Assembly: GCF_900880625.1 (NCBI RefSeq)
Contig: NZ_CAAHFB010000001.1
Span: forward strand, 1,116,001 to 1,180,000
Direction: 5' to 3'
Origin: Halorhabdus rudnickae
GTDB taxonomy: Archaea > Halobacteriota > Halobacteria > Halobacteriales > Haloarculaceae
Length of the DNA: 64,000 nt
Shown here piece by piece: positions 1-64,000 of this stretch. How positions within the stretch are numbered: the first letter of the stretch is position 1; each line of letters starts with the position of its first letter. The notes beneath the pieces are model-generated. The model worked only from the letters and a program-made list of their open reading frames with translations. It was not told the DNA's origin and did no database searches. The position numbers and the translations under genes were made by a program.

Positions 1-211
1 TTCCACCGGCGTCGTTGATATCTTTCGTGGCTTGCTCGACCGTGCGTTTCGCATCTCTCCCCAATGTTTCGAGATCACCGCTGAGCGGTGCCAAGGCCCC
101 AAATTCGATCGTACCTCCCGATCCTGAAGGCAGGTTCTGGCACCCAGAAAGGACTGTGGCCGCTCCCAAGCCAGAAAGCCGTCCGAGGTATTTTCGCCTA
201 GTCGTTCCCAT
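1..211 (-). CDS. ABC-type branched-chain amino acid-like substrate-binding lipoprotein (5' end only)
   Basis: Only the first 70 codons are in the window; the gene runs off the left edge on the minus strand. The ATG is at 211. The N-terminus reads MGTTRRKYLGRLSGLGAA and is followed by a lipobox (V-L-S-G-C) near residue 23. This is a twin-arginine plus lipoprotein signal typical of haloarchaeal secreted binding proteins. The mature start, with I-E-F-G-A-L-A-P-L-S-G-D-L and then T-L-G-R-D-A-K-R, matches the beginning of periplasmic-binding-protein type 6 (LivJ-like) proteins. The ligand cannot be inferred from this fragment. It lies downstream of ftsZ1 on the same strand with a gap of about 160 bp, so co-transcription is possible but unproven. 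Confidence 0.72.
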   Translation of the reverse strand, partial: MGTTRRKYLGRLSGLGAATVLSGCQNLPSGSGGTIEFGALAPLSGDLETLGRDAKRTVEQATKDINDAGG

Positions 212-371
212 GTATCGAAAATCGCGTGGTATGTCAACAAATACCTTCCGTCGCAGATATCATTGGTGATAACGAATGCACGAAAGTATGTATAGCTCGA
301 CCGGTGGAGACATCGAAAAAACGCCATCAAACAGATAAACGAGCCGAGAAGTGTCGACCGAGATCGAAAGA

Positions 372-1532
372 TCACTCGACGTAATCGATATCGTCGCCCA
401 TGCGCTGGGCGGCCTTCTCGCGTTCGGCCTCGCTCTTGCCGTAGATCTGCGGGGACTCGACGCCCGTGACGACGATCATGGTCTCCATTTCGCCCTCGTA
501 CTCGTGGTTGACGCTGGCGCCCCAGATGATCCGGGCGTCGGGATCGATCCGGTCGTAGATTTCCTCGACGACGCCCTCGGCTTCATCGATAGACATGTCG
601 GGACCACCGACGACGTTGACCAGCGCGGAGTTCGCGCCGTCGAACTCGACATCCAAAAGCGGCGAGCGCAGCGCCGAGCGGATCGAATCCTGGGCCTTGT
701 TGTCGCCGTCGGATTCCCCGAGACCGATCATCGCGACGCCGCCGTTCTCCATGATCGTGCGAACGTCGGCGAAGTCGACGTTGACCAGCCCGGGCTTGGT
801 GATGAGTTCGGTCATTCCCTTGACCGAACGCATCAACACCCGATCACAGATCTTGAAGGCGTCCTGCAGCGGCATCGACGGAGCATAATCGAGCAGGCGA
901 TCGTTCGGCACGACGATCACCGTATCGGCGACCGAGCGCAGGCGTTCGAGACCGGCGTCGGCGTTCGCCCGTCGGCGCTCTCCCTCTGCCGTAAACGGGA
1001 TGGTGACGATCGAGATGGTCAGCGCACCGGCCTCTTGGGCGGCCTGAGCGATGACTGGGGCCGCGCCGGTCCCCGTCCCCCCGCCCAGTCCCGCGGTAAC
1101 GAACACCATGTCCGAGCCGTCGATGGACTGCTGGATGTCCTCGATGTTCTCCTGGGCAGCCTCCTCACCGATTTTGGGCACCGAGCCCGCGCCGCGACCG
1201 CCGGTACGCTTCTTGCCGATGAGAATCTTCGTGTCGGCCTTGACCTCGTCGGCGAGGTGCTGGGCGTCGGTGTTTGCCGCGACCAACTTCGCGCCGTGGA
1301 TCCCCTCTTCCATCATCCGCGTGACGGTGTTGCCGCCGGCACCACCAGCGCCGACGACCGTGATCTTCGTCTCTAAGTCCTCGACGACGTCGGCCAGCTC
1401 CTCGTCAGTCATCTGTCCCGACGTCGAAACATCCTCGGTTGTCGTCTCTGTCGTCTCCGGCGCTTGCTCGACCGGTGGTTCCGCCACGTCTTTTTCGCCC
1501 TCGTCCATGGCGTCGTCGATGATGGAGTCCAT
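372..1532 (-). CDS. ftsZ1: Cell division GTPase FtsZ1
   Basis: Tubulin-family GTPase that assembles the mid-cell Z ring. This 386-aa protein has an acidic N-terminal tail of about 50 residues. The GTPase domain follows, with the nucleotide loop [10 protein letters not shown], the tubulin signature G-L-G-G-G-T-G-T-G and the NxD-type T7 region. The N-terminal MDSI and the extreme C-terminus I-D-Y-V-E are features I associate with the haloarchaeal FtsZ1 paralogue rather than FtsZ2, in which the nucleotide loop is followed by NNTINRL-like sequence. Haloarchaea usually carry both paralogues with distinct roles; FtsZ2 is not in this window. A TATA-like box about 32 bp upstream suggests a near-leaderless transcript. 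Confidence 0.93.
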
Positions 1533-1560
1533 ATTTAAATGACTCGTAACGGTTCAACAC

Positions 1561-1568
1561 TAATTATC
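1561..1568 (-). promoter_or_regulatory. TATA-like box of ftsZ1
   Basis: On the minus strand this reads GATAATTA. Its centre is about 32 bp upstream of the ftsZ1 ATG at 1532, the spacing expected for a haloarchaeal promoter whose transcript starts at or just before the start codon. This is inferred from position and composition only. Confidence 0.45.
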
Positions 1569-1779
1569 TTTCCCTTCCTGTCCGACACATGTCAGACCAC
1601 CTTCGTCGTCGTTCCGACCGTTCTCGCTCGATAGAACGACTCTACTACGACCGGGTGCCGACAACAGAGGGCAGGGCGACCACTTACAGCCGTTCGGAGT
1701 CGATCAGCGACGCCGATACGCCCCGAACACTGCAGGTTGCAGAAGGCTTTTTCTCGGTGGCGGGATAGTTCGAACCCAC

Positions 1780-3552
1780 ATGGAAAACGATCTCAATTGG
1801 GCGATCGGCGGAGAGGCCGGCGACGGGATCGATTCGACGGGCAAGATCTTCGCCCGGGCACTCTCACGGGCCGGTCGCCACGTTTTCACCTCCAAGGACT
1901 TCGCCTCGCGCATCCGGGGCGGGTACACGGCCTACAAGGTCCGAACCTCGGTCGACCGGGTCGAAAGTGTCGTCGATCGGCTCGACGTGCTGATCGCACT
2001 GACCGAGCGGACCATCGACGAGAACCTGGATGAACTCCGAGAGGGAAGCGTCATCATTTACGACGGCGAGCAGACGACGATGCAAGACATCGAAGTGCCC
2101 GACGGGACCATCGGCCTCGAAGTCCCGCTGAACAGCCTCGCCGAGGAGGCCGGCGGGGCGATCATGCGCAACGTCGTCGCGTTGGGGGCCGCGAGTGAAG
2201 TCACCGGTTTCCCCGTCGAATACCTCGATGAGGCACTGGTCAAACGCTTCGGCGAGAAGGGCGAGGCCATCGTCGCAAACAATCGCGAGGCGGCCCGCCT
2301 GGGCCGGGATTACGTCCACGAGGAGACCGACTGCGGCGGCCAGTTCAGCCTAGAGACCACTGACGCCGACTACGTCCTGCTCAACGGCGACGAGGCCATC
2401 GGTATGGCTGCCCTCGCAGCCGGTTGTCGCTTCTACGCGGGATATCCGATCACGCCCGCGACGGACATCATGGAGTACCTCACCGGCCGGATCGAGGACT
2501 TCGGCGGCGCGGTCGTCCAGGCCGAAGACGAGCTGTCTGCGATCAACATGGCACTGGGCGCAGCCCGAGCCGGCGCGCGGGCGATGACCGGCACGTCCGG
2601 GCCGGGGATCGATCTGATGAGCGAGACGTTCGGTCTCGTCGCCACCAGCGAGACACCCCTCGTGATCGCCAACGTGATGCGCTCGGGGCCATCGACGGGT
2701 ATGCCAACGAAACAGGAGCAAGGGGATCTGAACGCGATGCTCTATGGCGGGCACGGCGAAATCCCGCGGTTCGTCCTCGCACCGACGACGATCGGGGAGT
2801 GTTTCGACCGGACCATCGAGGCGTTCAACCTCGCCGAGAAGTATCAGCTTCCGGTATACCTCACAGCGGACCTCTCGCTTGCGGTCTCCGAACAGACCTA
2901 CCCGCCCGAGCGCTTCGACATGGACAGTGTCGAGATCGACCGCGGGAACGTCGTCGATCCCGACGAAGTCGAGGAGTGGCTCGACGAGAAGGGGCGCTTC
3001 CGGGCGCACGCGGCAACCGATGACGGGATCAGCCCGCGAGCGCTCCCGGGGACGCCCGAGGCAGCACACATGACGACCGGCCTCGAACACGACGAACTCG
3101 GTCGCCGGACCGAAGAAGAAGACATCCGCGTCGAACAGGTACAGAAACGCCAGCGGAAAGTCGAGACCGCTCGCGAACGAGAAGACTTCGGCTACCGGGA
3201 ATTCGGCGATTCCGAAGCCGAAACGCTCGTGCTTTCCTGGGGGTCGAACGAAGGTGCGATGCGCGAGGCCCTGGGGATGCTCGATGAGCGGGGCGTCGAC
3301 GTTCGATTCCTCTCGGTGCCGTATATCTACCCGCGACCCGACCTGACCGCGGAAGTCGAAGACAGCGAGGACGTCATCGTCGTCGAGTGTAACGCGACGG
3401 GGCAGTTCGCGGACTTGATCGAGCACGACACGCTGACGCGCGTCCAGCGCGTCACGAAGTATACGGGCGTCCGGTTCAAGGCCGACGAACTCGCCGACGA
3501 GATCGAATCGGCGATCGCTGGCGAGGCTCCGCCACAGGAGGTCCAACGATGA
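1780..3552 (+). CDS. korA: 2-oxoacid:ferredoxin oxidoreductase, alpha subunit (fused gamma/alpha)
   Basis: Catalyses ferredoxin-dependent oxidative decarboxylation of a 2-oxoacid, probably 2-oxoglutarate in the TCA cycle, together with KorB. The 590-aa protein begins with a gamma-like domain (residues 1-180; G-G-E-A-G-D-G-I-D-S-T-G-K). It continues with the pyrimidine-binding alpha domain from about residue 200 (G-Y-P-I-T-P-A-T-D-I-M-E and the T-G-T-S-G-P-G-I-D-L-M motif) and ends in a transketolase C-terminal-like domain. The length of about 590 aa fits Kor rather than the longer haloarchaeal pyruvate enzyme. The stop overlaps the korB ATG by 4 nt, indicating translational coupling. A T-rich stretch near 1746-1753, about 30 bp upstream, is a likely promoter. 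Confidence 0.93.
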   Translation: MENDLNWAIGGEAGDGIDSTGKIFARALSRAGRHVFTSKDFASRIRGGYTAYKVRTSVDRVESVVDRLDVLIALTERTIDENLDELREGSVIIYDGEQTTMQDIEVPDGTIGLEVPLNSLAEEAGGAIMRNVVALGAASEVTGFPVEYLDEALVKRFGEKGEAIVANNREAARLGRDYVHEETDCGGQFSLETTDADYVLLNGDEAIGMAALAAGCRFYAGYPITPATDIMEYLTGRIEDFGGAVVQAEDELSAINMALGAARAGARAMTGTSGPGIDLMSETFGLVATSETPLVIANVMRSGPSTGMPTKQEQGDLNAMLYGGHGEIPRFVLAPTTIGECFDRTIEAFNLAEKYQLPVYLTADLSLAVSEQTYPPERFDMDSVEIDRGNVVDPDEVEEWLDEKGRFRAHAATDDGISPRALPGTPEAAHMTTGLEHDELGRRTEEEDIRVEQVQKRQRKVETAREREDFGYREFGDSEAETLVLSWGSNEGAMREALGMLDERGVDVRFLSVPYIYPRPDLTAEVEDSEDVIVVECNATGQFADLIEHDTLTRVQRVTKYTGVRFKADELADEIESAIAGEAPPQEVQR

Positions 3553-4412
3553 GTTCTGAGACACACTTCACGGAGTTCAAATCCGACAAGCAACCGACGT
3601 GGTGTCCCGGCTGCGGTGACTTCGGGACGATGAACGGCATGATGAAAGCCCTCGCCGAGACGGGCAACGACCCGGACAACACGTTCGTCGTCGCCGGGAT
3701 CGGCTGTTCGGGCAAGATCGGGACGTACATGCACAGCTACGCGCTGCACGGCGTTCACGGTCGGGCGCTCCCGGTCGGGACGGGTGTGAAACTCGCCAAT
3801 CCCGACCTGGAAGTGATGGTCGCTGGCGGGGACGGCGACGGCTACTCGATCGGCGTCGGGCACTTCATCCACGCCGTGCGGCGGAACATCGACATCACCT
3901 ACGTCGTGATGGACAACCGGATTTACGGCCTGACGAAGGGGCAGGCCTCCCCGACCTCGCAGCAGGGCTTTGAGACCGCCACCTCGCCGGACGGCACGGT
4001 CGAGCCGCCGGTCAACCCACAGGCACTCGCGCTGGCCGCCGGCGGGACCTTCATCGCCCAGTCGTTCTCCTCGGACTCCCAACGGCACACCCAGCTCGTC
4101 AAGCAAGCCATCGAGCACGACGGGTTCGGGTTCGTGAACGTGTTCTCGCCCTGCGTGACGTTCAACGACGTCGACACCTACGACTACTTCCGGGATGCGA
4201 TCGTCGACCTCGAGGAGACCGACCACGACCCCGGCAACTACCAGGCCGCCCGCGACAAGATCATGGACCCAAGTACCGAGCACATCGGCGTGCTCTACGA
4301 GAACGAGGCCAGCGTTCCCTACAGCGAGCGCGAGGGGATCGACGAGAACATGGCCGACATTCCCGATGGCGCACCCGAACGGGCCGATCGGCTGGTGCGA
4401 GAGTTCTACTGA
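3549..4412 (+). CDS. korB: 2-oxoacid:ferredoxin oxidoreductase, beta subunit
   Basis: This thiamine-diphosphate-binding subunit partners KorA. The 287-aa protein has the N-terminal W-C-P-G-C-G-D-F-G motif, a further conserved cysteine in G-I-G-C-S-G-K-I-G, and the TPP/Mg signature G-G-D-G-D-G-Y-S-I-G followed by N-R-I-Y-G-L-T-K-G-Q. These three motifs are diagnostic for archaeal 2-oxoacid:ferredoxin oxidoreductase beta chains, which also hold a 4Fe-4S cluster. The ATG overlaps the korA stop (ATGA). The next 130 bp hold no gene before an insertion element, so the korAB operon probably ends here. Confidence 0.94.
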   Translation: MSSETHFTEFKSDKQPTWCPGCGDFGTMNGMMKALAETGNDPDNTFVVAGIGCSGKIGTYMHSYALHGVHGRALPVGTGVKLANPDLEVMVAGGDGDGYSIGVGHFIHAVRRNIDITYVVMDNRIYGLTKGQASPTSQQGFETATSPDGTVEPPVNPQALALAAGGTFIAQSFSSDSQRHTQLVKQAIEHDGFGFVNVFSPCVTFNDVDTYDYFRDAIVDLEETDHDPGNYQAARDKIMDPSTEHIGVLYENEASVPYSEREGIDENMADIPDGAPERADRLVREFY

Positions 4413-4538
4413 GTTCGTTGCTCTACAGACAACTTCGCTGGCTTCGAACGATGTGAATGTGATGCCCCGAGCAAAACATTCACCCAAAATTATCCGAACC
4501 GTTCTATACCGCTCCCAACAATCGCTCACTCAAGAGCG

Positions 4539-4546
4539 TTCAAGAC
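4539..4546. repeat. 8-bp target-site duplication, left copy
   Basis: TTCAAGAC immediately precedes the left inverted repeat of the IS6-type element. An identical copy immediately follows its right end. Confidence 0.92.
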
Positions 4547-5243
4547 GGTAGTGTTCAGATAAGCTGGTTCCATGCAAATGCGAAAGATCTGAGCCAGTCG
4601 TCAGCTGTTTCCGCAGCGGCGTGACTGAAACAGTTTGAAAACGAAGATGTTCTACGTTTTACCTCACGAAAGACACGTTCGACGCTGTTCCGATTTCCAG
4701 CGCGTTCGTATCTGAAATCGAGGCCGTGTCGGTTGCAAGCGTCTTTCAAGGAGTGCGACCCATCGATGAGAAACATCGCGTCGTCAAGATCGTGTTTCTC
4801 GCGGAGTTCGCGAAAGAACGCGTGAGCAAGAGCTGAATTTGTAGTTGGTTCAAGCGTTGTATGGAGCAATTCGTTTGTATCGGGATCGACGGCAGCGTAC
4901 AGCCAGTATCGCTCGTTGTCGAGTCGGATCACGGTTTCGTCAACCGCAACGTGATCCGGGCTCCGTCCAGTTTCGGGCTGTAGATCGGCCTTGTGAACTC
5001 AGTTGTGGACGGTTGAACGAGCGCGTTGGACACCGAATACCTCAAGAATTGAAACAGTATTCGAAAGCGATAGTCCAGCAAGATGCAACTGAATACTGAG
5101 CTTCATCAAAAATCGCGGTGTCGCTTCTCGCTCCACAAACTCTAAGTCGATCTGGTCGATACTACCGCTGAGGCGTGCGTTTTCGGGCATAGACACTTTG
5201 AAAACGCCACGCCTCATCCTTCAATCCTTATCTGAACACTACC
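4547..5243 (-). mobile_element. IS6-type insertion sequence with perfect ends and target duplication
   Basis: The 697-bp element is bounded by 17-bp terminal inverted repeats, GGTAGTGTTCAGATAAG at 4547-4563 and its reverse complement at 5227-5243. It is flanked by identical 8-bp direct repeats TTCAAGAC. The 8-bp duplication and the size fit the IS6 family (ISH14/ISH15-like haloarchaeal group). It carries one transposase frame on the minus strand, interrupted by a single in-frame stop. It inserted between korB and the GNAT pair. Perfect ends and target repeats indicate a recent insertion. Confidence 0.93.
4555..5190 (-). pseudogene. IS6-family DDE transposase interrupted by one nonsense codon
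   Basis: The frame begins at MPENARLSGSIDQIDLEF (an earlier in-frame start exists at 5217) and would encode about 211 aa. An in-frame TGA at 4999-5001 splits it after R-S-T-V-H-N; reading continues in the same frame with V-H-K-A-D-L-Q. Family members known to me have a tryptophan here (HNWVHK), so a TGG-to-TGA transition explains the break. The DDE residues are intact downstream: D in A-V-D-E-T, D in F-L-I-D-G-S-H and E in R-N-S-V-E-R-V-F. The stop codon lies inside the left inverted repeat. The copy is probably not autonomous but could be mobilised in trans. Confidence 0.9.
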
Positions 5244-5251
5244 TTCAAGAC
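5244..5251. repeat. 8-bp target-site duplication, right copy
   Basis: TTCAAGAC directly follows the right inverted repeat at 5243, identical to 4539-4546. No substitution has accumulated between the two copies. Confidence 0.92.
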
Positions 5252-5329
5252 AGTGCAAACTCATATGGGGGTATGGAGCTTAGAACGTGGGCCTCAGACC
5301 GAATACGGACTGATTGTGTCTGAGTGTTA

Positions 5330-5340
5330 ACTATTATATG
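5330..5340 (+). promoter_or_regulatory. TATA box for the candidate antitoxin-toxin operon
   Basis: The sequence ACTATTATATG is centred about 30 bp upstream of the ATG at 5366, with no Shine-Dalgarno in between. This is the standard arrangement for a leaderless haloarchaeal transcript and supports 5366 rather than the in-frame GTG at 5324 as the start. Confidence 0.55.
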
Positions 5341-5365
5341 CCTGCATGACCGACCTAAACTTACG

Positions 5366-5506
5366 ATGGCGTACCCACAGTCCGTTCCGTCTCTCACCGA
5401 GGACGAGTTCGACCATCTCCGTAACGAGATGGAAGAATTCGAAGCTCCGGAGGAGATGGAAGATGACCTCGCACGGCACCGCGAGGCACTCCAAGAAGAC
5501 ACTTAA
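5366..5506 (+). CDS. Small acidic protein, candidate antitoxin of a GNAT toxin
   Basis: A 46-aa, strongly acidic protein (many D/E, few K/R) predicted to be mostly helical. The start M-A-Y-P-Q-S-V-P was chosen because a TATA box lies 30 bp upstream. It ends 37 bp before a GNAT acetyltransferase whose architecture resembles TacT/AtaT toxins, so the pair looks like a short antitoxin followed by its toxin. It does not show the ribbon-helix-helix fold of known TacA antitoxins and is only half their length. I do not recognise a family. The antitoxin role is inferred from gene order, size and charge. Confidence 0.55.
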   Translation: MAYPQSVPSLTEDEFDHLRNEMEEFEAPEEMEDDLARHREALQEDT

Positions 5507-5543
5507 TTAACCTTTTTATCGATCTGTTGCTTCCTCATCCCTA

Positions 5544-6083
5544 GTGACTTCCAACTTCGAGAAAATTCACCCACGGGTGGAGATCCATCCATACGAGTTG
5601 GGTGAATCCCTCCCGAAATTTGACTGTGGCAAGGACTGGTTTAACGACTTTATCAACACAGATGAAGTCGAGAATTATCAGCGAGCTCGACTCGGGAAAA
5701 CCAGGTTGGTGTACTTCGACGGTGAGTTTGCCGCGTTCTTCTGCGTATCACCGAACTCGTTACGAGACGACGACTACAACGAAGAAGAAATGGATGGCGC
5801 AAGCGAGTTGTACGAGGGGCCATTCGATATGCCCGCCAGACTTCTCGGCCATCTCGCTGTTGATGAGCGATTCAAAGACGAAGGACTCGGTGAGTACCTC
5901 GTAAAACACATTCTCGCGGACACACAAACCTCAGACACGCCATTCAGACTGGTTATTCTCCACTCCCACAAGGATGTGATCGAATTCTATCAAAAATATG
6001 GGTTCGTCAAAGCGTTCCCCCACGGTGGAGGGAACCAGAATACCACGCTCATGTTCTACGATCTCGGCCGCCTGACTGACTGA
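5544..6083 (+). CDS. GNAT-family N-acetyltransferase, TacT/AtaT toxin-like
   Basis: A 179-aa single-domain GNAT protein. The N-terminal K-F-D-C-G-K-D-W-F-N-D-F motif matches the F-x-C-G-x-x-x-L-x-x-(F/W)-L block of GNAT toxins that acetylate aminoacyl-tRNA. The core has L-L-G-H-L-A-V-D-E-R-F and the acetyl-CoA loop K-D-E-G-L-G, with K where R/Q is usual. It closes with F-Y-Q-K-Y-G-F near the C-terminus. The start is GTG at 5544; no better ATG is near. It follows the small acidic gene on the same strand and lies beside an IS element, a typical setting for a toxin-antitoxin pair. A generic housekeeping acetyltransferase is the alternative. Confidence 0.78.
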   Translation: MTSNFEKIHPRVEIHPYELGESLPKFDCGKDWFNDFINTDEVENYQRARLGKTRLVYFDGEFAAFFCVSPNSLRDDDYNEEEMDGASELYEGPFDMPARLLGHLAVDERFKDEGLGEYLVKHILADTQTSDTPFRLVILHSHKDVIEFYQKYGFVKAFPHGGGNQNTTLMFYDLGRLTD

Positions 6084-6110
6084 GAACCGCTCTGTACGAG
6101 AATTACCCTG

Positions 6111-6374
6111 TCAAAACGCTTCGCTGATCACTCGTTCACGATACGCTCGGTTCTGTGCGGCTTTGTAGAAGACTGGCTCGTAGTATCTCTTGTAGGGTGG
6201 CGCGGTCGCGCGTTCCATCTCATCCGTGACTGCCCGGACCCATAACCCTCTGGAAGTGTCGTCTACAGGTTGTTGAGGTAGACCAATGCATCCAACGAAC
6301 CACGGAGTCACTGATTTTTCTCCACCATAGATCGGATCGGACCGCCCAAGGTAGTCTACTGCTTCAACGTACAC
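6111..6374 (-). CDS. Hypothetical protein, possibly a 5'-truncated gene
   Basis: An 87-aa frame on the minus strand, converging on the GNAT gene. It is rich in aromatic residues (Y-K-R-Y-Y-E-P-V-F-Y-K-A-A near the C-terminus) and matches no family I recognise. The only start is GTG at 6374. Protein-like sequence (V-Q-N-R-I-H-P-T-I-S-C-P-E-A-E) continues upstream in the same frame to a TGA near 6418, so the gene may have lost its 5' end. Base composition is lower in GC than the flanking core genes, in keeping with the accessory patch around it. Confidence 0.4.
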   Translation of the reverse strand: MYVEAVDYLGRSDPIYGGEKSVTPWFVGCIGLPQQPVDDTSRGLWVRAVTDEMERATAPPYKRYYEPVFYKAAQNRAYRERVISEAF

Positions 6375-6435
6375 CTCGGCTTCGGGACAGCTGATAGTAG
6401 GATGAATTCGGTTCTGGACTGTTCATCTCGAAACG

Positions 6436-7761
6436 TTACTGAGCCGACGGACGATCGGCAATTGCGTCCCGTCGGGCACGTCCAACAGTGTACCCTGCCA
6501 TTCCGATCGCAGCCGTGAGGAGCGCCCAGGCAGCGAGCAGTCCCGGGGCGTACATCGCTCCGTAGCTCCCGTATGGTGCCCATCCGAGCGTAAGTAACAG
6601 TGGCGAGAGCACGATCACGACCGCGAGAAGCCAGCGTACCGGCCGTCGCTCGGCAAGCGCGAGCGGGACGAACAGCGTCGGGGCAGCGACCGCGACCACA
6701 CTTCCGTATCCAATCGCGATCGGGCCGAGCGAACCGGCGACGAGCGGTGCGGCAAGCAACGCGAGCACGACGCCGACAGCGGCCGACCGGACGATCCATC
6801 TGGCGTCGAGATCGAACCCGAATCGTCCCGCAAGCAGGCCGTACTGGAGTCCAACCAGGACGAGCGAGAGCGCGACCAACGGGGCCAGCAGTGTCGCGCT
6901 CATCACGAGCAAGAACGTAGCCCCGTCCAGACCAACAGTAACAGCGGCTGCAGCCGCCAGCCCGGCGATGGCGACGACGGACAGAGCCGCCGTTTTCGTC
7001 GACACGTCGGCAACCGTCCCAGCCAGACGATCACGGAACGCGAGACAAGCCCCGAGCACGATCGTCGGGATGATCGCCGTCCCCGGAATGGCGGCCCCTT
7101 TCAGCTGAGCGATGTCGACGCCGATCCCGAAGTGGGACGCGACGCTGGTGAGGATGCCATCGTCCTGGCCGAACGTCAGATACCAGCCCGGAGAGATAGT
7201 TCGAGCGAACGTGTCACCGTACTCCCCGTCGATGGCAAGGGCCGTTTCGTTCAGTCGGTACTGCTCGGGTGCCCGAATGAGCTGTGTTCCCTCGGGGCCA
7301 GTGACGACGACTCGGTCGACGTTGACGCCGTACCAGCGTCCCTGCTCCCCCTGGGAGTGGAAGTAATCGACGATCAGGACGCCGCCGGCACTCCGGTGGC
7401 CCATTCTCGGAACGTCATACCCAATCGTGACGGCGTCCGCGCTCGCGTTCACCGAGAGATTTCGCGGTGTCGCTTCGTCCCGGTGGCCCCGGAGTGCGTC
7501 CTTGGCCGCCGACTGCACGGACTGGGAGTTGATGCTCGCGTTCGCGCGGAGATCGAGCCGTCCCGTCCAGTGTCCGCGACCGTTCTCGTCGAGGGCGATC
7601 GTGATCGTCGAGGACTCGACATCGCTCCCGTCTACCACGTCCCCGGAGCAGCCTTCACAGAGTGGTTGGGGAGGTGGCCGTGCTGCAGCGATCGTGACCG
7701 TCGCCAGCAAGACGACCAGGAGGGCTCCAGCGACCACAGCCCGATCACAGCGGGGACACAT
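6436..7761 (-). CDS. Haloarchaeal polytopic membrane protein of unknown function
   Basis: A 441-aa protein. The start M-C-P-R-C-D-R-A-V-V was chosen because it is followed directly by a hydrophobic signal/anchor (V-V-A-G-A-L-L-V-V-L-L-A-T-V); the frame is open further upstream but not protein-like. Residues 35-210 form a predicted extracellular domain with C-E-G-C and many D/S/T residues. About seven transmembrane segments follow to the C-terminus (residues ~215-420). The layout of an exported domain followed by a membrane bundle recurs in uncharacterised haloarchaeal proteins. No catalytic motif is visible. It is divergent from the small membrane protein gene at 7861. Confidence 0.7.
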   Translation of the reverse strand: MCPRCDRAVVAGALLVVLLATVTIAAARPPPQPLCEGCSGDVVDGSDVESSTITIALDENGRGHWTGRLDLRANASINSQSVQSAAKDALRGHRDEATPRNLSVNASADAVTIGYDVPRMGHRSAGGVLIVDYFHSQGEQGRWYGVNVDRVVVTGPEGTQLIRAPEQYRLNETALAIDGEYGDTFARTISPGWYLTFGQDDGILTSVASHFGIGVDIAQLKGAAIPGTAIIPTIVLGACLAFRDRLAGTVADVSTKTAALSVVAIAGLAAAAAVTVGLDGATFLLVMSATLLAPLVALSLVLVGLQYGLLAGRFGFDLDARWIVRSAAVGVVLALLAAPLVAGSLGPIAIGYGSVVAVAAPTLFVPLALAERRPVRWLLAVVIVLSPLLLTLGWAPYGSYGAMYAPGLLAAWALLTAAIGMAGYTVGRARRDAIADRPSAQ

Positions 7762-7860
7762 ACGGTGCAAAGAACGGCACACTGACAAAAAGATACGGGT
7801 CGAGCTGTCGCCATAGCAGACCCACGGTAGATTCATCAGAGCGGTGGTGGAACGGCGACC

Positions 7861-8061
7861 ATGGACAACGAACGAGAGCGTCAACTCGTCGTCGCACTCG
7901 TCGTGGTCGGTGTCGTTCTGTCGTTCGCCTACAGCCTCCTGATCGCAGGACAGATACTGCTCTGGCTGTCCGTCGTCTGGACAATATCCTTGTTCTACCT
8001 GCTCTGGCGATTCGTCCGTGCACACGAGCGGATCGCCGATGCTCTCGAAAACGGGGAATGA
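7861..8061 (+). CDS. Small two-helix membrane protein
   Basis: A 66-aa protein with a charged N-terminus (M-D-N-E-R-E-R-Q), two closely spaced hydrophobic helices (residues 8-29 and 31-52) and a charged C-terminal tail (R-A-H-E-R-I-A-D-A-L-E-N-G-E). Clean hydrophobic segments and acidic ends make it a convincing gene despite its size. It sits in the 330-bp interval between the divergent membrane-protein gene and the 3' end of fen1. Function unknown. Confidence 0.7.
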   Translation: MDNERERQLVVALVVVGVVLSFAYSLLIAGQILLWLSVVWTISLFYLLWRFVRAHERIADALENGE

Positions 8062-8089
8062 AAAACCGGACCGAAGCGTCGGTACGGAT

Positions 8090-9070
8090 TCACGCCCAGT
8101 CGTCCAGCCCGGTCTGGACCACCGACGATTCGATACGCTCGAACCCACGCTCGACTTCGCTCGCATCGACTTCCCACTCGTCGGTGACGAACGACCGGGC
8201 GGCATCGAGATCGGGGTGGAGTGACGTCTCGAAAGAGTAGTCGTCGGTGACGGCGGGATCGAGGAACAGCTCCCGGATGCGATCGGCGTTCTCGACGTAG
8301 ACGTCTTCGGCCTCGCTGACCCCCCAGAGGTCGCCGTGCTCGCGGATGGCTTTCACCGCGGTCTTGGGGCCGTATCCGTGGACGCCCTCGTTGAAGTCCG
8401 TCCCGCAGAGCAGCGCCACGTCGACGAGTTGTTCCCAGGAGAGATCGTGTGCGTCCAGCGTCGCCTGGAAGTCCATCAGTTCCGGGTCGCCCTTGCTGGT
8501 GAGTTGCCGGAGTGTGCGAGGGGCGCCAAAGAGGAGGGCGTCGTAATCCTCGGTGCCGACGTAATCCACGTCACCGCTTCGAGCCATGTGGGCCGCCTGG
8601 CCTTCGCCCTCCGCCGGCGCGTCGACGACGGGAACGTCCAGCAACTCGAGCAGTTCCCGCGTGGTCTCCAGAATTACATCGGTAAGGTGCTGGGTCCGGG
8701 ACTCCAGGCGAGCGACCCTGACAGCGTCGCCTTCCTCGCGGGCCGCCTCGAGGTCGTCCTCGTATTGCTCGCGCTGCTCACGGCGGCGCTTTACCTCGTC
8801 GTCCTTGAGATCCGTGACAGCACCGTCGAAGACGAACACGGGCGTGACCTCGTGTTCGAAGAACTTCGGCAGGCCCTGGACGACACCGACGAGATTGGCG
8901 ACTTCCTGGCCGTCGCTCGTCGTGTAGACCTCGTCGTTCGTCCACTTGACTGTCGTCGTGAGGTAGCGATACAGCCAGTTGTGGGCGTCGACGGCCACGA
9001 TCGACCCCGCCAGATCGTCGAAAGCGATCGACTCGATGGCCGCGATATCCCGGAGATCGGCGTTTCCCAT
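8090..9070 (-). CDS. fen: Flap structure-specific endonuclease FEN-1
   Basis: Removes 5' flaps during Okazaki-fragment maturation and base-excision repair. The 326-aa protein begins [10 protein letters not shown] and has the XPG N-region ([12 protein letters not shown]; later P-V-F-V-F-D-G). The I-region carries the acidic metal ligands ([10 protein letters not shown] and D-Y-D-A-L-L-F-G), and a helix-hairpin-helix follows ([17 protein letters not shown]). The C-terminal Q-T-G-L-D-D-W is a PCNA-interacting peptide. Length is typical of archaeal FEN-1. It is followed on the same strand by a GNAT gene only 9 bp from its start. Confidence 0.95.
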
Positions 9071-9079
9071 TGCGATCGA

Positions 9080-9658
9080 TTAGACCCCGCCACGGTTTGA
9101 ATCCCCCGCCACCGGGTCATCGCCGCCCTCTCGGAGTGGTGATGTGACCACCGCGGGCGGCGAGCCACCCGTCCGCGCCCGGAGGAACGCTCGTTCTCGC
9201 TTGTCCAGGTCACGCTCGCCATAGACGTCGAGACCTGCCCGATAGCGTTCGGCGTCACGATCGGCCGCCGTCGAGAGCACGAGTTCGGCCAGTCCCGTCC
9301 GTTCGCCAGTGTACGCCAGGCCGGCGCGGTAGAACGCCTCGTAGGCGATCGGGTTGTTGACGCCGGCTTTCACCTCGTCGTATCCTCGCTCGCGAGCGCG
9401 CTCGACGACGAACCGGAGGAGAGACGATCCGATCCCCTTGCCCCGACGATCCAGTCGGACGGTCACGTACCGGATCCGGAGACAGTCGCCATCAGTCCGA
9501 TCCGGGTCGAACGCGGCGGCGGCGACAGTCTCGTCACCGTCCCGGGCGACCGCTTTGCCCGTACTCGAGATGACGAACTTCCCCGCGTAGGCGAACCGTT
9601 CGTGATCGAGATCGAGCGTCGGCCCGTCTTCGGGCCAGCCAAGCAACGTGTACTCCAC
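9080..9658 (-). CDS. GNAT-family N-acetyltransferase
   Basis: A 192-aa protein starting at GTG 9658 (V-E-Y-T-L-L-G-W-P-E-D-G); the longer open frame upstream is not protein-like and overlaps the divergent gene's leader. The acetyl-CoA loop is R-R-G-K-G-I-G-S-S-L-L-R-F, preceded by the strand I-R-Y-V-T-V-R-L-D. The C-terminal part has A-Y-E-A-F-Y-R-A-G-L-A-Y. Substrate unknown. The gene is upstream of fen with a very short gap, so the two may be co-transcribed. Confidence 0.82.
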   Translation of the reverse strand: MEYTLLGWPEDGPTLDLDHERFAYAGKFVISSTGKAVARDGDETVAAAAFDPDRTDGDCLRIRYVTVRLDRRGKGIGSSLLRFVVERARERGYDEVKAGVNNPIAYEAFYRAGLAYTGERTGLAELVLSTAADRDAERYRAGLDVYGERDLDKRERAFLRARTGGSPPAVVTSPLREGGDDPVAGDSNRGGV

Positions 9659-9742
9659 CCTCGCGCTTCGAGGCGGGGCGATAAGTGTTTGACCCGGACG
9701 GAAACGGGAACGCCCAAGTCCCCGCCCGCACTCCCCACGAGT

Positions 9743-10177
9743 ATGGGAACTGTCGTCGAGACGCTCCGGAGCCGCGTCGATCCCTCCGCCGAGACGGTGG
9801 TCCTGGCCGTCGGGGACCTCCTGGCGATCGCCGCCTTCGTCGTGATCGGTTCGGTAGGGGCTCACGGCGAGTCACTCGCCGACGTCGCGGGACTGGTCGA
9901 GACCGCCGTTCCGTTCGTCGTTGGCTGGATACTGGCTGCATTCCTGGGGAGCCTCTATACGGTTGATGCCCGGCGATCAGCGCTTCGGGCGATCTCTTTG
10001 ACGATCCCGGCCTGGATCACGGCGGCACTCATCGGCCAGGTACTGCGCGATCTCCTCCCGACGCCGGGTTCGTTCTCGCTCGTCTTCCTGGCCGTCTCTA
10101 TCGGCGCAGGCTTAGTTCTGCTGCTCCCCTGGCGCGGTCTGACAGCCTACTGGCTCAGCGGTCGAACTCTCCACTGA
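9743..10177 (+). CDS. DUF3054-family membrane protein
   Basis: A 144-aa protein starting M-G-T-V-V-E-T-L-R at 9743, with four predicted transmembrane helices. The sequence, including L-A-V-G-D-L-L-A-I-A-A-F and G-W-I-L-A-A-F-L-G-S-L-Y, matches my knowledge of DUF3054 proteins, which are common in actinobacteria and haloarchaea and have no assigned role. It is divergent from the GNAT gene. Confidence 0.72.
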   Translation: MGTVVETLRSRVDPSAETVVLAVGDLLAIAAFVVIGSVGAHGESLADVAGLVETAVPFVVGWILAAFLGSLYTVDARRSALRAISLTIPAWITAALIGQVLRDLLPTPGSFSLVFLAVSIGAGLVLLLPWRGLTAYWLSGRTLH

Positions 10178-10192
10178 AAAAACGGCGGCAGT

Positions 10193-10357
10193 TCACCGAT
10201 AGTCTTCGAGTGAGACTGCCACGGACGACTGTACCCACGCTGTGTGGTTCTCCCGGTCGTAGATGACGAACTCGTCGTCGAGCTGCAACTGTGCGTAGCG
10301 GTCCTCCGGCTGTTCGCGCTGCCGGTCGGCCATATCGTCCGTGGGCTTTGCACTCAT
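10193..10357 (-). CDS. Small haloarchaeal protein, DUF7331-like
   Basis: A 54-aa protein. The N-terminus is polar, followed by R-Y-A-Q-L-Q-L-D-D-E-F-V-I-Y-D and R-E-N-H-T-A-W-V-Q-S-S. This block is widely conserved in tiny haloarchaeal proteins. The overlapping frames on this strand are basic, low-complexity shadows. The stop is 15 bp from the end of the convergent DUF3054 gene. Function unknown. Confidence 0.7.
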   Translation of the reverse strand: MSAKPTDDMADRQREQPEDRYAQLQLDDEFVIYDRENHTAWVQSSVAVSLEDYR

Positions 10358-10496
10358 GGTGGGTCACGGTGGCAACGGTGCCACGTTTTGACTCCTACTC
10401 GTGGGTACGCTCGCCACCCAAATAAAGACTGGTACCAGATTATCAATGAGCATAACGACCGACTGCGACGGTATACCGGACGATCAGTGGCACACG

Positions 10497-10513
10497 TCGA
10501 GGGAACCCCTCGA
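10497..10513. promoter_or_regulatory. Inverted repeat upstream of the ornithine cyclodeaminase-like gene
   Basis: TCGAGGG, a 3-nt spacer (AAC), then CCCTCGA: a perfect 7-bp inverted repeat in the 259-bp divergent intergenic region between 10357 and 10617. It could be an operator or a small hairpin. It lies about 75 bp upstream of the TATA-like TGCATAACTA near 10587. Confidence 0.3.
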
Positions 10514-10616
10514 TGACGTGCAGTGACTGAAACCATCCGTGATAACTAGCGGCTCGGGATCAGTCTGAAAGCGTCGTCTCCAGCATGCATAACTATCGCG
10601 CGTTCGTTGCGTACCC

Positions 10617-11606
10617 ATGGCCGAGGTACACTTCATTCGGAGCGAAGAGGTTTCGGGGCTAGCAACGACCGCTGAATACGTCGATGCCGTGCGAGAGGGA
10701 TACCGTCAACGAGGCGACGGTGCGCCTGCAAAGCCACGGACGACACTCGAAGCCGACGATCCACAGGGGATGCTCACGGGGTACCTGGCAATGCTACCCG
10801 AAACGGGCGTGATGGGCGGGTACACCTATGCTGCGGGCTTCGACGAGAGAGATGCCCACTTCGTCCTCCCGCTGTTTGATGCCGAATCCGGCGAGCCACT
10901 GGCAGTCTTCGACGGCGCGAGTTTAAACCCCCACAAGACCGGCGCAGTCGGTGCCGTCGGCGTCGATGCCCTCGCGCGCGAAAACGCGTCTAAACTTGGA
11001 CTGTTCGGCAGTGGCGCACAGGCACGGGGCCAACTGCGAGCAGTTGCGACAGTCCGTGATCTGGAGCGCGTTGCGGTCTACTCGCCGACGCACGAGCACC
11101 GACAGTCTTTCGCCGAGGAGATGAACGATCGTCTCGACGCGACTGTAACGGCTGTCGAAACGCCCAGACAAGCAGTGACCGGCTCGGACGTGGTTATCAC
11201 GGCAACGAAATCGAGCGAGCCGGTTTTCGACAGTGAGTGGCTGGAGCCGGGGACCCACGTCACGGCGATGGGACAATACCATCCCCAGAAGCGCGAGATC
11301 GATGCCCGGACGGTCGCGCGGTCGACGTACGTCCCAGATTTGCGCGCCCGCATCGAACAGGACGCTGGGGCGTTCATGCTCGCCAGGGACGAGGGTGCAA
11401 TCGAGGACGAACACGTCCACGCCGAACTCGGCGACGTCGTTGCTGGGAACGCACCGGGCCGGGCCGACGAAGACGAAATAACCGTCTTCGACAGCGGCGG
11501 GACGGCCATCGAGACGGTCGCCGCGGCCGGGATGCTCTACGAGCGTGCGCGGGAGGCGGAGCTCGGCGAACAGATTACGTTCGCGCCGGCCAGCGAGGCG
11601 ATGTAG
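10617..11606 (+). CDS. Ornithine cyclodeaminase / alanine dehydrogenase family protein
   Basis: A 329-aa member of the mu-crystallin/ornithine cyclodeaminase family, NAD(P)-dependent enzymes acting on amino acids or imino acids. It has the substrate-side K-P-R-T-T-L block near residue 40, the dinucleotide loop G-L-F-G-S-G-A-Q-A-R-G-Q at about 130 and the T-A-T-K-S-S-E-P-V-F segment in the Rossmann half. A late D-S-G-G-T-A-I-E matches the D-S-(T/S)-G region of the family. The substrate (ornithine, alanine, proline precursor or other) cannot be assigned. A TATA-like element lies about 28 bp upstream of the ATG. Confidence 0.85.
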   Translation: MAEVHFIRSEEVSGLATTAEYVDAVREGYRQRGDGAPAKPRTTLEADDPQGMLTGYLAMLPETGVMGGYTYAAGFDERDAHFVLPLFDAESGEPLAVFDGASLNPHKTGAVGAVGVDALARENASKLGLFGSGAQARGQLRAVATVRDLERVAVYSPTHEHRQSFAEEMNDRLDATVTAVETPRQAVTGSDVVITATKSSEPVFDSEWLEPGTHVTAMGQYHPQKREIDARTVARSTYVPDLRARIEQDAGAFMLARDEGAIEDEHVHAELGDVVAGNAPGRADEDEITVFDSGGTAIETVAAAGMLYERAREAELGEQITFAPASEAM

Positions 11607-12644
11607 TCAGAGATACGGCGCGAGGCCGAGCGCCTGGACGATCGACAAACCACTCGCGAGGGCGCCGACGAGGTAGCCTGCAATCACGCCCCCGTTCAAC
11701 AGCGGGAGGCCGGCGTGAGCTCGCCCCTTCAGGACCATCCGCAGGAGGATTCCCAGCCCGACGAAGGACCCGATCATCGCCGTGACTGCCGGGAGCGCGG
11801 TCGTGAACCCACCGACGCCGATCGTCGGGACCGAGGCCGGCGCGAAGAAGGCCGCCGACGCGACCAGTACCGTGGGGACGACTGCGTCCCCGAGACCGAT
11901 AAACAGCGCGTCGCGGTCCTCCATCGGTTCCCCGTCTTCGTCGCTGTCACCGGGTTCGTCGCCTCCGGTAGCCTCCTCCCCGGCCGTCGGGTCGTCCTCG
12001 TCGGACACCCCATCGTCCATCGGTCCGTCGTCCTCGATAAACGAGTACTTGAGAGTCGTCGGCGCGACGAGCACGACAGGGACGTTGAGGTCCATTACGC
12101 CGGAGGCCAGCGAGAGCATGTGCTCGGTGCCGTAGACACTGATCGCGTCGTAGACTGCCAGAACGGTCAACAGGACCAGGGCCGGCAACACGCCGAACGT
12201 GATGCCGAACATCCCGGCTGCGCCCGCACCCATGATCGCCCCAGTCGCGTCGATGACGTACCATTCCGGATAGACGAGCAGCGCGATCCCGAGTGCGATC
12301 GCGCCAGCCACTGCGAGGCCGTGGACGCCGCCGTCGACCGGCAGTGTCACCACCGGCGGGAGAAGCATCGAGAAGACGATCCAGGCGATATAAACGCCAG
12401 TGAGGACGATCAGTCCCCGGATCGCCCACTCGCCGTTGTACCGAAACGCCGCGAGCATCACCCCGGTCATCACGAGAATGGCGGCGATGTACAGCAGACT
12501 GTTGGTCGGATCCTGTGGATTCTCGACCGGCTGGAGACCAGCCCCTTTCAACGGTTCGACCAGTGCGAGGGCGCCAAGTTGGACAGCCAGAAAGATCGCG
12601 ACGATAACGGAGACGGCCAGCCACAGCCCCGGATTCCGATCCAT
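11607..12644 (-). CDS. Presenilin-family intramembrane aspartyl protease (PSH)
   Basis: A 345-aa integral membrane protein with about nine helices. The two catalytic aspartates are visible: A-V-Y-D-A-I-S-V-Y (YD motif) and F-I-G-L-G-D-A-V-V (GxGD motif). G-L-P-L-L-N-G-G near the C-terminus takes the place of the PAL motif. Between the catalytic helices sits a very acidic hydrophilic loop of about 50 residues (D-E-D-D-P-T-A-G-E-E and similar), corresponding to the presenilin loop. Archaeal PSH enzymes cleave membrane-spanning substrates; natural targets are unknown. It converges with the ornithine cyclodeaminase-like gene with no gap. Confidence 0.88.
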   Translation of the reverse strand: MDRNPGLWLAVSVIVAIFLAVQLGALALVEPLKGAGLQPVENPQDPTNSLLYIAAILVMTGVMLAAFRYNGEWAIRGLIVLTGVYIAWIVFSMLLPPVVTLPVDGGVHGLAVAGAIALGIALLVYPEWYVIDATGAIMGAGAAGMFGITFGVLPALVLLTVLAVYDAISVYGTEHMLSLASGVMDLNVPVVLVAPTTLKYSFIEDDGPMDDGVSDEDDPTAGEEATGGDEPGDSDEDGEPMEDRDALFIGLGDAVVPTVLVASAAFFAPASVPTIGVGGFTTALPAVTAMIGSFVGLGILLRMVLKGRAHAGLPLLNGGVIAGYLVGALASGLSIVQALGLAPYL

Positions 12645-12831
12645 ATCACGGCAAATCGCGGCGGCAAGAAAAACGATTCCGTTCCGGACGGGTACTGTCG
12701 CCCGAGGTAAATCCGGCTATCGAAGCGCGGCGAGTCGGTAGCGTGTGAGATGTGGTCTCGACAACGATAGACAGCAGTGGCGAAACAGCGCTAGGCGAAC
12801 TGCTAAAGGGAGGGGCTGTGCAATGTGACAT

Positions 12832-13242
12832 ATGGGTACGATTTTCGTCGCGTACGGACAGCCCGGCCATCGGAAGCCCGTCTTGGAATTTGCCGCCGAG
12901 CGGGCATCGGCGAGTGACGACGAATTGCTCGTCTATCACGTCCAAGAATCAAAAGACGAGACGGCAAAACAGCTCCGTGAGGAGATCGAGCAGGTGATCG
13001 AGGAGACGGATCCGACGGTGGCCTACACCGTAGAGGTAAATACGCGGGCCGGAATTTCGGATCAAACGAACGTCTCGAAACAAAAGCGGCTCACGGATCG
13101 GCTACTGGAACTTGAAAACGACTTCGAGTACGTCGTCATGGGCGACGTCGAACGGGGCACTGTAGCAGAACTCGCCCACTCGAGTATGACCAAGGCCGTC
13201 CTCGAAACCCACGCCCTTCCTGTTCTCCTGGTTCCTGTGTGA
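12832..13242 (+). CDS. Universal stress protein (UspA) family
   Basis: A 136-aa alpha/beta protein with the Usp beginning G-T-I-F-V-A-Y-G and ending H-A-L-P-V-L-L-V-P-V, characteristic of the family. The usual ATP-binding G-x2-G-x9-G-(S/T) is altered here to M-G-D-V-E-R-G-T-V-A-E-L, so nucleotide binding is doubtful. It stands alone, with about 190 bp upstream. Role probably in stress response, inferred from the family only. Confidence 0.8.
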   Translation: MGTIFVAYGQPGHRKPVLEFAAERASASDDELLVYHVQESKDETAKQLREEIEQVIEETDPTVAYTVEVNTRAGISDQTNVSKQKRLTDRLLELENDFEYVVMGDVERGTVAELAHSSMTKAVLETHALPVLLVPV

Positions 13243-13317
13243 CAGCCAGCAGACGGGACAGAATGGTCTATCGACGAGTTCGCTCGTCGCGTCCGTCGCC
13301 CTCCCGTTCCGAGATCC

Positions 13318-13548
13318 TCACCGCGCGTACAGCGTTTCGCCGACGAGCGTGGGCACGTGGACGTCGTCGGTGGGCGTGACCGCAAGGTATGGCCGACCGA
13401 CTGGGCCAAAGACATCCACGACACGGCCGACCGTCTCTAAAGATTCGTCGATGACCTCGGTCCCGATGTCAGGGTGGGTCTCACCCTCACAGCGGAGGAC
13501 AGCGACGCCCTGAGCGATCCCCCGGACTTCCCCGGCCCGGTGCATCAC
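13318..13548 (-). CDS. gar1: H/ACA snoRNP component Gar1
   Basis: A 76-aa small beta-barrel protein of the H/ACA guide-RNP that directs pseudouridylation of rRNA. The sequence has M-H-R-A-G-E-V and later [17 protein letters not shown], the core Gar1 motif. The start is GTG at 13548, overlapping the srp19 stop by 4 nt, or the next codon, ATG at 13545. Coupling with srp19 is a known archaeal arrangement. Confidence 0.85.
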
Positions 13549-13823
13549 TCACGAAGCGCGGCGACGTAAGCCGCCACGGCTCCCAGGAGATCGCTTTTAG
13601 TCGCATCCTCGGCATCCTTCACCAGCACTCGTCCGCGAGGTTCGTACTCGCGCGGGTAGGTCTTCTCGCGTTCGATCACCGCGTCGTATCCCACCTGTTG
13701 GACCGCCTGTGCGATCTCGTCGACCGTCGGCCCCTCTACTGCCAAGTCCTCCGAGACGCGCCGGCCCTCACTACGGGTGAGTTCGGCGTCCAGCGCGGCC
13801 GGCCAGATGACGTTCTCGACCAT
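13545..13823 (-). CDS. srp19: Signal recognition particle protein SRP19
   Basis: A 92-aa protein that binds 7S RNA and helps load SRP54. It begins [12 protein letters not shown], the typical archaeal SRP19 start. It contains the basic-acidic R-E-K-T-Y-P-R-E-Y and R-G-R-V-L-V-K segments. It overlaps gar1 downstream. No 7S RNA gene was recognised nearby. Confidence 0.9.
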
Positions 13824-13855
13824 GGCAGGGTGTCGTCGGCCCAGGGGTAAACGCC

Positions 13856-15433
13856 TTACTGGTCGCGGGCATCGATTGCCCCGAACGCCGGAACAACCGT
13901 GTCGAGATCGATCAGTTCGACCAGTCCAGCGGCACGATCGAGAGGCTCCCGGCGATCAGTCGCGCGATCCGGGCGTTCGATATCGGCGTCTGCAAAGACT
14001 GTCTCCAGAAACGCTTGGCGAAACGCTCTGTTCTCGAAACACCCGTGGAGATACGTCCCGAGGACCTGTCCGCTCGCGGCACTCTCCGGGCCGATCGGCC
14101 GCGAGGCGTCATCCGGTACCGTCGTCTCCCCCATGTGGATCTCATAGCCCGTGACTGTGCCGCTGGTTTCTGAGAGCGGCCCGATGCCGCTGACCTCGTA
14201 TGTCGCCGCAGTCACGCGTTTGTCCGTCGAGAATCGCGTCTCGACGGGCAACAGACCGAGTCCGGTAATCGTGCCCGTCTCCGTCGTGCTCTCAACGCCG
14301 ACGTTCCGGAGCGTCTCACCGAGCATTTGATACCCGCCACAGACCCCGACGATCGGTCCCGCGAAGTCCTGGATCTCTGGACCCAGACGGGTGTCCAGTA
14401 CCGCGAGCAAGTCATCAACAGTGTTCTTCGTCCCCGGGAGCACCAGCGCATTGACGCCGGTCGTTGCGCTATCGAGGGGCAGGAACGTGACGCGGACGCC
14501 GGGTTCGCGGGCCAGCGGGGCCAGATCGGCCACGTTCGAGAGATGTGGTAGTCGCGGGACGCCGATCGTCACACAGCCCTCGGGTGGCACACCGTCGCCC
14601 TCGCCCCAGGTTCCGCGTTCACCTTCCTCGGGCAACGAGAGGCTGTCCTCTTCGGGGAGTCCCGGATCGTCGTGAGGCAGGACGGCGACGACCGGGACGC
14701 CTGTCCGTTCCTCGATCGCCTCGACACCGGATTCGAGCAGCGATCGGTCGCCGCGGAACTTGTTGACCACCAGTCCGAAAACGCGCTCACGGAGATCGCC
14801 GGGGAGCAGCTCCAGTGTGCCATAGAGGCTGGCGAAGACACCGCCGCGTTCGATGTCGCCGACGAGTAGGATCGAGGCGTCGGCAAACCGGGCTGTCTCG
14901 ACGTTGGCCAGATCGTGGTCCTGGAGGTTGATCTCGGCGATCGAGCCCGCGCCCTCTGCGACGATCACGTCGTGGCGGGCGGCGAGTCGTTCGTGGGCCT
15001 CGCGAGCGGCCCGGCGGGCGCGTTCCCAGTGGTCCGCGTAGTACGTCCCTGCGGCGAAGTGTCCGACCGCCTCGCCGTCGATGATCAGCTGACTCTCGCC
15101 GTCACCCCGAGGTTTGAGCAGGACGGGGTTGTGGTCGGTCGTCGGCACGACGCCCGCAGCGCGGGCCTGGACGTACTGTGAGATCCCGATCTCGCCGTAG
15201 GCGTCCGGATCGCCGTCGGTCGGCTCGTTGTCTGTTGATCCTCCGGCACTCGTCTCGACGTCGTCCCCGAGCGCTCCCGGTTTAAATCCCACGCGGGCGT
15301 TGTTGGACATGTTCTGGGCCTTGAACGGCGCGACCGAAACGCCACGATCGGCCAGACGGCGACAGAGTCCCGCGACGATCGTACTCTTGCCGACGTGGCT
15401 GGCGGTCCCGGCGACGAGCACTGTCTCGGCCAT
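13856..15433 (-). CDS. cbiP: Cobyric acid synthase (glutamine-hydrolysing)
   Basis: Amidates adenosylcobyrinic a,c-diamide at four side chains. The 525-aa protein starts [11 protein letters not shown]; the longer frame is not protein-like. An N-terminal DTB-synthetase-like P-loop domain has A-S-H-V-G-K-S-T-I and K-A-Q-N-M-S-N-N. The C-terminal class I glutamine amidotransferase domain has nucleophile Cys in [11 protein letters not shown] and His in G-T-Y-L-H-G-C-F. An insertion near residues 65-80 is rich in G/D/S. Last gene of the cobalamin operon, 19 bp after cobA. Confidence 0.93.
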
Positions 15434-15452
15434 GGTCACGGGCTGGAACCCA

Positions 15453-16160
15453 TTAGTACTCGGTCCCCTTCCGCGCTGGGTGTCCCGCCTCCAGCGGATG
15501 GGCCTGTTTCTCGACATGGCTGAGCAGGTCGGCCCGGTCTTCGAGGTATGCCGGATACTCGTGGCCGCCGGTCAGGACCAGTTCCAGGCCCTCGGGTTTC
15601 TCCGCGATTAGATCGAGCACGTCCGCAGGGTCGATCAGGCTCCGATTGGCCGCGTACAGCACCTCATCGAGGATCAACATGTGAACGCCGTCGCCGGGAT
15701 CGCCGTCGAGATCGAAAGGTGTCGTCGGATCGCCCTCGGCGGTAGCGTCGACGATCTCCCGGGCACGGTCGAGGGCCGCCCGCGCCCGCGCGGCGTGTTC
15801 GTCATCCTCAGTACCGTCCAGGAAGCCGTGCCAGCCCACGTGGCCGGTATTCTCGATAGTGTAGCCGGGGACGTGAGCGATGGCGTTGAACTCCCCACGG
15901 ACGCCCTCGACTGACGGCGTGCCGCCCTTCATGAACTGGAGGACGTGAACGCGATAGCCGTGGCCGGCCCCACGCAGGCCCATGCCGAGGCTGGCCGTCG
16001 TCTTTCCCTTTCCGTCCCCCCACCACGCCTGGACGAGCCCGAACGACTCCGGGGCGGCAGGTTCGATCGGTTCGGTATCCGGAACGGCACCGGCCGCCGG
16101 GGAGTCACTGCCCGTGCTTGTCGTCGATTCCTCGCTGTCGTCAGTGGTGTTTCGTGTCAT
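15453..16160 (-). CDS. cobA: Cob(I)yrinic acid a,c-diamide adenosyltransferase
   Basis: Attaches the upper 5'-deoxyadenosyl ligand to the corrinoid. The 235-aa protein has an acidic S/T-rich N-terminal tail of about 40 residues. The CobA P-loop G-D-G-K-G-K-T-T follows, then F-M-K-G-G and a Walker B-like L-I-L-D-E-V-L-Y-A. The C-terminus ends H-P-A-R-K-G-T-E-Y, a family hallmark (G-I-E-Y/G-T-E-Y). It overlaps cbiA by 4 nt (ATGA). Confidence 0.93.
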
Positions 16161-17461
16161 CGTGATCGCTCCAGAAGCGTGTCGAAGGCGCCACTCGCAG
16201 CGTGGACGTGCGCGTAGGTTCCCAGCGTGTCGTACTCGACGAGCCCGTCACGTCCGTCCGCGATCCCCTTGCCGTCCACGTCGAACGCCAGAGTCGCGTC
16301 GCTGTCGAGGCTAGCCGTCGAGTAGTGGAACTCGTGGCCCCGCAAAGCGTCGCCGGAATCAGCGGTCGGCGTCCGTCGATCGGCCGTCAACTCGACGTGG
16401 CCAAGCGCCTGATAGCGGTCGCACATCTCGACGGTCGCCGGAAGGACCCCCGCCATGTCATAGCTCTCGCCGTCGGTCGTCGTCAGCGACTCCGCCAGCG
16501 CCATGAACCCACCACACTCACCGTAGACCGGACAGCCGTCGGCCGCCCTCTCGGCGAGCGCGGAAAGCGTCGGACTCCGGGCTAATTCCTCGGCGAAGCG
16601 TTCGGGATAGCCACCGGGCAGATACACGGCATCGGCTTCGGGGAGATCGTCGCCAGCGACCGGCGAGAACGTCACGAGATCGCCGCGGGCGGCCAGTCGT
16701 TCCCGGACCGCCGGATAGACGAACCGGAACGCCCGATCGCGTGCCACAGCGACGCGAGGTTGATCGCCCCCGGCGACGGGTTCACGCGACCCGGGATCCG
16801 GCGCCGGTTCGTCGGCGACGGCTCGAAGTCGTTCGGTCTGGAGGTGGGCCGCCGCCCGATCGAGTGCCGTCTCAGCGATCGCCGCCTCTTCACCGAGGTG
16901 TAGTCCAAGGTATCGATCGGGGATTTCGAGGGCGGAATCTGGCGGGATCCGGCCGCAATAGTCGAGTTCGGGTGGGAGTGCCTCGCGGATCGATCGCTCG
17001 TGGCTGCCGCCGTGGGCCTGTTGAGCGATCACGCCTGCGACGTGAACGTCCAGGTCCATGCGGTCGGCGTAGGCCCGAAAGCCGAGCGCCGTCGCCGCGA
17101 CGCTCTCGGCGCCGGCGCTGGCGTCCACGACGAGAACGACCGGGAGATCCAAAGTCGCGGCTACGTCGGCGGTACTGCAGCGCCGTCCGTCGTACAGTCC
17201 CATCACACCCTCCACGACGCAGACGTCGCCCTCGCCGCGGTGGTAGTTCCGGGCCAGTCCGTTTTCGCCTTCGAGCCAGGTGTCGAGCGTCCGCGACGGC
17301 CGATCGACCACGGTTTCGTGGTGGCTCGGGTCGATGAAGTCCGGTCCCGCTTTAGCCGGCTGGACGGCCAGTCCTTCGCGCTGGAACGCCCGCATGACCG
17401 CCAGAGTAGCGACCGTCTTGCCGACGCCGGAAGACGTCCCACCGATGACAAGCCCGTTCAC
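16157..17461 (-). CDS. cbiA: Cobyrinic acid a,c-diamide synthase
   Basis: A glutamine-dependent amidase of the corrin ring. The 434-aa protein starts at GTG 17461 (V-N-G-L-V-I-G-G-T-S-S), which overlaps the preceding cbiZ stop as GTGA. The P-loop is G-T-S-S-G-V-G-K-T; a Walker B-like region contains E-G-V-M-G-L-Y-D-G. The C-terminal amidotransferase domain has the nucleophile in Y-G-E-C-G-G-F-M-A-L-A and late H-E-F-H-Y-S. Length and motifs fit CbiA rather than hydrogenobyrinate-type CobB from aerobes, although the names are used interchangeably. Confidence 0.92.
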   Translation of the reverse strand: MNGLVIGGTSSGVGKTVATLAVMRAFQREGLAVQPAKAGPDFIDPSHHETVVDRPSRTLDTWLEGENGLARNYHRGEGDVCVVEGVMGLYDGRRCSTADVAATLDLPVVLVVDASAGAESVAATALGFRAYADRMDLDVHVAGVIAQQAHGGSHERSIREALPPELDYCGRIPPDSALEIPDRYLGLHLGEEAAIAETALDRAAAHLQTERLRAVADEPAPDPGSREPVAGGDQPRVAVARDRAFRFVYPAVRERLAARGDLVTFSPVAGDDLPEADAVYLPGGYPERFAEELARSPTLSALAERAADGCPVYGECGGFMALAESLTTTDGESYDMAGVLPATVEMCDRYQALGHVELTADRRTPTADSGDALRGHEFHYSTASLDSDATLAFDVDGKGIADGRDGLVEYDTLGTYAHVHAASGAFDTLLERSR

Positions 17462-18180
17462 GGCTCGAACACCTCCGCTCGCTCGGTCGTGGCGTCCCCG
17501 TGTTCGGCGTCGGCGACGCTTGTGGGTGGTTCCCGGTCGCCGTACCGCGATCGGTAGCTTGCCGTGATCGCCTCCCGGACGCACGCTCTCGTCGCGCGAC
17601 CGACCGGCGTGGCGCTGCCGGTGTACTGGGCGGTCTCCCCGTCGGGATCGTAGGCGACGACGACGGCGTCGCTCGTCGTGCCGGTGAAGCCAGCGAGTTC
17701 GAGAAGCGTCGCCGTCCGGGCTTGGGCGACGACCGCGACGAGATTGGCCATCCCGGCGTCGGTCAGCGCGCGCGTCGTCCCGACGAACAGGTTGACCGTG
17801 CCGGGCCGCGGCGGTTCGTCCGCGTCGCCTGTCCGCCCCTCGACTCGCTGACCATCGGATTCGAGCGGCAGCGTCGTCGGGTTCGAGAGTCCGACGGTGG
17901 CGACGGCGGTCACGGGGCCGGCCCGCGCACCCCTGGCGTGGCGTTGGTCAACGCCGGTCAGCAGGACCGGCCCCGCCGCCGCGCCGAACCCCGCCCGGTC
18001 GAGACGCTGTTCGACATCCGCCCGGATGTCCGTCGGGTCCCAGCCCTCCGGGACCGTACAGTTGTAGGCTGCGTCCGCCCGACAGAACCCGCCGTCCCAG
18101 CCGGTCGAGAGCCACCGGGTGTCCGGGCGGGCGATCCGAAGAACGTCCCCGGATCGCGCCGTCTCGAAGCGCTCAGACAT
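17458..18180 (-). CDS. cbiZ: Adenosylcobinamide amidohydrolase (salvage)
   Basis: Cleaves imported adenosylcobinamide to cobyric acid so that incomplete corrinoids can re-enter the archaeal pathway. The 240-aa protein starts M-S-E-R-F-E-T-A-R-S-G-D. Characteristic CbiZ blocks are L-S-T-G-W-D-G-G-F and the extended T-V-N-L-F-V-G-T-T-R-A-L-T-D-A-G-M region. A late A-Y-D-P-D-G-E-T-A-Q-Y-T-G-S-A-T-P-V-G is also characteristic. It overlaps cobD by 8 nt and cbiA by 4 nt, so it is firmly part of the operon. Its presence points to scavenging of external corrinoids through the adjacent BtuFCD. Confidence 0.9.
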   Translation of the reverse strand: MSERFETARSGDVLRIARPDTRWLSTGWDGGFCRADAAYNCTVPEGWDPTDIRADVEQRLDRAGFGAAAGPVLLTGVDQRHARGARAGPVTAVATVGLSNPTTLPLESDGQRVEGRTGDADEPPRPGTVNLFVGTTRALTDAGMANLVAVVAQARTATLLELAGFTGTTSDAVVVAYDPDGETAQYTGSATPVGRATRACVREAITASYRSRYGDREPPTSVADAEHGDATTERAEVFEP

Positions 18181-19183
18181 CGGCGAACACCGCCAGCGTC
18201 CGGTCGGTCGCCTCCTGATCGCGCACGGCGATTCTGACGTGATCGTCCAGCCCCCGGAAGGTGCGTGCGTCACGAAGGGCAACACCGTGTTCGGCCGCGG
18301 CTTTGAGTACCGTATCGACGCCAGGATCGCTCACCTCAACCAGCAGGAACGGCGCTGAAGACGGGTGGACCTCGAACCGATCGCCCAGTCCGTCCCGAAG
18401 GCGCTGGCGTTCCCGACGGATGCGTCGACGAGTCTCCGCGACGAACGCCGATTGGCGCATGCAGTAGCGGCCAGTCGAAAGCGCCGAAATGCTCACGTTC
18501 CAGGGCCGTCGGGCGGCGAGCATCGCCTCCCGCATCTCGCCGGTAGCGACCGCAAAGCCGGCGCGGATCCCGGGCAGGCCAAAGAGCTTCGTCAGCGATC
18601 GAGCCACGGTCACGCCTGGCGTGCCGGCGAGTGACGCCCGCTCCGTGAACCCCAGGAACGCCTCGTCGACCAGCAGGTGCGTCTCGGACTCGCGGCAACG
18701 CTCGGCGAACGCGAGGATCTCCTCGCGCGGGTACAGCGTTCCCGTCGGGTTGTTCGGGTTGCAGACGATCGCCAGCGCGTGCTCTGTGGGATCCGCGGCC
18801 AGGATTTCCTCGTGATCGACGAAAGACGGTTCAACCCCTTGCAGTCGGACCTCCCTGGCGTAAGAACTGAAACTCGGCGTCGGAACGAGCGCGGAATCGC
18901 CGGGTTCGACCGCGAGGTCGATCGCCAGCCGGATCGCGGCGAGGCCACCCGGCGTCGGGACGACCGCCCCCGGGTCGCAATCGACGTACACGCCAGCCGC
19001 CTCCCGATAGGCCTCGGGCGGTTCGGCCGGGTAGCGTCGCGCGTCTTGGAAGGTGTCCCGGTAGACGGATTCGACGCCATCGGGGGTTCGGGCGTTGATA
19101 TTTGCGCTGAGATCCAGTACCCCCGGGTCGTCACTGCCGCCGTGTTCGACGCGGCCCACATCACGTACACGCTCTCGATCCAT
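18173..19183 (-). CDS. cobD: Threonine-phosphate decarboxylase (aminotransferase fold)
   Basis: Produces aminopropanol phosphate, the linker of the nucleotide loop. The 336-aa class I/II PLP enzyme begins with L-D-L-S-A-N-I-N, typical of CobD/HisC proteins. It has C-N-P-N-N-P-T-G-T and V-D-E-A-F-L-G-F, and the PLP lysine in R-S-L-T-K-L-F-G-L-P-G-I-R. A C-terminal R-I-A-V-R follows. HisC-like activity is an alternative by sequence alone, but its position between cobT and cbiZ strongly favours CobD. Confidence 0.88.
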   Translation of the reverse strand: MDRERVRDVGRVEHGGSDDPGVLDLSANINARTPDGVESVYRDTFQDARRYPAEPPEAYREAAGVYVDCDPGAVVPTPGGLAAIRLAIDLAVEPGDSALVPTPSFSSYAREVRLQGVEPSFVDHEEILAADPTEHALAIVCNPNNPTGTLYPREEILAFAERCRESETHLLVDEAFLGFTERASLAGTPGVTVARSLTKLFGLPGIRAGFAVATGEMREAMLAARRPWNVSISALSTGRYCMRQSAFVAETRRRIRRERQRLRDGLGDRFEVHPSSAPFLLVEVSDPGVDTVLKAAAEHGVALRDARTFRGLDDHVRIAVRDQEATDRTLAVFADV

Positions 19184-20184
19184 CAGGGATCACCCAGCAG
19201 TCGATCGTACAGCGCCACAGCTCGATCACGCACGGCCGAGCGGTCGATCCCGGATCGCCGCGCCAGCGCGAGTGCGCCACCCATCCCGACACCTTCTTTC
19301 CCCTCCCCGGCCGCGAATCGTTCGATCCCGGCGTGTCCACAGCCTCCGAAATCGGGATCGGTGGCCGTCACCGAGAGGTCCAGCGCATCGGCCGTCGCCC
19401 GGACGCTCGCCGTCGGGTCGTCGGCGACGTACCTCGTGGTCGCGAGTTCGAGTGGGCCCTCGATCCCGGCATGGCGCAGCAGCGCTGCGGCAGCCAGCAG
19501 TTGCGTCCCGCCGGCCAGCGTCACCGGCACACCGCTCGATAGCGCACCCTCAGCCAGGCCAGCGACGGCCGCGAGCACGGGATCGCCCAGGGAGCGGACG
19601 GCACGCTGTGGTTGGCCCGCCAGTTCGCCCGGTTCGATCCCGCTTTCGGCGAGGCCCTCCCGGACGACCGCACGCTTTCGCTCTGTGGGGTTCTCGGGCA
19701 GCGACGAAGAGACTGACAGCTCGACATCGAGCGCCCGGGCCACACCCAGGGCGGTCGTCGTCCCGCCGGGGATCGTCTCGCCGACATACAGGCGCTCTCC
19801 CGACTCGCTCGCGATATTCTCGCCGACCGTCCGGGATCGGTCCCAGATCGCCCCGGCGTTCGGGACCGGCTCCGCCGTCCGGACGTCATCGCCGGGTTCC
19901 CCGCCGACGGCCCGCGTCGTGATGCCCGGTTCGATCGTGAGTCCGGAATCGATCACCCGCACGTCGAAGCCGACGAGTTCCCTGACGGCCCGGGAGACCA
20001 GCGCTGGCGTCGGGCACCCGCTCGGACTGACAGGGACGGCCGGCGCATCAACGAGGTCGCCGTCCATCAGGATCTCCGCATCAGCCGTCGGCGTCACCGC
20101 CATCGCCTCGGGATCGGCTCCTGCAGCACTGATCCCCTCGATACCGGCCGTCTCGGTCGTCCCGGCGACCAACACGAACATCAC
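19183..20184 (-). CDS. cobT: Archaeal CobT-like nicotinate-nucleotide phosphoribosyltransferase
   Basis: The 333-aa protein belongs to the archaeal group related to NaMN:DMB phosphoribosyltransferase, which activates the lower-ligand base. It starts M-M-F-V-L-V-A-G-T-T-E-T. The glycine-rich binding loops are V-S-P-S-G-C-P-T-P-A and G-E-T-I-P-G-G-T-T-T-A. A late G-G-C-G-H-A-G-I and G-K-E-G-V-G-M-G-G-A resemble the catalytic E-G-(V/I)-G region. The stop lies one base from the next start (TGATG-type junction with cobD) and its start overlaps cobY, so expression is coupled. Confidence 0.85.
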   Translation of the reverse strand: MMFVLVAGTTETAGIEGISAAGADPEAMAVTPTADAEILMDGDLVDAPAVPVSPSGCPTPALVSRAVRELVGFDVRVIDSGLTIEPGITTRAVGGEPGDDVRTAEPVPNAGAIWDRSRTVGENIASESGERLYVGETIPGGTTTALGVARALDVELSVSSSLPENPTERKRAVVREGLAESGIEPGELAGQPQRAVRSLGDPVLAAVAGLAEGALSSGVPVTLAGGTQLLAAAALLRHAGIEGPLELATTRYVADDPTASVRATADALDLSVTATDPDFGGCGHAGIERFAAGEGKEGVGMGGALALARRSGIDRSAVRDRAVALYDRLLGDP

Positions 20185-20747
20185 TCGATCACCGCCGATC
20201 GAAGCAGCGCCTCGGCAATCTGTGCGTCCCGCGCGTGATTGACGTTGACCGCCAGCCGCGGGTTCTCGAAGACGACGCGCCGATCACTGTCGCTTTCTGC
20301 GACCACGTTGACGCCCGTCGGGGCGATACCTGGCTCTCCAGGGATCGTCGTGTCGTTGCTTACACCGTACTGTCGTTTGCTCTCCGTTGGAACACACGTA
20401 GTCATTGAAACACCATTGAACGAATCGCTGATCGAATCGACTGTTTGGCCGTCGAGCAGTGGGAGATCGGCGGCGACGGTCAAGACCGGCAGCTCGACGC
20501 GGTCGAGGGCGTACTGCAGATCGGCGACGTAGCCTTCGCCCGGCGCGTCGATCGTCGGCAGAGTGACGTGTTCTCGCGTGCGCGGGGCGTGTGGCGACGT
20601 GACGGCGTAACTCCGTTCGATCGAACTCGCCGCGAGCGCATCGGCGACGCGATCGACCAGCGCCCGTCCGCCGATCTCGACGAGAGGCTTCTCTCGGTCG
20701 AGGTCCAGGCGGGTCCCGCGACCGCCACACATCAGGAGAGCGTCCAC
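20181..20747 (-). CDS. cobY: GTP:adenosylcobinamide-phosphate guanylyltransferase
   Basis: The archaeal non-orthologous replacement of bacterial CobU; it activates adenosylcobinamide phosphate with GMP. The 188-aa protein has the nucleotidyltransferase signature L-M-C-G-G-R-G-T-R-L with K-P-L-V-E-I-G-G and a D-L-P-L-L-D metal-binding block. The sequence between residues 115 and 145 is less conserved-looking and contains S-K-R-Q-Y-G. It overlaps cobS by 16 nt and cobT by 4 nt. Confidence 0.88.
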   Translation of the reverse strand: MDALLMCGGRGTRLDLDREKPLVEIGGRALVDRVADALAASSIERSYAVTSPHAPRTREHVTLPTIDAPGEGYVADLQYALDRVELPVLTVAADLPLLDGQTVDSISDSFNGVSMTTCVPTESKRQYGVSNDTTIPGEPGIAPTGVNVVAESDSDRRVVFENPRLAVNVNHARDAQIAEALLRSAVIE

Positions 20748-21472
20748 GCGATCACCCCCGCGTGCAGCCCGACGACCCGGGCGAGTTCTGCGGTCGCCCC
20801 CATGACGTCACCGTCGACGCCGCCGAGTGTCCGTCTGGCCCACAGCACTGTCCCCACGGTACAGGCCAGCGCCGCCGCGCTCGCGACGAACGCTGACGGG
20901 TGGGGCCACGTCAACAGGGCCGCTGGAACGACGAGGACGATCGGCGCGATCGCGTTCCGGGGACCGAGTTGGTCGGTGAACTGCGCGCCCAGGCCGTCGT
21001 GGGTGGCGGTGCCGACACAGGCCGCGAGAGCGACGGCCCCCTTCGCCCCCACTTCGGCGGCGATCACGAGAACGAGGGCACGCGCCGGGAACTGTGCCAG
21101 TGCGTATCCCGCTGTCGACAGGCCAACGAAGACGAGCGCGACGGCGGCGACTGCCCCGACGCCGACGGTCGTGTCGGCCAGCACCTCGCGGCGACGCTCT
21201 CGATCGCCGTGAACGACGGCCGCATCGCCCAGGTCGGCCGCCCCGTCGAGGTGGTTGATCCCCGTGAGAACGTACAGCCAGACGACGAACCCAAACGCCG
21301 CCGTCGCTGGCGGGACGGGCGCGAGCAACGGGAGCGCCGCCAGGCCACCGATCAGGTATCCGACCAGCGGGAACGTCGCCGGTCGAGATCGGAAGGCGTC
21401 CCAGGCAGTCTCGTCGCGGCCGACGGGGAACCGCGTCAGAAAGCCCACCGCGCCCCGGATCGCGTTCAGCAC
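20732..21472 (-). CDS. cobS: Adenosylcobinamide-GDP ribazoletransferase
   Basis: The integral membrane enzyme that joins the lower-ligand nucleoside to adenosylcobinamide-GDP. The 246-aa protein begins at GTG 21472, V-L-N-A-I-R-G-A-V-G-F-L-T-R-F-P; T-R-(I/F)-P is the family start motif. The active-site block N-H-L-D-G-A-A-D-L-G-D-A follows at about residue 65. Five to six hydrophobic helices are present. The GTG lies inside the end of cbiB, giving a 7-nt overlap. The open frame extends far upstream only because of high GC. Confidence 0.93.
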   Translation of the reverse strand: MLNAIRGAVGFLTRFPVGRDETAWDAFRSRPATFPLVGYLIGGLAALPLLAPVPPATAAFGFVVWLYVLTGINHLDGAADLGDAAVVHGDRERRREVLADTTVGVGAVAAVALVFVGLSTAGYALAQFPARALVLVIAAEVGAKGAVALAACVGTATHDGLGAQFTDQLGPRNAIAPIVLVVPAALLTWPHPSAFVASAAALACTVGTVLWARRTLGGVDGDVMGATAELARVVGLHAGVIAWTLS

Positions 21473-22467
21473 GGCCTCACCCCCGCAGTGACAAGGGGAA
21501 GGGACTCGGAAGCGGCAGAAACGGCGGCGTCGGGAACGATCCGAACGCCTGCGAGGAGGGCGGCGAGGAGTCCGGCGAGTGCGCCCGCGAGTGCAACGAC
21601 TCTGACCGCCCGGACGGCCATCTCCTCGTCGGGCAATGATGGGTTCGGGTTCAGGACGTAGACGCCGGGTTTCTCCAGGCGGACGTCGAGGACGGCCGCG
21701 AGTGTCGCCATCGGCCACCCGGAGTTGGGGGAGGGCGGCGCGTCTCGCCATCGGCGCCCATGCCAGAGCGCGGACGGATCGCGGGCGGCCACCGCGATGA
21801 GGACCGCCGTGAGTCGCGCGGGTATCCACATCACGAGGTCGTCCAGGCGCGCGCTCGCCCAGCCGATCGGCTTCGCTCGATAGCCCAGCATCGAATCCAG
21901 CGTGTTGAGTGCCTTCACCCAGACCGCGGCGGCGACGCCGACCGACAGCGACAGCTGCGTTCCCAGGACGAACGCTCCCAGTGGCGCGACGAACCCGTCC
22001 GCGAGGTTCTCCGCCAGGCTCTCGACGGCCCCGCTGCGGAGTTGTGCCGGCGAGAGGGCGTCCGGATCCCGTCCCACGAGGGCGGGAATCGACTCGCGGG
22101 CTTGCTCGACGCTGGTCTCGCTTGCGTCGATCACTGCCCGGGCGCTTGCCAGGAGGCGACGCAGGCTGATCGTGCTGAACAGGAGGCCTGTGGCGAGGAT
22201 CGGCCCACCAAGCGACGGAAGTGACGCGACCGTCACCAGCGCGAGCACGGCGACACTCGTGGGGGCGAGTAGTGCGAGCACGACGCCGACGAGCCGCGGC
22301 GTCGGCCACTCCCGGTCGAGCGGAGCGATCGCCCGGCCGAACAGCGCGACGGGGTGAATCGACTCGGGGGCTTCACCGACCGCGGCGTCCAGCGCGAGTG
22401 CGGCGAGGACACAGAGCGGTGGCTCGACGCGGAACGCGAGTCCGCCGATCGCCACCGTTGTGCTCAT
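21466..22467 (-). CDS. cbiB: Adenosylcobinamide-phosphate synthase
   Basis: A membrane enzyme that attaches aminopropanol phosphate to adenosylcobyric acid. The 333-aa protein has the family blocks H-P-V-A-L-F-G-R near residue 43 and S-L-A-E-N-L-A-D-G-F-V-A-P-L. It also has N-T-L-D-S-M-L-G-Y-R and, late, N-S-G-W-P-M-A. Multiple transmembrane helices. It starts 4 bp after the btuF stop, the first biosynthetic gene after the transporter's binding protein. Confidence 0.92.
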   Translation of the reverse strand: MSTTVAIGGLAFRVEPPLCVLAALALDAAVGEAPESIHPVALFGRAIAPLDREWPTPRLVGVVLALLAPTSVAVLALVTVASLPSLGGPILATGLLFSTISLRRLLASARAVIDASETSVEQARESIPALVGRDPDALSPAQLRSGAVESLAENLADGFVAPLGAFVLGTQLSLSVGVAAAVWVKALNTLDSMLGYRAKPIGWASARLDDLVMWIPARLTAVLIAVAARDPSALWHGRRWRDAPPSPNSGWPMATLAAVLDVRLEKPGVYVLNPNPSLPDEEMAVRAVRVVALAGALAGLLAALLAGVRIVPDAAVSAASESLPLVTAGVRPC

Positions 22468-22471
22468 CGTC

Positions 22472-23626
22472 TCAGCGGTCCCTGAGGAACGCTCCGGCGG
22501 CGAGCAGCGCGAGCATCGCCGCCACGACCCCGAATCCGGGGCCGGACGTCGCGGTCGTGTCCGTGGTCGTCCCGAACGTCTGGTTGGTCTCGAGCGTGAC
22601 CGATTCCTCCGTCGTAGTCGTCTCGGTGGCTGGTTCCGTCGGCGTCACCGCGTCAGCGTCACAGACGGGCGAGCGAACGGAAGCGGAATCCACGCTGACG
22701 TCGGCTGCGTCGGGGTGGAACGTCGTCGCCATCGCCTCAAGCGGGTGGGTGACGCGTGGCCCGGCCTGGTGCATAAAGTTCCGATCGACGCGGAGGACCT
22801 GTCCTTCCTGGACCGCAGTCGTTCCGTTGATCCCCGATCCGGACGGGACGTCGACCCCCGACGGGACGACGATCCAGTCGGGGTCCTGATTGACGATCAC
22901 TTCGTTGCTGATCACGTCGTATTCGCTGATGTTCGCAGCGGCGGCGACGTTCTCCCCGCCGGCCGCGTCGATGACGTCGCCGATGAACGTCTCCGGGCCG
23001 GCCGTGTAGCCGCCACCGAGGGTATAGAGGACCGTCGGTCGGTCTTGCCCCGCAGTCGCGTTCCGGTAGGCATCGAGTGTCGCCTGCGTCCGGGCGCTGA
23101 CTTCCCGGGCGGTATCGTACTCGCCGACGAGCCGACCGGTCAGGCGCGTCTTTTCGATGACGTCGGCGATCGAAGCCGCCTGTTTGAATCGATAGACCGT
23201 CAGCCCGGCGTTCCTGAGTTGCTCGACGGCGTCCTCGCTGACGACGTTCGGAGCAAGTACGAGATCGGGTTCGAGACCGACGATCGTCTCGATCTGTGGC
23301 TGGCCCTTCTCTCCGACGACATTCGTCTTCTCCGTCGATCTTTCCAGGTACTCAGTATGATACCTGACGGGCATCCCGACCACCTTCGCCTGGGCCCCGA
23401 TCTCCCACATCACCTGTGCGGCGCTTGGCGCGAGGACGACCACGTCATCGGGTTCCTCGGTAACGGTCACTGTCGCCCCGTTAGCGTCGGTGACTTCGAT
23501 CGGAAAGGAGCAGTCGACGGCCGTCTCGTTCTCGGGAGTCTGACCGGCGACAGGAGCGAGCGTCGCGCCGAGCAGTCCGAGGACCAGTACGACCGCGGTG
23601 AGGGCTCCAAGGGTAGTGCGGGTCAT
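22472..23626 (-). CDS. btuF: Cobalamin-binding ABC transporter substrate-binding protein with PGF-CTERM anchor
   Basis: Captures extracellular corrinoid for BtuCD. The 384-aa protein starts M-T-R-T-T-L-G-A-L with a Sec-type signal peptide (to about residue 28, A-G-Q). A Fe/B12 periplasmic-binding-protein domain follows (D-D-V-V-V-L-A-P-S-A-A-Q; V-G-L-E-P-D-L-V-L-A-P). A T/E-rich stalk of about 40 residues leads to a terminal P-G-F motif, a hydrophobic helix and a basic tail (F-L-R-D-R), the PGF-CTERM signal processed by archaeosortase A. An in-frame GTG lies two codons upstream; ATG 23626 was preferred because of promoter spacing. First gene of the minus-strand cobalamin operon. Confidence 0.92.
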   Translation of the reverse strand: MTRTTLGALTAVVLVLGLLGATLAPVAGQTPENETAVDCSFPIEVTDANGATVTVTEEPDDVVVLAPSAAQVMWEIGAQAKVVGMPVRYHTEYLERSTEKTNVVGEKGQPQIETIVGLEPDLVLAPNVVSEDAVEQLRNAGLTVYRFKQAASIADVIEKTRLTGRLVGEYDTAREVSARTQATLDAYRNATAGQDRPTVLYTLGGGYTAGPETFIGDVIDAAGGENVAAAANISEYDVISNEVIVNQDPDWIVVPSGVDVPSGSGINGTTAVQEGQVLRVDRNFMHQAGPRVTHPLEAMATTFHPDAADVSVDSASVRSPVCDADAVTPTEPATETTTTEESVTLETNQTFGTTTDTTATSGPGFGVVAAMLALLAAGAFLRDR

Positions 23627-23652
23627 GTACACCCCGCTGCGGGCTTGTTCAA

Positions 23653-23662
23653 TAAGTACTTA
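23653..23662. promoter_or_regulatory. Palindromic TATA-like element shared by btuF and btuC
   Basis: TAAGTACTTA is a perfect 10-bp palindrome. Its centre is about 31 bp from both the btuF ATG (23626, minus) and the btuC ATG (23688, plus). The equal spacing fits a bidirectional promoter giving leaderless transcripts both ways, or an operator covering both promoters. Confidence 0.45.
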
Positions 23663-23687
23663 CCTAATGCAACTCAACTTTCTCCCG

Positions 23688-24788
23688 ATGCGGTTCGGAA
23701 CGCGACTGCTGACCTGGACGGTCGGGCTGGTGGTGGCACTGTTCGCTGTCGTCGTGGTGAGTGCCGCGATCGGCCCGGTCGCCCTTGAGGTGTCGACGGT
23801 CGCCAGAGCGACGCTCAACGCCGTTGGGGTTCCGGCGGGACTGGCCGTCGGTATCGAAGAGGGCGGGCTGGCAGGGATGACCGTCTCCCTACCGACGGTC
23901 GACGTGAGTTACGCCTACCCCTTCGCATTCGAGGTCCCGACGACGGCCGAGACGATCGTCCGGCAAGTCCGTCTGCCGCGGATCGCCCTCGGTGGGGTCG
24001 TGGGCTTTTCGCTGGCGTCGGCCGGCGCGGTCATGCAGGGGTTCTTCCGGAACCCGATGGCCGACCCGTCGATCATCGGCGTCTCTTCGGGGGCCGCCCT
24101 GGGTGCCGTCGCGACAATTGTCTTCCCTATCGCCGTCCCGCTGTCCCTTCAGACGGCCGCGTTCGTCGGCGCGCTGGTGGCCGCTTTCGCGGTCTACACG
24201 ATCGCAACCGAGAACGGGCGGACGCCCGTCGCCACGCTGTTGCTCGCGGGCGTGGCCGTCCAGACGTTCCTCGGTGCGGTGATCTCCTATACGCTCTTGC
24301 AGGCCGGCGAAAGTCTCGATCGAGCCGTCTTCTGGCTGATGGGCCACCTCAACAACAGCACGTGGGCCGAAGTCGAAGTGACGCTGCCTCTGGCGTTAGT
24401 CACGTTCGGTGGGCTACTCGTCTACGCCCGCGATCTCAACGTCCTCATGCTCGGCGAGGAAGACGCCAGGACGGTCGGGATCGCCGTCGAGCGGACCAAG
24501 CGCATCCTGCTGGCGCTGTCGAGCATCGTCACTGCCGCGGCGGTCGCCGTCGCGGGCGTCATCGGCTTCGTCGGGTTGATCGTCCCCCACGTCATGCGCC
24601 TGCTCGTCGGTCCGGATCACCGGATACTCCTCCCGACGAGCGCGCTCGCCGGCGCGACCTTCCTCGTCGCGACCGACACCCTCGCCCGATCGGGTCCCGC
24701 GGAGTTGCCGGTCGGGATCGTCACCGCCGCACTGGGTGCGCCCTTCTTTCTGTACCTGCTGACCAGACGGGAGGTACACGAACTGTGA
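23688..24788 (+). CDS. btuC: Cobalamin ABC transporter permease
   Basis: A FecCD-family permease of 366 aa with about ten helices. Family blocks are L-R-L-P-R-I-style V-R-L-P-R-I-A-L-G-G-V-V-G near residue 95, then G-F-F-R-N-P-M-A-D-P and I-G-V-S-S-G-A-A-L-G-A. G-F-V-G-L-I-V-P-H-V-M-R follows later, the loop that contacts the ATPase. ATG 23688 is preferred over 23667 because the palindromic TATA-like element lies 31 bp upstream of it. The stop overlaps the btuD GTG (GTGA). Confidence 0.92.
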   Translation: MRFGTRLLTWTVGLVVALFAVVVVSAAIGPVALEVSTVARATLNAVGVPAGLAVGIEEGGLAGMTVSLPTVDVSYAYPFAFEVPTTAETIVRQVRLPRIALGGVVGFSLASAGAVMQGFFRNPMADPSIIGVSSGAALGAVATIVFPIAVPLSLQTAAFVGALVAAFAVYTIATENGRTPVATLLLAGVAVQTFLGAVISYTLLQAGESLDRAVFWLMGHLNNSTWAEVEVTLPLALVTFGGLLVYARDLNVLMLGEEDARTVGIAVERTKRILLALSSIVTAAAVAVAGVIGFVGLIVPHVMRLLVGPDHRILLPTSALAGATFLVATDTLARSGPAELPVGIVTAALGAPFFLYLLTRREVHEL

Positions 24789-26044
24789 CCGACCACACGA
24801 TCACGCTGGCAGACGTATCGACCGCCCTGGGTGGCGTCGAGGTGCTGGCCGAGGTCTCGCTGTCGGTCGGTCGAGGCGAGTTCCTCGGGCTGGTCGGCCC
24901 CAACGGCGCGGGCAAGACGACGCTGCTCCGGACGATCAACGGCGTCCTCGATCCGGACGCTGGGGCAGTCCGTCTGGAAAGCGACTCGATCGAGGCGTTG
25001 AGCGCACGCGAAGTCAGCCGACGCGTCGCGACGGTCCCCCAGGACACCTCGGTCGCCTTCGAGTTCTCCGTCGCGGATGTCGTCCGGATGGGTCGGACGC
25101 CCTACCGATCGCGGACCGACATCGTTGCCGACGACGCGGATCGGGACGCGGTCGATCGAGCACTCGAACGTACAGGGATGGACGCCCTCCGGGATCGTTC
25201 GATCGCTGCCGTCAGCGGCGGCGAGCGCCAGCGCGCGTTCGTCGCCCGAGCCTTGGCACAGGACACACCGGCCCTGGTGCTGGACGAGCCGACCGCCAGC
25301 CTCGACATCAACCATCAGGTCCAGGTGCTAGAACTCGTCGCCGACCTCGTCGCCGATAACAAGACGGCCATCGCCGCGATCCACGATCTGGATCTGGCCG
25401 CACGCTACTGCGATCGCCTGGCGTTGCTCGCCGACGGACGCCTGCAGGCCGTCGGCGATCCGGCGACGGTCCTGACCGACGATCATCTCCAGCCCGCCTT
25501 CGAGACACGGACTGCGGTGACGCCTGACGCTGTCACGGGCGCGCCGAGCGTGACTGCTATCGCTGATCCACGCCGCGATCGAGATACCCACGTCCACGTC
25601 CTGGGGACCGGATCGACCGCCGCCCGTGCCATCACGAAGCTCTGGCAGGCCGGCTTCGACGTGACTGCCGGGCCGCTCCCCGCGGGCGATATCGCCCTCT
25701 CGGTTGCCCGCGAACTCGACGTCGAGGCGATCGAATCACCCCCGCTCGCCGCTCCCGACGAAGCGATGCTGCAGGAGGCCCGCGAGCACTGTCGCCGGGC
25801 GCAGGCGACAGTCCTGGCCGACCCCGTGATCGGACCAGACGGCCACGTCCTCGGCCTCGCCGACGCCAGCAATCGGCCGGTCCTCGTCGAAACGTGTCCT
25901 GTCGAGGAGCGCAATCAGGCGGGCGAACGGGCAGAAAAACGGTATGAAGCCCTCCAATCGAGGGCGACGACGGCGTCGATACACGGACTCGTCTCGGCGG
26001 TCGTCGAGTCGACGTCCTCCAGGGCAGTTGCTGCTGACGATTGA
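24785..26044 (+). CDS. btuD: Cobalamin ABC transporter ATPase with an extra C-terminal domain
   Basis: The 419-aa protein starts at GTG 24785, overlapping the btuC stop. Residues 1-250 are a complete ABC ATPase: Walker A G-P-N-G-A-G-K-T-T, Q-loop P-Q-D, signature V-S-G-G-E-R-Q-R, Walker B L-V-L-D-E-P-T and the switch H. The remaining ~155 residues form a separate domain beginning V-H-V-L-G-T-G-S-T-A-A-R-A, which looks Rossmann-like and is absent from bacterial BtuD. Its role is unknown; a corrinoid- or nucleotide-sensing part is a guess. The gene completes the import system serving the divergent salvage operon. Confidence 0.9.
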   Translation: MTDHTITLADVSTALGGVEVLAEVSLSVGRGEFLGLVGPNGAGKTTLLRTINGVLDPDAGAVRLESDSIEALSAREVSRRVATVPQDTSVAFEFSVADVVRMGRTPYRSRTDIVADDADRDAVDRALERTGMDALRDRSIAAVSGGERQRAFVARALAQDTPALVLDEPTASLDINHQVQVLELVADLVADNKTAIAAIHDLDLAARYCDRLALLADGRLQAVGDPATVLTDDHLQPAFETRTAVTPDAVTGAPSVTAIADPRRDRDTHVHVLGTGSTAARAITKLWQAGFDVTAGPLPAGDIALSVARELDVEAIESPPLAAPDEAMLQEAREHCRRAQATVLADPVIGPDGHVLGLADASNRPVLVETCPVEERNQAGERAEKRYEALQSRATTASIHGLVSAVVESTSSRAVAADD

Positions 26045-26071
26045 CTGACGTCCCGTGTCGAAGAAAGGAGT

Positions 26072-26512
26072 TCACTCCGCCGAGCGCCGTGCAAACAGCC
26101 CCTCGACAACCATCGAGAGGACGACCTCGTCATCTCCGTTCGTGGTCGTCACCGCCAGGTCGACCTGGCCGCGTTCCGCATCGAAGGAGTCGCGATCGAC
26201 GACCTCGATCTCTGCGGTGAGTTCGTCGCCCGGGCGGACCGGCGTCGGCCAGCGCAGGTCCTCGACGCCGAGACCGGCCAGGACGGCCGATTCCGAAAAG
26301 AGACCGTCGACCATGAGACGCATCGTCAGGGCGGCAGTGTGCCACCCACTGGCGATCAGGCCGTCGAACATGTCCCCCTCGGGATCGCGTTCGGTATGCA
26401 TCGGGAGCGGATCGAACTGCTCGGCGAAGGCGACGATCTCCTCGGCACTGACGGTCCGTGGACCGGCCGTCCAGCCGTCGCCGACGGCAAAGTCATCGTA
26501 GTAGAACGTCAT
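26072..26512 (-). CDS. MaoC-like hot-dog dehydratase
   Basis: A 146-aa single hot-dog domain protein. It carries the (R)-hydratase-type block F-A-E-Q-F-D-P-L-P-M-H-T, with catalytic D and H, and the following G-L-I-A-S-G-W-H-T-A-A. Family members hydrate enoyl-CoA; the substrate here is unknown. It lies between btuD (convergent) and coxB on the same strand, with a 40-bp gap to coxB. Confidence 0.87.
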   Translation of the reverse strand: MTFYYDDFAVGDGWTAGPRTVSAEEIVAFAEQFDPLPMHTERDPEGDMFDGLIASGWHTAALTMRLMVDGLFSESAVLAGLGVEDLRWPTPVRPGDELTAEIEVVDRDSFDAERGQVDLAVTTTNGDDEVVLSMVVEGLFARRSAE

Positions 26513-26552
26513 GGGTTCGAACTCCGGGACGACGAAGGAAAAGCGACCTGAA

Positions 26553-27263
26553 TTACGCCGACTGCTCGTCGAGCCAATCCTGGAAGTCTTCCTGGCTCAC
26601 GACTTCGACGGTCCCCAGCATGCCCGAGTGGCCGGCCCCACAGTACTCCGCACAGTAGAGCTGGTGTGCGCCGGTCTCCGTGGGCTCGGTCGTCAGATAG
26701 TTCGCCTGCCCGGGGAAGGCGTCCTGTTTCAGCCCTAGTCCGGGGACGTGGAACGAGTGCAACCAGTCCTTGGATGTGACATTCAGCCGGACCTCCCGAT
26801 CGACCGAGAGCACCATCGTCCCCCCCGTCGTCACGTTGTGTTCGGGGTATTCGAACGTCCAGCTGTACTTCTGGGCGACGACATCGACCTCCAGCGTGTC
26901 GTCCTCCCCAGCGGCGACGCCGGATGAGGTGACGTGCTCGTCGGCCAGGACGCCATACGAGGCGATGCCGACGAACAGCAGGACGACGGCCGTCGCGACG
27001 GTCCAGGTGATCTCGAGTCGGCGGTTCTCCCTCGTGGGCTTTGGCTCGTCGACCTTGTCGGCACGGTAGCGCCAGACAGTGTAGACGAGGATCCCCTCGA
27101 CCAGCAGCGTGATGGGGATGGCGACCGCCAGCAGTTCGTAGTTGAGCCCCCAGATCAACCCGTCCGTCGTCGAAGCACCCGACTGGGCGGCCACGGGATG
27201 GACGAGCGTCGCCAATCCCGAAAGCGTGAGGACCGCGACAAGCCCGTTTCGCGTCTCGGTCAT
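26553..27263 (-). CDS. coxB: Cytochrome c oxidase subunit II
   Basis: Carries the CuA centre that accepts electrons for a haem-copper terminal oxidase. The 236-aa protein (start M-T-E-T-R-N-G-L; an alternative in-frame ATG lies at 27302) has a signal peptide followed by two transmembrane helices. The cupredoxin domain has the CuA ligands H-S-F-H-V-P and C-A-E-Y-C-G-A-G-H-S-G-M. It has the family W-T-F-E-Y-P aromatic strand. Subunit I is not in this window. Haem O/A synthesis genes lie 2 kb away on the opposite strand. Confidence 0.93.
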   Translation of the reverse strand: MTETRNGLVAVLTLSGLATLVHPVAAQSGASTTDGLIWGLNYELLAVAIPITLLVEGILVYTVWRYRADKVDEPKPTRENRRLEITWTVATAVVLLFVGIASYGVLADEHVTSSGVAAGEDDTLEVDVVAQKYSWTFEYPEHNVTTGGTMVLSVDREVRLNVTSKDWLHSFHVPGLGLKQDAFPGQANYLTTEPTETGAHQLYCAEYCGAGHSGMLGTVEVVSQEDFQDWLDEQSA

Positions 27264-27349
27264 ACTCGGGCTTCGAGACAGCCAGTCATAAAGAGCGTTC
27301 ATCCGGCGAATTTCGGCGATTCCTCGCTGGTCGTCGGTACCGACCCTCC

Positions 27350-29089
27350 TTACTGCTCGAAGACGATCCGGACGACGTTCCCTTGCGGCTCGTTCTCGTC
27401 GAACTCGAGGTGTCCCCCAGACCGACGGACGACTAGCCAAGTGAGCCACAGCCCCAGTCCACGACCGTGGTTCAGCGGGTCGATGGTGGCGTCGTCGGTG
27501 ACCATCTTCACTTCCATGTCCGGGATCGGCGGGCAGCGGTCAGCAATCTCGACGACAGTCCGCTCCGCTGAGGTACTGATGTCGACGGTCACCGTCGGCT
27601 CTCTCTCCGTGGCGTGAACGATCGCGTTCTCGACAAGTTCGATGATGGCCCCCGACAGGTGTGTCGACGCTTTGACTGGCACGGGTGACGGTGTGGAAAC
27701 GGAGACCCTAGCGTGTGGGTAGCGATCCCGGACGTTCTCGACCGCGGCGTCTACGACTGCAGAGAGATCGAGCTGATCGCGCGTGGGGGAATCGGCAAGC
27801 AATCGCGTGATTCGACGTTCCTTATCGAACGTATCGAGCAGCGAATCACTCGTCTCGAGGATCTTGCTGGCGTGGGTTCGAGCAGCGATGTCACCCTCCG
27901 ATTCGATCATTTCGGCGTGACCAGTGATGACGTTGAGATTGTTGCGAGCGTCATGCCGGAGAACCCGGTCGATCTTGTGTAACTGGTTGATCCGCTCGCT
28001 CCGTTCGGTGATGTCCCGAATCGTCGACCCGTAGCCCCGAACCTCGCCGTCGACGCCCCAGAGTGGATAGTAGCGGATGTCGAGCAGACGGGTCCCCATA
28101 TCGGGGTGGTCTCGTTCCATCTCGTACTGGACACGCTCGCCAGACAGGACGCGATCGACGTGCTCGTCGAGACGGTGGTACGCGTCGGCACCGACGACAT
28201 CCGCCAGCGATCGACCCTCGATGGTCGTTTGATCGACACCGTGGTAGTCACAGTACCGTTCGTTCGCGAAGAGAAACCGCCGGTCGGCGTCCATCGCCGC
28301 CAGCAGGTCGGTCGAACTCTCGACGGCCTGCTCGTAGTTGCGAAGCCGTTCCTCGACGCGCCTGACGTCACTGACGTCCCTGATGATCAAAACGCTCGCG
28401 GGCTGTCCGACCCACTCGGTCGGCTGGGCGGACACCTCGACGGGGAGCGATCCCACACGACTCGCGAGGGTCCCGGGGGCGGCCTCGAGCGTTCGCTCAC
28501 CGGTCGCGACGGCCGCGAGCCGCGACTCGTCAATCTGAATCCCCTCGAAAGACAGTGCCCCCGGGAACGACTCGCCGACAACGTATTCACGGCCTTGGGC
28601 CCCGTAGAGTTCGAGCAACTGCGTGTTAACGAACACGTACCGGCCGTCCTGGACGATCGCGATCGCGTCCCGTGCCGAGTCGAGGTGGGTCGCCGCCCGG
28701 GCTTCGGCGGCAAACCGGTCCCGTTTGGCGCGGTGATACGCGACTGCCTCCTGGACGAGCGTCGGGAGTCGGTCGACGTCGGTCGGGTTGGAGAAGGTGT
28801 CGGTCGCCCCCGCCGCGACCGCGCGCCGGGCCGCCTGGCCGCCGGCGAACAGGATGACCGGCAAGCCAGGTGTTCGAGACCGGATCGTTTCCAGTAACGC
28901 GACGCCGTCGATTGCCGGCGGATCGTGATCGCAGATCACGCATTCAACGTCGCCGTCCCGGTCGATATCCTCGATCGCCGTGTCGATCGACGTCACGACC
29001 GAAACCGCGATCCGGTCGCTCGTCTCGAGGCCGGACATCGCGCCGTCCGTCGTGACTGCGAGGACGCGGATCGGATCGGAATGGGTCAT
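27350..29089 (-). CDS. Sensor histidine kinase with receiver-like and two PAS domains
   Basis: The 579-aa soluble protein starts M-T-H-S-D-P-I-R-V-L. Residues 1-115 resemble a receiver domain (E-C-V-I-C-D-H-D-P-P-A; L-P-V-I-L-F-A-G). Two PAS domains follow (about 125-235 and 245-370; D-A-D-R-R-F-L-F-A-N-E-R-Y in the second). The histidine-kinase core has the H-box V-L-R-H-D-A-R-N-N-L, N-box E-L-V-E-N-A-I-V-H-A and G-box G-R-G-L-G-L-W-L-T-W-L-V. No membrane segment. It sits between coxB and the haem synthesis fusion, unusual for that cluster. Signal and partner are unknown. Confidence 0.87.
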   Translation of the reverse strand: MTHSDPIRVLAVTTDGAMSGLETSDRIAVSVVTSIDTAIEDIDRDGDVECVICDHDPPAIDGVALLETIRSRTPGLPVILFAGGQAARRAVAAGATDTFSNPTDVDRLPTLVQEAVAYHRAKRDRFAAEARAATHLDSARDAIAIVQDGRYVFVNTQLLELYGAQGREYVVGESFPGALSFEGIQIDESRLAAVATGERTLEAAPGTLASRVGSLPVEVSAQPTEWVGQPASVLIIRDVSDVRRVEERLRNYEQAVESSTDLLAAMDADRRFLFANERYCDYHGVDQTTIEGRSLADVVGADAYHRLDEHVDRVLSGERVQYEMERDHPDMGTRLLDIRYYPLWGVDGEVRGYGSTIRDITERSERINQLHKIDRVLRHDARNNLNVITGHAEMIESEGDIAARTHASKILETSDSLLDTFDKERRITRLLADSPTRDQLDLSAVVDAAVENVRDRYPHARVSVSTPSPVPVKASTHLSGAIIELVENAIVHATEREPTVTVDISTSAERTVVEIADRCPPIPDMEVKMVTDDATIDPLNHGRGLGLWLTWLVVRRSGGHLEFDENEPQGNVVRIVFEQ

Positions 29090-29323
29090 TGTACCAGGTG
29101 TTCGGGGATCCCCGGAAACGAGTGATCCATCAGGGGGTTGATCCCATAACAACATATTGCGAAGGTGGAAAGATTACTCTTTGGTCGACAGCGAGCGTCG
29201 CCGCCGACGGCCCGAATATGGGTGCGGTCGGATTTCAGCCCCCGTACTCGATCTACCACACACCAGGCACCGCCAAACCCGACAAGTCTTGCAGCGGGGG
29301 GAAGCCTAAGTATCGCCCACCAC

Positions 29324-29331
29324 GGAGGTGA
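29324..29331 (+). promoter_or_regulatory. Shine-Dalgarno sequence fixing the CtaA-CtaB start
   Basis: GGAGGTGA lies 11 bp upstream of the GTG at 29343, one of few strong ribosome-binding sites in a window dominated by leaderless or overlapping starts. The ATG at 29333 is only 1 bp away from it and in the wrong frame. Confidence 0.5.
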
Positions 29332-29342
29332 AATGAGAACCA

Positions 29343-30767
29343 GTGTTACGGAATCGAGTCGACGGCGTCCCGCTGTCGACGTTACTTGCCGGGACCATCG
29401 TCGGCGTCTATCTGCTCGTCGTCGCGGGGGCGACCGCCTCGATCGCCGACGCCGCCGCGACCTGTTCGAGTTGGCCGGCCTGCGGGATCCCTTCTGTGGA
29501 GTCGCCCGCACTGGCTATCGCCTGGGTCCATCGGCTACTCGCCGCCACCGTCGGCGCGGCGGTGTTACTGACCACCGTCGTCGGCTTCCGGCGCGTTTCG
29601 GATCGCCGGGTCCGGGGGGCGCTCGCCCTCGCGGTCGTGCTCTTTCCCCTCCAGATCGGCCTGGGAGCGGTCGTAACAGTCACCGGCGCCGCCGGGATCT
29701 CGCCGACAATCCACCTTGGCGTGGCGATGAGCATCTTCGGGGCGCTCGTACTCGCGCTGGCCTGGCACCTCGAAGTCGAGTACGGCGATCCCGACGATCG
29801 CTCCGTGACCCAACCGGATCCTGATCCGGTCCCTGCCGGAGACGCCACAGACGGGAGCACCCAGGCGGGCGGCCGACGCGACCGCGGCCCCCTCGGAGAG
29901 ATCATCGCGACCCTCCGGGCGTACGTTAGCCTGACTAAGCCGCGATTGATGTGGCTGCTGTGTCTCGTCGCCTCTGCGGGGATGGCACTTGCTGCAGCGG
30001 GCGGGCAAGCATTGACGACCGGGACAGTACTCGCGACGCTTTCAGGTGGCGTCCTCGCCATCGGTGCCAGCGGAACCTTCAATCACATCCTCGAACGAGA
30101 CCGTGACAAACGGATGGAACGCACGTCGGATCGGCCGGTCGCAACCGATCGTGTCCCGATCCGCAACGCCGTGGTATTCGGCCTCGCGCTGGCGACCCTC
30201 TCGCTGGCCGTCTTCGCGTCGATCAACCTACTTGCGGCCGCACTCGGTCTCTCGGCGATCCTGTTTTACAGCGTCGTCTACACCCTGCTGTTGAAGCCCA
30301 ATACGGTACAAAATACCGTCCTCGGTGGCTTCGCGGGAGCGCTCCCGGCACTGATCGGCTGGGCCGCCGTCACGGGGACACTCGGCGTGCCCGGTCTTGC
30401 ACTTGCGGGAATCGTCTTCCTGTGGACGCCAGCGCACTTCTACAACCTGGCGCTGGCCTACCGCGATGACTACGAGCGCGGCGGCTTCCCGATGATGCCC
30501 GTCGTTCACGGCGCGACGGTCACGCGCAAACATATCCTGCTGTACCTCGGCGCGACGCTGCTGGCCGCAAGCGGGCTCGCCGCGCTGGCGAACCTGGGCG
30601 TCCTCTACGGGGCAACCGTCGCGACCGTCGGCGCCGTCTTCCTGTGGGCCGTCCTGGCACTGCATCGCGAGCGAACGACGGCCGCGGCCTTCCGGGCCTT
30701 CCACGCCTCGAACGCCTTTCTGGGGGCGCTGCTGGTCGCGGTCGTGATCGACGCCATGGTCGTATGA
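29343..30767 (+). CDS. ctaB: Haem A synthase-like / protoheme IX farnesyltransferase fusion
   Basis: The 474-aa membrane protein combines two steps of haem maturation for cytochrome oxidase. Residues 1-150 are four-helix CtaA-like (C-S-S-W-P-A-C-G, W-V-H-R-L-L-A, T-I-H-L-G-V-A), i.e. one half of a usual CtaA. After a charged linker, residues 195-474 are a UbiA-type haem O synthase: S-L-T-K-P-R-L-M, N-H-I-L-E-R-D-R-D-K-R-M-E-R-T, W-T-P-A-H-F-Y-N-L-A. The start is GTG 29343, supported by GGAGGTGA at 29324-29331, 11 bp upstream. The stop overlaps the next ATG. This N-terminal fusion occurs in other haloarchaea to my knowledge. Confidence 0.9.
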   Translation: MLRNRVDGVPLSTLLAGTIVGVYLLVVAGATASIADAAATCSSWPACGIPSVESPALAIAWVHRLLAATVGAAVLLTTVVGFRRVSDRRVRGALALAVVLFPLQIGLGAVVTVTGAAGISPTIHLGVAMSIFGALVLALAWHLEVEYGDPDDRSVTQPDPDPVPAGDATDGSTQAGGRRDRGPLGEIIATLRAYVSLTKPRLMWLLCLVASAGMALAAAGGQALTTGTVLATLSGGVLAIGASGTFNHILERDRDKRMERTSDRPVATDRVPIRNAVVFGLALATLSLAVFASINLLAAALGLSAILFYSVVYTLLLKPNTVQNTVLGGFAGALPALIGWAAVTGTLGVPGLALAGIVFLWTPAHFYNLALAYRDDYERGGFPMMPVVHGATVTRKHILLYLGATLLAASGLAALANLGVLYGATVATVGAVFLWAVLALHRERTTAAAFRAFHASNAFLGALLVAVVIDAMVV

Positions 30768-31471
30768 GCACCGTCACACTCCCGCGGTCGCTCCCGCTCC
30801 CGTCCCGCGAGACGCTCGTCTGGGGCGCGCTACTGGTCAATACCGAGGCGCTGGTGATACTGGGATACGTCTTGTTCAGCGACACGCAGTTGCTGAACCT
30901 GGCTGCCCTCCGACTGTACGTCTACCCGTTCGTCTGGATCAACGTCTCGCTGTGGGCACTCGCCCGCGTCCGGCCGCCGGCCGCGCCCACCCGTCGGCGC
31001 CTGTTCGCCGGGGTGCTGGCAGTCGGGTACTTGCTCGTCCTGTCGTATCTGGGCGGGCTGGTCTCGCTGGCCGGATCGGGCGGGTTCGACGTCTCGGTCA
31101 ACGCCCTGACGATTCCACCCGGCTGGGGGCCCTCGGTGTCGGTCGACGCCGCCGGCCTGCTGGTGACGCTGCTCCCGTTCAAAGTGCTTGGGTACGTTAC
31201 GCTGTCGTACCTCGTCTACGCGATGGTCGTGGAAGCGGCTGGGTTCGTTCCGGCCGTCCTGGGGCTGTTCTCGTGTGTCTCCTGTGTCTGGGCCGCGGTG
31301 GTCGTCCCGCTGACGGGAGCCATCGGCGGGTCAACAGCGCTGGCAGGGATAGTCTACGCCGGTGGATACGACCTCTCGACGGTCGTGTTCGTCCTCGCAG
31401 TCCTGCTTTTGGTCTGGCGGCCGTCGTTCTCGACGCTGAACCGATTCACTTTAGGGGGTTCCTCGGGGTGA
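30764..31471 (+). CDS. Membrane protein linked to haem/ABC cluster (DUF7546-like)
   Basis: The 235-aa protein has six to seven transmembrane helices and few conserved polar residues; a loop contains L-F-S-C-V-S-C-V-W. It starts with ATG 30764, overlapping the ctaB stop (ATGA), and precedes an ABC ATPase by 7 bp. From memory, similar proteins sit between haem O synthase and an ABC transporter in other haloarchaea, so a role in oxidase assembly or metal handling is possible. No motif proves this. Confidence 0.72.
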   Translation: MSTVTLPRSLPLPSRETLVWGALLVNTEALVILGYVLFSDTQLLNLAALRLYVYPFVWINVSLWALARVRPPAAPTRRRLFAGVLAVGYLLVLSYLGGLVSLAGSGGFDVSVNALTIPPGWGPSVSVDAAGLLVTLLPFKVLGYVTLSYLVYAMVVEAAGFVPAVLGLFSCVSCVWAAVVVPLTGAIGGSTALAGIVYAGGYDLSTVVFVLAVLLLVWRPSFSTLNRFTLGGSSG

Positions 31472-31478
31472 ACGGATC

Positions 31479-32507
31479 GTGACGGACGCAATCGTCGCCG
31501 AAAATGTCCGACGGAGTTACGGTGACACCGTGGCGCTTTCCGGCGTCTCCCTGACTGTCGCGGCAGGCGAAGTTTTCGCGCTGGTCGGCCCCAACGGCGC
31601 GGGCAAGACCACGCTGGTCCGGGCGCTCACGGGCACGACCGACCACGAAGGCGAAGTCGCGCTGTTCGGTGAAGATCCACGGACATTCGATCGCTCGCGG
31701 ATCGGGCTGCTCCCGCAGGACTTTACGCCTCACGAACGGCTGACCGCCCGGGAGTTGATCGCGTACTACGCCGGCCTCTACGACGACGCGCACTCGCCGG
31801 GACGGATTCTGCCAGACGTAGGGCTGACCGACAGCGCCCAGACGACATACGAGAACCTCTCCGGTGGCCAGCAACGCCGAGCCTGCGTCGGCACGGCGCT
31901 GGTGAACGACCCCGATCTGTTGCTCCTCGACGAGCCGACCACCGGGATCGATCCGGCGGGCCGACGACGACTCTGGGAGCTGATTGAGGAGTTAGCCGCG
32001 GCGGGGACGACGGTGGTGCTGACGACTCACTACATGGCCGAAGCCCAGCGGCTGGCCGACCGGGTCGGACTCCTCGCCGACGGGGAACTCGTCGCCGTCG
32101 ACACCCCCTCTGTGCTCATCAACGCCCACGGCGGCGAGACGCGGCTGACGATCGAGACGACCCCGGCACCCGGATCGTTCGATCTCGACCTGGGCTACCG
32201 GACGGCGACGACCGACGACGAGCTACTCGTCTACGACGTCGCGCCGACCGAGATCGGGACGGTCGTCGAGGCACTGTCCGAGGAGGGTATCGAAGCCGAT
32301 TCGCTATCCTGGGCGGAACCGACACTCGAAGACGTCTATCTCGAACTCACCGGCCAAGCCGTCGGACGCGGCGGTGACGTACTAGCGGAAGACGACGAAC
32401 AGTCGACCAGACCGACGGAAGACGACGAACAGTCGACCGACTCGACGGAGGGTAGCCAGCGGACAACTGGACCAGCCGGAACACAGCCAGTGGAGGGAGA
32501 CGAGTGA
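31479..32507 (+). CDS. ABC transporter ATP-binding protein
   Basis: A 342-aa ABC-2 exporter ATPase starting at GTG 31479. Walker A is G-P-N-G-A-G-K-T-T, signature N-L-S-G-G-Q-Q-R-R and Walker B L-L-L-L-D-E-P-T, followed by T-T-H-Y-M-A-E-A-Q. The last 45 residues are an acidic, S/T-rich tail built partly from a 30-bp tandem duplication. It is coupled to the permease gene (4-nt overlap). The cluster context with ctaB suggests a haem- or copper-related substrate, an inference only. Confidence 0.9.
   Translation: MTDAIVAENVRRSYGDTVALSGVSLTVAAGEVFALVGPNGAGKTTLVRALTGTTDHEGEVALFGEDPRTFDRSRIGLLPQDFTPHERLTARELIAYYAGLYDDAHSPGRILPDVGLTDSAQTTYENLSGGQQRRACVGTALVNDPDLLLLDEPTTGIDPAGRRRLWELIEELAAAGTTVVLTTHYMAEAQRLADRVGLLADGELVAVDTPSVLINAHGGETRLTIETTPAPGSFDLDLGYRTATTDDELLVYDVAPTEIGTVVEALSEEGIEADSLSWAEPTLEDVYLELTGQAVGRGGDVLAEDDEQSTRPTEDDEQSTDSTEGSQRTTGPAGTQPVEGDE
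32386..32445 (+). repeat. 30-bp tandem duplication in the ATPase tail
   Basis: Two adjacent 30-bp units, 32386-32415 and 32416-32445, identical for 23 bp and similar in the rest. They encode two copies of the acidic peptide E-D-D-E-Q-S-T near the C-terminus of the ABC ATPase. Likely replication slippage in a low-constraint tail. Confidence 0.7.
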
Positions 32508-33295
32508 GCCTCGCGAGTCGGCTCGGCAGCGAGACGCGAGCGGCCGGGAAGGCGTTCCTCCGGCGCCGGACAGCCGTGTTCTTCACGTTCCTCTTTCCAC
32601 TCCTGATCGTCGGGATCTTCGGCGTGTTGATCCAGACGCGGCCGACCGGCGGCGGCCTGTTCACGGAGTCGCCGGCCTACTACGTTCCGGGGTACCTCGC
32701 CGTTGTCGTCCTGTTCACACCGCTTTCGCGGGTGGGCAGCGAGGTCGCGCGCCACCGGGAGGGCAATCGCTTCGAGAAGTTGGCGACGACGCCCCTCTCG
32801 CGGGTCGAGTGGCTCGCCGCCCAGACGCTGGTGAACGTCCTGATCATCGGGGTCGCGGCCGTGCTCATCCTGGCCGTGATGGTGATCGGGACCGGGGCCG
32901 AGATCGCACTGTCGCCCCTGCTTGCGGTCTTCCTCGCGCTGGGCGTCGCGCTGTTCTGTGCGGTCGGCGCGATGATCGGGAGCCTGGCGGACTCCCAGGA
33001 CGGCGTGATCTCGGCGAGCAACGGGATAGCGATCCCCCTCCTCTTCCTCTCGGAGACGTTCGTTCCGCCGTATCTGTTGCCCGAGTGGTTCCGGCCGCTG
33101 CTGGATCTCTCGCCGCTGACGTACTTCTCGCGGGGCGTCCGCGCGGTCGTGACTCCACCCGGAGCGGGCGTCGACGGCGTGGTCGTCTCTACGTGGCCGA
33201 GTGGCCCCGATCCGCTGTTCAATCTCGGCGTCCTCGCCGTACTCGCGGTAGTCGCGTTTGCGGTGGGAGCAATTGCACTCCCCCGGACCGATTGA
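32504..33295 (+). CDS. ABC-2 type transporter permease
   Basis: A 263-aa membrane protein with six predicted helices, starting at GTG 32504 inside the end of the ATPase gene. Features of ABC-2 permeases are visible: R-R-T-A-V-F-F-T-F-L-F-P near the N-terminus, R-E-G-N-R-F-E-K-L-A-T-T-P-L-S and L-D-L-S-P-L-T-Y-F near the C-terminus. It pairs with the preceding ATPase. Substrate unknown. Confidence 0.87.
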   Translation: MSLASRLGSETRAAGKAFLRRRTAVFFTFLFPLLIVGIFGVLIQTRPTGGGLFTESPAYYVPGYLAVVVLFTPLSRVGSEVARHREGNRFEKLATTPLSRVEWLAAQTLVNVLIIGVAAVLILAVMVIGTGAEIALSPLLAVFLALGVALFCAVGAMIGSLADSQDGVISASNGIAIPLLFLSETFVPPYLLPEWFRPLLDLSPLTYFSRGVRAVVTPPGAGVDGVVVSTWPSGPDPLFNLGVLAVLAVVAFAVGAIALPRTD

Positions 33296-33376
33296 CGACT
33301 AGATAACCACGAGATAGCCTCAGAGATGATAACGGACAGGGGAGCGTTTAGTATCCGCAAAACAAAACGGTAGATA

Positions 33377-34594
33377 ATGGTGGAGTGGCGAAAGCCATTG
33401 ACATCAGTGGATGAGATTATTCCGCTGCTAGTTCTCGGTAGCGGCGTGATCCTTCTCGGGTGGTCGTTACTCGAGTTGGTCGGGTTGTTCGCAGTCGGCT
33501 CTCCGGTGGCGTCCGAGCCGCGATACATGATTGGATACGTCACGCACATCCCAGCCTCTCTCGGGCTCATGTGGGGCGGGAAGTGGCTACAGGAGAGCGA
33601 GCTCCACTCGAAGTACTACCGGTCGGTCACGACGTACTGTGCCGTAGGAGGGTTCGGGTTCCTCGTTTTCAACGTTGGCCTCATGAGTTTCTTCCCGTCG
33701 GAATCGATTTGGCTCACGATCAACTGGCTGCGCTGGGCACTGTCACTGGGCCTGATCGTCGGGCTGTACGTCGGTATCTCACAGGCGCGGACGATCTATC
33801 ACACACTCATGGCAGAGCGTCAATCGCTCCGTGCGCAGCATCTGGAACAACAGCGGGATCTCGTCGACGACATGAACAGCATCCTGCGCCACGAGGTTCT
33901 CAACGCCACACAGACGATCCTCGGGACCGTCGGACTGCTACAGGACGAAAGCAAGCCGATCGATCCCGAAGACGAGCGTCTCGAACGAATACGCCACCAG
34001 GGCCAGGAACTGGCCGACGTGATTCGGGACGTCCGCTCGCTGTTGCACACGAAGCAAGACGGTCGAGAACTGGAAGCCATAAACCTGACCGAGGTCCTCC
34101 GTTCAGAGGTCGAGAACGTACGGGACCGTCATCCGACCGTCGAAATCGAAGAGTCCGTTCCGGAGGCCGTCACCGTCCGTGGGGACGAACTACTCGGACG
34201 TGTCTTCGGGAACCTGCTTGCCAACGCCGTCGAACACAACGACCCGGCAGACCTCCGGATACGGGTGGCCGGGACCGTCCGGGACGGAGCCGTCGTCGTC
34301 AGGATCGAGGACGACGGCGACGGCATTCCGGATCGAAATCTCGACATGCTGTTCGAACGGCCCCGACACGGTGATCACGGTCTGGGGCTGTACATCGTCA
34401 GTAAACTCCTCGACAGTTACGGGGGCTCGATCGACGTAGTGACGACCGGGGACGAAGGGACGGCGATCGAGGTCACGTTGCCGCTCCATCAGTCGGAGAA
34501 CCACCCCATCGCACCCGGCACGGAATCGGATGACGAACGCACGGCGGAGCCAGCGTCGAGTGACGATACCGTGCGGGCAGATCGAACGGACTGA
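33377..34594 (+). CDS. Membrane sensor histidine kinase
   Basis: A 405-aa protein with about four transmembrane helices (residues 12-140) serving as sensor. A coiled helix leads to the kinase core: H-box S-I-L-R-H-E-V-L-N-A-T, N-box N-L-L-A-N-A-V-E-H-N, G-boxes E-D-D-G-D-G-I-P and H-G-L-G-L-Y-I-V-S. The C-terminal 40 residues are acidic and disordered. No adjacent response regulator is present. A TATA-like TTTAGTA is about 28 bp upstream of the ATG. Its 3' end is 46 bp from fumC. Confidence 0.9.
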   Translation: MVEWRKPLTSVDEIIPLLVLGSGVILLGWSLLELVGLFAVGSPVASEPRYMIGYVTHIPASLGLMWGGKWLQESELHSKYYRSVTTYCAVGGFGFLVFNVGLMSFFPSESIWLTINWLRWALSLGLIVGLYVGISQARTIYHTLMAERQSLRAQHLEQQRDLVDDMNSILRHEVLNATQTILGTVGLLQDESKPIDPEDERLERIRHQGQELADVIRDVRSLLHTKQDGRELEAINLTEVLRSEVENVRDRHPTVEIEESVPEAVTVRGDELLGRVFGNLLANAVEHNDPADLRIRVAGTVRDGAVVVRIEDDGDGIPDRNLDMLFERPRHGDHGLGLYIVSKLLDSYGGSIDVVTTGDEGTAIEVTLPLHQSENHPIAPGTESDDERTAEPASSDDTVRADRTD

Positions 34595-34640
34595 CCCGAC
34601 ACGGACACTTAACCCCCTGGCGCGAGTCCGGTCGAACGCA

Positions 34641-36053
34641 ATGACCGACGACGAGGACTACCGGATCGAAACGGACAGTCTGGGCGAAATGGAAGTGCCC
34701 GCAGACGCCTACTGGGGCGCACAGACCCAACGCGCAGTCGAGAACTTCCCGATCAGTGATCAGCGCTTCGGGCGGCGCTTCGTCCGCGCGCTGGGCGTCG
34801 TCAAGAAGGCCGCCGCAGAGGCCAACCGGGACCTGGGTCTACTCGAAGAAGAGACGGCAGAACCGATCATCGCCGCCGCCGAGGAGGTCATCGCTGGCGA
34901 TCATGACGAGCAGTTCCCCGTCGACGTCTTCCAGACGGGATCGGGTACCTCGACGAACATGAACGCAAACGAGGTAATCGCCAACCGTGCCACCGAGATC
35001 GCTGGCGGAGAGATCGGCTCCCGCGAGATCCACCCCAACGACCACGTCAACTACGGCCAATCGAGCAACGACGTGATCCCGACCGCGATGCACGTCGCCG
35101 CCCTGGAAGCCGTCGAGCGCGACGTGCTGCCGGCCTTAGAGACCCTGCGGGAGGAACTCCAGGCCAAGGAAGCCGAATTCGACGACGTGGTCAAGACCGG
35201 CCGGACCCATCTCCAGGACGCCACACCGATCCGCCTGGGCCAGGAGTTCTCGGGTTACCGGACACAGGTCGAGAAGGGGATTGGCCGCGTCGAGAACGCA
35301 AGTGAACGCTTAGAGGAACTCGCGCTGGGCGGGACCGCCGTCGGGACCGGCCTAAACACGCACCCGGAGTTCCCGGAACTGGCCGCGGAGTACATCGGCG
35401 AGGAGACGCTGCTCCCGTTCCGGGAGGCCGACAACCACTTCGAGGCCCAGGCCGCCCACGACGCCATGAGTGAGGCCCACGGCGCGCTCCGGACCGTCGC
35501 GGGGTCGCTGCACAAGATCGCCAACGACCTCCGGTTGCTCGCGTCAGGCCCGCGCAACGGCCTCGGCGAGATCGATCAACCGGAGAACCAGCCCGGCTCC
35601 TCGATCATGCCCGGGAAGATCAATCCGGTCGTCGCCGAGTCGGTCAACCAGGTGTACGCCCAGGTCGTCGGCAACGACGCGGCGGTCTCGACCGGTGCCG
35701 CCAACGGCCAGATCGACCTGAACCTCTACAAGCCGGTGATCGCGAAGAACTTCCTGCAGTCAGCCGAAATCATCACGAACGTCAGCGGGGCCTTCGCCAC
35801 GAAGTTCGTTGGAAAACTAGAGGCCGACCGCGAACACTGCGAGGAGCGCGTCGAGCAGAGTATGGCACTGGCGACGGCGTTGAATCCCGCCATCGGCTAC
35901 GACAAGGCCGGGGAGGTTGCCAAAGAAGCGATGGCGTCCGAAAAGACGATCCGCGAGGTCGCCATCGAGAAGGGCTATCTCACCGAGGAGGAAGCCGACG
36001 AGGTGCTCGATCCCGCGACGATGACCGACCGGGTCATCCTCGGCAAGGAGTGA
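34641..36053 (+). CDS. fumC: Fumarate hydratase, class II
   Basis: Interconverts fumarate and malate in the TCA cycle. The 470-aa protein starts M-T-D-D-E-D-Y-R-I-E. It has the fumarase superfamily blocks D-A-Y-W-G-A-Q-T-Q-R-A and S-G-T-S-T-N-M-N-A-N-E-V. V-K-T-G-R-T-H-L-Q-D-A follows, then the signature G-S-S-I-M-P-G-K-I-N-P. Length is normal. The open frame continues upstream into the kinase gene but that part is not protein-like. Confidence 0.95.
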   Translation: MTDDEDYRIETDSLGEMEVPADAYWGAQTQRAVENFPISDQRFGRRFVRALGVVKKAAAEANRDLGLLEEETAEPIIAAAEEVIAGDHDEQFPVDVFQTGSGTSTNMNANEVIANRATEIAGGEIGSREIHPNDHVNYGQSSNDVIPTAMHVAALEAVERDVLPALETLREELQAKEAEFDDVVKTGRTHLQDATPIRLGQEFSGYRTQVEKGIGRVENASERLEELALGGTAVGTGLNTHPEFPELAAEYIGEETLLPFREADNHFEAQAAHDAMSEAHGALRTVAGSLHKIANDLRLLASGPRNGLGEIDQPENQPGSSIMPGKINPVVAESVNQVYAQVVGNDAAVSTGAANGQIDLNLYKPVIAKNFLQSAEIITNVSGAFATKFVGKLEADREHCEERVEQSMALATALNPAIGYDKAGEVAKEAMASEKTIREVAIEKGYLTEEEADEVLDPATMTDRVILGKE

Positions 36054-36132
36054 CCGGGCTGGCGGAAGGCTTCAAGCGGGCGACGAGACGACTGAGTTTA
36101 ACTGCTCCCTGAGTGGGACAGTGGAATGTAAA

Positions 36133-36951
36133 TCAGCGGGGGTACTCGTCCGTCCGGTTGCGCGCCTCCGGGAGCCACTCGGGTTGCGTGACCGTGACGT
36201 TCCCCAGTTGCTGGAAGGTAAACCGGTAGTCGACAGACTCGACGGAGTCATCGGTGACCGTCTGATAGTGTGCCGAGAGGTCAGTGACGATCCCCGAGGG
36301 GGTAACCTGCGCCCGGACCGTGTAGTCACGGACGGTGTCGCTCCAGAGAGGGCCCGCTCCCTCACCGACGATCCGGATGCGGGTCCGTCCCTCGTTGGTC
36401 ACCGTCTCGATGGTCGTGGTTTCGACGCTGAGATACTTCTCGACGGCCTCCGTCGTCGTGCGTATGTGCCGGTAGGCCGACAGGGTGACCGGAGTACGTG
36501 TGTACTCCGTCCCCGCTGCAGTGAATGCCCGAGCGCGGACGAACTGGTGGGTCCCGTTCGCGTATACGCTAAGGTGAGAGTAGACGTATTCGCTCCGGTG
36601 GTCGGCGATCTGATTCGTGTCCCGGTAGTAACGAGTCCCGTTCTCGAAGACGATCAGGTAATGAGAGGGAGACCCCGCCGTGACGTTGTCGACCTGTCCC
36701 GACCTGTTCTGGGTCGACAGCCAGCGGAACGATCGGTTCTCGAGGGCCGCCCGCTGTCCCTTCGCTAACTGCCCCGGATCGACGCGTCCGTCGGCCCACA
36801 CCCCCGGTGCGAGTAGCGATCCAGGGCCGTCCTCTGGAGGATCCTCCGGAACGGGTGCAGGGGTCAGCGTCGTCCGATCTTCGGACCCACCGATCGCGTT
36901 ACAGCCCGCAGTCACCGCGAGCAAGGCGACGGCCAAGATACGCCATCGCAT
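36133..36951 (-). CDS. Haloarchaeal lipoprotein, DUF7537-like
   Basis: A 272-aa secreted protein. The signal ends in a lipobox A-V-T-A-G-C near residue 17. The mature part is preceded by a P/E/T-rich linker and holds repeated beta strands with F-E-N-G-T-R-Y-Y and several N-x-T/S sequons. The layout agrees with the LolA/LppX-like haloarchaeal lipoproteins I know as DUF7537; they may bind lipids, but this is not shown. It is convergent with fumC. Confidence 0.72.
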   Translation of the reverse strand: MRWRILAVALLAVTAGCNAIGGSEDRTTLTPAPVPEDPPEDGPGSLLAPGVWADGRVDPGQLAKGQRAALENRSFRWLSTQNRSGQVDNVTAGSPSHYLIVFENGTRYYRDTNQIADHRSEYVYSHLSVYANGTHQFVRARAFTAAGTEYTRTPVTLSAYRHIRTTTEAVEKYLSVETTTIETVTNEGRTRIRIVGEGAGPLWSDTVRDYTVRAQVTPSGIVTDLSAHYQTVTDDSVESVDYRFTFQQLGNVTVTQPEWLPEARNRTDEYPR

Positions 36952-37070
36952 ACCACACTATTGGGAAGCCAGTCACAAAAACGCGCCGAGACCGGCAACG
37001 GACGACGACCGCCCGGGAGCCGGAGGTGACAACGGAGCGTTTTTCCCCGCTGCCGTGTCACTGCCCGGTA

Positions 37071-38966
37071 ATGACTGCGGAGTTCGACTACGACAATCTG
37101 GGGCTGATCGCTGGGTTGGAGATCCACCAGCAACTCGACACGGCGACGAAACTGTTCTGTGACTGCCCGACGAGGCTTCGGGAACCCGAGGAATCGACGA
37201 CGACTATCACGCGGTACCTCCACCCGACGAAGAGCGAACTCGGCGAGCTCGACGAGGCTGCACTCGAGGAGAGCCAGGTCGAACGCGAGTTCGAGTATCT
37301 CGCCTACGACTCGACGTGTCTGGTCGAGGCCGACGACGAACCGCCACATCGGGTCGACGAGGAGGCGATCGACGTCGCCCTGGAGATCGCGCAGTTGCTC
37401 GACATGCGTGCCGTCGACCAGGTCCACGTCATGCGAAAGCTCGTCATCGACGGCTCGAACACCTCCGGGTTCCAGCGGACGATGATGGTCGCGACCGACG
37501 GCGAGATCGAGACCAGCGAGGGCCCAGTCGGCGTCGAGGATCTCATGCTCGAAGAGGAGAGCGCCCAGCGCCTCACAGAGACCGACTCGGGCGTGCGCTA
37601 CAGTCTCGATCGGCTGGGTATTCCCCTCGTCGAGATCGGTACCGATCCGGACATCACCTCGCCGGCCCAGGCCCAGGAGGCCGCCGAACAGATCGGCATG
37701 CTCCTGCGCTCGACCGGCCAGGTCCGGCGCGGACTGGGAACGATCCGCCAGGACGTCAACGTCTCGATCGCCGAGGGGGCCCGCGTCGAGATCAAGGGCG
37801 TCCAGAGTCTCGAAGACATCGAGGACATCGTCCGCAACGAAGTCGGCCGCCAGGTCGAACTGCTCGACATCGCCGCGGCACTCGCCGACAGAGACGCTAC
37901 GATCGGCGACACACAGGACGTGACGGACGTCTTCGAAGACACCGACAGCGGCGTCATCCAGGGCGCACTCGACGACGGCGGTGACGTCTGGGCCGTCCCA
38001 CTGGCCGGCTTCGGCGGACTGGTCGGTCGGGAGATCCAACCCGATCGTCGACTCGGCACCGAGTTTTCAGATCACGCCAAACGCCACGGGGCCGGCGGGA
38101 TCTTCCACACCGACGAACTCCCGGCCTACGGCGTCACCGAGGACGAAGTCGAGGCGCTGACCGAGGCCGTCGGCCTCGCTCCTGATGACGTCGTGGGCGA
38201 GGATGCCACGGACGCGGTCGCCATCGTGGCCGACGACCCGGAGATCGCCGAGCAGGCGATCGAGGCAGTCGCCGAACGGGCCGAGACGGCAATGGACGGC
38301 GTTCCGGAGGAGACCCGTGACGCCACTGAAGAGGCCACGACACGGTACCTCCGGCCGCTCCCCGGTGCGGCCCGGATGTACCCCGAGACGGACGTTCCTC
38401 CCGTCGACCCCGATCCCAGCGAGGTCGAGACGCCGGAACTACTCACCGAGAAGACCGAGCGCTACGAGACCGCGTTCGATCTGGACCCTGGTCTGGCCGA
38501 ACAAGTTGCCTACGGCCAGCGCTGGGACATCTTCGAGGAAGCGATCGAGGCAGGCGTCGACGCCACGCTGGCCGCTCAAACCGTTGAATCAACCGTTACC
38601 GAGATCCGACGGGACGGCGCACCCGTCGAGAACCTGACTGATCGGCACTTCGAGGAAGTCTTCTCGTTGCTGGCCGAGGACGAACTTGCAAAAGAGGGCG
38701 TTCCGGACCTGCTCGCCGCCCTCGCGGAGAATCCCAAGCTCGATGCGACAGAGGCGGCCGAGCAAGAAGATCTCGGCAGTGCTGCGGAGGACGAAGTTCG
38801 AGACGCCGTCGTTACCGTCGTCGAGCGCAACACCGAGCAAGTCAAAGAAGAAGGAATGGGTGCCTTCTCCGGCTTGATGGGCGAATGCATGGGTGAACTC
38901 CGCGGAAAGGCTGACGGCGACGTGGTCAGTGACGTGCTCCGCGAGGAAATTCAAAAACGGGCCTGA
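37071..38966 (+). CDS. gatE: Glutamyl-tRNA(Gln) amidotransferase subunit E
   Basis: The archaeal-specific amidotransferase subunit that, with GatD, converts Glu-tRNA(Gln) to Gln-tRNA(Gln). The 631-aa protein starts M-T-A-E-F-D-Y-D-N-L-G-L-I-A-G-L-E-I-H-Q. It has D-C-P-T-R-L, K-L-V-I-D-G-S-N-T-S-G-F-Q-R-T and G-L-G-T-I-R-Q-D-V-N-V-S. An AspRS-like GAD insertion lies around residues 290-400. The C-terminal tail (V-K-E-E-G-M-G-A-F-S-G-L-M-G) is the tRNA-binding YqeY-like region. GatD is not in the window. Confidence 0.95.
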   Translation: MTAEFDYDNLGLIAGLEIHQQLDTATKLFCDCPTRLREPEESTTTITRYLHPTKSELGELDEAALEESQVEREFEYLAYDSTCLVEADDEPPHRVDEEAIDVALEIAQLLDMRAVDQVHVMRKLVIDGSNTSGFQRTMMVATDGEIETSEGPVGVEDLMLEEESAQRLTETDSGVRYSLDRLGIPLVEIGTDPDITSPAQAQEAAEQIGMLLRSTGQVRRGLGTIRQDVNVSIAEGARVEIKGVQSLEDIEDIVRNEVGRQVELLDIAAALADRDATIGDTQDVTDVFEDTDSGVIQGALDDGGDVWAVPLAGFGGLVGREIQPDRRLGTEFSDHAKRHGAGGIFHTDELPAYGVTEDEVEALTEAVGLAPDDVVGEDATDAVAIVADDPEIAEQAIEAVAERAETAMDGVPEETRDATEEATTRYLRPLPGAARMYPETDVPPVDPDPSEVETPELLTEKTERYETAFDLDPGLAEQVAYGQRWDIFEEAIEAGVDATLAAQTVESTVTEIRRDGAPVENLTDRHFEEVFSLLAEDELAKEGVPDLLAALAENPKLDATEAAEQEDLGSAAEDEVRDAVVTVVERNTEQVKEEGMGAFSGLMGECMGELRGKADGDVVSDVLREEIQKRA

Positions 38967-38989
38967 GGGCAACGACCCACACAGCCAGC

Positions 38990-39406
38990 ATGTATTCCAG
39001 TGCTCACGCCACAATCTCGCTGGTCGTCGCCGGCGTCGTCATCATCGTTGGCGATCCCACGCTCCATCCCATGCTCGCGGTCGGCTACGGCGTGGCCCTA
39101 GGGGTGTTCATCGACCTCGATCATTTCGCGCTCGCGTGGTTACTCGCGGGTAGTCTCGATCCGCTCGTCCGGGTCCTCCGTGCCCCATGGATCATTGTCA
39201 CCGATCCGGGATCGATCTTCGAGACAGACGATCTGGGTCCCTACCAACGACTTATCAGCCACGTTGTCATCGCGGGGGTCCTCGTCCCGACTCTGTGGGT
39301 CGTCGTCGATCCGTTCGTCGGAATACTCTCAGCTGTGGTGCTGTATGCCCATGTGCTGGCAGACCTGATCGCCGATATGAGACATTTCGAAACGGTGCCT
39401 CGGTAA
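38990..39406 (+). CDS. Small membrane protein, possibly metal-dependent hydrolase-like
   Basis: A 138-aa protein with about four helices. Polar residues in the membrane stand out: H at residue 6, the D-L-D-H block near 42-45, H in L-I-S-H-V-V-I and H/D residues near the C-terminus (Y-A-H-V-L-A-D). This pattern recalls YdjM-like membrane-bound metal-dependent hydrolases, but overall similarity is not clear enough to assign it. It follows gatE by 23 bp on the same strand. Confidence 0.6.
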   Translation: MYSSAHATISLVVAGVVIIVGDPTLHPMLAVGYGVALGVFIDLDHFALAWLLAGSLDPLVRVLRAPWIIVTDPGSIFETDDLGPYQRLISHVVIAGVLVPTLWVVVDPFVGILSAVVLYAHVLADLIADMRHFETVPR

Positions 39407-39469
39407 GACACCTCCGTCACTGTAATCCACGACGGGAAAGCCCGGCCATTAATCTGCTTGCTTCTGCGG

Positions 39470-40447
39470 TTACTGCTCCAGGGAGGCTTCCGGTCGCTCC
39501 TCGAAGAGCATATCCAGGAACATCCGTTCGAATCGGTCAGTGTCGAAGGATTCGACGACTCTGGTTCGTGGTTCCGTGTCCGTATTGCCGTTCTCGTCGA
39601 CCCAGGTGTATCCTCGCGTCAGTCCGTCCCGTTCGTCTACGTCTGTCGCGTAGGTCTGGGCTTCTTCGATAAGGGCCGGTTCGATGAGCGCCCCGATCAC
39701 CGCTGAGTCCGGCTGTGTCACCATGTCTCTCCCTGTCGTCTCGTGGTTGAACTCTCTGACCTGCGTCGTGATATCGAGATAAAACTCCGCGAGTTGCGTA
39801 TCTGGCCCAGACTCGATCGTTTCGAGCGTTTCCGGGCCGAAATCGGTATCTCGAACTGTCAGCCCCCAGTCGAACAGCGTGACATCGAAATTCCGTAGCA
39901 CGATCTTCGCGGCGTCAGGATCTGCCCAGAAGTTATACTCCGCCGCTGGCGTAACGTTCCCAAGGCAGTTGACGTTACCGCCCATTATCCAGACCGCATC
40001 GAGCAGTTCGTCCAGAGCCGGTTCCTTCTTGTAGGCGAGCGCCAGGTTCGTCAACGGTGCGATCGCCGCGAGCGTGATCTCACCTGGGTTCTCCCGTGCC
40101 TGTTCGACAATGTAATCGACGGCAAACTGATCGCCGGATTCGATCCCAGTGTCGGGAAATCGATCCCCGCCGAGCCCCCCTTCGCCGTGGATTTCGTCAG
40201 CGAATTCGTGGTCCTTTTGCAGCGGTGTCCTGGCCCCCTCATATACCGTCACGTCGTTTTCGGCCCCGACGAGTTCGAGAGTCCGCTTTGCGTTCTCGAC
40301 CTGGCGATCGAACGCGACGTTGCCGGCACAGATCGTCACGCCAGTCACGTCGATCCGGTCGGCCGTCAGCGCCAGCAACAGCGCTTGTGTGTCGTCTCCA
40401 GCCGTGTCAGTATCGATTAGAACTTTTCGGGTACTGTCTACGGACAT
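39470..40447 (-). CDS. Nucleoside hydrolase (inosine/uridine-preferring family)
   Basis: Cleaves the N-glycosidic bond of ribonucleosides. The 325-aa protein starts M-S-V-D-S-T-R-K-V-L-I. The calcium-binding cluster is D-T-D-T-A-G-D-D, with T-A in place of the common P-G but all aspartates kept. W-I-M-G-G-N-V-N followed by A-E-Y-N-F-W-A-D-P-D-A-A matches the substrate loop. The C-terminal region contains the F-N-H-E-T-T-G-R-D stretch. Stands alone on the minus strand. Confidence 0.88.
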   Translation of the reverse strand: MSVDSTRKVLIDTDTAGDDTQALLLALTADRIDVTGVTICAGNVAFDRQVENAKRTLELVGAENDVTVYEGARTPLQKDHEFADEIHGEGGLGGDRFPDTGIESGDQFAVDYIVEQARENPGEITLAAIAPLTNLALAYKKEPALDELLDAVWIMGGNVNCLGNVTPAAEYNFWADPDAAKIVLRNFDVTLFDWGLTVRDTDFGPETLETIESGPDTQLAEFYLDITTQVREFNHETTGRDMVTQPDSAVIGALIEPALIEEAQTYATDVDERDGLTRGYTWVDENGNTDTEPRTRVVESFDTDRFERMFLDMLFEERPEASLEQ

Positions 40448-40531
40448 AACTACAGTCGATGCCTCTGCCCAAAGTCTCTTTCGTCGGTCCGTCAGGCGGT
40501 CTCCCCCCATTGACCACCGTGCAAACGCTGC

Positions 40532-41245
40532 TCAATCTTCGAGTTTCTGTTCGACCCGCCGGAACAACCCGCGAAGCGTTCGAACTTCCCGTCCGGTCGG
40601 ATGGGCACGGCCGATCACCCGCCGGAACAGCCGGCCGGCCTTCGGTCGCTTCTCCTCGGGATGGTCGATCGCCGTCAGGAACGAGGCGAACTGCTCGTGT
40701 AACCCCTCGATTGCGGGCTGATCGGCGCGGTCGGTGATTTCGGGCAGCTGGGTATCCCCAACCGTCACATCCCGAAGTTCGTACAGAACGATCGTCGCGG
40801 CCTGACCCAGATTGAGCACGGGATACTCGGCGCTGGCAGGAATCGTGCAAATCTGATCGACTTCGGCGAGTTCTTCGTTGGTCAGGCCGACATCCTCGCG
40901 GCCGAACACCAGACACACGTCGCTGTCGATCTCCCGGAGTTCATCGGCGAGTTCTCGGGGCGTCACGAACGGATAGCGGACGTGCTTGGTCGCATCCTGG
41001 TTTGTGATCGCGGTCGTCGCAACGGTGTGGTAGTTCTCGACGACCTCCCTGAAGGAAACGACCTCGGCGTTGGGGAGAATGTCCTCGCGGGCCTGACCGG
41101 CGTACCCGTAGGCTTCGCCATCGCGATCGAGTTCCGGTGGGTCGACCAGTTTGAGATCAGTTACGCCGAAGTTCTTCATCGCGCGGGCGATCGTCCCGAC
41201 GTTGCCCGGCGTCTGGGCGTCGACGACGGCGACGCTGACGGTCAT
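40532..41245 (-). CDS. trmJ: tRNA 2'-O-methyltransferase, TrmJ family
   Basis: A SPOUT methyltransferase expected to modify tRNA position 32. The 237-aa protein has T-P-G-N-V-G-T-I-A-R-A near residue 12, then C-L-V-F-G-R-E-D-V-G-L-T-N-E-E-L. The knot motif P-V-L-N-L-G-Q-A-A follows. The C-terminal ~70 residues are a helical, basic extension typical of TrmJ. It overlaps the next gene's stop by 4 nt (ATGA), so the two are coupled. Confidence 0.88.
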   Translation of the reverse strand: MTVSVAVVDAQTPGNVGTIARAMKNFGVTDLKLVDPPELDRDGEAYGYAGQAREDILPNAEVVSFREVVENYHTVATTAITNQDATKHVRYPFVTPRELADELREIDSDVCLVFGREDVGLTNEELAEVDQICTIPASAEYPVLNLGQAATIVLYELRDVTVGDTQLPEITDRADQPAIEGLHEQFASFLTAIDHPEEKRPKAGRLFRRVIGRAHPTGREVRTLRGLFRRVEQKLED

Positions 41246-41766
41246 ACGTCCAGGTCGAGGTCACTCAGATCGACATCGAGCGCCTCGCGTTCGCTCTCGT
41301 CCATCTCTTCGAGTTCCGCTTCGAACGACTGGATCTCGGGGTCGAACGCCGGGAGCCGATCAGGCGCTTCCTCGACGTGATCGATGCCGCTGTAACCCGC
41401 CGGGGCGCGGCCGCCCTCGTCGAACCACGCCTGGAAGGCGTTGGCCATCTCCCTGGTTCCCGCCAGGTCCTCGCCACCCTCCTCGCGGAACCAGTAGAGG
41501 AAATCGCTCTCGTGGGCGTCACAGAGCAATACCTCGCCCATGGGTTCACCATAGACGATCGCTCCGACGGCACACTGCTCGATGTCCGCCTCGCCGTGTT
41601 CGATGTAACAGGCGTCACAGGGCTCGCTGATCAACTCCGTCAATCGAAGGATCCGCCCGCGGGCGTCCCGAGGCATCTCCGTCAACGGCTTCAACGAGCC
41701 GTCTTCCTCGAACACCGCGTCCTCGTCGAAGCGCCAGCCGCGCAACCCGATCGAGACTTTGGCCAT
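41242..41766 (-). CDS. Conserved haloarchaeal protein coupled to trmJ
   Basis: A 174-aa acidic protein starting M-A-K-V-S-I-G-L-R-G-W. It contains C-D-A-C (S-E-P-C-D-A-C-Y-I-E-H-G) and a later C-D-A-H, with a C-A-V-G-A-I between, which together could bind zinc. The C-terminal 35 residues are very acidic (L-D-V-D-L-S-D-L-D-L). Its stop overlaps the trmJ start. I do not recognise a named family; a role linked to tRNA modification is suggested only by the coupling. Confidence 0.7.
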   Translation of the reverse strand: MAKVSIGLRGWRFDEDAVFEEDGSLKPLTEMPRDARGRILRLTELISEPCDACYIEHGEADIEQCAVGAIVYGEPMGEVLLCDAHESDFLYWFREEGGEDLAGTREMANAFQAWFDEGGRAPAGYSGIDHVEEAPDRLPAFDPEIQSFEAELEEMDESEREALDVDLSDLDLDV

Positions 41767-42000
41767 ACGCTGGCTACTCGCCTGGCGACCAAAAAGAGCG
41801 CGCAACGATCCGGACAGGCGAGGCGATCCGGATGGGGCTGTCGGGGAAAACCAGACTGTCACGATCACGTTCGGAAGGGATCGATCGTATCGTCCCGCGC
41901 GTCCGGACCGTCAACAACATACCCACGGATACGCGCCGACGTGACCGAACGCCCGAGACGTACTATCCTACAGAATACGACAACTATATGATAGTTACGG

Positions 42001-42010
42001 CTAAATATAT
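42001..42010 (+). promoter_or_regulatory. TATA box for the exported protein-ABC operon
   Basis: CTAAATATAT is centred about 29 bp upstream of the ATG at 42035. It supports a leaderless transcript beginning at that ATG rather than the TTG at 42022 in the other frame, and so bears on the frameshift call. Confidence 0.55.
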
Positions 42011-42034
42011 TCAGTCACACTTTGAAGAGGACAT

Positions 42035-43686
42035 ATGGACCACCCCAGATCGCGGTCGAAAGAGGTCGTTGGGGTGCAATCGAGTCGGTTGTGGATCGTC
42101 CTTCTCGCGGCTCTGCTGGTGGGGCAAGCGTCGCGGCAATTCCGGGTGCCATCGCTGCCCAGCAAGCCACACAGAGCGTGGTTGGCCAACCAGACATCAC
42201 GTTCAGCACGGCAAGCGGCGCCGTCACCGCTGGTAGCGCCAGTAAACTCTCCGTTTCCATCACCAATCGCGGGGAAGTCTACCGGACCGGCTCGCCGGAC
42301 TACGAGGACATGGTCACGACCGCCCGGGCGATGACGCTCCGGTTCAAAGACGGCAACGTGCCGATCGACGTCAAATCGGGTGAAGTCGCCGCCGGCTCCG
42401 TGCCGGTCGAAAGTACGTCCCAGTCAGTCCCGATCACGGTCGCCGCGGATGCCGATCCCGGTATGTACAAGATCCCCATCGAGTACGAGTATCTCTACAC
42501 TCGCCAGATCACGTACGACCGTTCGGGCAGCGTCGATCGGACGGAGTACACCGTCACGAAAACCGGCTCGATCACCGTCAGAGTCGAAGAGGACGCCCGC
42601 TTCGAAATCCTCAACACGAACGGCACCGCTCAGGTCGGCGACACCAGCGACGTCACCGTCTCTCTCCGCAACACCGGCACCCAGACCGCCCACAGCGCTA
42701 CCGTCGTCGCCTCCTCACAGAGCGGGTCGATGCGTTTCGACGCCGGATCACCGAACGCGAGTGGACACATCGGCGAGTGGGCGCCCGGCGAAACCCACAG
42801 CGTCACCTACGACGTGTCACTGGCGCCCGAAGCCAGCGTCCGGGAGTACACGGTCGGACTCACCGTCAATTACGAAGACAGTGACGGTATCGCTCGGCGC
42901 TCCCGGTCGCTGACCGCCGGAATCGACACCATCCCCGAGCAATCGTTCACCTTCTCCGAGGTCGAGTCGAGGCTCCGCGTCGCTGCGGACGGGCAGATAC
43001 AGGGGACAGTACGCAACGACGGACCGGCCCCGGTCAGGGACGTGCAACTCACGCTCGGGGAGAGCGCGTTCGAGCCGGCAAGCGGGAGTTACGCCGTCGG
43101 GGACCTCGGCGTCGGCGAAACTGCCACGTTCCAGTTCACGGTGGCCGTCCCCCCGAGTGCCGATCCGGTCCCCCAACAAATCGACGTCACGACGAGTTAT
43201 CGGACTGGTGACGATGACGCCCGGTCGGTGACTGATCCGATCCGGGTTGCGGTTGCCGAACGGCGGGATCCAGTCACGGCGAGGGCGGTCGACGCCAGGT
43301 TCGCCGCAGGCGAATCAGGCGATCTCGCGGTCGAAATCACGAACCAGCGTGACGTCGAAATGCGGGACGTCCAGGTGAACCTCACGCTCGCCGAACCGCT
43401 ACAGAGTGACTTCCGGACCACCGTGATCCCGTCGCTAGGACCGGGCGAGACCGGCACCGTTACGTTCGCCCTCGAAGTCGACGGGGACGCACCGGCGAGT
43501 CAGTTCCCGGCGACCATCGGGATCGAATACGTCCAGCCGGACGGCGATCGGAAGACGGCCCGTCCATCGACGATCGCCGTCACCGTGACGGAGGCAGGTG
43601 GTGAGGACCTCTCCATCGAACTCGTCGTCCTCGCCGTGCTGGCCATCCTCGTGATCATCGGTGCGTGGTGGTTCTATGGGCACTGA
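42035..43686 (+). pseudogene. Exported CARDB/NEW3-type surface protein with an apparent frameshift in its signal peptide
   Basis: From ATG 42035 one frame gives a basic start and a hydrophobic core (R-L-W-I-V-L-L-A-A-L-L-V-G). At the G run 42121-42124 that frame leaves protein-like sequence, while the next frame continues A-S-V-A-A-I-P-G-A-I-A-A-Q-Q-A. Adding one G joins them into a perfect Sec signal peptide. The mature part (about 500 aa) has three to four Ig-like beta domains of the COG1361/CARDB type (V-S-L-R-N-T-G; V-R-N-D-G-P-A-P; V-E-I-T-N-Q-R-D) and ends in a membrane helix with a short tail W-W-F-Y-G-H. An ABC ATPase and permease follow in overlap. A sequencing error is possible. Confidence 0.72.
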
Positions 43687-44614
43687 TCCCGCCGGAACAC
43701 CGCCGATCGAGGTGACCGACCTCTCGAAGGACTACGGGGAAGTGCTCGCGAACGATTCGCTGTCGTTCACTGTCCGGGAGGGGGAAGTGTTCGGCTTTCT
43801 CGGCCCGAACGGGGCCGGGAAGTCGACGCTGATCCGGATGCTTCTCGGGCTATTGAAACCGACCGGCGGGACGGCGACTGTTCTCGGCGCAGACATTCAC
43901 GACGAAGAGACGTTGATCGAAGCGAAACGTCGGATCGGCTACCTCCCCGCACAACTCGGGTTCGACGAGGCCGTCACCGGCGAGGAGATTCTCGACTATC
44001 ACGCCTCGATGAAGGGCAAGCAGCGAGTGGACGAACTACTCGAAATCTTCACGCCGCCACTGGAACGACCGATCCGGGAGTATTCGACCGGGAACGAGCG
44101 GATGCTCGGCCTGATCCAGGCGTTCATGCACGACCCCGACCTCGTGATCATGGACGAGCCCACGTCCGGGCTCGACCCCCTCATGCAGGAGGAGTTCAAC
44201 GAGTTCGTCAGGCGCGAGCGCGACGCGGGGACGACGATTTTCTTCTCCTCACACGTGTTGAGCGAGGTGCGGCGCATCTGTGATCGCGTGGGAATCGTCC
44301 GGGCCGGCGAACTCGTCGAACTCGAAGACGTCGAAACGCTGCTCGATCAAGGCGGCAAGCGCGTTCGCGTCCATACGACCGACGACGCCAGTACGAAACT
44401 CCCAACCCTCGACGGCGTGGTCGACGTGACGCAGTTTCCGGACGGGGTGCAATTCATCTACACCGGCGAGTACAACGCACTCGTCGAGGAGCTGGCGAAC
44501 CACGACGTCCGCGACGTGGAAATCAGTGAGCCCCCGCTCGAAGACGTATTCGTCCACTATTACGGGGCGTCCGGGCCAGACGAGCGTACTTCCGAGGAGC
44601 GTCTCGATGGTTGA
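43676..44614 (+). CDS. ABC transporter ATP-binding protein
   Basis: A 312-aa ABC-2 type ATPase starting M-G-T-D-P-A-G-T, overlapping the exported protein gene by 11 nt. Walker A is G-P-N-G-A-G-K-S-T, Walker B L-V-I-M-D-E-P-T-S-G-L-D, and the switch lies in F-S-S-H-V-L-S-E-V. The signature is degenerate: Y-S-T-G-N-E-R-M. The C-terminal ~90 residues are a typical extra domain. It pairs with the next permease, and the coupling with a surface protein suggests export or membrane remodelling linked to that protein. Confidence 0.9.
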   Translation: MGTDPAGTPPIEVTDLSKDYGEVLANDSLSFTVREGEVFGFLGPNGAGKSTLIRMLLGLLKPTGGTATVLGADIHDEETLIEAKRRIGYLPAQLGFDEAVTGEEILDYHASMKGKQRVDELLEIFTPPLERPIREYSTGNERMLGLIQAFMHDPDLVIMDEPTSGLDPLMQEEFNEFVRRERDAGTTIFFSSHVLSEVRRICDRVGIVRAGELVELEDVETLLDQGGKRVRVHTTDDASTKLPTLDGVVDVTQFPDGVQFIYTGEYNALVEELANHDVRDVEISEPPLEDVFVHYYGASGPDERTSEERLDG

Positions 44615-45392
44615 AACCGCCCGATACGAGGCCGGACGCCGCGTCCGGGGGGCCGTGCTGCTCTCGGTCGGGATCAGCCTCTATGCCGCGTTCATCGTCT
44701 GGTACTTCACCGTCCTCGATGGGGTGGCTATCGAAGAACTGTTCGAGGAATTACCGCCCGCGATGCAGGACGCCTTCGGTGCCGAGTCGCTGTCCACGAT
44801 CGGGGGATTCCTCGGCGCAGAAGTCTACAGTTTCATCTGGGTCCTGGGACTGGGGTTGTATCTCGCGTACGTTGCCGGAGGGATGATCGCTGGCGACGTC
44901 GAGAACGACCGCCTGGATCTGTTGCTCTCCTTTCCGATCTCCCGACGTCGGCTCCTCTTCGAGAAGTTCGCCTCACTGCTGGTGCCGATCGTGGTCGTCA
45001 ACGTCGTCGTCGGCTGTGCCGTCTATCTCCTGGTCGAGGCCATCGACGAGTCGATCGAGCTGACCCACCTTGCGTTGACTCACGCGCTGTCGATCCCCTA
45101 TTTGCTCGTCTGTGCGGCGATCGGAACGGTCTTTTCGGTCCTAGTCAGTCGGGCAGCGATCGCGGAGCGTGGGGCCATCGGTCTCGTGTTCGTCCTCTTT
45201 CTCGTCGAGTCGGCGATCGGGAGCGCCGAAGAATACGACTGGATCCAGTACATCAGTCCGACACACTACTACGACCCAGCGACGCTACTGGTCGAGGGTT
45301 CCTACGAGCTGATAGACAGCGCCATCCTCCTGCTTTCGTTTCTGGCGCTGCTCCTTCTCGCCGGGATCGTCTTCGACCGGCGCGACATCTGA
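44607..45392 (+). CDS. ABC-2 type transporter permease
   Basis: A 261-aa membrane protein starting M-V-E-T-A-R-Y-E-A-G, with six helices. The segment A-G-D-V-E-N-D-R-L-D-L-L-L-S-F-P-I-S-R is the ABC-2 family block between the second and third helix. Near the C-terminus a loop has Y-D-W-I-Q-Y-I-S-P-T-H-Y. It overlaps the ATPase gene by 8 nt. Substrate unknown. Confidence 0.86.
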   Translation: MVETARYEAGRRVRGAVLLSVGISLYAAFIVWYFTVLDGVAIEELFEELPPAMQDAFGAESLSTIGGFLGAEVYSFIWVLGLGLYLAYVAGGMIAGDVENDRLDLLLSFPISRRRLLFEKFASLLVPIVVVNVVVGCAVYLLVEAIDESIELTHLALTHALSIPYLLVCAAIGTVFSVLVSRAAIAERGAIGLVFVLFLVESAIGSAEEYDWIQYISPTHYYDPATLLVEGSYELIDSAILLLSFLALLLLAGIVFDRRDI

Positions 45393-45445
45393 GTGCAGTC
45401 GCCGCGGACCGACGGTTTTTCACGCCGCCGCCCGTCACCGCGCCC

Positions 45446-46636
45446 ATGCACAACGTGGACGCCGCAGGACTCGGGATCGGCGACGCCCACCCGCCCCGGA
45501 TCATGGGCGTGCTCAACGTAAGCCGGGAGTCGCCGTACGATCCGAGCGTCTTCGCCGACCCCGGCGAGGCAGCCGCCTACGTCGAGGACATGATCGACGC
45601 GGGCGCTGACATCGTCGACGTCGGCCTCGAATCGGCCAACAAGCGCCTGGACGTGCTCTCGGCCGAGGAAGAACGTGAACGGCTGGACACCGCGATCGAG
45701 ACCATCGAATCAGTCGACGGCGACGCCGTCTTCTCGATCGAGACCCGTTACAGTGCGGTCGCCGACGACGCCCTCTCACGGGGGTTCGACATGGTCAACG
45801 ACGTCTGTGGCTTCGCCGACCCCGAGATGCCCGTGGTCTGTGAAAAACACGACGCCGCGGTCGTGAAAATGGCCAGTCCGCCAAACCTCGACCGACCGGG
45901 TGCCATCGAAGAGACGGACTGGACCGAGCGCTGCGATGCCAACTGGGCGGCCGAGGCCGACTACGTCGATCAGGTCTACGAGGCACTCAAACAGGGCGGG
46001 TTCACCGAGAAGACGATCATCGACCCGGCTTTCGGGGGCTGGAGCGAGGCCCAGACCCGCGAGGACGACCGAGAGACGTTCCGCCGACTCCGGGAGTTCC
46101 GCGGGCTCGCTCGGCCGATGCTGGTCTCGATCAACCGCAAGAACTTCCTCCGTGAGTTGACCGGTCGTTCGACCGAGGAAGCGCTGCCCGTCAGTCTCGC
46201 AGCGACCGCGATGGCTGTCGAGCGCGGCGCTCACGTGATCCGGACCCACGACGTGGCAGAGACGCTCGACGCCGCGATCGTCGGCGAAGAGTTCGCCCGC
46301 AAGCGAGTACGCGATCCCGAACGGGGAATCGAGGAACTCGACGTGACCCGTGTCGCCGAGGCCGAGCGGCACTTCGACCGCGTCGATGCGGCCGCGTCCA
46401 ACCCCGACGAAGCCGTCACGCGGGTCTTCGAGTTGACGGGGCTGGACGACCGGCGAGCGGACGAGATAGCCGCGCTGGCGAGCGATCGAGGCGTCCAGTT
46501 CCTCAACGGTACCCGGAGCCACCTGCTCGTCGGGACGCCCGCCGCCCTCCGAGGACTGGCGACGGCCGCACGGGATGGGAAACTCGCGGATAGACTCGTC
46601 GATCGACTGGAATACGTCGCCCGCGAGGCCGAGTGA
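45446..46636 (+). CDS. folP: Dihydropteroate synthase-like protein
   Basis: Condenses pterin pyrophosphate with an aromatic amine in folate/pterin synthesis. The 396-aa protein has the TIM-barrel start R-I-M-G-V-L-N-V-S-R-E-S and G-A-D-I-V-D-V-G-L-E-S-A. V-N-D-V-C-G-F-A-D follows, and a late H-V-I-R-T-H-D-V-A-E-T matches the family R-x-H-D-V. There is a C-terminal extension of about 120 residues (A-A-S-N-P-D-E-A and onwards) beyond bacterial FolP. The classical K-G/S-R region is replaced by S-I-N-R-K-N-F. It is coupled to the next gene, which makes pterin pyrophosphate. Confidence 0.85.
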   Translation: MHNVDAAGLGIGDAHPPRIMGVLNVSRESPYDPSVFADPGEAAAYVEDMIDAGADIVDVGLESANKRLDVLSAEEERERLDTAIETIESVDGDAVFSIETRYSAVADDALSRGFDMVNDVCGFADPEMPVVCEKHDAAVVKMASPPNLDRPGAIEETDWTERCDANWAAEADYVDQVYEALKQGGFTEKTIIDPAFGGWSEAQTREDDRETFRRLREFRGLARPMLVSINRKNFLRELTGRSTEEALPVSLAATAMAVERGAHVIRTHDVAETLDAAIVGEEFARKRVRDPERGIEELDVTRVAEAERHFDRVDAAASNPDEAVTRVFELTGLDDRRADEIAALASDRGVQFLNGTRSHLLVGTPAALRGLATAARDGKLADRLVDRLEYVAREAE

Positions 46637-47340
46637 TGGACTTCGCGACCTGGGAACCGATCTACGAGGCCATCCTGGCCGACTTCGGCTACGATCGGAA
46701 GGGCGACGAACGGGCGCGGGATCTGCTCGCCTCGCTGGTCGAAGCAGTCGATGCCGGTCCGTACACGCCCGAGACGGATGGGTTCGCCGGGGAAACCGTG
46801 GCGATTGCGGGTGCCGGGCCGTCGTTGCTGGACGAAACCGATCGCGTTCGGGCGGTCGACACCGTGGTCGCCGCCTCGACGGCCGCCGACAGGCTGTCCG
46901 AGGTGGGACTGACTCCGGACCTCGTTGTGACAGACCTCGACAAACACCCCGGGACAGTGCGTGAACTGACGAACGAGGCGGTCCCGGTGGCCGTCCACGC
47001 ACACGGCGACAACGTCCCCGCACTCCGGCAGTACGTCCCCGCGTTCGAGCTTGAGTCCGTGCTTCCGACGACGCAGGCCGCCCCACTCGGGCCGGTCGCA
47101 AACTACGGTGGATTCACGGACGGCGATCGGGCAGCGTTCCTGGCCGATCATCTCGACGCCGACGAACTTGTCTTCCCGGGTTGGGACTTCGACGACGAGA
47201 CACTCGGGGTCGAGAAACGACGGAAACTCCAGTGGGCCGAGCGGCTGCTGTACTGGCTCGAACGACGCCGCGACGAACGGTTCGCAATACTCGACGGGCG
47301 GCGGGAAGACATCGATACGGACGCACTTCCCGGCTTGTGA
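46636..47340 (+). CDS. mptE: 6-hydroxymethyl-7,8-dihydropterin pyrophosphokinase, archaeal MptE type
   Basis: The archaeal DUF115-type enzyme supplying pterin pyrophosphate. The 234-aa protein begins M-D-F-A-T-W-E-P-I-Y and has V-A-I-A-G-A-G-P-S-L-L-D and V-V-T-D-L-D-K-H-P-G near residue 95. Y-G-G-F-T-D-G-D-R-A and G-W-D-F-D-D follow. These blocks are typical of the family (COG1634). The ATG shares a base with the upstream stop (TGATG), so the two pterin genes are translationally coupled. An in-frame GTG one codon earlier is also possible. Confidence 0.87.
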   Translation: MDFATWEPIYEAILADFGYDRKGDERARDLLASLVEAVDAGPYTPETDGFAGETVAIAGAGPSLLDETDRVRAVDTVVAASTAADRLSEVGLTPDLVVTDLDKHPGTVRELTNEAVPVAVHAHGDNVPALRQYVPAFELESVLPTTQAAPLGPVANYGGFTDGDRAAFLADHLDADELVFPGWDFDDETLGVEKRRKLQWAERLLYWLERRRDERFAILDGRREDIDTDALPGL

Positions 47341-47356
47341 TTACCCGGCCAGCACG

Positions 47357-48004
47357 TCACTGCTGGAGGGCGTAGCCCAGAAGCGCACCCACCGACCCGA
47401 CGACGAAGGGATAGGCGAACCCGAACGCGGCCGCTTCCAGCAGATCCGGTTCCAGGACGAGCGTCCCCAGGCTCCACCCGACGGGCAGTTCCACGAGGAA
47501 CGTTCCGGCCACGGCAAGCGGGAGATAGCCGACGGCCATCGCAACACCGAACAACGGGATCGTGACGTACTCGGCGTCCGCATTCAGCGCGACGAAGCCG
47601 ACCACTGCCCCGACGGCGAGGATCGCGACGATGGGGATGACAAAATACACCGCCGCCGGGACCGCAGTTCCGGTCTGTTCCAGAATGAGATTGAATCGGA
47701 CCGTTTGCTGGACTCCCCCTCCGGAAAGTGTTTCGACGCCGCTGACGAAATGTGCGTTGTAGAAGATCAGCCCGATCCCCCGGAGGCGTTCGCCCGTCGA
47801 ACCGACGCTCAACGTGGCCGGGCCAACGAAAAACAGCGCGGCCATGAGCACGTATCCGAAAAGCCACGCTGCCCCCCCGGCGACGATGCCAGGGATCGAC
47901 GGCACGTCCCGCAGATCGGCTCGCCAGTCCTCGGCAAATAGTCCGTCACTCCCGTCGGCGCTATCGGTTCGTGACACGTCCGAACAATGCCCGAATGCGG
48001 GCAA
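47357..48004 (-). CDS. Haloarchaeal membrane protein, DUF7978-like
   Basis: A 215-aa protein with a polar N-terminal region of about 40 residues and five to six hydrophobic helices. Between the first and second helix it has a soluble loop (Y-N-A-H-F-V-S-G-V-E-T). It looks like the haloarchaeal family I remember as DUF7978, function unknown. It converges on mptE with a 16-bp gap. Confidence 0.65.
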   Translation of the reverse strand: MPAFGHCSDVSRTDSADGSDGLFAEDWRADLRDVPSIPGIVAGGAAWLFGYVLMAALFFVGPATLSVGSTGERLRGIGLIFYNAHFVSGVETLSGGGVQQTVRFNLILEQTGTAVPAAVYFVIPIVAILAVGAVVGFVALNADAEYVTIPLFGVAMAVGYLPLAVAGTFLVELPVGWSLGTLVLEPDLLEAAAFGFAYPFVVGSVGALLGYALQQ

Positions 48005-48040
48005 AAAACCTCCGGCCGGCGTCCGCCACAGGTCGCAGGA

Positions 48041-48448
48041 TCAGTCTTCGGGATCGAAGTCAAGCGCCGCGGAGTTGATGCAGTAGCGTTTGCCCGTCGG
48101 CTCCGGGCCGTCGTCGAAGACGTGGCCCAAGTGGCCGCCACACTCCCCACAGAGCACTTCGGTCCGTTCCATACCGTGGCGGGTGTCGAGTTCGGTCTCG
48201 ACGTTTCCGTCCTCGACCACCTCGGTGAAACTCGGCCAGCCGTGACCGGACTCGAACTGTCGGTCGGTGTCGAACAGTGCCGTCCCACAGCCAGCACACC
48301 GGAAGACGCCGTCGTCGTCGACCTCGAGGTACTCGCCGCTGAACTTCGGTTCTGTCCCGCGCTCGCGGAGGATGTGGTACTCCTCCTCGGTCAGGATCTC
48401 GCGCCACTCCTCGTCGGATCCCGGAACGGCCTCGCTTGATTCGTCCAT
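48041..48448 (-). CDS. msrB: Peptide-methionine (R)-S-oxide reductase
   Basis: Repairs oxidised methionine. The 135-aa protein begins M-D-E-S-S-E-A-V-P-G-S-D. Two zinc-binding pairs are visible, C-A-G-C and C-G-E-C. G-H-G-W-P-S-F matches the substrate loop and the catalytic cysteine is in K-R-Y-C-I-N-S-A-A. The upstream extension of the open frame is not protein-like. Confidence 0.94.
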   Translation of the reverse strand: MDESSEAVPGSDEEWREILTEEEYHILRERGTEPKFSGEYLEVDDDGVFRCAGCGTALFDTDRQFESGHGWPSFTEVVEDGNVETELDTRHGMERTEVLCGECGGHLGHVFDDGPEPTGKRYCINSAALDFDPED

Positions 48449-48886
48449 ACCGTCACGTAGTTCTCCGGCGGTAAATGCCCACTGGACGGGGCAGACCTGG
48501 GGCACGTCTCGTACAGCCGATGGCTGGGTCCGCGATCCGGACACAGTCGGCCTCGAACTGATCGAGGACATATACTGAAATTTCAAAGGGATACTCTCAC
48601 GCTGTCTGCGTTCGTAGTATAGATGGCGCAGTTTCGGCCACAACGGTAGTAAAGCGAAAACAGTGTATCTGGGATGGCAAAAGTACAAACGATATATCAC
48701 CCGATATACAGAGTCAATGGGGCGACCTGAGAGTACTCGGATGTACACCGCTGGCTGGGATCCTACCCTCGCTTTCACAGGCAACTTCATTGGCTGGTGG
48801 GCAGCGAGGCCGGACTGCTGGTCGCCGCGTTCGAGCTGGTCGGTAAATCCATCAGTTCGGCGCGGAAATGGTCCGTAGCCCCGCGA
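48449..48886. other. 438-bp intergenic region between msrB and uvrC
   Basis: No convincing gene is seen on either strand. The middle part (about 48560-48720) is clearly lower in GC than its flanks and contains several AT-rich stretches (ATATACTGAAATTT, GATATATCACC) that could serve as msrB promoter elements or as remnants of inserted DNA. An open frame on the plus strand in this region begins with plausible residues but turns W-rich and unlike a haloarchaeal protein. Confidence 0.5.
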
Positions 48887-50623
48887 TCAAAGCTGTCGTC
48901 GGATCGTCTCAGCCGTTGCGTCCCCGACGCCGGGCACGTCCCGGAGTTCGTCAATCGAGGCCTCGCGGACGCCCGCGACACTGCCGAACCGCCCCAACAG
49001 CCGTACCCGAAGCGCGGGACCGATCCCCGGCACGTCGTCGAGTGCCGTCGAAGCGTCGTCACGAAGCGTCTCGTGATACTGCACCGCGAACCGGTGGGCC
49101 TCGTCCCGGACGCGCTGGAGGAGCCGCAATTGTGGCACGCCCCCGTCCCAGTCGAACGTCCGTCCGGATGTGATCACGCGTTCCTCGGCCTTTGCCAGTG
49201 CTACCGCGGGAACGTCCCAGCCGACGGCGTCGAGGGCGTCCCGGGCGGCCGAGAGCTGTCCCTCGCCGCCGTCGATCAAGAGGAGATCGGGATCGGGCCG
49301 GTCGTCTCGCCCCTCGATCGCCCGCTTGGCCCGCCAGCCGATCAGCGACCGCATCGCGGCGTAGTCGTCGTTGCCCTCCGGGAGTTTCTTGCGCCGGTAA
49401 TCGGGTTTCTCAGGAGTGCCGTCGACGAAGCAAACATCGCTACCGACGACACCCGAACCACCGGTGTGACTCACGTCGAACCCCTCGATGCGATCGGCAG
49501 CGTCCAGATCGAGCGCCTCGGCCAGCGCCGCGACGCCGTCGTCCCGTCCTGTCCCGCGGCGGGCGTTCTTCAGTGCGAGGTCGACCAGTGTCGCCTCCCG
49601 TCCCGCGCCGGGGACGGCCACGTCGACGTCGACATCGGTCAGCCACGAGCGGACCTCGTCGTCTGTCAATCGATCAGAGAGCAGCAACCGATCGGGTAAC
49701 TCCCGCTCGGCGTAGTACTGTGGGACGAATGCAGCGAGCACGTCGCCGGCCTGCTGGCCGTCTGGCGTCTCGACGGTGTGGCGTTCCCGATCGACCAGCG
49801 AGCCCTCGGAGCTATGAAGGCGTGCGACTGTCGCCGCGTCCCCCTCCAGAACGACCGCCAGCACGTCGGTCGTCCGATCCGCGGTCGATTCGACGGCTTC
49901 GGCACCACCCTCGTGGAAGGATTCGACGACATCGAGACGGTCCCGGAGATTCGCCGCCCGCTCGAAGGCCGCGTCGGCGGCGGCCCGATCCATCTCCTCG
50001 CGGATCGGTTCAGCGAGTATCCCCGTCTCTCCGCGGAAAAAACGCCGGACTGCGTCGACGTCCTCGCGGTAGGTTTCCGGATCGATCTCGCCGGTACAGG
50101 GCGCCGAGCAGAGCCCGATGTCGTAGTCAAGACAGGGACGATCGCGGTTCGCGTACTTGTGATCCGAACATCCACGCAGGCCGTAGGTCGCCCGGATCGC
50201 TTTGACGACGGTCTCGACGTCCCCCTTGTCGGTAAACGGCCCGAACACGTCCGCACCCTCGTCGGGATCGCGCGTGATCTCGATCCGCGGGGCTGCGTGG
50301 TCGGTCAGTTGCACGAGCGGGTAGGACTTGTCGTCCCGGAGCCGGACGTTATAGCGTGGCTGATAGCGTTTGATGAGGTTCGCCTCAAGGAGGAGCGCCT
50401 GCGTCTCGGTGTCGGTGACGACCACCTCGACGGCGTCGGCCCGTTCGACCATCCGTCGGATGCGTTCACCACGCGGATCGGCGTACGACCGAACGCGATC
50501 CCGGAGATCGACGGCTTTGCCGACGTAGAGGACGGTCCCGTCTGTGCCGCCGTCCAGAAACTGGTAGACGCCAGGCTCGGTCGGGAGATCCGCGGCACGG
50601 GACCGCACGGCGGCCTGATCCAT
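48887..50623 (-). CDS. uvrC: Excinuclease ABC subunit C
   Basis: Makes the dual incisions in nucleotide-excision repair with UvrA and UvrB. The 578-aa protein has an N-terminal GIY-YIG nuclease domain (P-G-V-Y-Q-F-L and [13 protein letters not shown]). A cysteine-rich block follows ([13 protein letters not shown]), then a UVR motif near residue 210. The RNase H-like domain has G-F-D-V-S-H-T-G-G and [10 protein letters not shown]. Two C-terminal helix-hairpin-helix motifs end in V-P-G-V-G-D-A-T-A. UvrA and UvrB are not in the window. Confidence 0.95.
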
Positions 50624-50682
50624 CGGCCGGGGCTAGGTTCTCGAACGGATTGAACGTGGCGTCATGCGGAAACGAGAGACAG

Positions 50683-51321
50683 TCATCCAAACCGTTCCAG
50701 CAGGTCGAACGATCGCTGATCGGGACCGTCCGTGGAGACGCCCTCGGGAAGGATCGCATCACGGAGTGCAGCGACAGTCGAATCGGCGTCGTCAGGTGAG
50801 GCTGCGATCGGGAGATCCTCGCCACCGGCGATCGAGACGACCAGTCGGGTTTCCCGAGAGTAGACGTAGACCCCAATGGGGACGAGCGAAAACAACAGCA
50901 ACAATAGCCCGAACAGGCGCATGTAGTCGTCGAGGCTGGAGAGGATGTCGATCATTGCCTGGACCATCCCGAGGATGCCGCCGATCCCCATCGCGCCGGC
51001 ACCGGCGTCCATCTCGCCGAGATTGACGTCACCCAACAGTGCACCGAAGTCGACGACCAGCCCGGTCCCGAGAAAGACAATCCCGAAGAGACCGGCACGG
51101 AACCCGGTCATCAAGAAACCCGTCTCCCCGTCGGTTCTGATGGCGACGTCGGTTACGTTCGGGCGCTCAACCTGCCGGAAGTTCTCGCCCTCCATCTCGG
51201 GAGTGAACGCAAGGACGCGATGGGTCGTCACGACGACGTGTGCTGTCCCGACCGACACCTGTTCGGTCACGTCCTCTCCCTCGTAGAGCAACTCCTCGAC
51301 GCGATCGCTCCAGTCGGCCAT
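50683..51321 (-). CDS. Haloarchaeal membrane-anchored PH-like domain protein
   Basis: A 212-aa protein. The first 65 residues resemble a small beta-rich PH-like domain (L-Y-E-G-E-D-V-T; V-V-V-T-T-H-R-V-L-A-F-T), a form common in archaeal membrane proteins. Two hydrophobic helices follow (near 68-90 and 125-152), separated by a G/M-rich loop. The last 60 residues are soluble (V-S-I-A-G-G-E-D-L-P). Function unknown. It lies 60 bp upstream of uvrC on the same strand. Confidence 0.68.
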   Translation of the reverse strand: MADWSDRVEELLYEGEDVTEQVSVGTAHVVVTTHRVLAFTPEMEGENFRQVERPNVTDVAIRTDGETGFLMTGFRAGLFGIVFLGTGLVVDFGALLGDVNLGEMDAGAGAMGIGGILGMVQAMIDILSSLDDYMRLFGLLLLLFSLVPIGVYVYSRETRLVVSIAGGEDLPIAASPDDADSTVAALRDAILPEGVSTDGPDQRSFDLLERFG

Positions 51322-51431
51322 CGGTCGAATTTCGGGGCGCGTTCACAAGAAGCCACTGGCCGCCGGAAGTGGGCGTCTCGTCCGGATCACCGGTCGGAGG
51401 ATACAACCCGCTACCCACCCAAGCGTTGCTC

Positions 51432-51695
51432 ATGAGCGAGGGGACCGTCCAGTGCTGGCTGGTCGAACGCGACTTCTACGACGAAGATCTGGTGACGCTC
51501 GTCTACGCGACCCGGGACGGGTCGAGACACGTCACCCAGCAGCGATCGACGGCGCTGCTGATGAAAGAGCAAGTGACCGCCGCGATCGAGGTCGAACCGG
51601 ACCGACTGGAGCCGGCCGATCCCGACGAGCGCGATCGCTACGCCCGCGAAGCCGACCGGATGGCCGAGAACCATCGGCCCGACGACAGCGTCTAA
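51432..51695 (+). CDS. Small acidic haloarchaeal protein
   Basis: An 87-aa protein starting M-S-E-G-T-V-Q-C-W-L-V-E-R. The first half is predicted beta (L-V-T-L-V-Y-A-T; S-R-H-V-T-Q-Q-R-S-T) and the second helical and acidic. Its composition is typical of haloarchaeal cytosolic proteins. Divergent from the PH-like protein gene. No family recognised. Confidence 0.68.
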   Translation: MSEGTVQCWLVERDFYDEDLVTLVYATRDGSRHVTQQRSTALLMKEQVTAAIEVEPDRLEPADPDERDRYAREADRMAENHRPDDSV

Positions 51696-51848
51696 ACGCC
51701 GAAGAACACCGCACCAGCGGACCGACGATCCCGTCGTGAGTTGACCCGACGATGTCGTCTGCACGAGGAAACGTCCCCGCTACGGATAGCTCAAAGAACG
51801 CCTTGACCGTGCGTGACCTTTTGGGTTCCCGGAACCCGTCGTCCGTAC

Positions 51849-52139
51849 ATGGCACAGATTGGTCCCCCCACCATCGAACAGTTCAGTCGCCTCCGTCCGG
51901 CGTTTGGACGAGCCCTGGTCGCAGCCGGATTCTGGAGTGCCGTGCTCCTGGGACTGGCGTTGCTGCCGCTGCTTTTGGTCGCGTCGACGCGGATCGACAT
52001 CGTGGCTCTCTTCGTTGCCTGCGACGTGCTCTGTCTCCTCGTCGGTCACCGGTACGATCCCAGCCACGATGGGGATCGCCGGACCGAGAACGACGGCAGA
52101 CAGAGAATAACCACCGGAGCGTCGACAGGAAGAGCATGA
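51849..52139 (+). CDS. Small membrane protein of unknown function
   Basis: A 96-aa protein starting M-A-Q-I-G-P-P-T-I-E-Q-F, with two hydrophobic helices (about residues 23-44 and 50-64) and a hydrophilic D/R/T-rich tail of about 30 residues. The polar N-terminus and tail suggest both ends lie in the cytoplasm. It converges on the gene ending at 52174. Function unknown. Confidence 0.55.
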   Translation: MAQIGPPTIEQFSRLRPAFGRALVAAGFWSAVLLGLALLPLLLVASTRIDIVALFVACDVLCLLVGHRYDPSHDGDRRTENDGRQRITTGASTGRA

Positions 52140-52173
52140 TCACCACAGGGCATCGCCGGGGATAGATGCGCCC

Positions 52174-52536
52174 TCACTGCACGAGCAAGGCGTAGAGGAT
52201 CGCCGCCATGCCGAGGAGTTGACTGCCCTGCATGATCCCGGCGAGATAGAGCTGATCGAGCGGCGACTGGAAGTCGAAAGCGACGATAAGAATGTACAGC
52301 AGGTATTCGAGCGTCCCGGGGAACGCGATCGCAAGGACGAACCCGATCGCGATGAACAGCATCGGGCGGCTGGCGTTCCGTCTGTAGCCCCGGAAGGCGA
52401 CGTAGGCGATAGCGATGCCGATCGCGATCGTAATCGCACCTCCAGCCAGCAACAACAGTTCTCCCGAGCCAGACGGTGCGGTGGCGGCTTGCATCGGAAC
52501 AACGCTACTCTCGTAAGACGGCGATGGTTCAATCAT
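52174..52536 (-). CDS. Membrane protein partner of a winged-helix regulator (DUF7521-like)
   Basis: A 120-aa protein with three hydrophobic helices after a short polar N-terminus. The first loop has F-R-G-Y-R-R-N-A-S-R-P-M, and the last helix ends A-A-I-L-Y-A-L-L-V-Q. Similar small proteins are known to me directly downstream of ArsR-like regulators in haloarchaea (DUF7521). It follows the regulator on the same strand with a 2-bp gap, so the two are one operon. Its role may be to sense membrane state for the regulator, an inference. Confidence 0.72.
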   Translation of the reverse strand: MIEPSPSYESSVVPMQAATAPSGSGELLLLAGGAITIAIGIAIAYVAFRGYRRNASRPMLFIAIGFVLAIAFPGTLEYLLYILIVAFDFQSPLDQLYLAGIMQGSQLLGMAAILYALLVQ

Positions 52537-52538
52537 GG

Positions 52539-52898
52539 TTACATCCCTTCCACGAGCCGGGTAAAGCGATCGGCGATCGATTCGCGACGGTCTACAGTGA
52601 CCTCGAAGCCGCCGTCTTCCAGCCTGACGGAGACCTCCGAGAGCGTCGCGGTATAGAGCTGTTCGTGATGCCCGCCTTCGGTGTCGGGCCGGGTCCGAGT
52701 CTCGACCAGATTCAGTTCGCGCAGGTCCTCGATGCGGCGGTAGATGGTCGGTCCGGAGACGTCACACCGGTCTGCGAGTTCCGTAGCAGTCATGGGTTGT
52801 GCACTCGTCGCTGCGAGGATAGTCCGTGCACACTCGTCCTCGAGGAGCGAAGCGACGTCCTCTAGGACATCCTCGTCGGTCACGTACGCCGGTTGCAC
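52539..52898 (-). CDS. ArsR-like winged-helix transcriptional regulator
   Basis: A 119-aa DNA-binding protein. The helix-turn-helix is around residues 30-60 (M-T-A-T-E-L-A-D-R-C-D-V-S-G-P-T-I-Y-R-R) followed by the wing (L-V-E-T-R-T-R). The C-terminal part is beta then helical (I-A-D-R-F-T-R-L-V-E-G-M). No metal-binding cysteines like those of ArsR/SmtB are present. Divergent from the ABC cassette at 53009-55005, which it may control. Confidence 0.82.
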   Translation of the reverse strand: MQPAYVTDEDVLEDVASLLEDECARTILAATSAQPMTATELADRCDVSGPTIYRRIEDLRELNLVETRTRPDTEGGHHEQLYTATLSEVSVRLEDGGFEVTVDRRESIADRFTRLVEGM

Positions 52899-53008
52899 TT
52901 TCCATCACTTAAATTGATACTATCGACATACCTGTCGCGTTTTTTACCTCCACGGGGTGAAACCCGGCGTTCCTTTATAAGTGACTGCCGGTGGGAGGCC
53001 CGATCGCT

Positions 53009-53239
53009 ATGGCAGCCATCGAAACGAGCGAGTTGCGCAAGAAGTACGGGGTGGTGTGCTCGCGCTTGGGGCATAGACCGCCGGGTCGGAAAGGGAGAGA
53101 TTTTCGGCTTTCTGGGCCCAATGGGACGGGAAAATCGACACCGATCAACATCTTTCTGGAGTTCGTTCATCCGACAGAGGGGTCGGCGACGGTACTCGGG
53201 ATAGTCACACAGGAGCTATCGAAACGGCAAGGATTATGA
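53009..53239 (+). pseudogene. Decayed ABC ATPase fragment
   Basis: The 5' part of an ABC ATPase gene with two frameshifts. It begins M-A-A-I-E-T-S-E-L-R-K-K-Y-G. Near 53057 the protein-like sequence moves to another frame (G-I-D-R-R-V-G-K-G-E-I-F-G-F-L-G-P), and near 53120 it returns with N-G-T-G-K-S-T (Walker A). It then ends after A-T-V-L-G without signature or Walker B. Parts resemble the intact ATPase that starts 22 bp downstream, so it is probably a paralogue or former duplicate left as a remnant. Confidence 0.8.
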
Positions 53240-53261
53240 CGACACCTTCAGAAGGACGGGC

Positions 53262-54167
53262 ATGGTCGCCATCGACCTTACTGGCGTCGCCAAGCGATAC
53301 GGTGACGTCAGCGCCCTCCAATCAGTTGACCTGACCGTCGAGTCGGGCGAGGTGTTCGGTTTCCTCGGTCCGAACGGCGCAGGCAAGTCCACGACAATCG
53401 ACATCCTCCTCGACCACGCCCGTCCCACGGCGGGCCGAGCCGAGGTACTAGGGATGGACACACAGTCAGAGACGGTCGCCGTCCGGGAACGGATCGGCGT
53501 ATTACCGGAGCGGTTCGGGCCGCTCGGGGAAATGACCGGCCGACAACAGGTCGAGTTCACCATCGAAGCCAAGAGTGCTGACGATGATCCGGATGCGATC
53601 ATGGAGCGCGTAGGGATCGCCCACGCCGCCGATCGGCCGACAAAGGGCTACTCGAAAGGGATGACCCAGCGGCTGATGCTCGGCATGGCGCTAGTCGATG
53701 ACCCTGACCTCTTGATTCTCGACGAACCGACGACCGGACTGGACCCAAACGGGGCTCGACAGTTACGCCAGATCGTCCAGGAAGAGGCCGACAGGGGAGC
53801 AACAGTATTTTTCTCCAGTCACATCCTCGAACAGGTCGAAGCCGTCTGTGATCGGGTTGGGATTCTCGACCAGGGGAATCTCGTGGCCGTCGACTCCATC
53901 GACGGCCTGCGGGACGCGGCCGGAACCACGGGCGAAATCGCGTTACGACTCGATTCGATACCCGAAAACCTGAGCGCCAAGATCGAACGGATCGAAGGCG
54001 TGGCGTCCGTGCGTCACGACGATAATACCATCACGGTCGGCTGTGAAAACCCCGCGAAGGGAGCCATCGTGCGGGCCTGCCAAGACGCTGGCGCGAGCGT
54101 CCAGAACATCGAAACAAGCGAGGCGAGCTTGGAAGATCTGTTCGCCGCCTACACGGGGGGTGCCTGA
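53262..54167 (+). CDS. ABC transporter ATP-binding protein
   Basis: A 301-aa ABC-2 type ATPase. Walker A is G-P-N-G-A-G-K-S-T, Walker B L-L-I-L-D-E-P-T-T-G-L-D, switch F-F-S-S-H-I-L-E-Q. The signature is weakened to Y-S-K-G-M-T-Q-R-L, as in many ABC-2 exporters. The C-terminal ~80 residues are the usual extra domain. It starts just after a decayed copy, and its stop is 1 bp before the permease start. Confidence 0.9.
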   Translation: MVAIDLTGVAKRYGDVSALQSVDLTVESGEVFGFLGPNGAGKSTTIDILLDHARPTAGRAEVLGMDTQSETVAVRERIGVLPERFGPLGEMTGRQQVEFTIEAKSADDDPDAIMERVGIAHAADRPTKGYSKGMTQRLMLGMALVDDPDLLILDEPTTGLDPNGARQLRQIVQEEADRGATVFFSSHILEQVEAVCDRVGILDQGNLVAVDSIDGLRDAAGTTGEIALRLDSIPENLSAKIERIEGVASVRHDDNTITVGCENPAKGAIVRACQDAGASVQNIETSEASLEDLFAAYTGGA

Positions 54168-54168
54168 G

Positions 54169-55005
54169 ATGCGTTGGCTTCAGATCGCCCGCAAGGACTT
54201 CACCGATGCACGACGAGAGCGCCAGCTGTATTACCTGGTGGGACTGCTCGGGTTGATGGGGCTTGCAATCGGGTACGTCATCGGTCAAACGCCCAATATA
54301 GCGACGGAAGGAACAACGGCATTCGTACTGCTTGGCGTGTTCGGATTTCTGGCTCCGATCACAGCATTGACCATCAGCCAGGCGGACGTGGTCGGCAAAC
54401 GTACGACTGGAGAGCTCTCCGTGCTGCTGAGCCTCCCGTTCTCGCGACGATCAATCGTCGCCGGCAGTTACACCGGTCGGATGGCCGTGATGACAGCTGC
54501 TCTGCTTCCGGCGTTCGTCTTTGCCCCTCTCGTGGCCACGCTTCGGGGCGCACCGATCGATCCGACCGCTCTGGTGAGTGCGTTCCTGCTTATTCTGGTC
54601 CTGTCGCTGATCTTTATCGCGATCGGGATCGGGATTTCGACGTTCACCAAGTCGACGACAGTTTCCGCAGGCGGTTCGTTCGGCGTCTTCCTGCTGTTCG
54701 TCCTGCAGCTGTGGACGCTCATTCCGAAGGGGGTCCGATTCGTGATTAACGGTCTCTCGTTCCCCACAGGACCACAGCCAGAATGGGCCCAGGTGTTCGA
54801 GCAGTTGTCACCGTTTGCGGGTCTCCGAAATCTCGCATTCCCGGTTCTGCCTGACCTCGTCGGGAACTTCCCGCTTGCACCAGGGAGAATCGGCGAAAAC
54901 GCCGCGTGGTATCAAGAGCCTCTCTTTGCCGGGATCGTCGTCCTCGCGTGGATCGCCCTGCCACTGCTGATCGGTTACTACCGGTTCCAGACGGTAGATC
55001 TGTAA
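54169..55005 (+). CDS. ABC-2 type transporter permease
   Basis: A 278-aa membrane protein starting M-R-W-L-Q-I-A-R-K-D-F, a common N-terminus for this family, with six helices. The block G-K-R-T-T-G-E-L-S-V-L-L-S-L-P-F-S-R is the ABC-2 signature after the second helix. The large loop before the last helix (about 60 residues) faces outside. Pairs with the preceding ATPase. Substrate unknown. Confidence 0.87.
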   Translation: MRWLQIARKDFTDARRERQLYYLVGLLGLMGLAIGYVIGQTPNIATEGTTAFVLLGVFGFLAPITALTISQADVVGKRTTGELSVLLSLPFSRRSIVAGSYTGRMAVMTAALLPAFVFAPLVATLRGAPIDPTALVSAFLLILVLSLIFIAIGIGISTFTKSTTVSAGGSFGVFLLFVLQLWTLIPKGVRFVINGLSFPTGPQPEWAQVFEQLSPFAGLRNLAFPVLPDLVGNFPLAPGRIGENAAWYQEPLFAGIVVLAWIALPLLIGYYRFQTVDL

Positions 55006-55015
55006 ATCGGCCACA

Positions 55016-58254
<3,239 letters not shown>

Positions 58255-58507
58255 ACATGACGGTCTAACACGCAGGCGGAGATAATCGGTCGATCAGTTC
58301 CCACTCGGCGATAACCTAGTCGTGTTTTAATGCAACTCCAGATCGGGGTTGGAGCGAAGTTATGTAAAGCCTCGATCGAGAGAGCTACAGAAGGTGGGCT
58401 AACAGATGAATCGTCCGATAAGCGCCCCGTGCCAAAATAGATGGATACACCGATCGTCCAATCCAGTCTACGATGGCGACGCGATCCCGACAGCACAGTT
58501 CGTTCCG

Positions 58508-59620
58508 TTAGAGCTCAGCCACATCTTCGATCGCGTCGGTGAGTGCTTTGATGCTCTCGACGTCGTGTTCGCCCATGTGGCCGATTCGGAACGTCTTCTC
58601 ACCGAGTTGGGAGCCGTAGCCGTTCGAGAAGACCATGTCGTACTCCGCGGAAACCTCCTCGATGGTTGCCGCCACGTCGATGCCTTGCGTGTTCTCGATG
58701 CAAGAGACCGTCTGGGATCGATAGCCCTCCTCGGCAAACAGATCGAAGTGCTCGCGCGCCCAATCGTGGACGTACTCGGTCATCTCGCGGTGGCGCTGAT
58801 CACGCTCGCGGTGGCCCTCATCGAGCATATACTTCATTTGCTTGCGGTAGGCCAGCATGATCGGGATCGAGGGCGTCGAGTGGGTCTGGCCCTTCCGGTC
58901 GTAGTAGTCAAGGCAGCGCTGGAAGCCGCCGTACCAGGATGCCGAGTCTTTCTCGACTTCCCGCTCGTAGGCTTCGTCGCTGACGACACAGACCGCGAGG
59001 CCCGGCGGCATCGCGAAGGCCTTCTGGGTCGACGTGAAGAGCACGTCGATGTTGTGCTCGTCGATATCGACATAATCGCCACCTAGTGCGCTGACGGCGT
59101 CGACGACGAAGTACGTGTCGGGGTACTCCGCCACCACGTCACCGATCTCCTCGATGGGGTTGCGCACGCCCGTCGAAGACTCGTTCATGACGCTTGCGAC
59201 CACATCGTACTCGTTGTCGCTCGCCTCGATGGCGTCCCGAACGTCCGCGGGCTTGATGGCCTCGCCCCAGTCGTATTCGAGGCGATCGACATCCTTGCCC
59301 AGGCGCTCGGCGACGTTGGCGTGGCGTTCGCTGAAGCTTCCACAGGTGGGGACGAGGATCTTCTCGTCGACGAGGTTCAACGTCGAAGCCTCCCAGAACT
59401 CCGTCCCCGATCCGGTGAGGATGATGACCTCGTTGTCGGTGCCGAGGAAGTCTTTGGTGTCCTCGACGATCGTCGTATAGAGGTCGGTCATGCGGTCCAT
59501 CCGGTGGCCGAACATCGGTTGAGCCATCTCCTCGATGACGTCCTCACGGACTTCGGTCGGACCGGGAATGTACAGCGTCTTCTCGGGATAGTCGTCGGTA
59601 TACTCGCGTTTCTTGGTCAC
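58508..59620 (-). CDS. Class V aminotransferase (alanine-glyoxylate/serine-pyruvate type)
   Basis: A 370-aa PLP enzyme starting at GTG 59620, V-T-K-K-R-E-Y-T-D-D-Y. It has the family opening L-Y-I-P-G-P-T-E-V-R and F-G-H-R-M, S-S-T-G-V-R-N-P, and V-D-A-V-S-A-L-G-G. The PLP lysine lies in S-T-Q-K-A-F-A-M-P-P-G-L. The open frame upstream is not protein-like and overlaps the divergent gene's leader. Serine, alanine or aspartate may be the amino donor; a role in glycine/serine metabolism is likely but unproven. Confidence 0.88.
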   Translation of the reverse strand: MTKKREYTDDYPEKTLYIPGPTEVREDVIEEMAQPMFGHRMDRMTDLYTTIVEDTKDFLGTDNEVIILTGSGTEFWEASTLNLVDEKILVPTCGSFSERHANVAERLGKDVDRLEYDWGEAIKPADVRDAIEASDNEYDVVASVMNESSTGVRNPIEEIGDVVAEYPDTYFVVDAVSALGGDYVDIDEHNIDVLFTSTQKAFAMPPGLAVCVVSDEAYEREVEKDSASWYGGFQRCLDYYDRKGQTHSTPSIPIMLAYRKQMKYMLDEGHRERDQRHREMTEYVHDWAREHFDLFAEEGYRSQTVSCIENTQGIDVAATIEEVSAEYDMVFSNGYGSQLGEKTFRIGHMGEHDVESIKALTDAIEDVAEL

Positions 59621-59771
59621 GGATACCACCGTTCGTATCCCGACTCTGGCAGTCGGACGGCATGGTAGTTTTGATACGACGGCGAGGCGTGGGTCAGTCA
59701 CGGTCACGCTCGATGAACACCCGCCCCCCTCGACGCGAACGTTTTTCGACTTGCTCGACGATATCGCGGGC

Positions 59772-60746
59772 ATGGAAACGAAACCACTCGGCACGACCAC
59801 CGAATCGGTCAGTGAACTCTGTCTCGGTGCGATGTACTTCGGCAGTCGGATCGACCGCGAGACGTCCTTCGAACTGTTGGACCGGTACTACGAGGCCGGC
59901 GGTCGCTTTCTGGACACAGCGAACATCTACGCGACGTGGGTCGATGGATACGACGAACCCGAGAGCGAACCGCTGGTCGGTGAGTGGCTCGACGAGCGCG
60001 GCGTTCGCGACGAGATGACGATCGCAACGAAACTCGGGTTCAGCTACGGCGACGTTCCCCGGAGCCTCGACCCCGACCTGATCGAACAAGAGATCGACCG
60101 CAGCCGCGATCGGCTAGGGATCGAGACGATCGATCTGCTATATATCCACGTCGACGACCCTGATACGCCGCAGGTCGACGTGATGGAGACACTGGCTGGG
60201 GCCGTCGACGCCGGTCACGTCCGGTATCTCGGGGCGAGTAACGTGTCGGCCTGGCGGATCGCCCGGGCAAACCGGATCGCCGCCGAGCGCGGCTGGCCCC
60301 GCTTGGAGGCCGTCCAGACACGCTTCTCGTACATGATCCCCGACCGCGATGCAGCGTTCGGGGGGCAACTCCCCGCTAGTGACGAACTGATCGATTACTG
60401 CGACCAGGAGGAGTTGACCGTCTTCCCCTACTCGCCGACGTTGCAGGGCTGTTACGGCCGCGAGGACCGTCCCATTCCCGACGGGTACGTCCGCTCGGAG
60501 AACCGCCACAAGATGGAACTCGTCGGGAACCTCGCCGAACGCAAGGGCGTCGGCGGCAATGCGCTCGTGCTGGCGTGGATGCTCGACCGCGAGGGACCGA
60601 CGATTCCCGTCGTCGGCGTGAGTACCATGAAACAGCTCGAAGCGAACTTGGAGGCCAACGAGATCAGTTTCACTGACGAGGAACGAAAGCGCCTGAACGA
60701 GATCGAATCGCTCGGATTCGGCGAATGGGACCTGCGACAGGAGTGA
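59772..60746 (+). CDS. Aldo/keto reductase
   Basis: A 324-aa NAD(P)-dependent oxidoreductase with TIM-barrel fold, starting M-E-T-K-P-L-G-T-T. Catalytic residues: D-T-A-N-I-Y (D and Y), K in A-T-K-L-G-F-S, and H in L-L-Y-I-H-V-D-D. The cofactor loop is near R-Y-L-G-A-S-N-V-S. The C-terminus has I-P-V-V-G-V-S-T-M-K-Q-L. It is divergent from the aminotransferase. Substrate unknown. Its end is followed closely by the low-GC cassette. Confidence 0.9.
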   Translation: METKPLGTTTESVSELCLGAMYFGSRIDRETSFELLDRYYEAGGRFLDTANIYATWVDGYDEPESEPLVGEWLDERGVRDEMTIATKLGFSYGDVPRSLDPDLIEQEIDRSRDRLGIETIDLLYIHVDDPDTPQVDVMETLAGAVDAGHVRYLGASNVSAWRIARANRIAAERGWPRLEAVQTRFSYMIPDRDAAFGGQLPASDELIDYCDQEELTVFPYSPTLQGCYGREDRPIPDGYVRSENRHKMELVGNLAERKGVGGNALVLAWMLDREGPTIPVVGVSTMKQLEANLEANEISFTDEERKRLNEIESLGFGEWDLRQE

Positions 60747-60773
60747 TCTGACGAAAATATCGCGTCACGACGG

Positions 60774-61019
60774 TTAGTCTTCGTCGCCGATCCACGGGAT
60801 CTTATCAGACGTTACGACATACCACGCTAAAATTGGACTAATGACTATCGGGAGCCCAGTATTCAGCGCAATAATTATCCTGGGAGCGGAGAGTGGTTCA
60901 AGATACACTCCTCTCACAATTGATGTGAATAATACTAAGAGAGGAAAGAATCCTAAAGTGGAGACAACAATCCTCCAGATATCATTATATCGTATTTTTA
61001 TATGTAAGTAGTCCGACAT
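60774..61019 (-). CDS. Small membrane protein of the low-GC cassette
   Basis: An 81-aa protein (M-S-D-Y-L-H-I-K-I-R-Y-N) with two hydrophobic helices (about residues 17-37 and 48-69) and a charged C-terminus (W-I-G-D-E-D). AT-rich codons set it apart from the neighbouring aldo/keto reductase gene. It is the last gene of a three-gene run on the minus strand, 18 bp after the preceding stop. An immunity or membrane-anchor role is possible by layout only. No family recognised. Confidence 0.6.
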   Translation of the reverse strand: MSDYLHIKIRYNDIWRIVVSTLGFFPLLVLFTSIVRGVYLEPLSAPRIIIALNTGLPIVISPILAWYVVTSDKIPWIGDED

Positions 61020-61037
61020 TTTTTGGTGGCCACCTAG

Positions 61038-61655
61038 TCAGACGTTGTCATAATCAATCAAAAATCTATTGACTGTGACCCCATCACCGCCATCCCCATC
61101 AAACGGCCCAGCATCACCCGAAGCACCCCCATAAGGACCTGCAATGAATGCTTCAGCCATCACCTCTACCTCGAAAAGATAGGTATGACCATCATAAAAC
61201 GTCATATTGATATCCCCTTGTAATAGATGGTCAATATTCACAACTGACAGGACAACACCTTCATGATGCGCAATGTGAGCAGTAGCCTGACTATTATTTG
61301 ATAAATCATATCCGTGAAGGTATACATCAACAGATCCCGTCGCATCAGATACACCCATTACTTCACCATTCAATTCGCCGTGTACTGAAACAGTTCCCCC
61401 AACAACGTCCTCATTTGAATTGGGAGGAGCGCTTGCTTCAACAGAGGCCCCTACTGTAGCCCAACGTTTCACAGATCCGAGTCCAGCCACCTCAGCGTAA
61501 GCTGTAGCTTCGGCTTTTCCGTCGAGGGGATCAGAATCAGAACCACACCTATGCGCACCTGGTGAAATACCCCAGTGAGATTTTCCACTGGATCCCTGAT
61601 CCATATCGTCAATAATGTCACCTGCTCCTGGAAGGAGAGCAATTTCATCAGACAT
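61038..61655 (-). CDS. Orphan beta-rich acidic protein of the low-GC cassette
   Basis: A 205-aa protein. It starts M-S-D-E-I-A-L-L-P-G-A-G-D-I; no signal peptide or membrane helix follows. The central region (about 45-180) alternates small and hydrophobic residues with G/S turns (A-T-V-G-A-S-V-E-A-S-A; T-G-S-V-D-V-Y-L-H-G-Y), suggesting a beta sandwich. A G/D-rich stretch (G-D-A-G-P-F-D-G-D-G-G-D-G) near the C-terminus could bind cations. The ATG shares its A with the upstream TAA, so it is coupled to the Tat-type gene before it. Function unknown. Confidence 0.65.
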   Translation of the reverse strand: MSDEIALLPGAGDIIDDMDQGSSGKSHWGISPGAHRCGSDSDPLDGKAEATAYAEVAGLGSVKRWATVGASVEASAPPNSNEDVVGGTVSVHGELNGEVMGVSDATGSVDVYLHGYDLSNNSQATAHIAHHEGVVLSVVNIDHLLQGDINMTFYDGHTYLFEVEVMAEAFIAGPYGGASGDAGPFDGDGGDGVTVNRFLIDYDNV

Positions 61656-62137
61656 TATGCATCACCCTCTGTATCGCTCTCCGCAGAATCAATCACCTGT
61701 GATCGGACTTCATCCACATGGTTGTTTATTTGCGATCGGACCTCACGGTCCTGTTTTTTGATCTTATCTCGATGTTTTTCCCTCATGTCTTTCAATTTTT
61801 CCTTCTTCTTTTTTATTACACGTTTTTCGCACTTGATTTTATATTTATTTTTTAGTTTCTCCACTCTTATATCATCAGATTCTTCAGCAAGCTTGACAGC
61901 TTGTTCCGTGAAATCTTTCCTATTTTGCTGATTCTTACTGTCAGCTGAAGATTGGATGCCACTTTCCGTCTTTTTTATCGATATAATTTTCCAATTTTTA
62001 TTCTCTGTTACTTTGACGTGCTTCTGATCATCATCTTGCTTCCCAAATGCTTCACCGATAAATGATGCACTGACAGCTGATCCAGCCATGAGCTTCAGGA
62101 ATCCTCTTCTAAAGCTCGATGAAAGTTCATCTGACAT
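61655..62137 (-). CDS. Tat-signal-like, lysine-rich helical protein of the low-GC cassette
   Basis: A 160-aa protein. The start M-S-D-E-L-S-S-S-F-R-R-G-F-L-K-L was chosen because a TTTAAGTAG box lies about 28 bp upstream; an earlier in-frame start at 62161 would fall within the promoter spacer. The N-terminus looks like a twin-arginine signal (R-R-G-F-L-K-L-M-A-G). The rest is highly charged, with many lysines (V-I-K-K-K-K-E-K-L-K-D-M-R-E-K), likely a long helix or coiled coil, unusual for a haloarchaeal acidic proteome. First gene of the cassette. Function unknown. Confidence 0.62.
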   Translation of the reverse strand: MSDELSSSFRRGFLKLMAGSAVSASFIGEAFGKQDDDQKHVKVTENKNWKIISIKKTESGIQSSADSKNQQNRKDFTEQAVKLAEESDDIRVEKLKNKYKIKCEKRVIKKKKEKLKDMREKHRDKIKKQDREVRSQINNHVDEVRSQVIDSAESDTEGDA

Positions 62138-62456
62138 AGCAAATAAGAAAATAACAACCATCTACTTAAACATTATGATCTAAATACATTCCTAAGCTAT
62201 GATTAATTTGAATAATAATGTTAGTTGTTGTGGGAAATGTAATAAAAGTATTAAAAAAGAATCGTACTAAATATAGTCTTGTTGCATAATCAAGCTATTT
62301 TAGTTTTTATTCATATCATATGCTGCATCCAAAATTTCAAAAATATAATCAAGGTCGAATATCGGAACAGATATGGTATTAATCGTAAAGATGTACCCTG
62401 CCCAAATTTGCCGTAACTCGTGGTTATACGTGCTTCGAGATATATGCATACGAAAC
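62138..62456. other. AT-rich 319-bp gap between the orphan cassette and metZ
   Basis: Very AT-rich (long runs of A/T, e.g. around 62200-62350), in contrast with the high-GC core. It holds the promoter of the cassette at its left end and that of metZ at its right end. An open frame on the minus strand (62300 onwards, ending Y-D-M-N-K-N) overlaps the metZ promoter and is not convincing. No integrase, repeat or tRNA end was found. Confidence 0.5.
62421..62430 (+). promoter_or_regulatory. TATA-like box of metZ
   Basis: TGGTTATACG is centred about 31 bp upstream of the ATG at 62457, the spacing of a leaderless haloarchaeal transcript. It supports 62457 over the upstream open frame. Confidence 0.4.
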
Positions 62457-63749
62457 ATGAGCGAGCAGGAGCCTTCGCATTTCGGAACTCGGTGTCTCCA
62501 CGCCGGCCAATCGCCCGATCCCGAGACCGGCGCGGTCGCACCGGCGATCCACCAGACCACCTCCTACGCCTTCGAGGACGCCGACCGGGCCGCTGATCTC
62601 TACGCCCTGGAGGCCGAGGGGAACATCTACAGTCGCTTCGACAATCCGACCGTGCGGACCTTAGAGCGGCGACTCGCGTCCCTAGAGGAAGGCGTCGACG
62701 CCGTCGCGACGGCCTCGGGGATGGCCGCTCTGGACGCGACGACGACCGTCCTCGCGAGCGCGGGAGACAACATCGTCTCGGCCTCCTCGATCTATGGGGG
62801 CACCCACTCCTATCTGACGACGACCGCCCGCGATCGCGGCATCGAGGCACAGTTCGTCGACACACTCGAGTATGAGGCCTACGCCGAAGCCATCGACGAG
62901 AATACCGCGTACGTCCACCTTGAGACGATCGGCAACCCATCGCTGGTGACGCCCGACCTCGAACGGGTCGCGGACGTCGCCCACGAGCACGGCGCGCCGC
63001 TGGTCGTGGACAACACCTTCGCGACGCCGTATCTCTGTAATCCGATCGAACACGGTGCGGACGTGGTCTGGGAGTCGACGACGAAGTGGATCCACGGCTC
63101 CGGGACGACAATCGGCGGCGTCGTGGTTGACGGCGGGAGCTTCCCCTGGACGGAGTACTCCGAAAAGTACCCCGCGCTGGGAGACAGTGTTGGCGCGCTC
63201 GATGGCGACAGTTTCGCCGATCGCTTCGGTGACCGAGCGTTTGCCGTGGCAACTCGCCAGCGGGCCGTCCGGAACGTCGGCGACGGCCAGAAGCCCTTCG
63301 ACGCCTGGACGACGCTGCAGGGCTCGGAAACCCTTTCGCTCAGGATGGAACGCCACTGCGAGAACGCCACGCGAGTCGCAGAGTTCCTCGCCGAACACTC
63401 CGCGGTCGAATGGGTGTCCTATCCAGGACTCGAAAGCCACGAAACCCACGAAAACGCGAGCGAGTACCTCGACGGTGGATACGGCGGGATGGTGACGTTC
63501 GGCCTCTCTGGGGGCTTCGAGGCCGGCCAGCGACTCTGTGAGGAGACAGACCTCGCGCAGTTCCTCGCGAACGTCGGCGACGCCAAGACGCTGGTCATCC
63601 ATCCCGCCTCGACGACCCACGCGAAACTTTCGCCCGAGGAACAGCGCGCCAGCGGCGTCGCGCCGGACATGATACGGCTGTCGGTCGGGATCGAAGACGT
63701 CAGAGACATCATTGCGGACCTCGAAGACGGGATCGAATTAGCCACATGA
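62457..63749 (+). CDS. metZ: O-acetylhomoserine sulfhydrylase
   Basis: A PLP-dependent Cys/Met-metabolism enzyme that makes homocysteine from O-acetylhomoserine and sulfide. The 430-aa protein starts [10 protein letters not shown]. It has Y-S-R-F-D-N-P-T, the G-M-A-A-L loop, and V-D-N-T-F-A-T-P-Y. The PLP lysine lies in [15 protein letters not shown]. Its length of about 430 aa matches O-acetylhomoserine sulfhydrylases rather than cystathionine synthases. It overlaps metX, which makes its substrate. Confidence 0.92.
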
Positions 63750-64000
63750 CGGTCACCGCCGAACGCGAGACGGCTTCTATCGGTGAATTCGAGTTCGAGT
63801 GCGGGGAGACGATCCCCGAACTCGAGGTCGCCTACGAGGCCTACGGCGAGTTCGAGGGCGACAACGCGGTACTGGTCTGTCACGCCCTGACCGGCTCCGC
63901 CCACGTCGCCGCCCATCCCGACGCTGACGACGCCACCAGCGGCCAGGCCCGCGCGTGGTGGGACGATATCGTCGGTCCTGGCAAGGCCATCGACACCACC
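63746..64000 (+). CDS. metX: Homoserine O-acetyltransferase (5' part only)
   Basis: 85 codons are present before the window ends. The ATG overlaps the metZ stop (ATGA). The N-terminus reads [11 protein letters not shown] and contains [25 protein letters not shown] and [14 protein letters not shown], the family's opening alpha/beta-hydrolase blocks. The catalytic triad lies beyond the edge. Together with metZ it forms the direct sulfhydrylation route to homocysteine. Confidence 0.93.

What the first reader, a model, noticed from the sequence alone, without database searches (positions are those of the whole stretch)
5366..6083. Candidate archaeal GNAT toxin-antitoxin pair with a 46-aa non-RHH antitoxin
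The GNAT protein carries the F-x-C-G N-terminal block and the core layout of tRNA-acetylating toxins (TacT/AtaT). It is preceded by a tiny acidic gene behind a clear TATA box. Known partners are ribbon-helix-helix proteins about twice as long, so this would be a different antitoxin type. The locus lies in a low-GC patch beside a fresh IS.
Basis: partly seen in the sequence, partly recalled or inferred. Interest (0 to 1): 0.58.

Follow-up and report, generated by a model that had tools for sequence, protein, structure and literature searches.

The report
Archaeal acetyltransferase toxin with mini-antitoxin
This salt-loving archaeon carries a probable two-gene poison-and-antidote module whose poison is kin to bacterial enzymes that block protein synthesis, while the antidote is a 46-residue protein with no sign of the DNA-binding half that the usual bacterial antidotes have.

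Summary
A 46-aa acidic gene (5366-5506) lies 37 nt before a 179-aa GNAT gene (5544-6083); both are under purifying selection. The GNAT is of the TacT/AtaT toxin type: its family profile ranks 16 GNAT toxin sequences first in the PDB, and Y149 aligns with AtaT Y144. All 7 haloarchaeal copies have the small gene. A phylum search found 56 more GNAT places; 51 are preceded by a comparable small gene. Small genes outlive broken or lost GNATs, while intact GNATs without one are almost absent, as expected of toxin and antidote. The small proteins match no family searched. The haloarchaeal ones align to the toxin-gripping C-tail of RHH antitoxins (TacA/AtaR); for the others this is ambiguous. Best reading: a type II-like GNAT toxin-antitoxin module with an RHH-less mini-antitoxin. 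Toxicity, neutralisation and tRNA acetylation are inferred; predicted models do not show docking. A 2022 paper (PMC9177977) had noticed short ORFs without DNA-binding domains before related GNATs and left them open. New variant of a known kind.

The parts
5320..5342 (+). conserved promoter block with TATA box at 5332-5342; its distance to the ATG suggests a leaderless or nearly leaderless antitoxin transcript
   Evidence: conserved in 4 of 4 aligned copies (window, L002, L003, L013), no palindrome conserved there; leaderless start is inference
5366..5506 (+). 46-aa acidic protein, predicted antitoxin
   Evidence: start and sequence conserved in 7 of 7 haloarchaeal loci, dN/dS 0.11-0.25 in the four closest
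5510..5518 (+). T-rich box (ACCTTTTTA) 26 nt before the GNAT start codon; either a second promoter for the toxin or a termination/attenuation signal
   Evidence: ACCTTTTTA or ACTTTTTTA in 4 of 4 aligned copies; function is inference
5544..6083 (+). 179-aa GNAT of the TacT/AtaT type, predicted toxin; GTG start conserved; Y149 aligned with AtaT Y144
4547..5243 (-). insertion sequence, 697 bp, 17-bp perfect ends, 8-bp target duplication (4539-4546 and 5244-5251), transposase frame with one stop codon
   Evidence: an 81.6% identical copy lies in L013 where the record names an IS6 family transposase
6114..6488 (-). C-terminal remnant of a PLD-like nuclease gene that accompanies the pair
   Evidence: 60.8% over 130 aa to residues 243-371 of the 372-aa protein of L013

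Best explanation
The pair is an inserted, mobile type II-like toxin-antitoxin module. The GNAT is the toxin; by kinship with TacT/AtaT it would acetylate the amino group of aminoacyl-tRNAs and so stop translation. The 46-aa acidic protein, made first from its own promoter, is the antitoxin; it would bind the toxin directly as two short helices joined at a proline turn, in the manner of the C-terminal tail of TacA/AtaR antitoxins, and keep it inactive. Because it shows no RHH DNA-binding half, the module would not repress its own promoter through the antitoxin; dose would be set by promoter strength, the toxin's GTG start and the T-rich intergenic box. SHOWN here: gene pairing, real coding genes, toxin-family kinship, retention asymmetry, insertion at a site that is empty in two genus mates. 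INFERRED: toxicity, neutralisation, tRNA target, tail-like binding, lack of autorepression.
For: Toxin family: the A1 profile against the PDB ranks 16 GNAT toxin sequences first, full length, E 1e-12 to 5e-8; other GNATs follow from 3.4e-7 over residues 99-166 only (which entries are toxins is taken from the titles and, for some, recall). Y149 aligns with AtaT Y144, the residue mutated in 6gtq. Tree of 68 GNATs: the 7 haloarchaeal rows join the 16 RHH-linked TacT rows at 100/97 support. Pairing: small gene directly upstream in 7 of 7 haloarchaeal loci (window, L002, L003, L009, L010, L011, L013) and in 51 of 56 further places of the phylum search (48 by pattern, 3 more on a wider look). Asymmetry: of 65 small-gene places in 48 of 359 genomes, 20 had no GNAT place and were fetched; 5 of these keep only a truncated GNAT and 15 none detectable, while the 5 GNATs without the small gene include one with a stop inside, two weak outliers, and two preceded by a module-like or 48-aa ORF. 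Binding mode: the haloarchaeal small proteins match the TacA C-tail in hhalign, score 15.99 with 0 of 200 column shuffles as high; 15.1-16.8 on the tail against at most 10.9 for 129 decoy windows and 9.0 for the reversed profile. A 46-aa piece of AtaR is crystallised on AtaT (6gtq_C). Insertion: empty site in G001 and G003.
Against: No experiment. Both read-through models leave the small part at low confidence (pLDDT blocks 37-66), so docking is not shown. hhalign probabilities are low (under 10% for the haloarchaeal set). The enlarged methanogen profile matches the RHH helix A of TacA better (20.5) than the C-tail (15.4), and its reversed profile still scores 13.6 on the tail, so its tail reading is weak. 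Haloarchaeal and methanogen small proteins are not significantly alike by themselves (18 of 200 and 7 of 150 shuffles as high). Relatives of the haloarchaeal small protein also occur away from the GNAT family (7 places in 6 of 391 genomes at E 1e-12 to 1e-6), so the small protein may have other jobs. VIA-align ranks N-terminal acetyltransferases level with the toxins.
Confidence: 0.66

Rival explanations
1. The small protein is a degenerate or minimal RHH protein (the size of CopG, recalled) that still dimerises and acts as antitoxin and repressor, so the module is an ordinary GNAT-RHH system in disguise.
For: Length and the helix-turn-helix layout (H12-23, H29-41) fit an RHH core; methanogen small proteins have an alternating IELGLVL stretch and match TacA helix A at 20.5.
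Against: Haloarchaeal proteins have prolines at residues 4, 6 or 8 and hardly any basic residue where the DNA-binding ribbon would lie; they score only 9.6-9.8 on the TacA RHH half; the methanogen match is out of RHH register (small 25-47 on TacA 13-35); no Pfam RHH match at E up to 1 for the window protein or up to 10 for 3 methanogen proteins; no conserved operator palindrome.
Confidence: 0.15
2. The GNAT is not a toxin but a protein or small-molecule acetyltransferase, and the small acidic protein is its substrate, adaptor or activator.
For: No toxicity was measured; PMC9177977 leaves open that GNATs outside its toxin clade evolved other functions; VIA-align ranks human Naa60 and Naa50 level with the toxins.
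Against: Toxins lead in sequence over the whole domain; no NCBIfam enzyme family reaches its cut-off (best 21.7 bits against 250); patchy presence (5 of 391 haloarchaeal genomes), plasmid copy and insertion suit a mobile module; small genes survive broken GNATs but almost never the reverse, which an adaptor would not explain.
Confidence: 0.13
3. The pair is a toxin-antitoxin module, but the small protein acts otherwise than by tail-like sequestration, for example by handing the toxin to a protease (as SocA does) or by binding at a different site; its likeness to the TacA tail is convergence of short amphipathic helices.
For: Low hhalign probabilities, ambiguous methanogen result and a reversed control at 13.6; no confident docking.
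Against: Haloarchaeal likeness beats shuffles, decoys and reversal at the same tail columns; the closest toxins are held by just such a tail (titles).
Confidence: 0.3

Closest known systems
TacAT / AtaRT / KacAT type II modules (GNAT toxin with DUF1778/TacA1, PF08681, RHH antitoxin)
   Same: Toxin family over the full length including the FDCG block and the active-site Tyr; antitoxin gene first; the antitoxin C-tail alone is known to bind the toxin (PDB titles 6gtq, 7ak8, 9ils).
   Different: Antitoxin about half as long (46 aa against 88-99 aa in the clean cases), no PF08681 match and no RHH signature; a 37-nt gap between the genes.
DUF4065-GNAT pairs (VcaA-VcaT, PMC9177977)
   Same: GNAT toxin of the same broad family with a non-DUF1778 antitoxin.
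   Different: The small proteins here have no Pfam match at all, hence no DUF4065 match, and are far shorter (size of DUF4065 proteins recalled).
Unnamed GNATs outside the 'true TA clade' with short divergent ORFs (PMC9177977, discussion passage read)
   Same: Two-gene, TA-like loci with a short first ORF lacking a DNA-binding domain; very likely the same phenomenon.
   Different: The passages read name no family, sequence or archaeal distribution for those ORFs and leave their role open; which loci they were could not be checked here.

Membership tests
TacT/AtaT-type GNAT toxins | similarity over the full domain, not only the acetyl-CoA motif | tested here: met
   16 toxin sequences first, from residue 12-24 to 155-175; the single sequence also ranks 7f37, 6g96 and 9ilr first, by narrower margins
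TacT/AtaT-type GNAT toxins | active-site tyrosine (AtaT Y144) | tested here: met
   Y149 invariant in the 6 rows of A1 and aligned with Y144 of AtaT by counting along the printed alignment
TacT/AtaT-type GNAT toxins | growth arrest by acetylating aminoacyl-tRNA | not testable with these tools
   needs expression and LC/MS
TacT/AtaT-type GNAT toxins | lies in the published 'true TA clade' with DUF1778 partners | tested here: inconclusive
   haloarchaeal rows are sister to, not inside, the RHH-linked group (100/97); the tree is unrooted and has 68 rows, none from the published tree by name
TacA1/DUF1778 antitoxins (PF08681) | match to PF08681 with its RHH DNA-binding half | tested here: not met
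   no match for the small proteins, while TacA controls L005 and L102 score 85.5 and 81.9 bits
TacA1/DUF1778 antitoxins (PF08681) | C-terminal toxin-binding tail | tested here: inconclusive
   haloarchaeal set above shuffles, decoys and reversal but HHalign probability under 10%; methanogen set ambiguous
type II toxin-antitoxin modules | two-gene unit kept together across lineages and mobile | tested here: met
   7 of 7 haloarchaeal and 51 of 56 further places; megaplasmid copy; empty site in 2 of the 5 genus mates compared
type II toxin-antitoxin modules | protein antitoxin neutralises the toxin by binding | not testable with these tools
   read-through models give no confident docking; needs a rescue assay and pull-down
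type II toxin-antitoxin modules | autorepression by the antitoxin at an operator | tested here: inconclusive
   no conserved palindrome in the promoter of four copies and no DNA-binding family match; a bench test decides
RimI and other characterised acetyltransferase families of NCBIfam | reaches the curated cut-off of such a family | tested here: not met
   best 21.7 bits against a cut-off of 250 (PaiA); rimI 15.7 against 86.4

The most novel reading that the evidence does not exclude
Archaea (haloarchaea and many methanogens) run GNAT toxins with stand-alone 'grip-only' antitoxins of about 46-50 residues: the toxin-binding tail as a whole gene, without the DNA-binding half. Such modules would do without conditional cooperativity, and would show either the state before an RHH half was joined to the tail or its repeated loss. 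Copies that persist without a GNAT would then act as anti-addiction proteins.
Probability: 0.38. Interest if true: 0.7.

Novelty: new variant of a known kind. Interest (0 to 1): 0.56.

Why it matters
If right, it gives GNATs outside the published 'true TA clade' the antitoxins that PMC9177977 left open, makes archaeal GNAT toxins a large testable class, and offers a natural test of whether a type II module needs a DNA-binding antitoxin at all: same toxin fold, antitoxin cut down to its grip. Haloferax volcanii is a tractable host in which toxicity, rescue and autoregulation can be tried directly.

Tried and rejected
Rejected: the longer reading of the small gene from GTG 5324 (60 aa), because in the relatives the protein begins at the conserved ATG and the stretch before it is conserved as promoter. 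Rejected as relatives: generic GNATs that the profile found in other haloarchaea (32 of 391 genomes, E 9e-7 to 9e-5, mostly the acetyl-CoA motif only).

Led nowhere: viral carriers of the small gene (21 pattern matches, none confirmed; 18 and 5 DNA matches, read, none followed by a GNAT-like ORF by eye); PDB relatives of the small families (nothing convincing). The structure jobs did not place the small protein; the second alignment held many TacT rows, so that model's likeness to TacT is partly built in. A slip ('-glob 0' gave global mode) makes its scores unusable; repeated in local mode. Against my reading: the larger methanogen set aligned best to the RHH half of TacA, not to the tail.

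Rows dropped before counts: in the tree 14 ids on my drop list (truncated, weak or duplicate; one of them, L007, was not in the set) and repeat TacA loci L131-L133; fragments L148 and L149 dropped from the TacA profiles. In one search a text pattern decided 'small gene present' (53 of 62 loci; L011 added by eye). The output was cut in its middle, so loci around L090-L109 were judged. For one search one of the seven further small-gene places (the second in G181) was not fetched.

Full report
What is there. The window is part of a chromosome-sized contig of a haloarchaeon (G000, contig C1, 1116001-1180000; 'haloarchaeal' follows from the relatives named). Between a gene that I read as a 2-oxoacid oxidoreductase subunit (3549-4412) and a gene for a probable membrane protein (6436-8205; both by eye) lies an AT-richer island (GC 0.48-0.53 against about 0.64). 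It holds, in order: an IS (4547-5243) with perfect 17-bp ends and a perfect 8-bp target duplication, its transposase frame broken by one stop; the 46-aa gene (5366-5506); the GNAT gene (5544-6083); and a C-terminal remnant of a PLD-like nuclease gene on the other strand (6114-6488, 60.8% over 130 aa to the full gene on the Halobacterium sp. GN101 megaplasmid). In two genus mates (G001, G003) the flanks are joined with 75-101 bp between them; in three others compared (G004, G005, G006) no downstream match was seen nearby. So the module was very probably inserted.

Both genes are real. The ATG start, the TATTATATGCC box before it and a T-rich box between the genes are conserved in four copies whose DNA is 80-83% identical to the window. 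dN/dS is 0.11-0.25 for the small gene and 0.05-0.09 for the GNAT over six pairs each.

The GNAT is of the toxin kind. Pfam sees only a generic GNAT and no NCBIfam family reaches its cut-off. The profile of six haloarchaeal copies, however, puts 16 GNAT toxin sequences at the head of its 43 PDB matches, aligned over the whole domain; the first other GNAT comes at 3.4e-7 and only over the acetyl-CoA motif. Tyr149 falls on AtaT Y144. Foldseek on a model of the L002 pair lists toxin chains in ranks 1-12, while VIA-align shows N-terminal acetyltransferases level with them, so the sequence is the better discriminator. In a 68-row tree the seven haloarchaeal GNATs form one group (100/97) that joins the group of 16 RHH-linked TacT rows (98/91) at 100/97.

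The pair is conserved, and far beyond haloarchaea. Searches over the class find the GNAT over its full length in 5 of 391 genomes, the window's own among them; named records add Halovenus salina (L002) and a Halobacterium plasmid (L013). All seven loci, down to about 30% GNAT identity, have a 42-48-aa gene directly upstream that starts MA[YFL]P[QK]. The profile over the phylum found the GNAT in 48 of 392 genomes: 57 places, one of them the window. Of the 56 other places 48 have, by pattern, a small gene like MAKPIELGLxLEGEDAxxF, and three more were found on a wider look: one cut by a contig end, one about 200 nt upstream, one before a frame-broken GNAT. The five left are L097 (a 127-aa ORF whose end resembles the module), L111 (a divergent 48-aa ORF), L125 (a stop inside) and L127 and L130 (weak matches).

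The reverse is not symmetric. The methanogen small-gene profile gave 65 places in 48 of 359 genomes. Twenty had no GNAT place (some in genomes where one search reported none); fetched and checked, 5 keep a truncated GNAT and 15 none detectable, of which two are partial small-gene matches. In haloarchaea the small-protein profile also finds seven places in six of 391 genomes at E 1e-12 to 1e-6 away from the GNAT family (six of the seven loci read, no GNAT-like ORF seen by eye). Antitoxins that outlive their toxins, with almost no intact toxin living without its antitoxin, is the pattern expected of a toxin-antitoxin pair rather than of an enzyme with its adaptor. It remains circumstantial.

What the small protein is. 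No match in Pfam, NCBIfam, PADLOC or PHROGs for the window protein, nor in Pfam, NCBIfam and PHROGs for the methanogen ones tried (one weak Pfam match at 0.086). Bacterial relatives of the GNAT mostly have TacA-type antitoxins of about 88-99 aa upstream, and 59 of 61 viral loci fetched with TacT queries have a TacA-like ORF. The haloarchaeal small proteins align, by hhalign in local mode, to the start of the TacA tail (L-T-E-D-E-F on L-S-x-x-D-x): 15.99 with 0 of 200 column shuffles as high; 17.16 with 0 of 150 when six orphan relatives' set and a larger TacA set are used; at most 10.9 among 129 decoy windows cut from GNAT alignments. The methanogen proteins hit the same tail columns at 15.4, but score 20.5 on the RHH helix A, and their reversed profile reaches 13.6 on the tail, so for them the tail reading is not established. 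A natural parallel exists: a 46-residue piece of AtaR crystallised on AtaT (6gtq_C; title). Two AlphaFold models of the read-through L002 pair leave the small part at pLDDT 37-66 with two helices (12-23 and 29-41 in the second), while the second folds most of the GNAT at 80-95; docking is not shown.

What is in print. PMC9177977 (section 16 and passages read) finds short ORFs without DNA-binding domains before GNATs outside its toxin clade and says that these GNATs form pairs with unidentified antitoxins or have other functions; it demonstrates a DUF4065 partner in another clade. PMC2701414 (passages read) lists GNAT with RHH and with Xre partners. Searches for archaeal, methanogen or haloarchaeal GNAT toxin-antitoxin work (listings only) showed no paper on this pair; the library lacks most subscription journals and all preprints.

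Verdict. A type II-like GNAT toxin-antitoxin module with an RHH-less mini-antitoxin, the haloarchaeal branch of a wide archaeal arrangement. Kinship and pairing are shown; toxicity, neutralisation, target and mode of binding are inferred.

Noticed in passing
L048, L049 (and L050-L053): Haloarchaeal relatives of the 46-aa protein occur without a GNAT; in L048 and L049 the next ORF on the same strand is a 75-aa protein (GDRVRIDIPDE...), perhaps a different partner for the same antitoxin module (no Pfam match).
   Followed up: partly
window 6114-6488; L013:6573-7688: A PLD-like nuclease gene accompanies the pair: full length on the Halobacterium sp. GN101 megaplasmid, a C-terminal remnant in the window; DNA likeness to L002 and L013 runs past the pair to about window 6410.
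   Followed up: partly
window 4547-5243: IS with intact ends and target duplication but a nonsense codon in its transposase: recently moved, yet this copy may not make a full transposase.
   Followed up: yes
L006:4754-4963; L103:1244-1468: In Paenibacillus solanacearum and on a Piscinibacter plasmid, distant GNAT relatives are preceded by 69- and 74-aa ORFs, and one search finds no TacA1 match in that genome or record: possible further antitoxin types in bacteria.
   Followed up: no
window 5544-6083: The GNAT matches phrog_1758 ('acetyltransferase', a family of viral proteins) over nearly its full length, E 9.3e-22, so viruses may carry this enzyme type.
   Followed up: no
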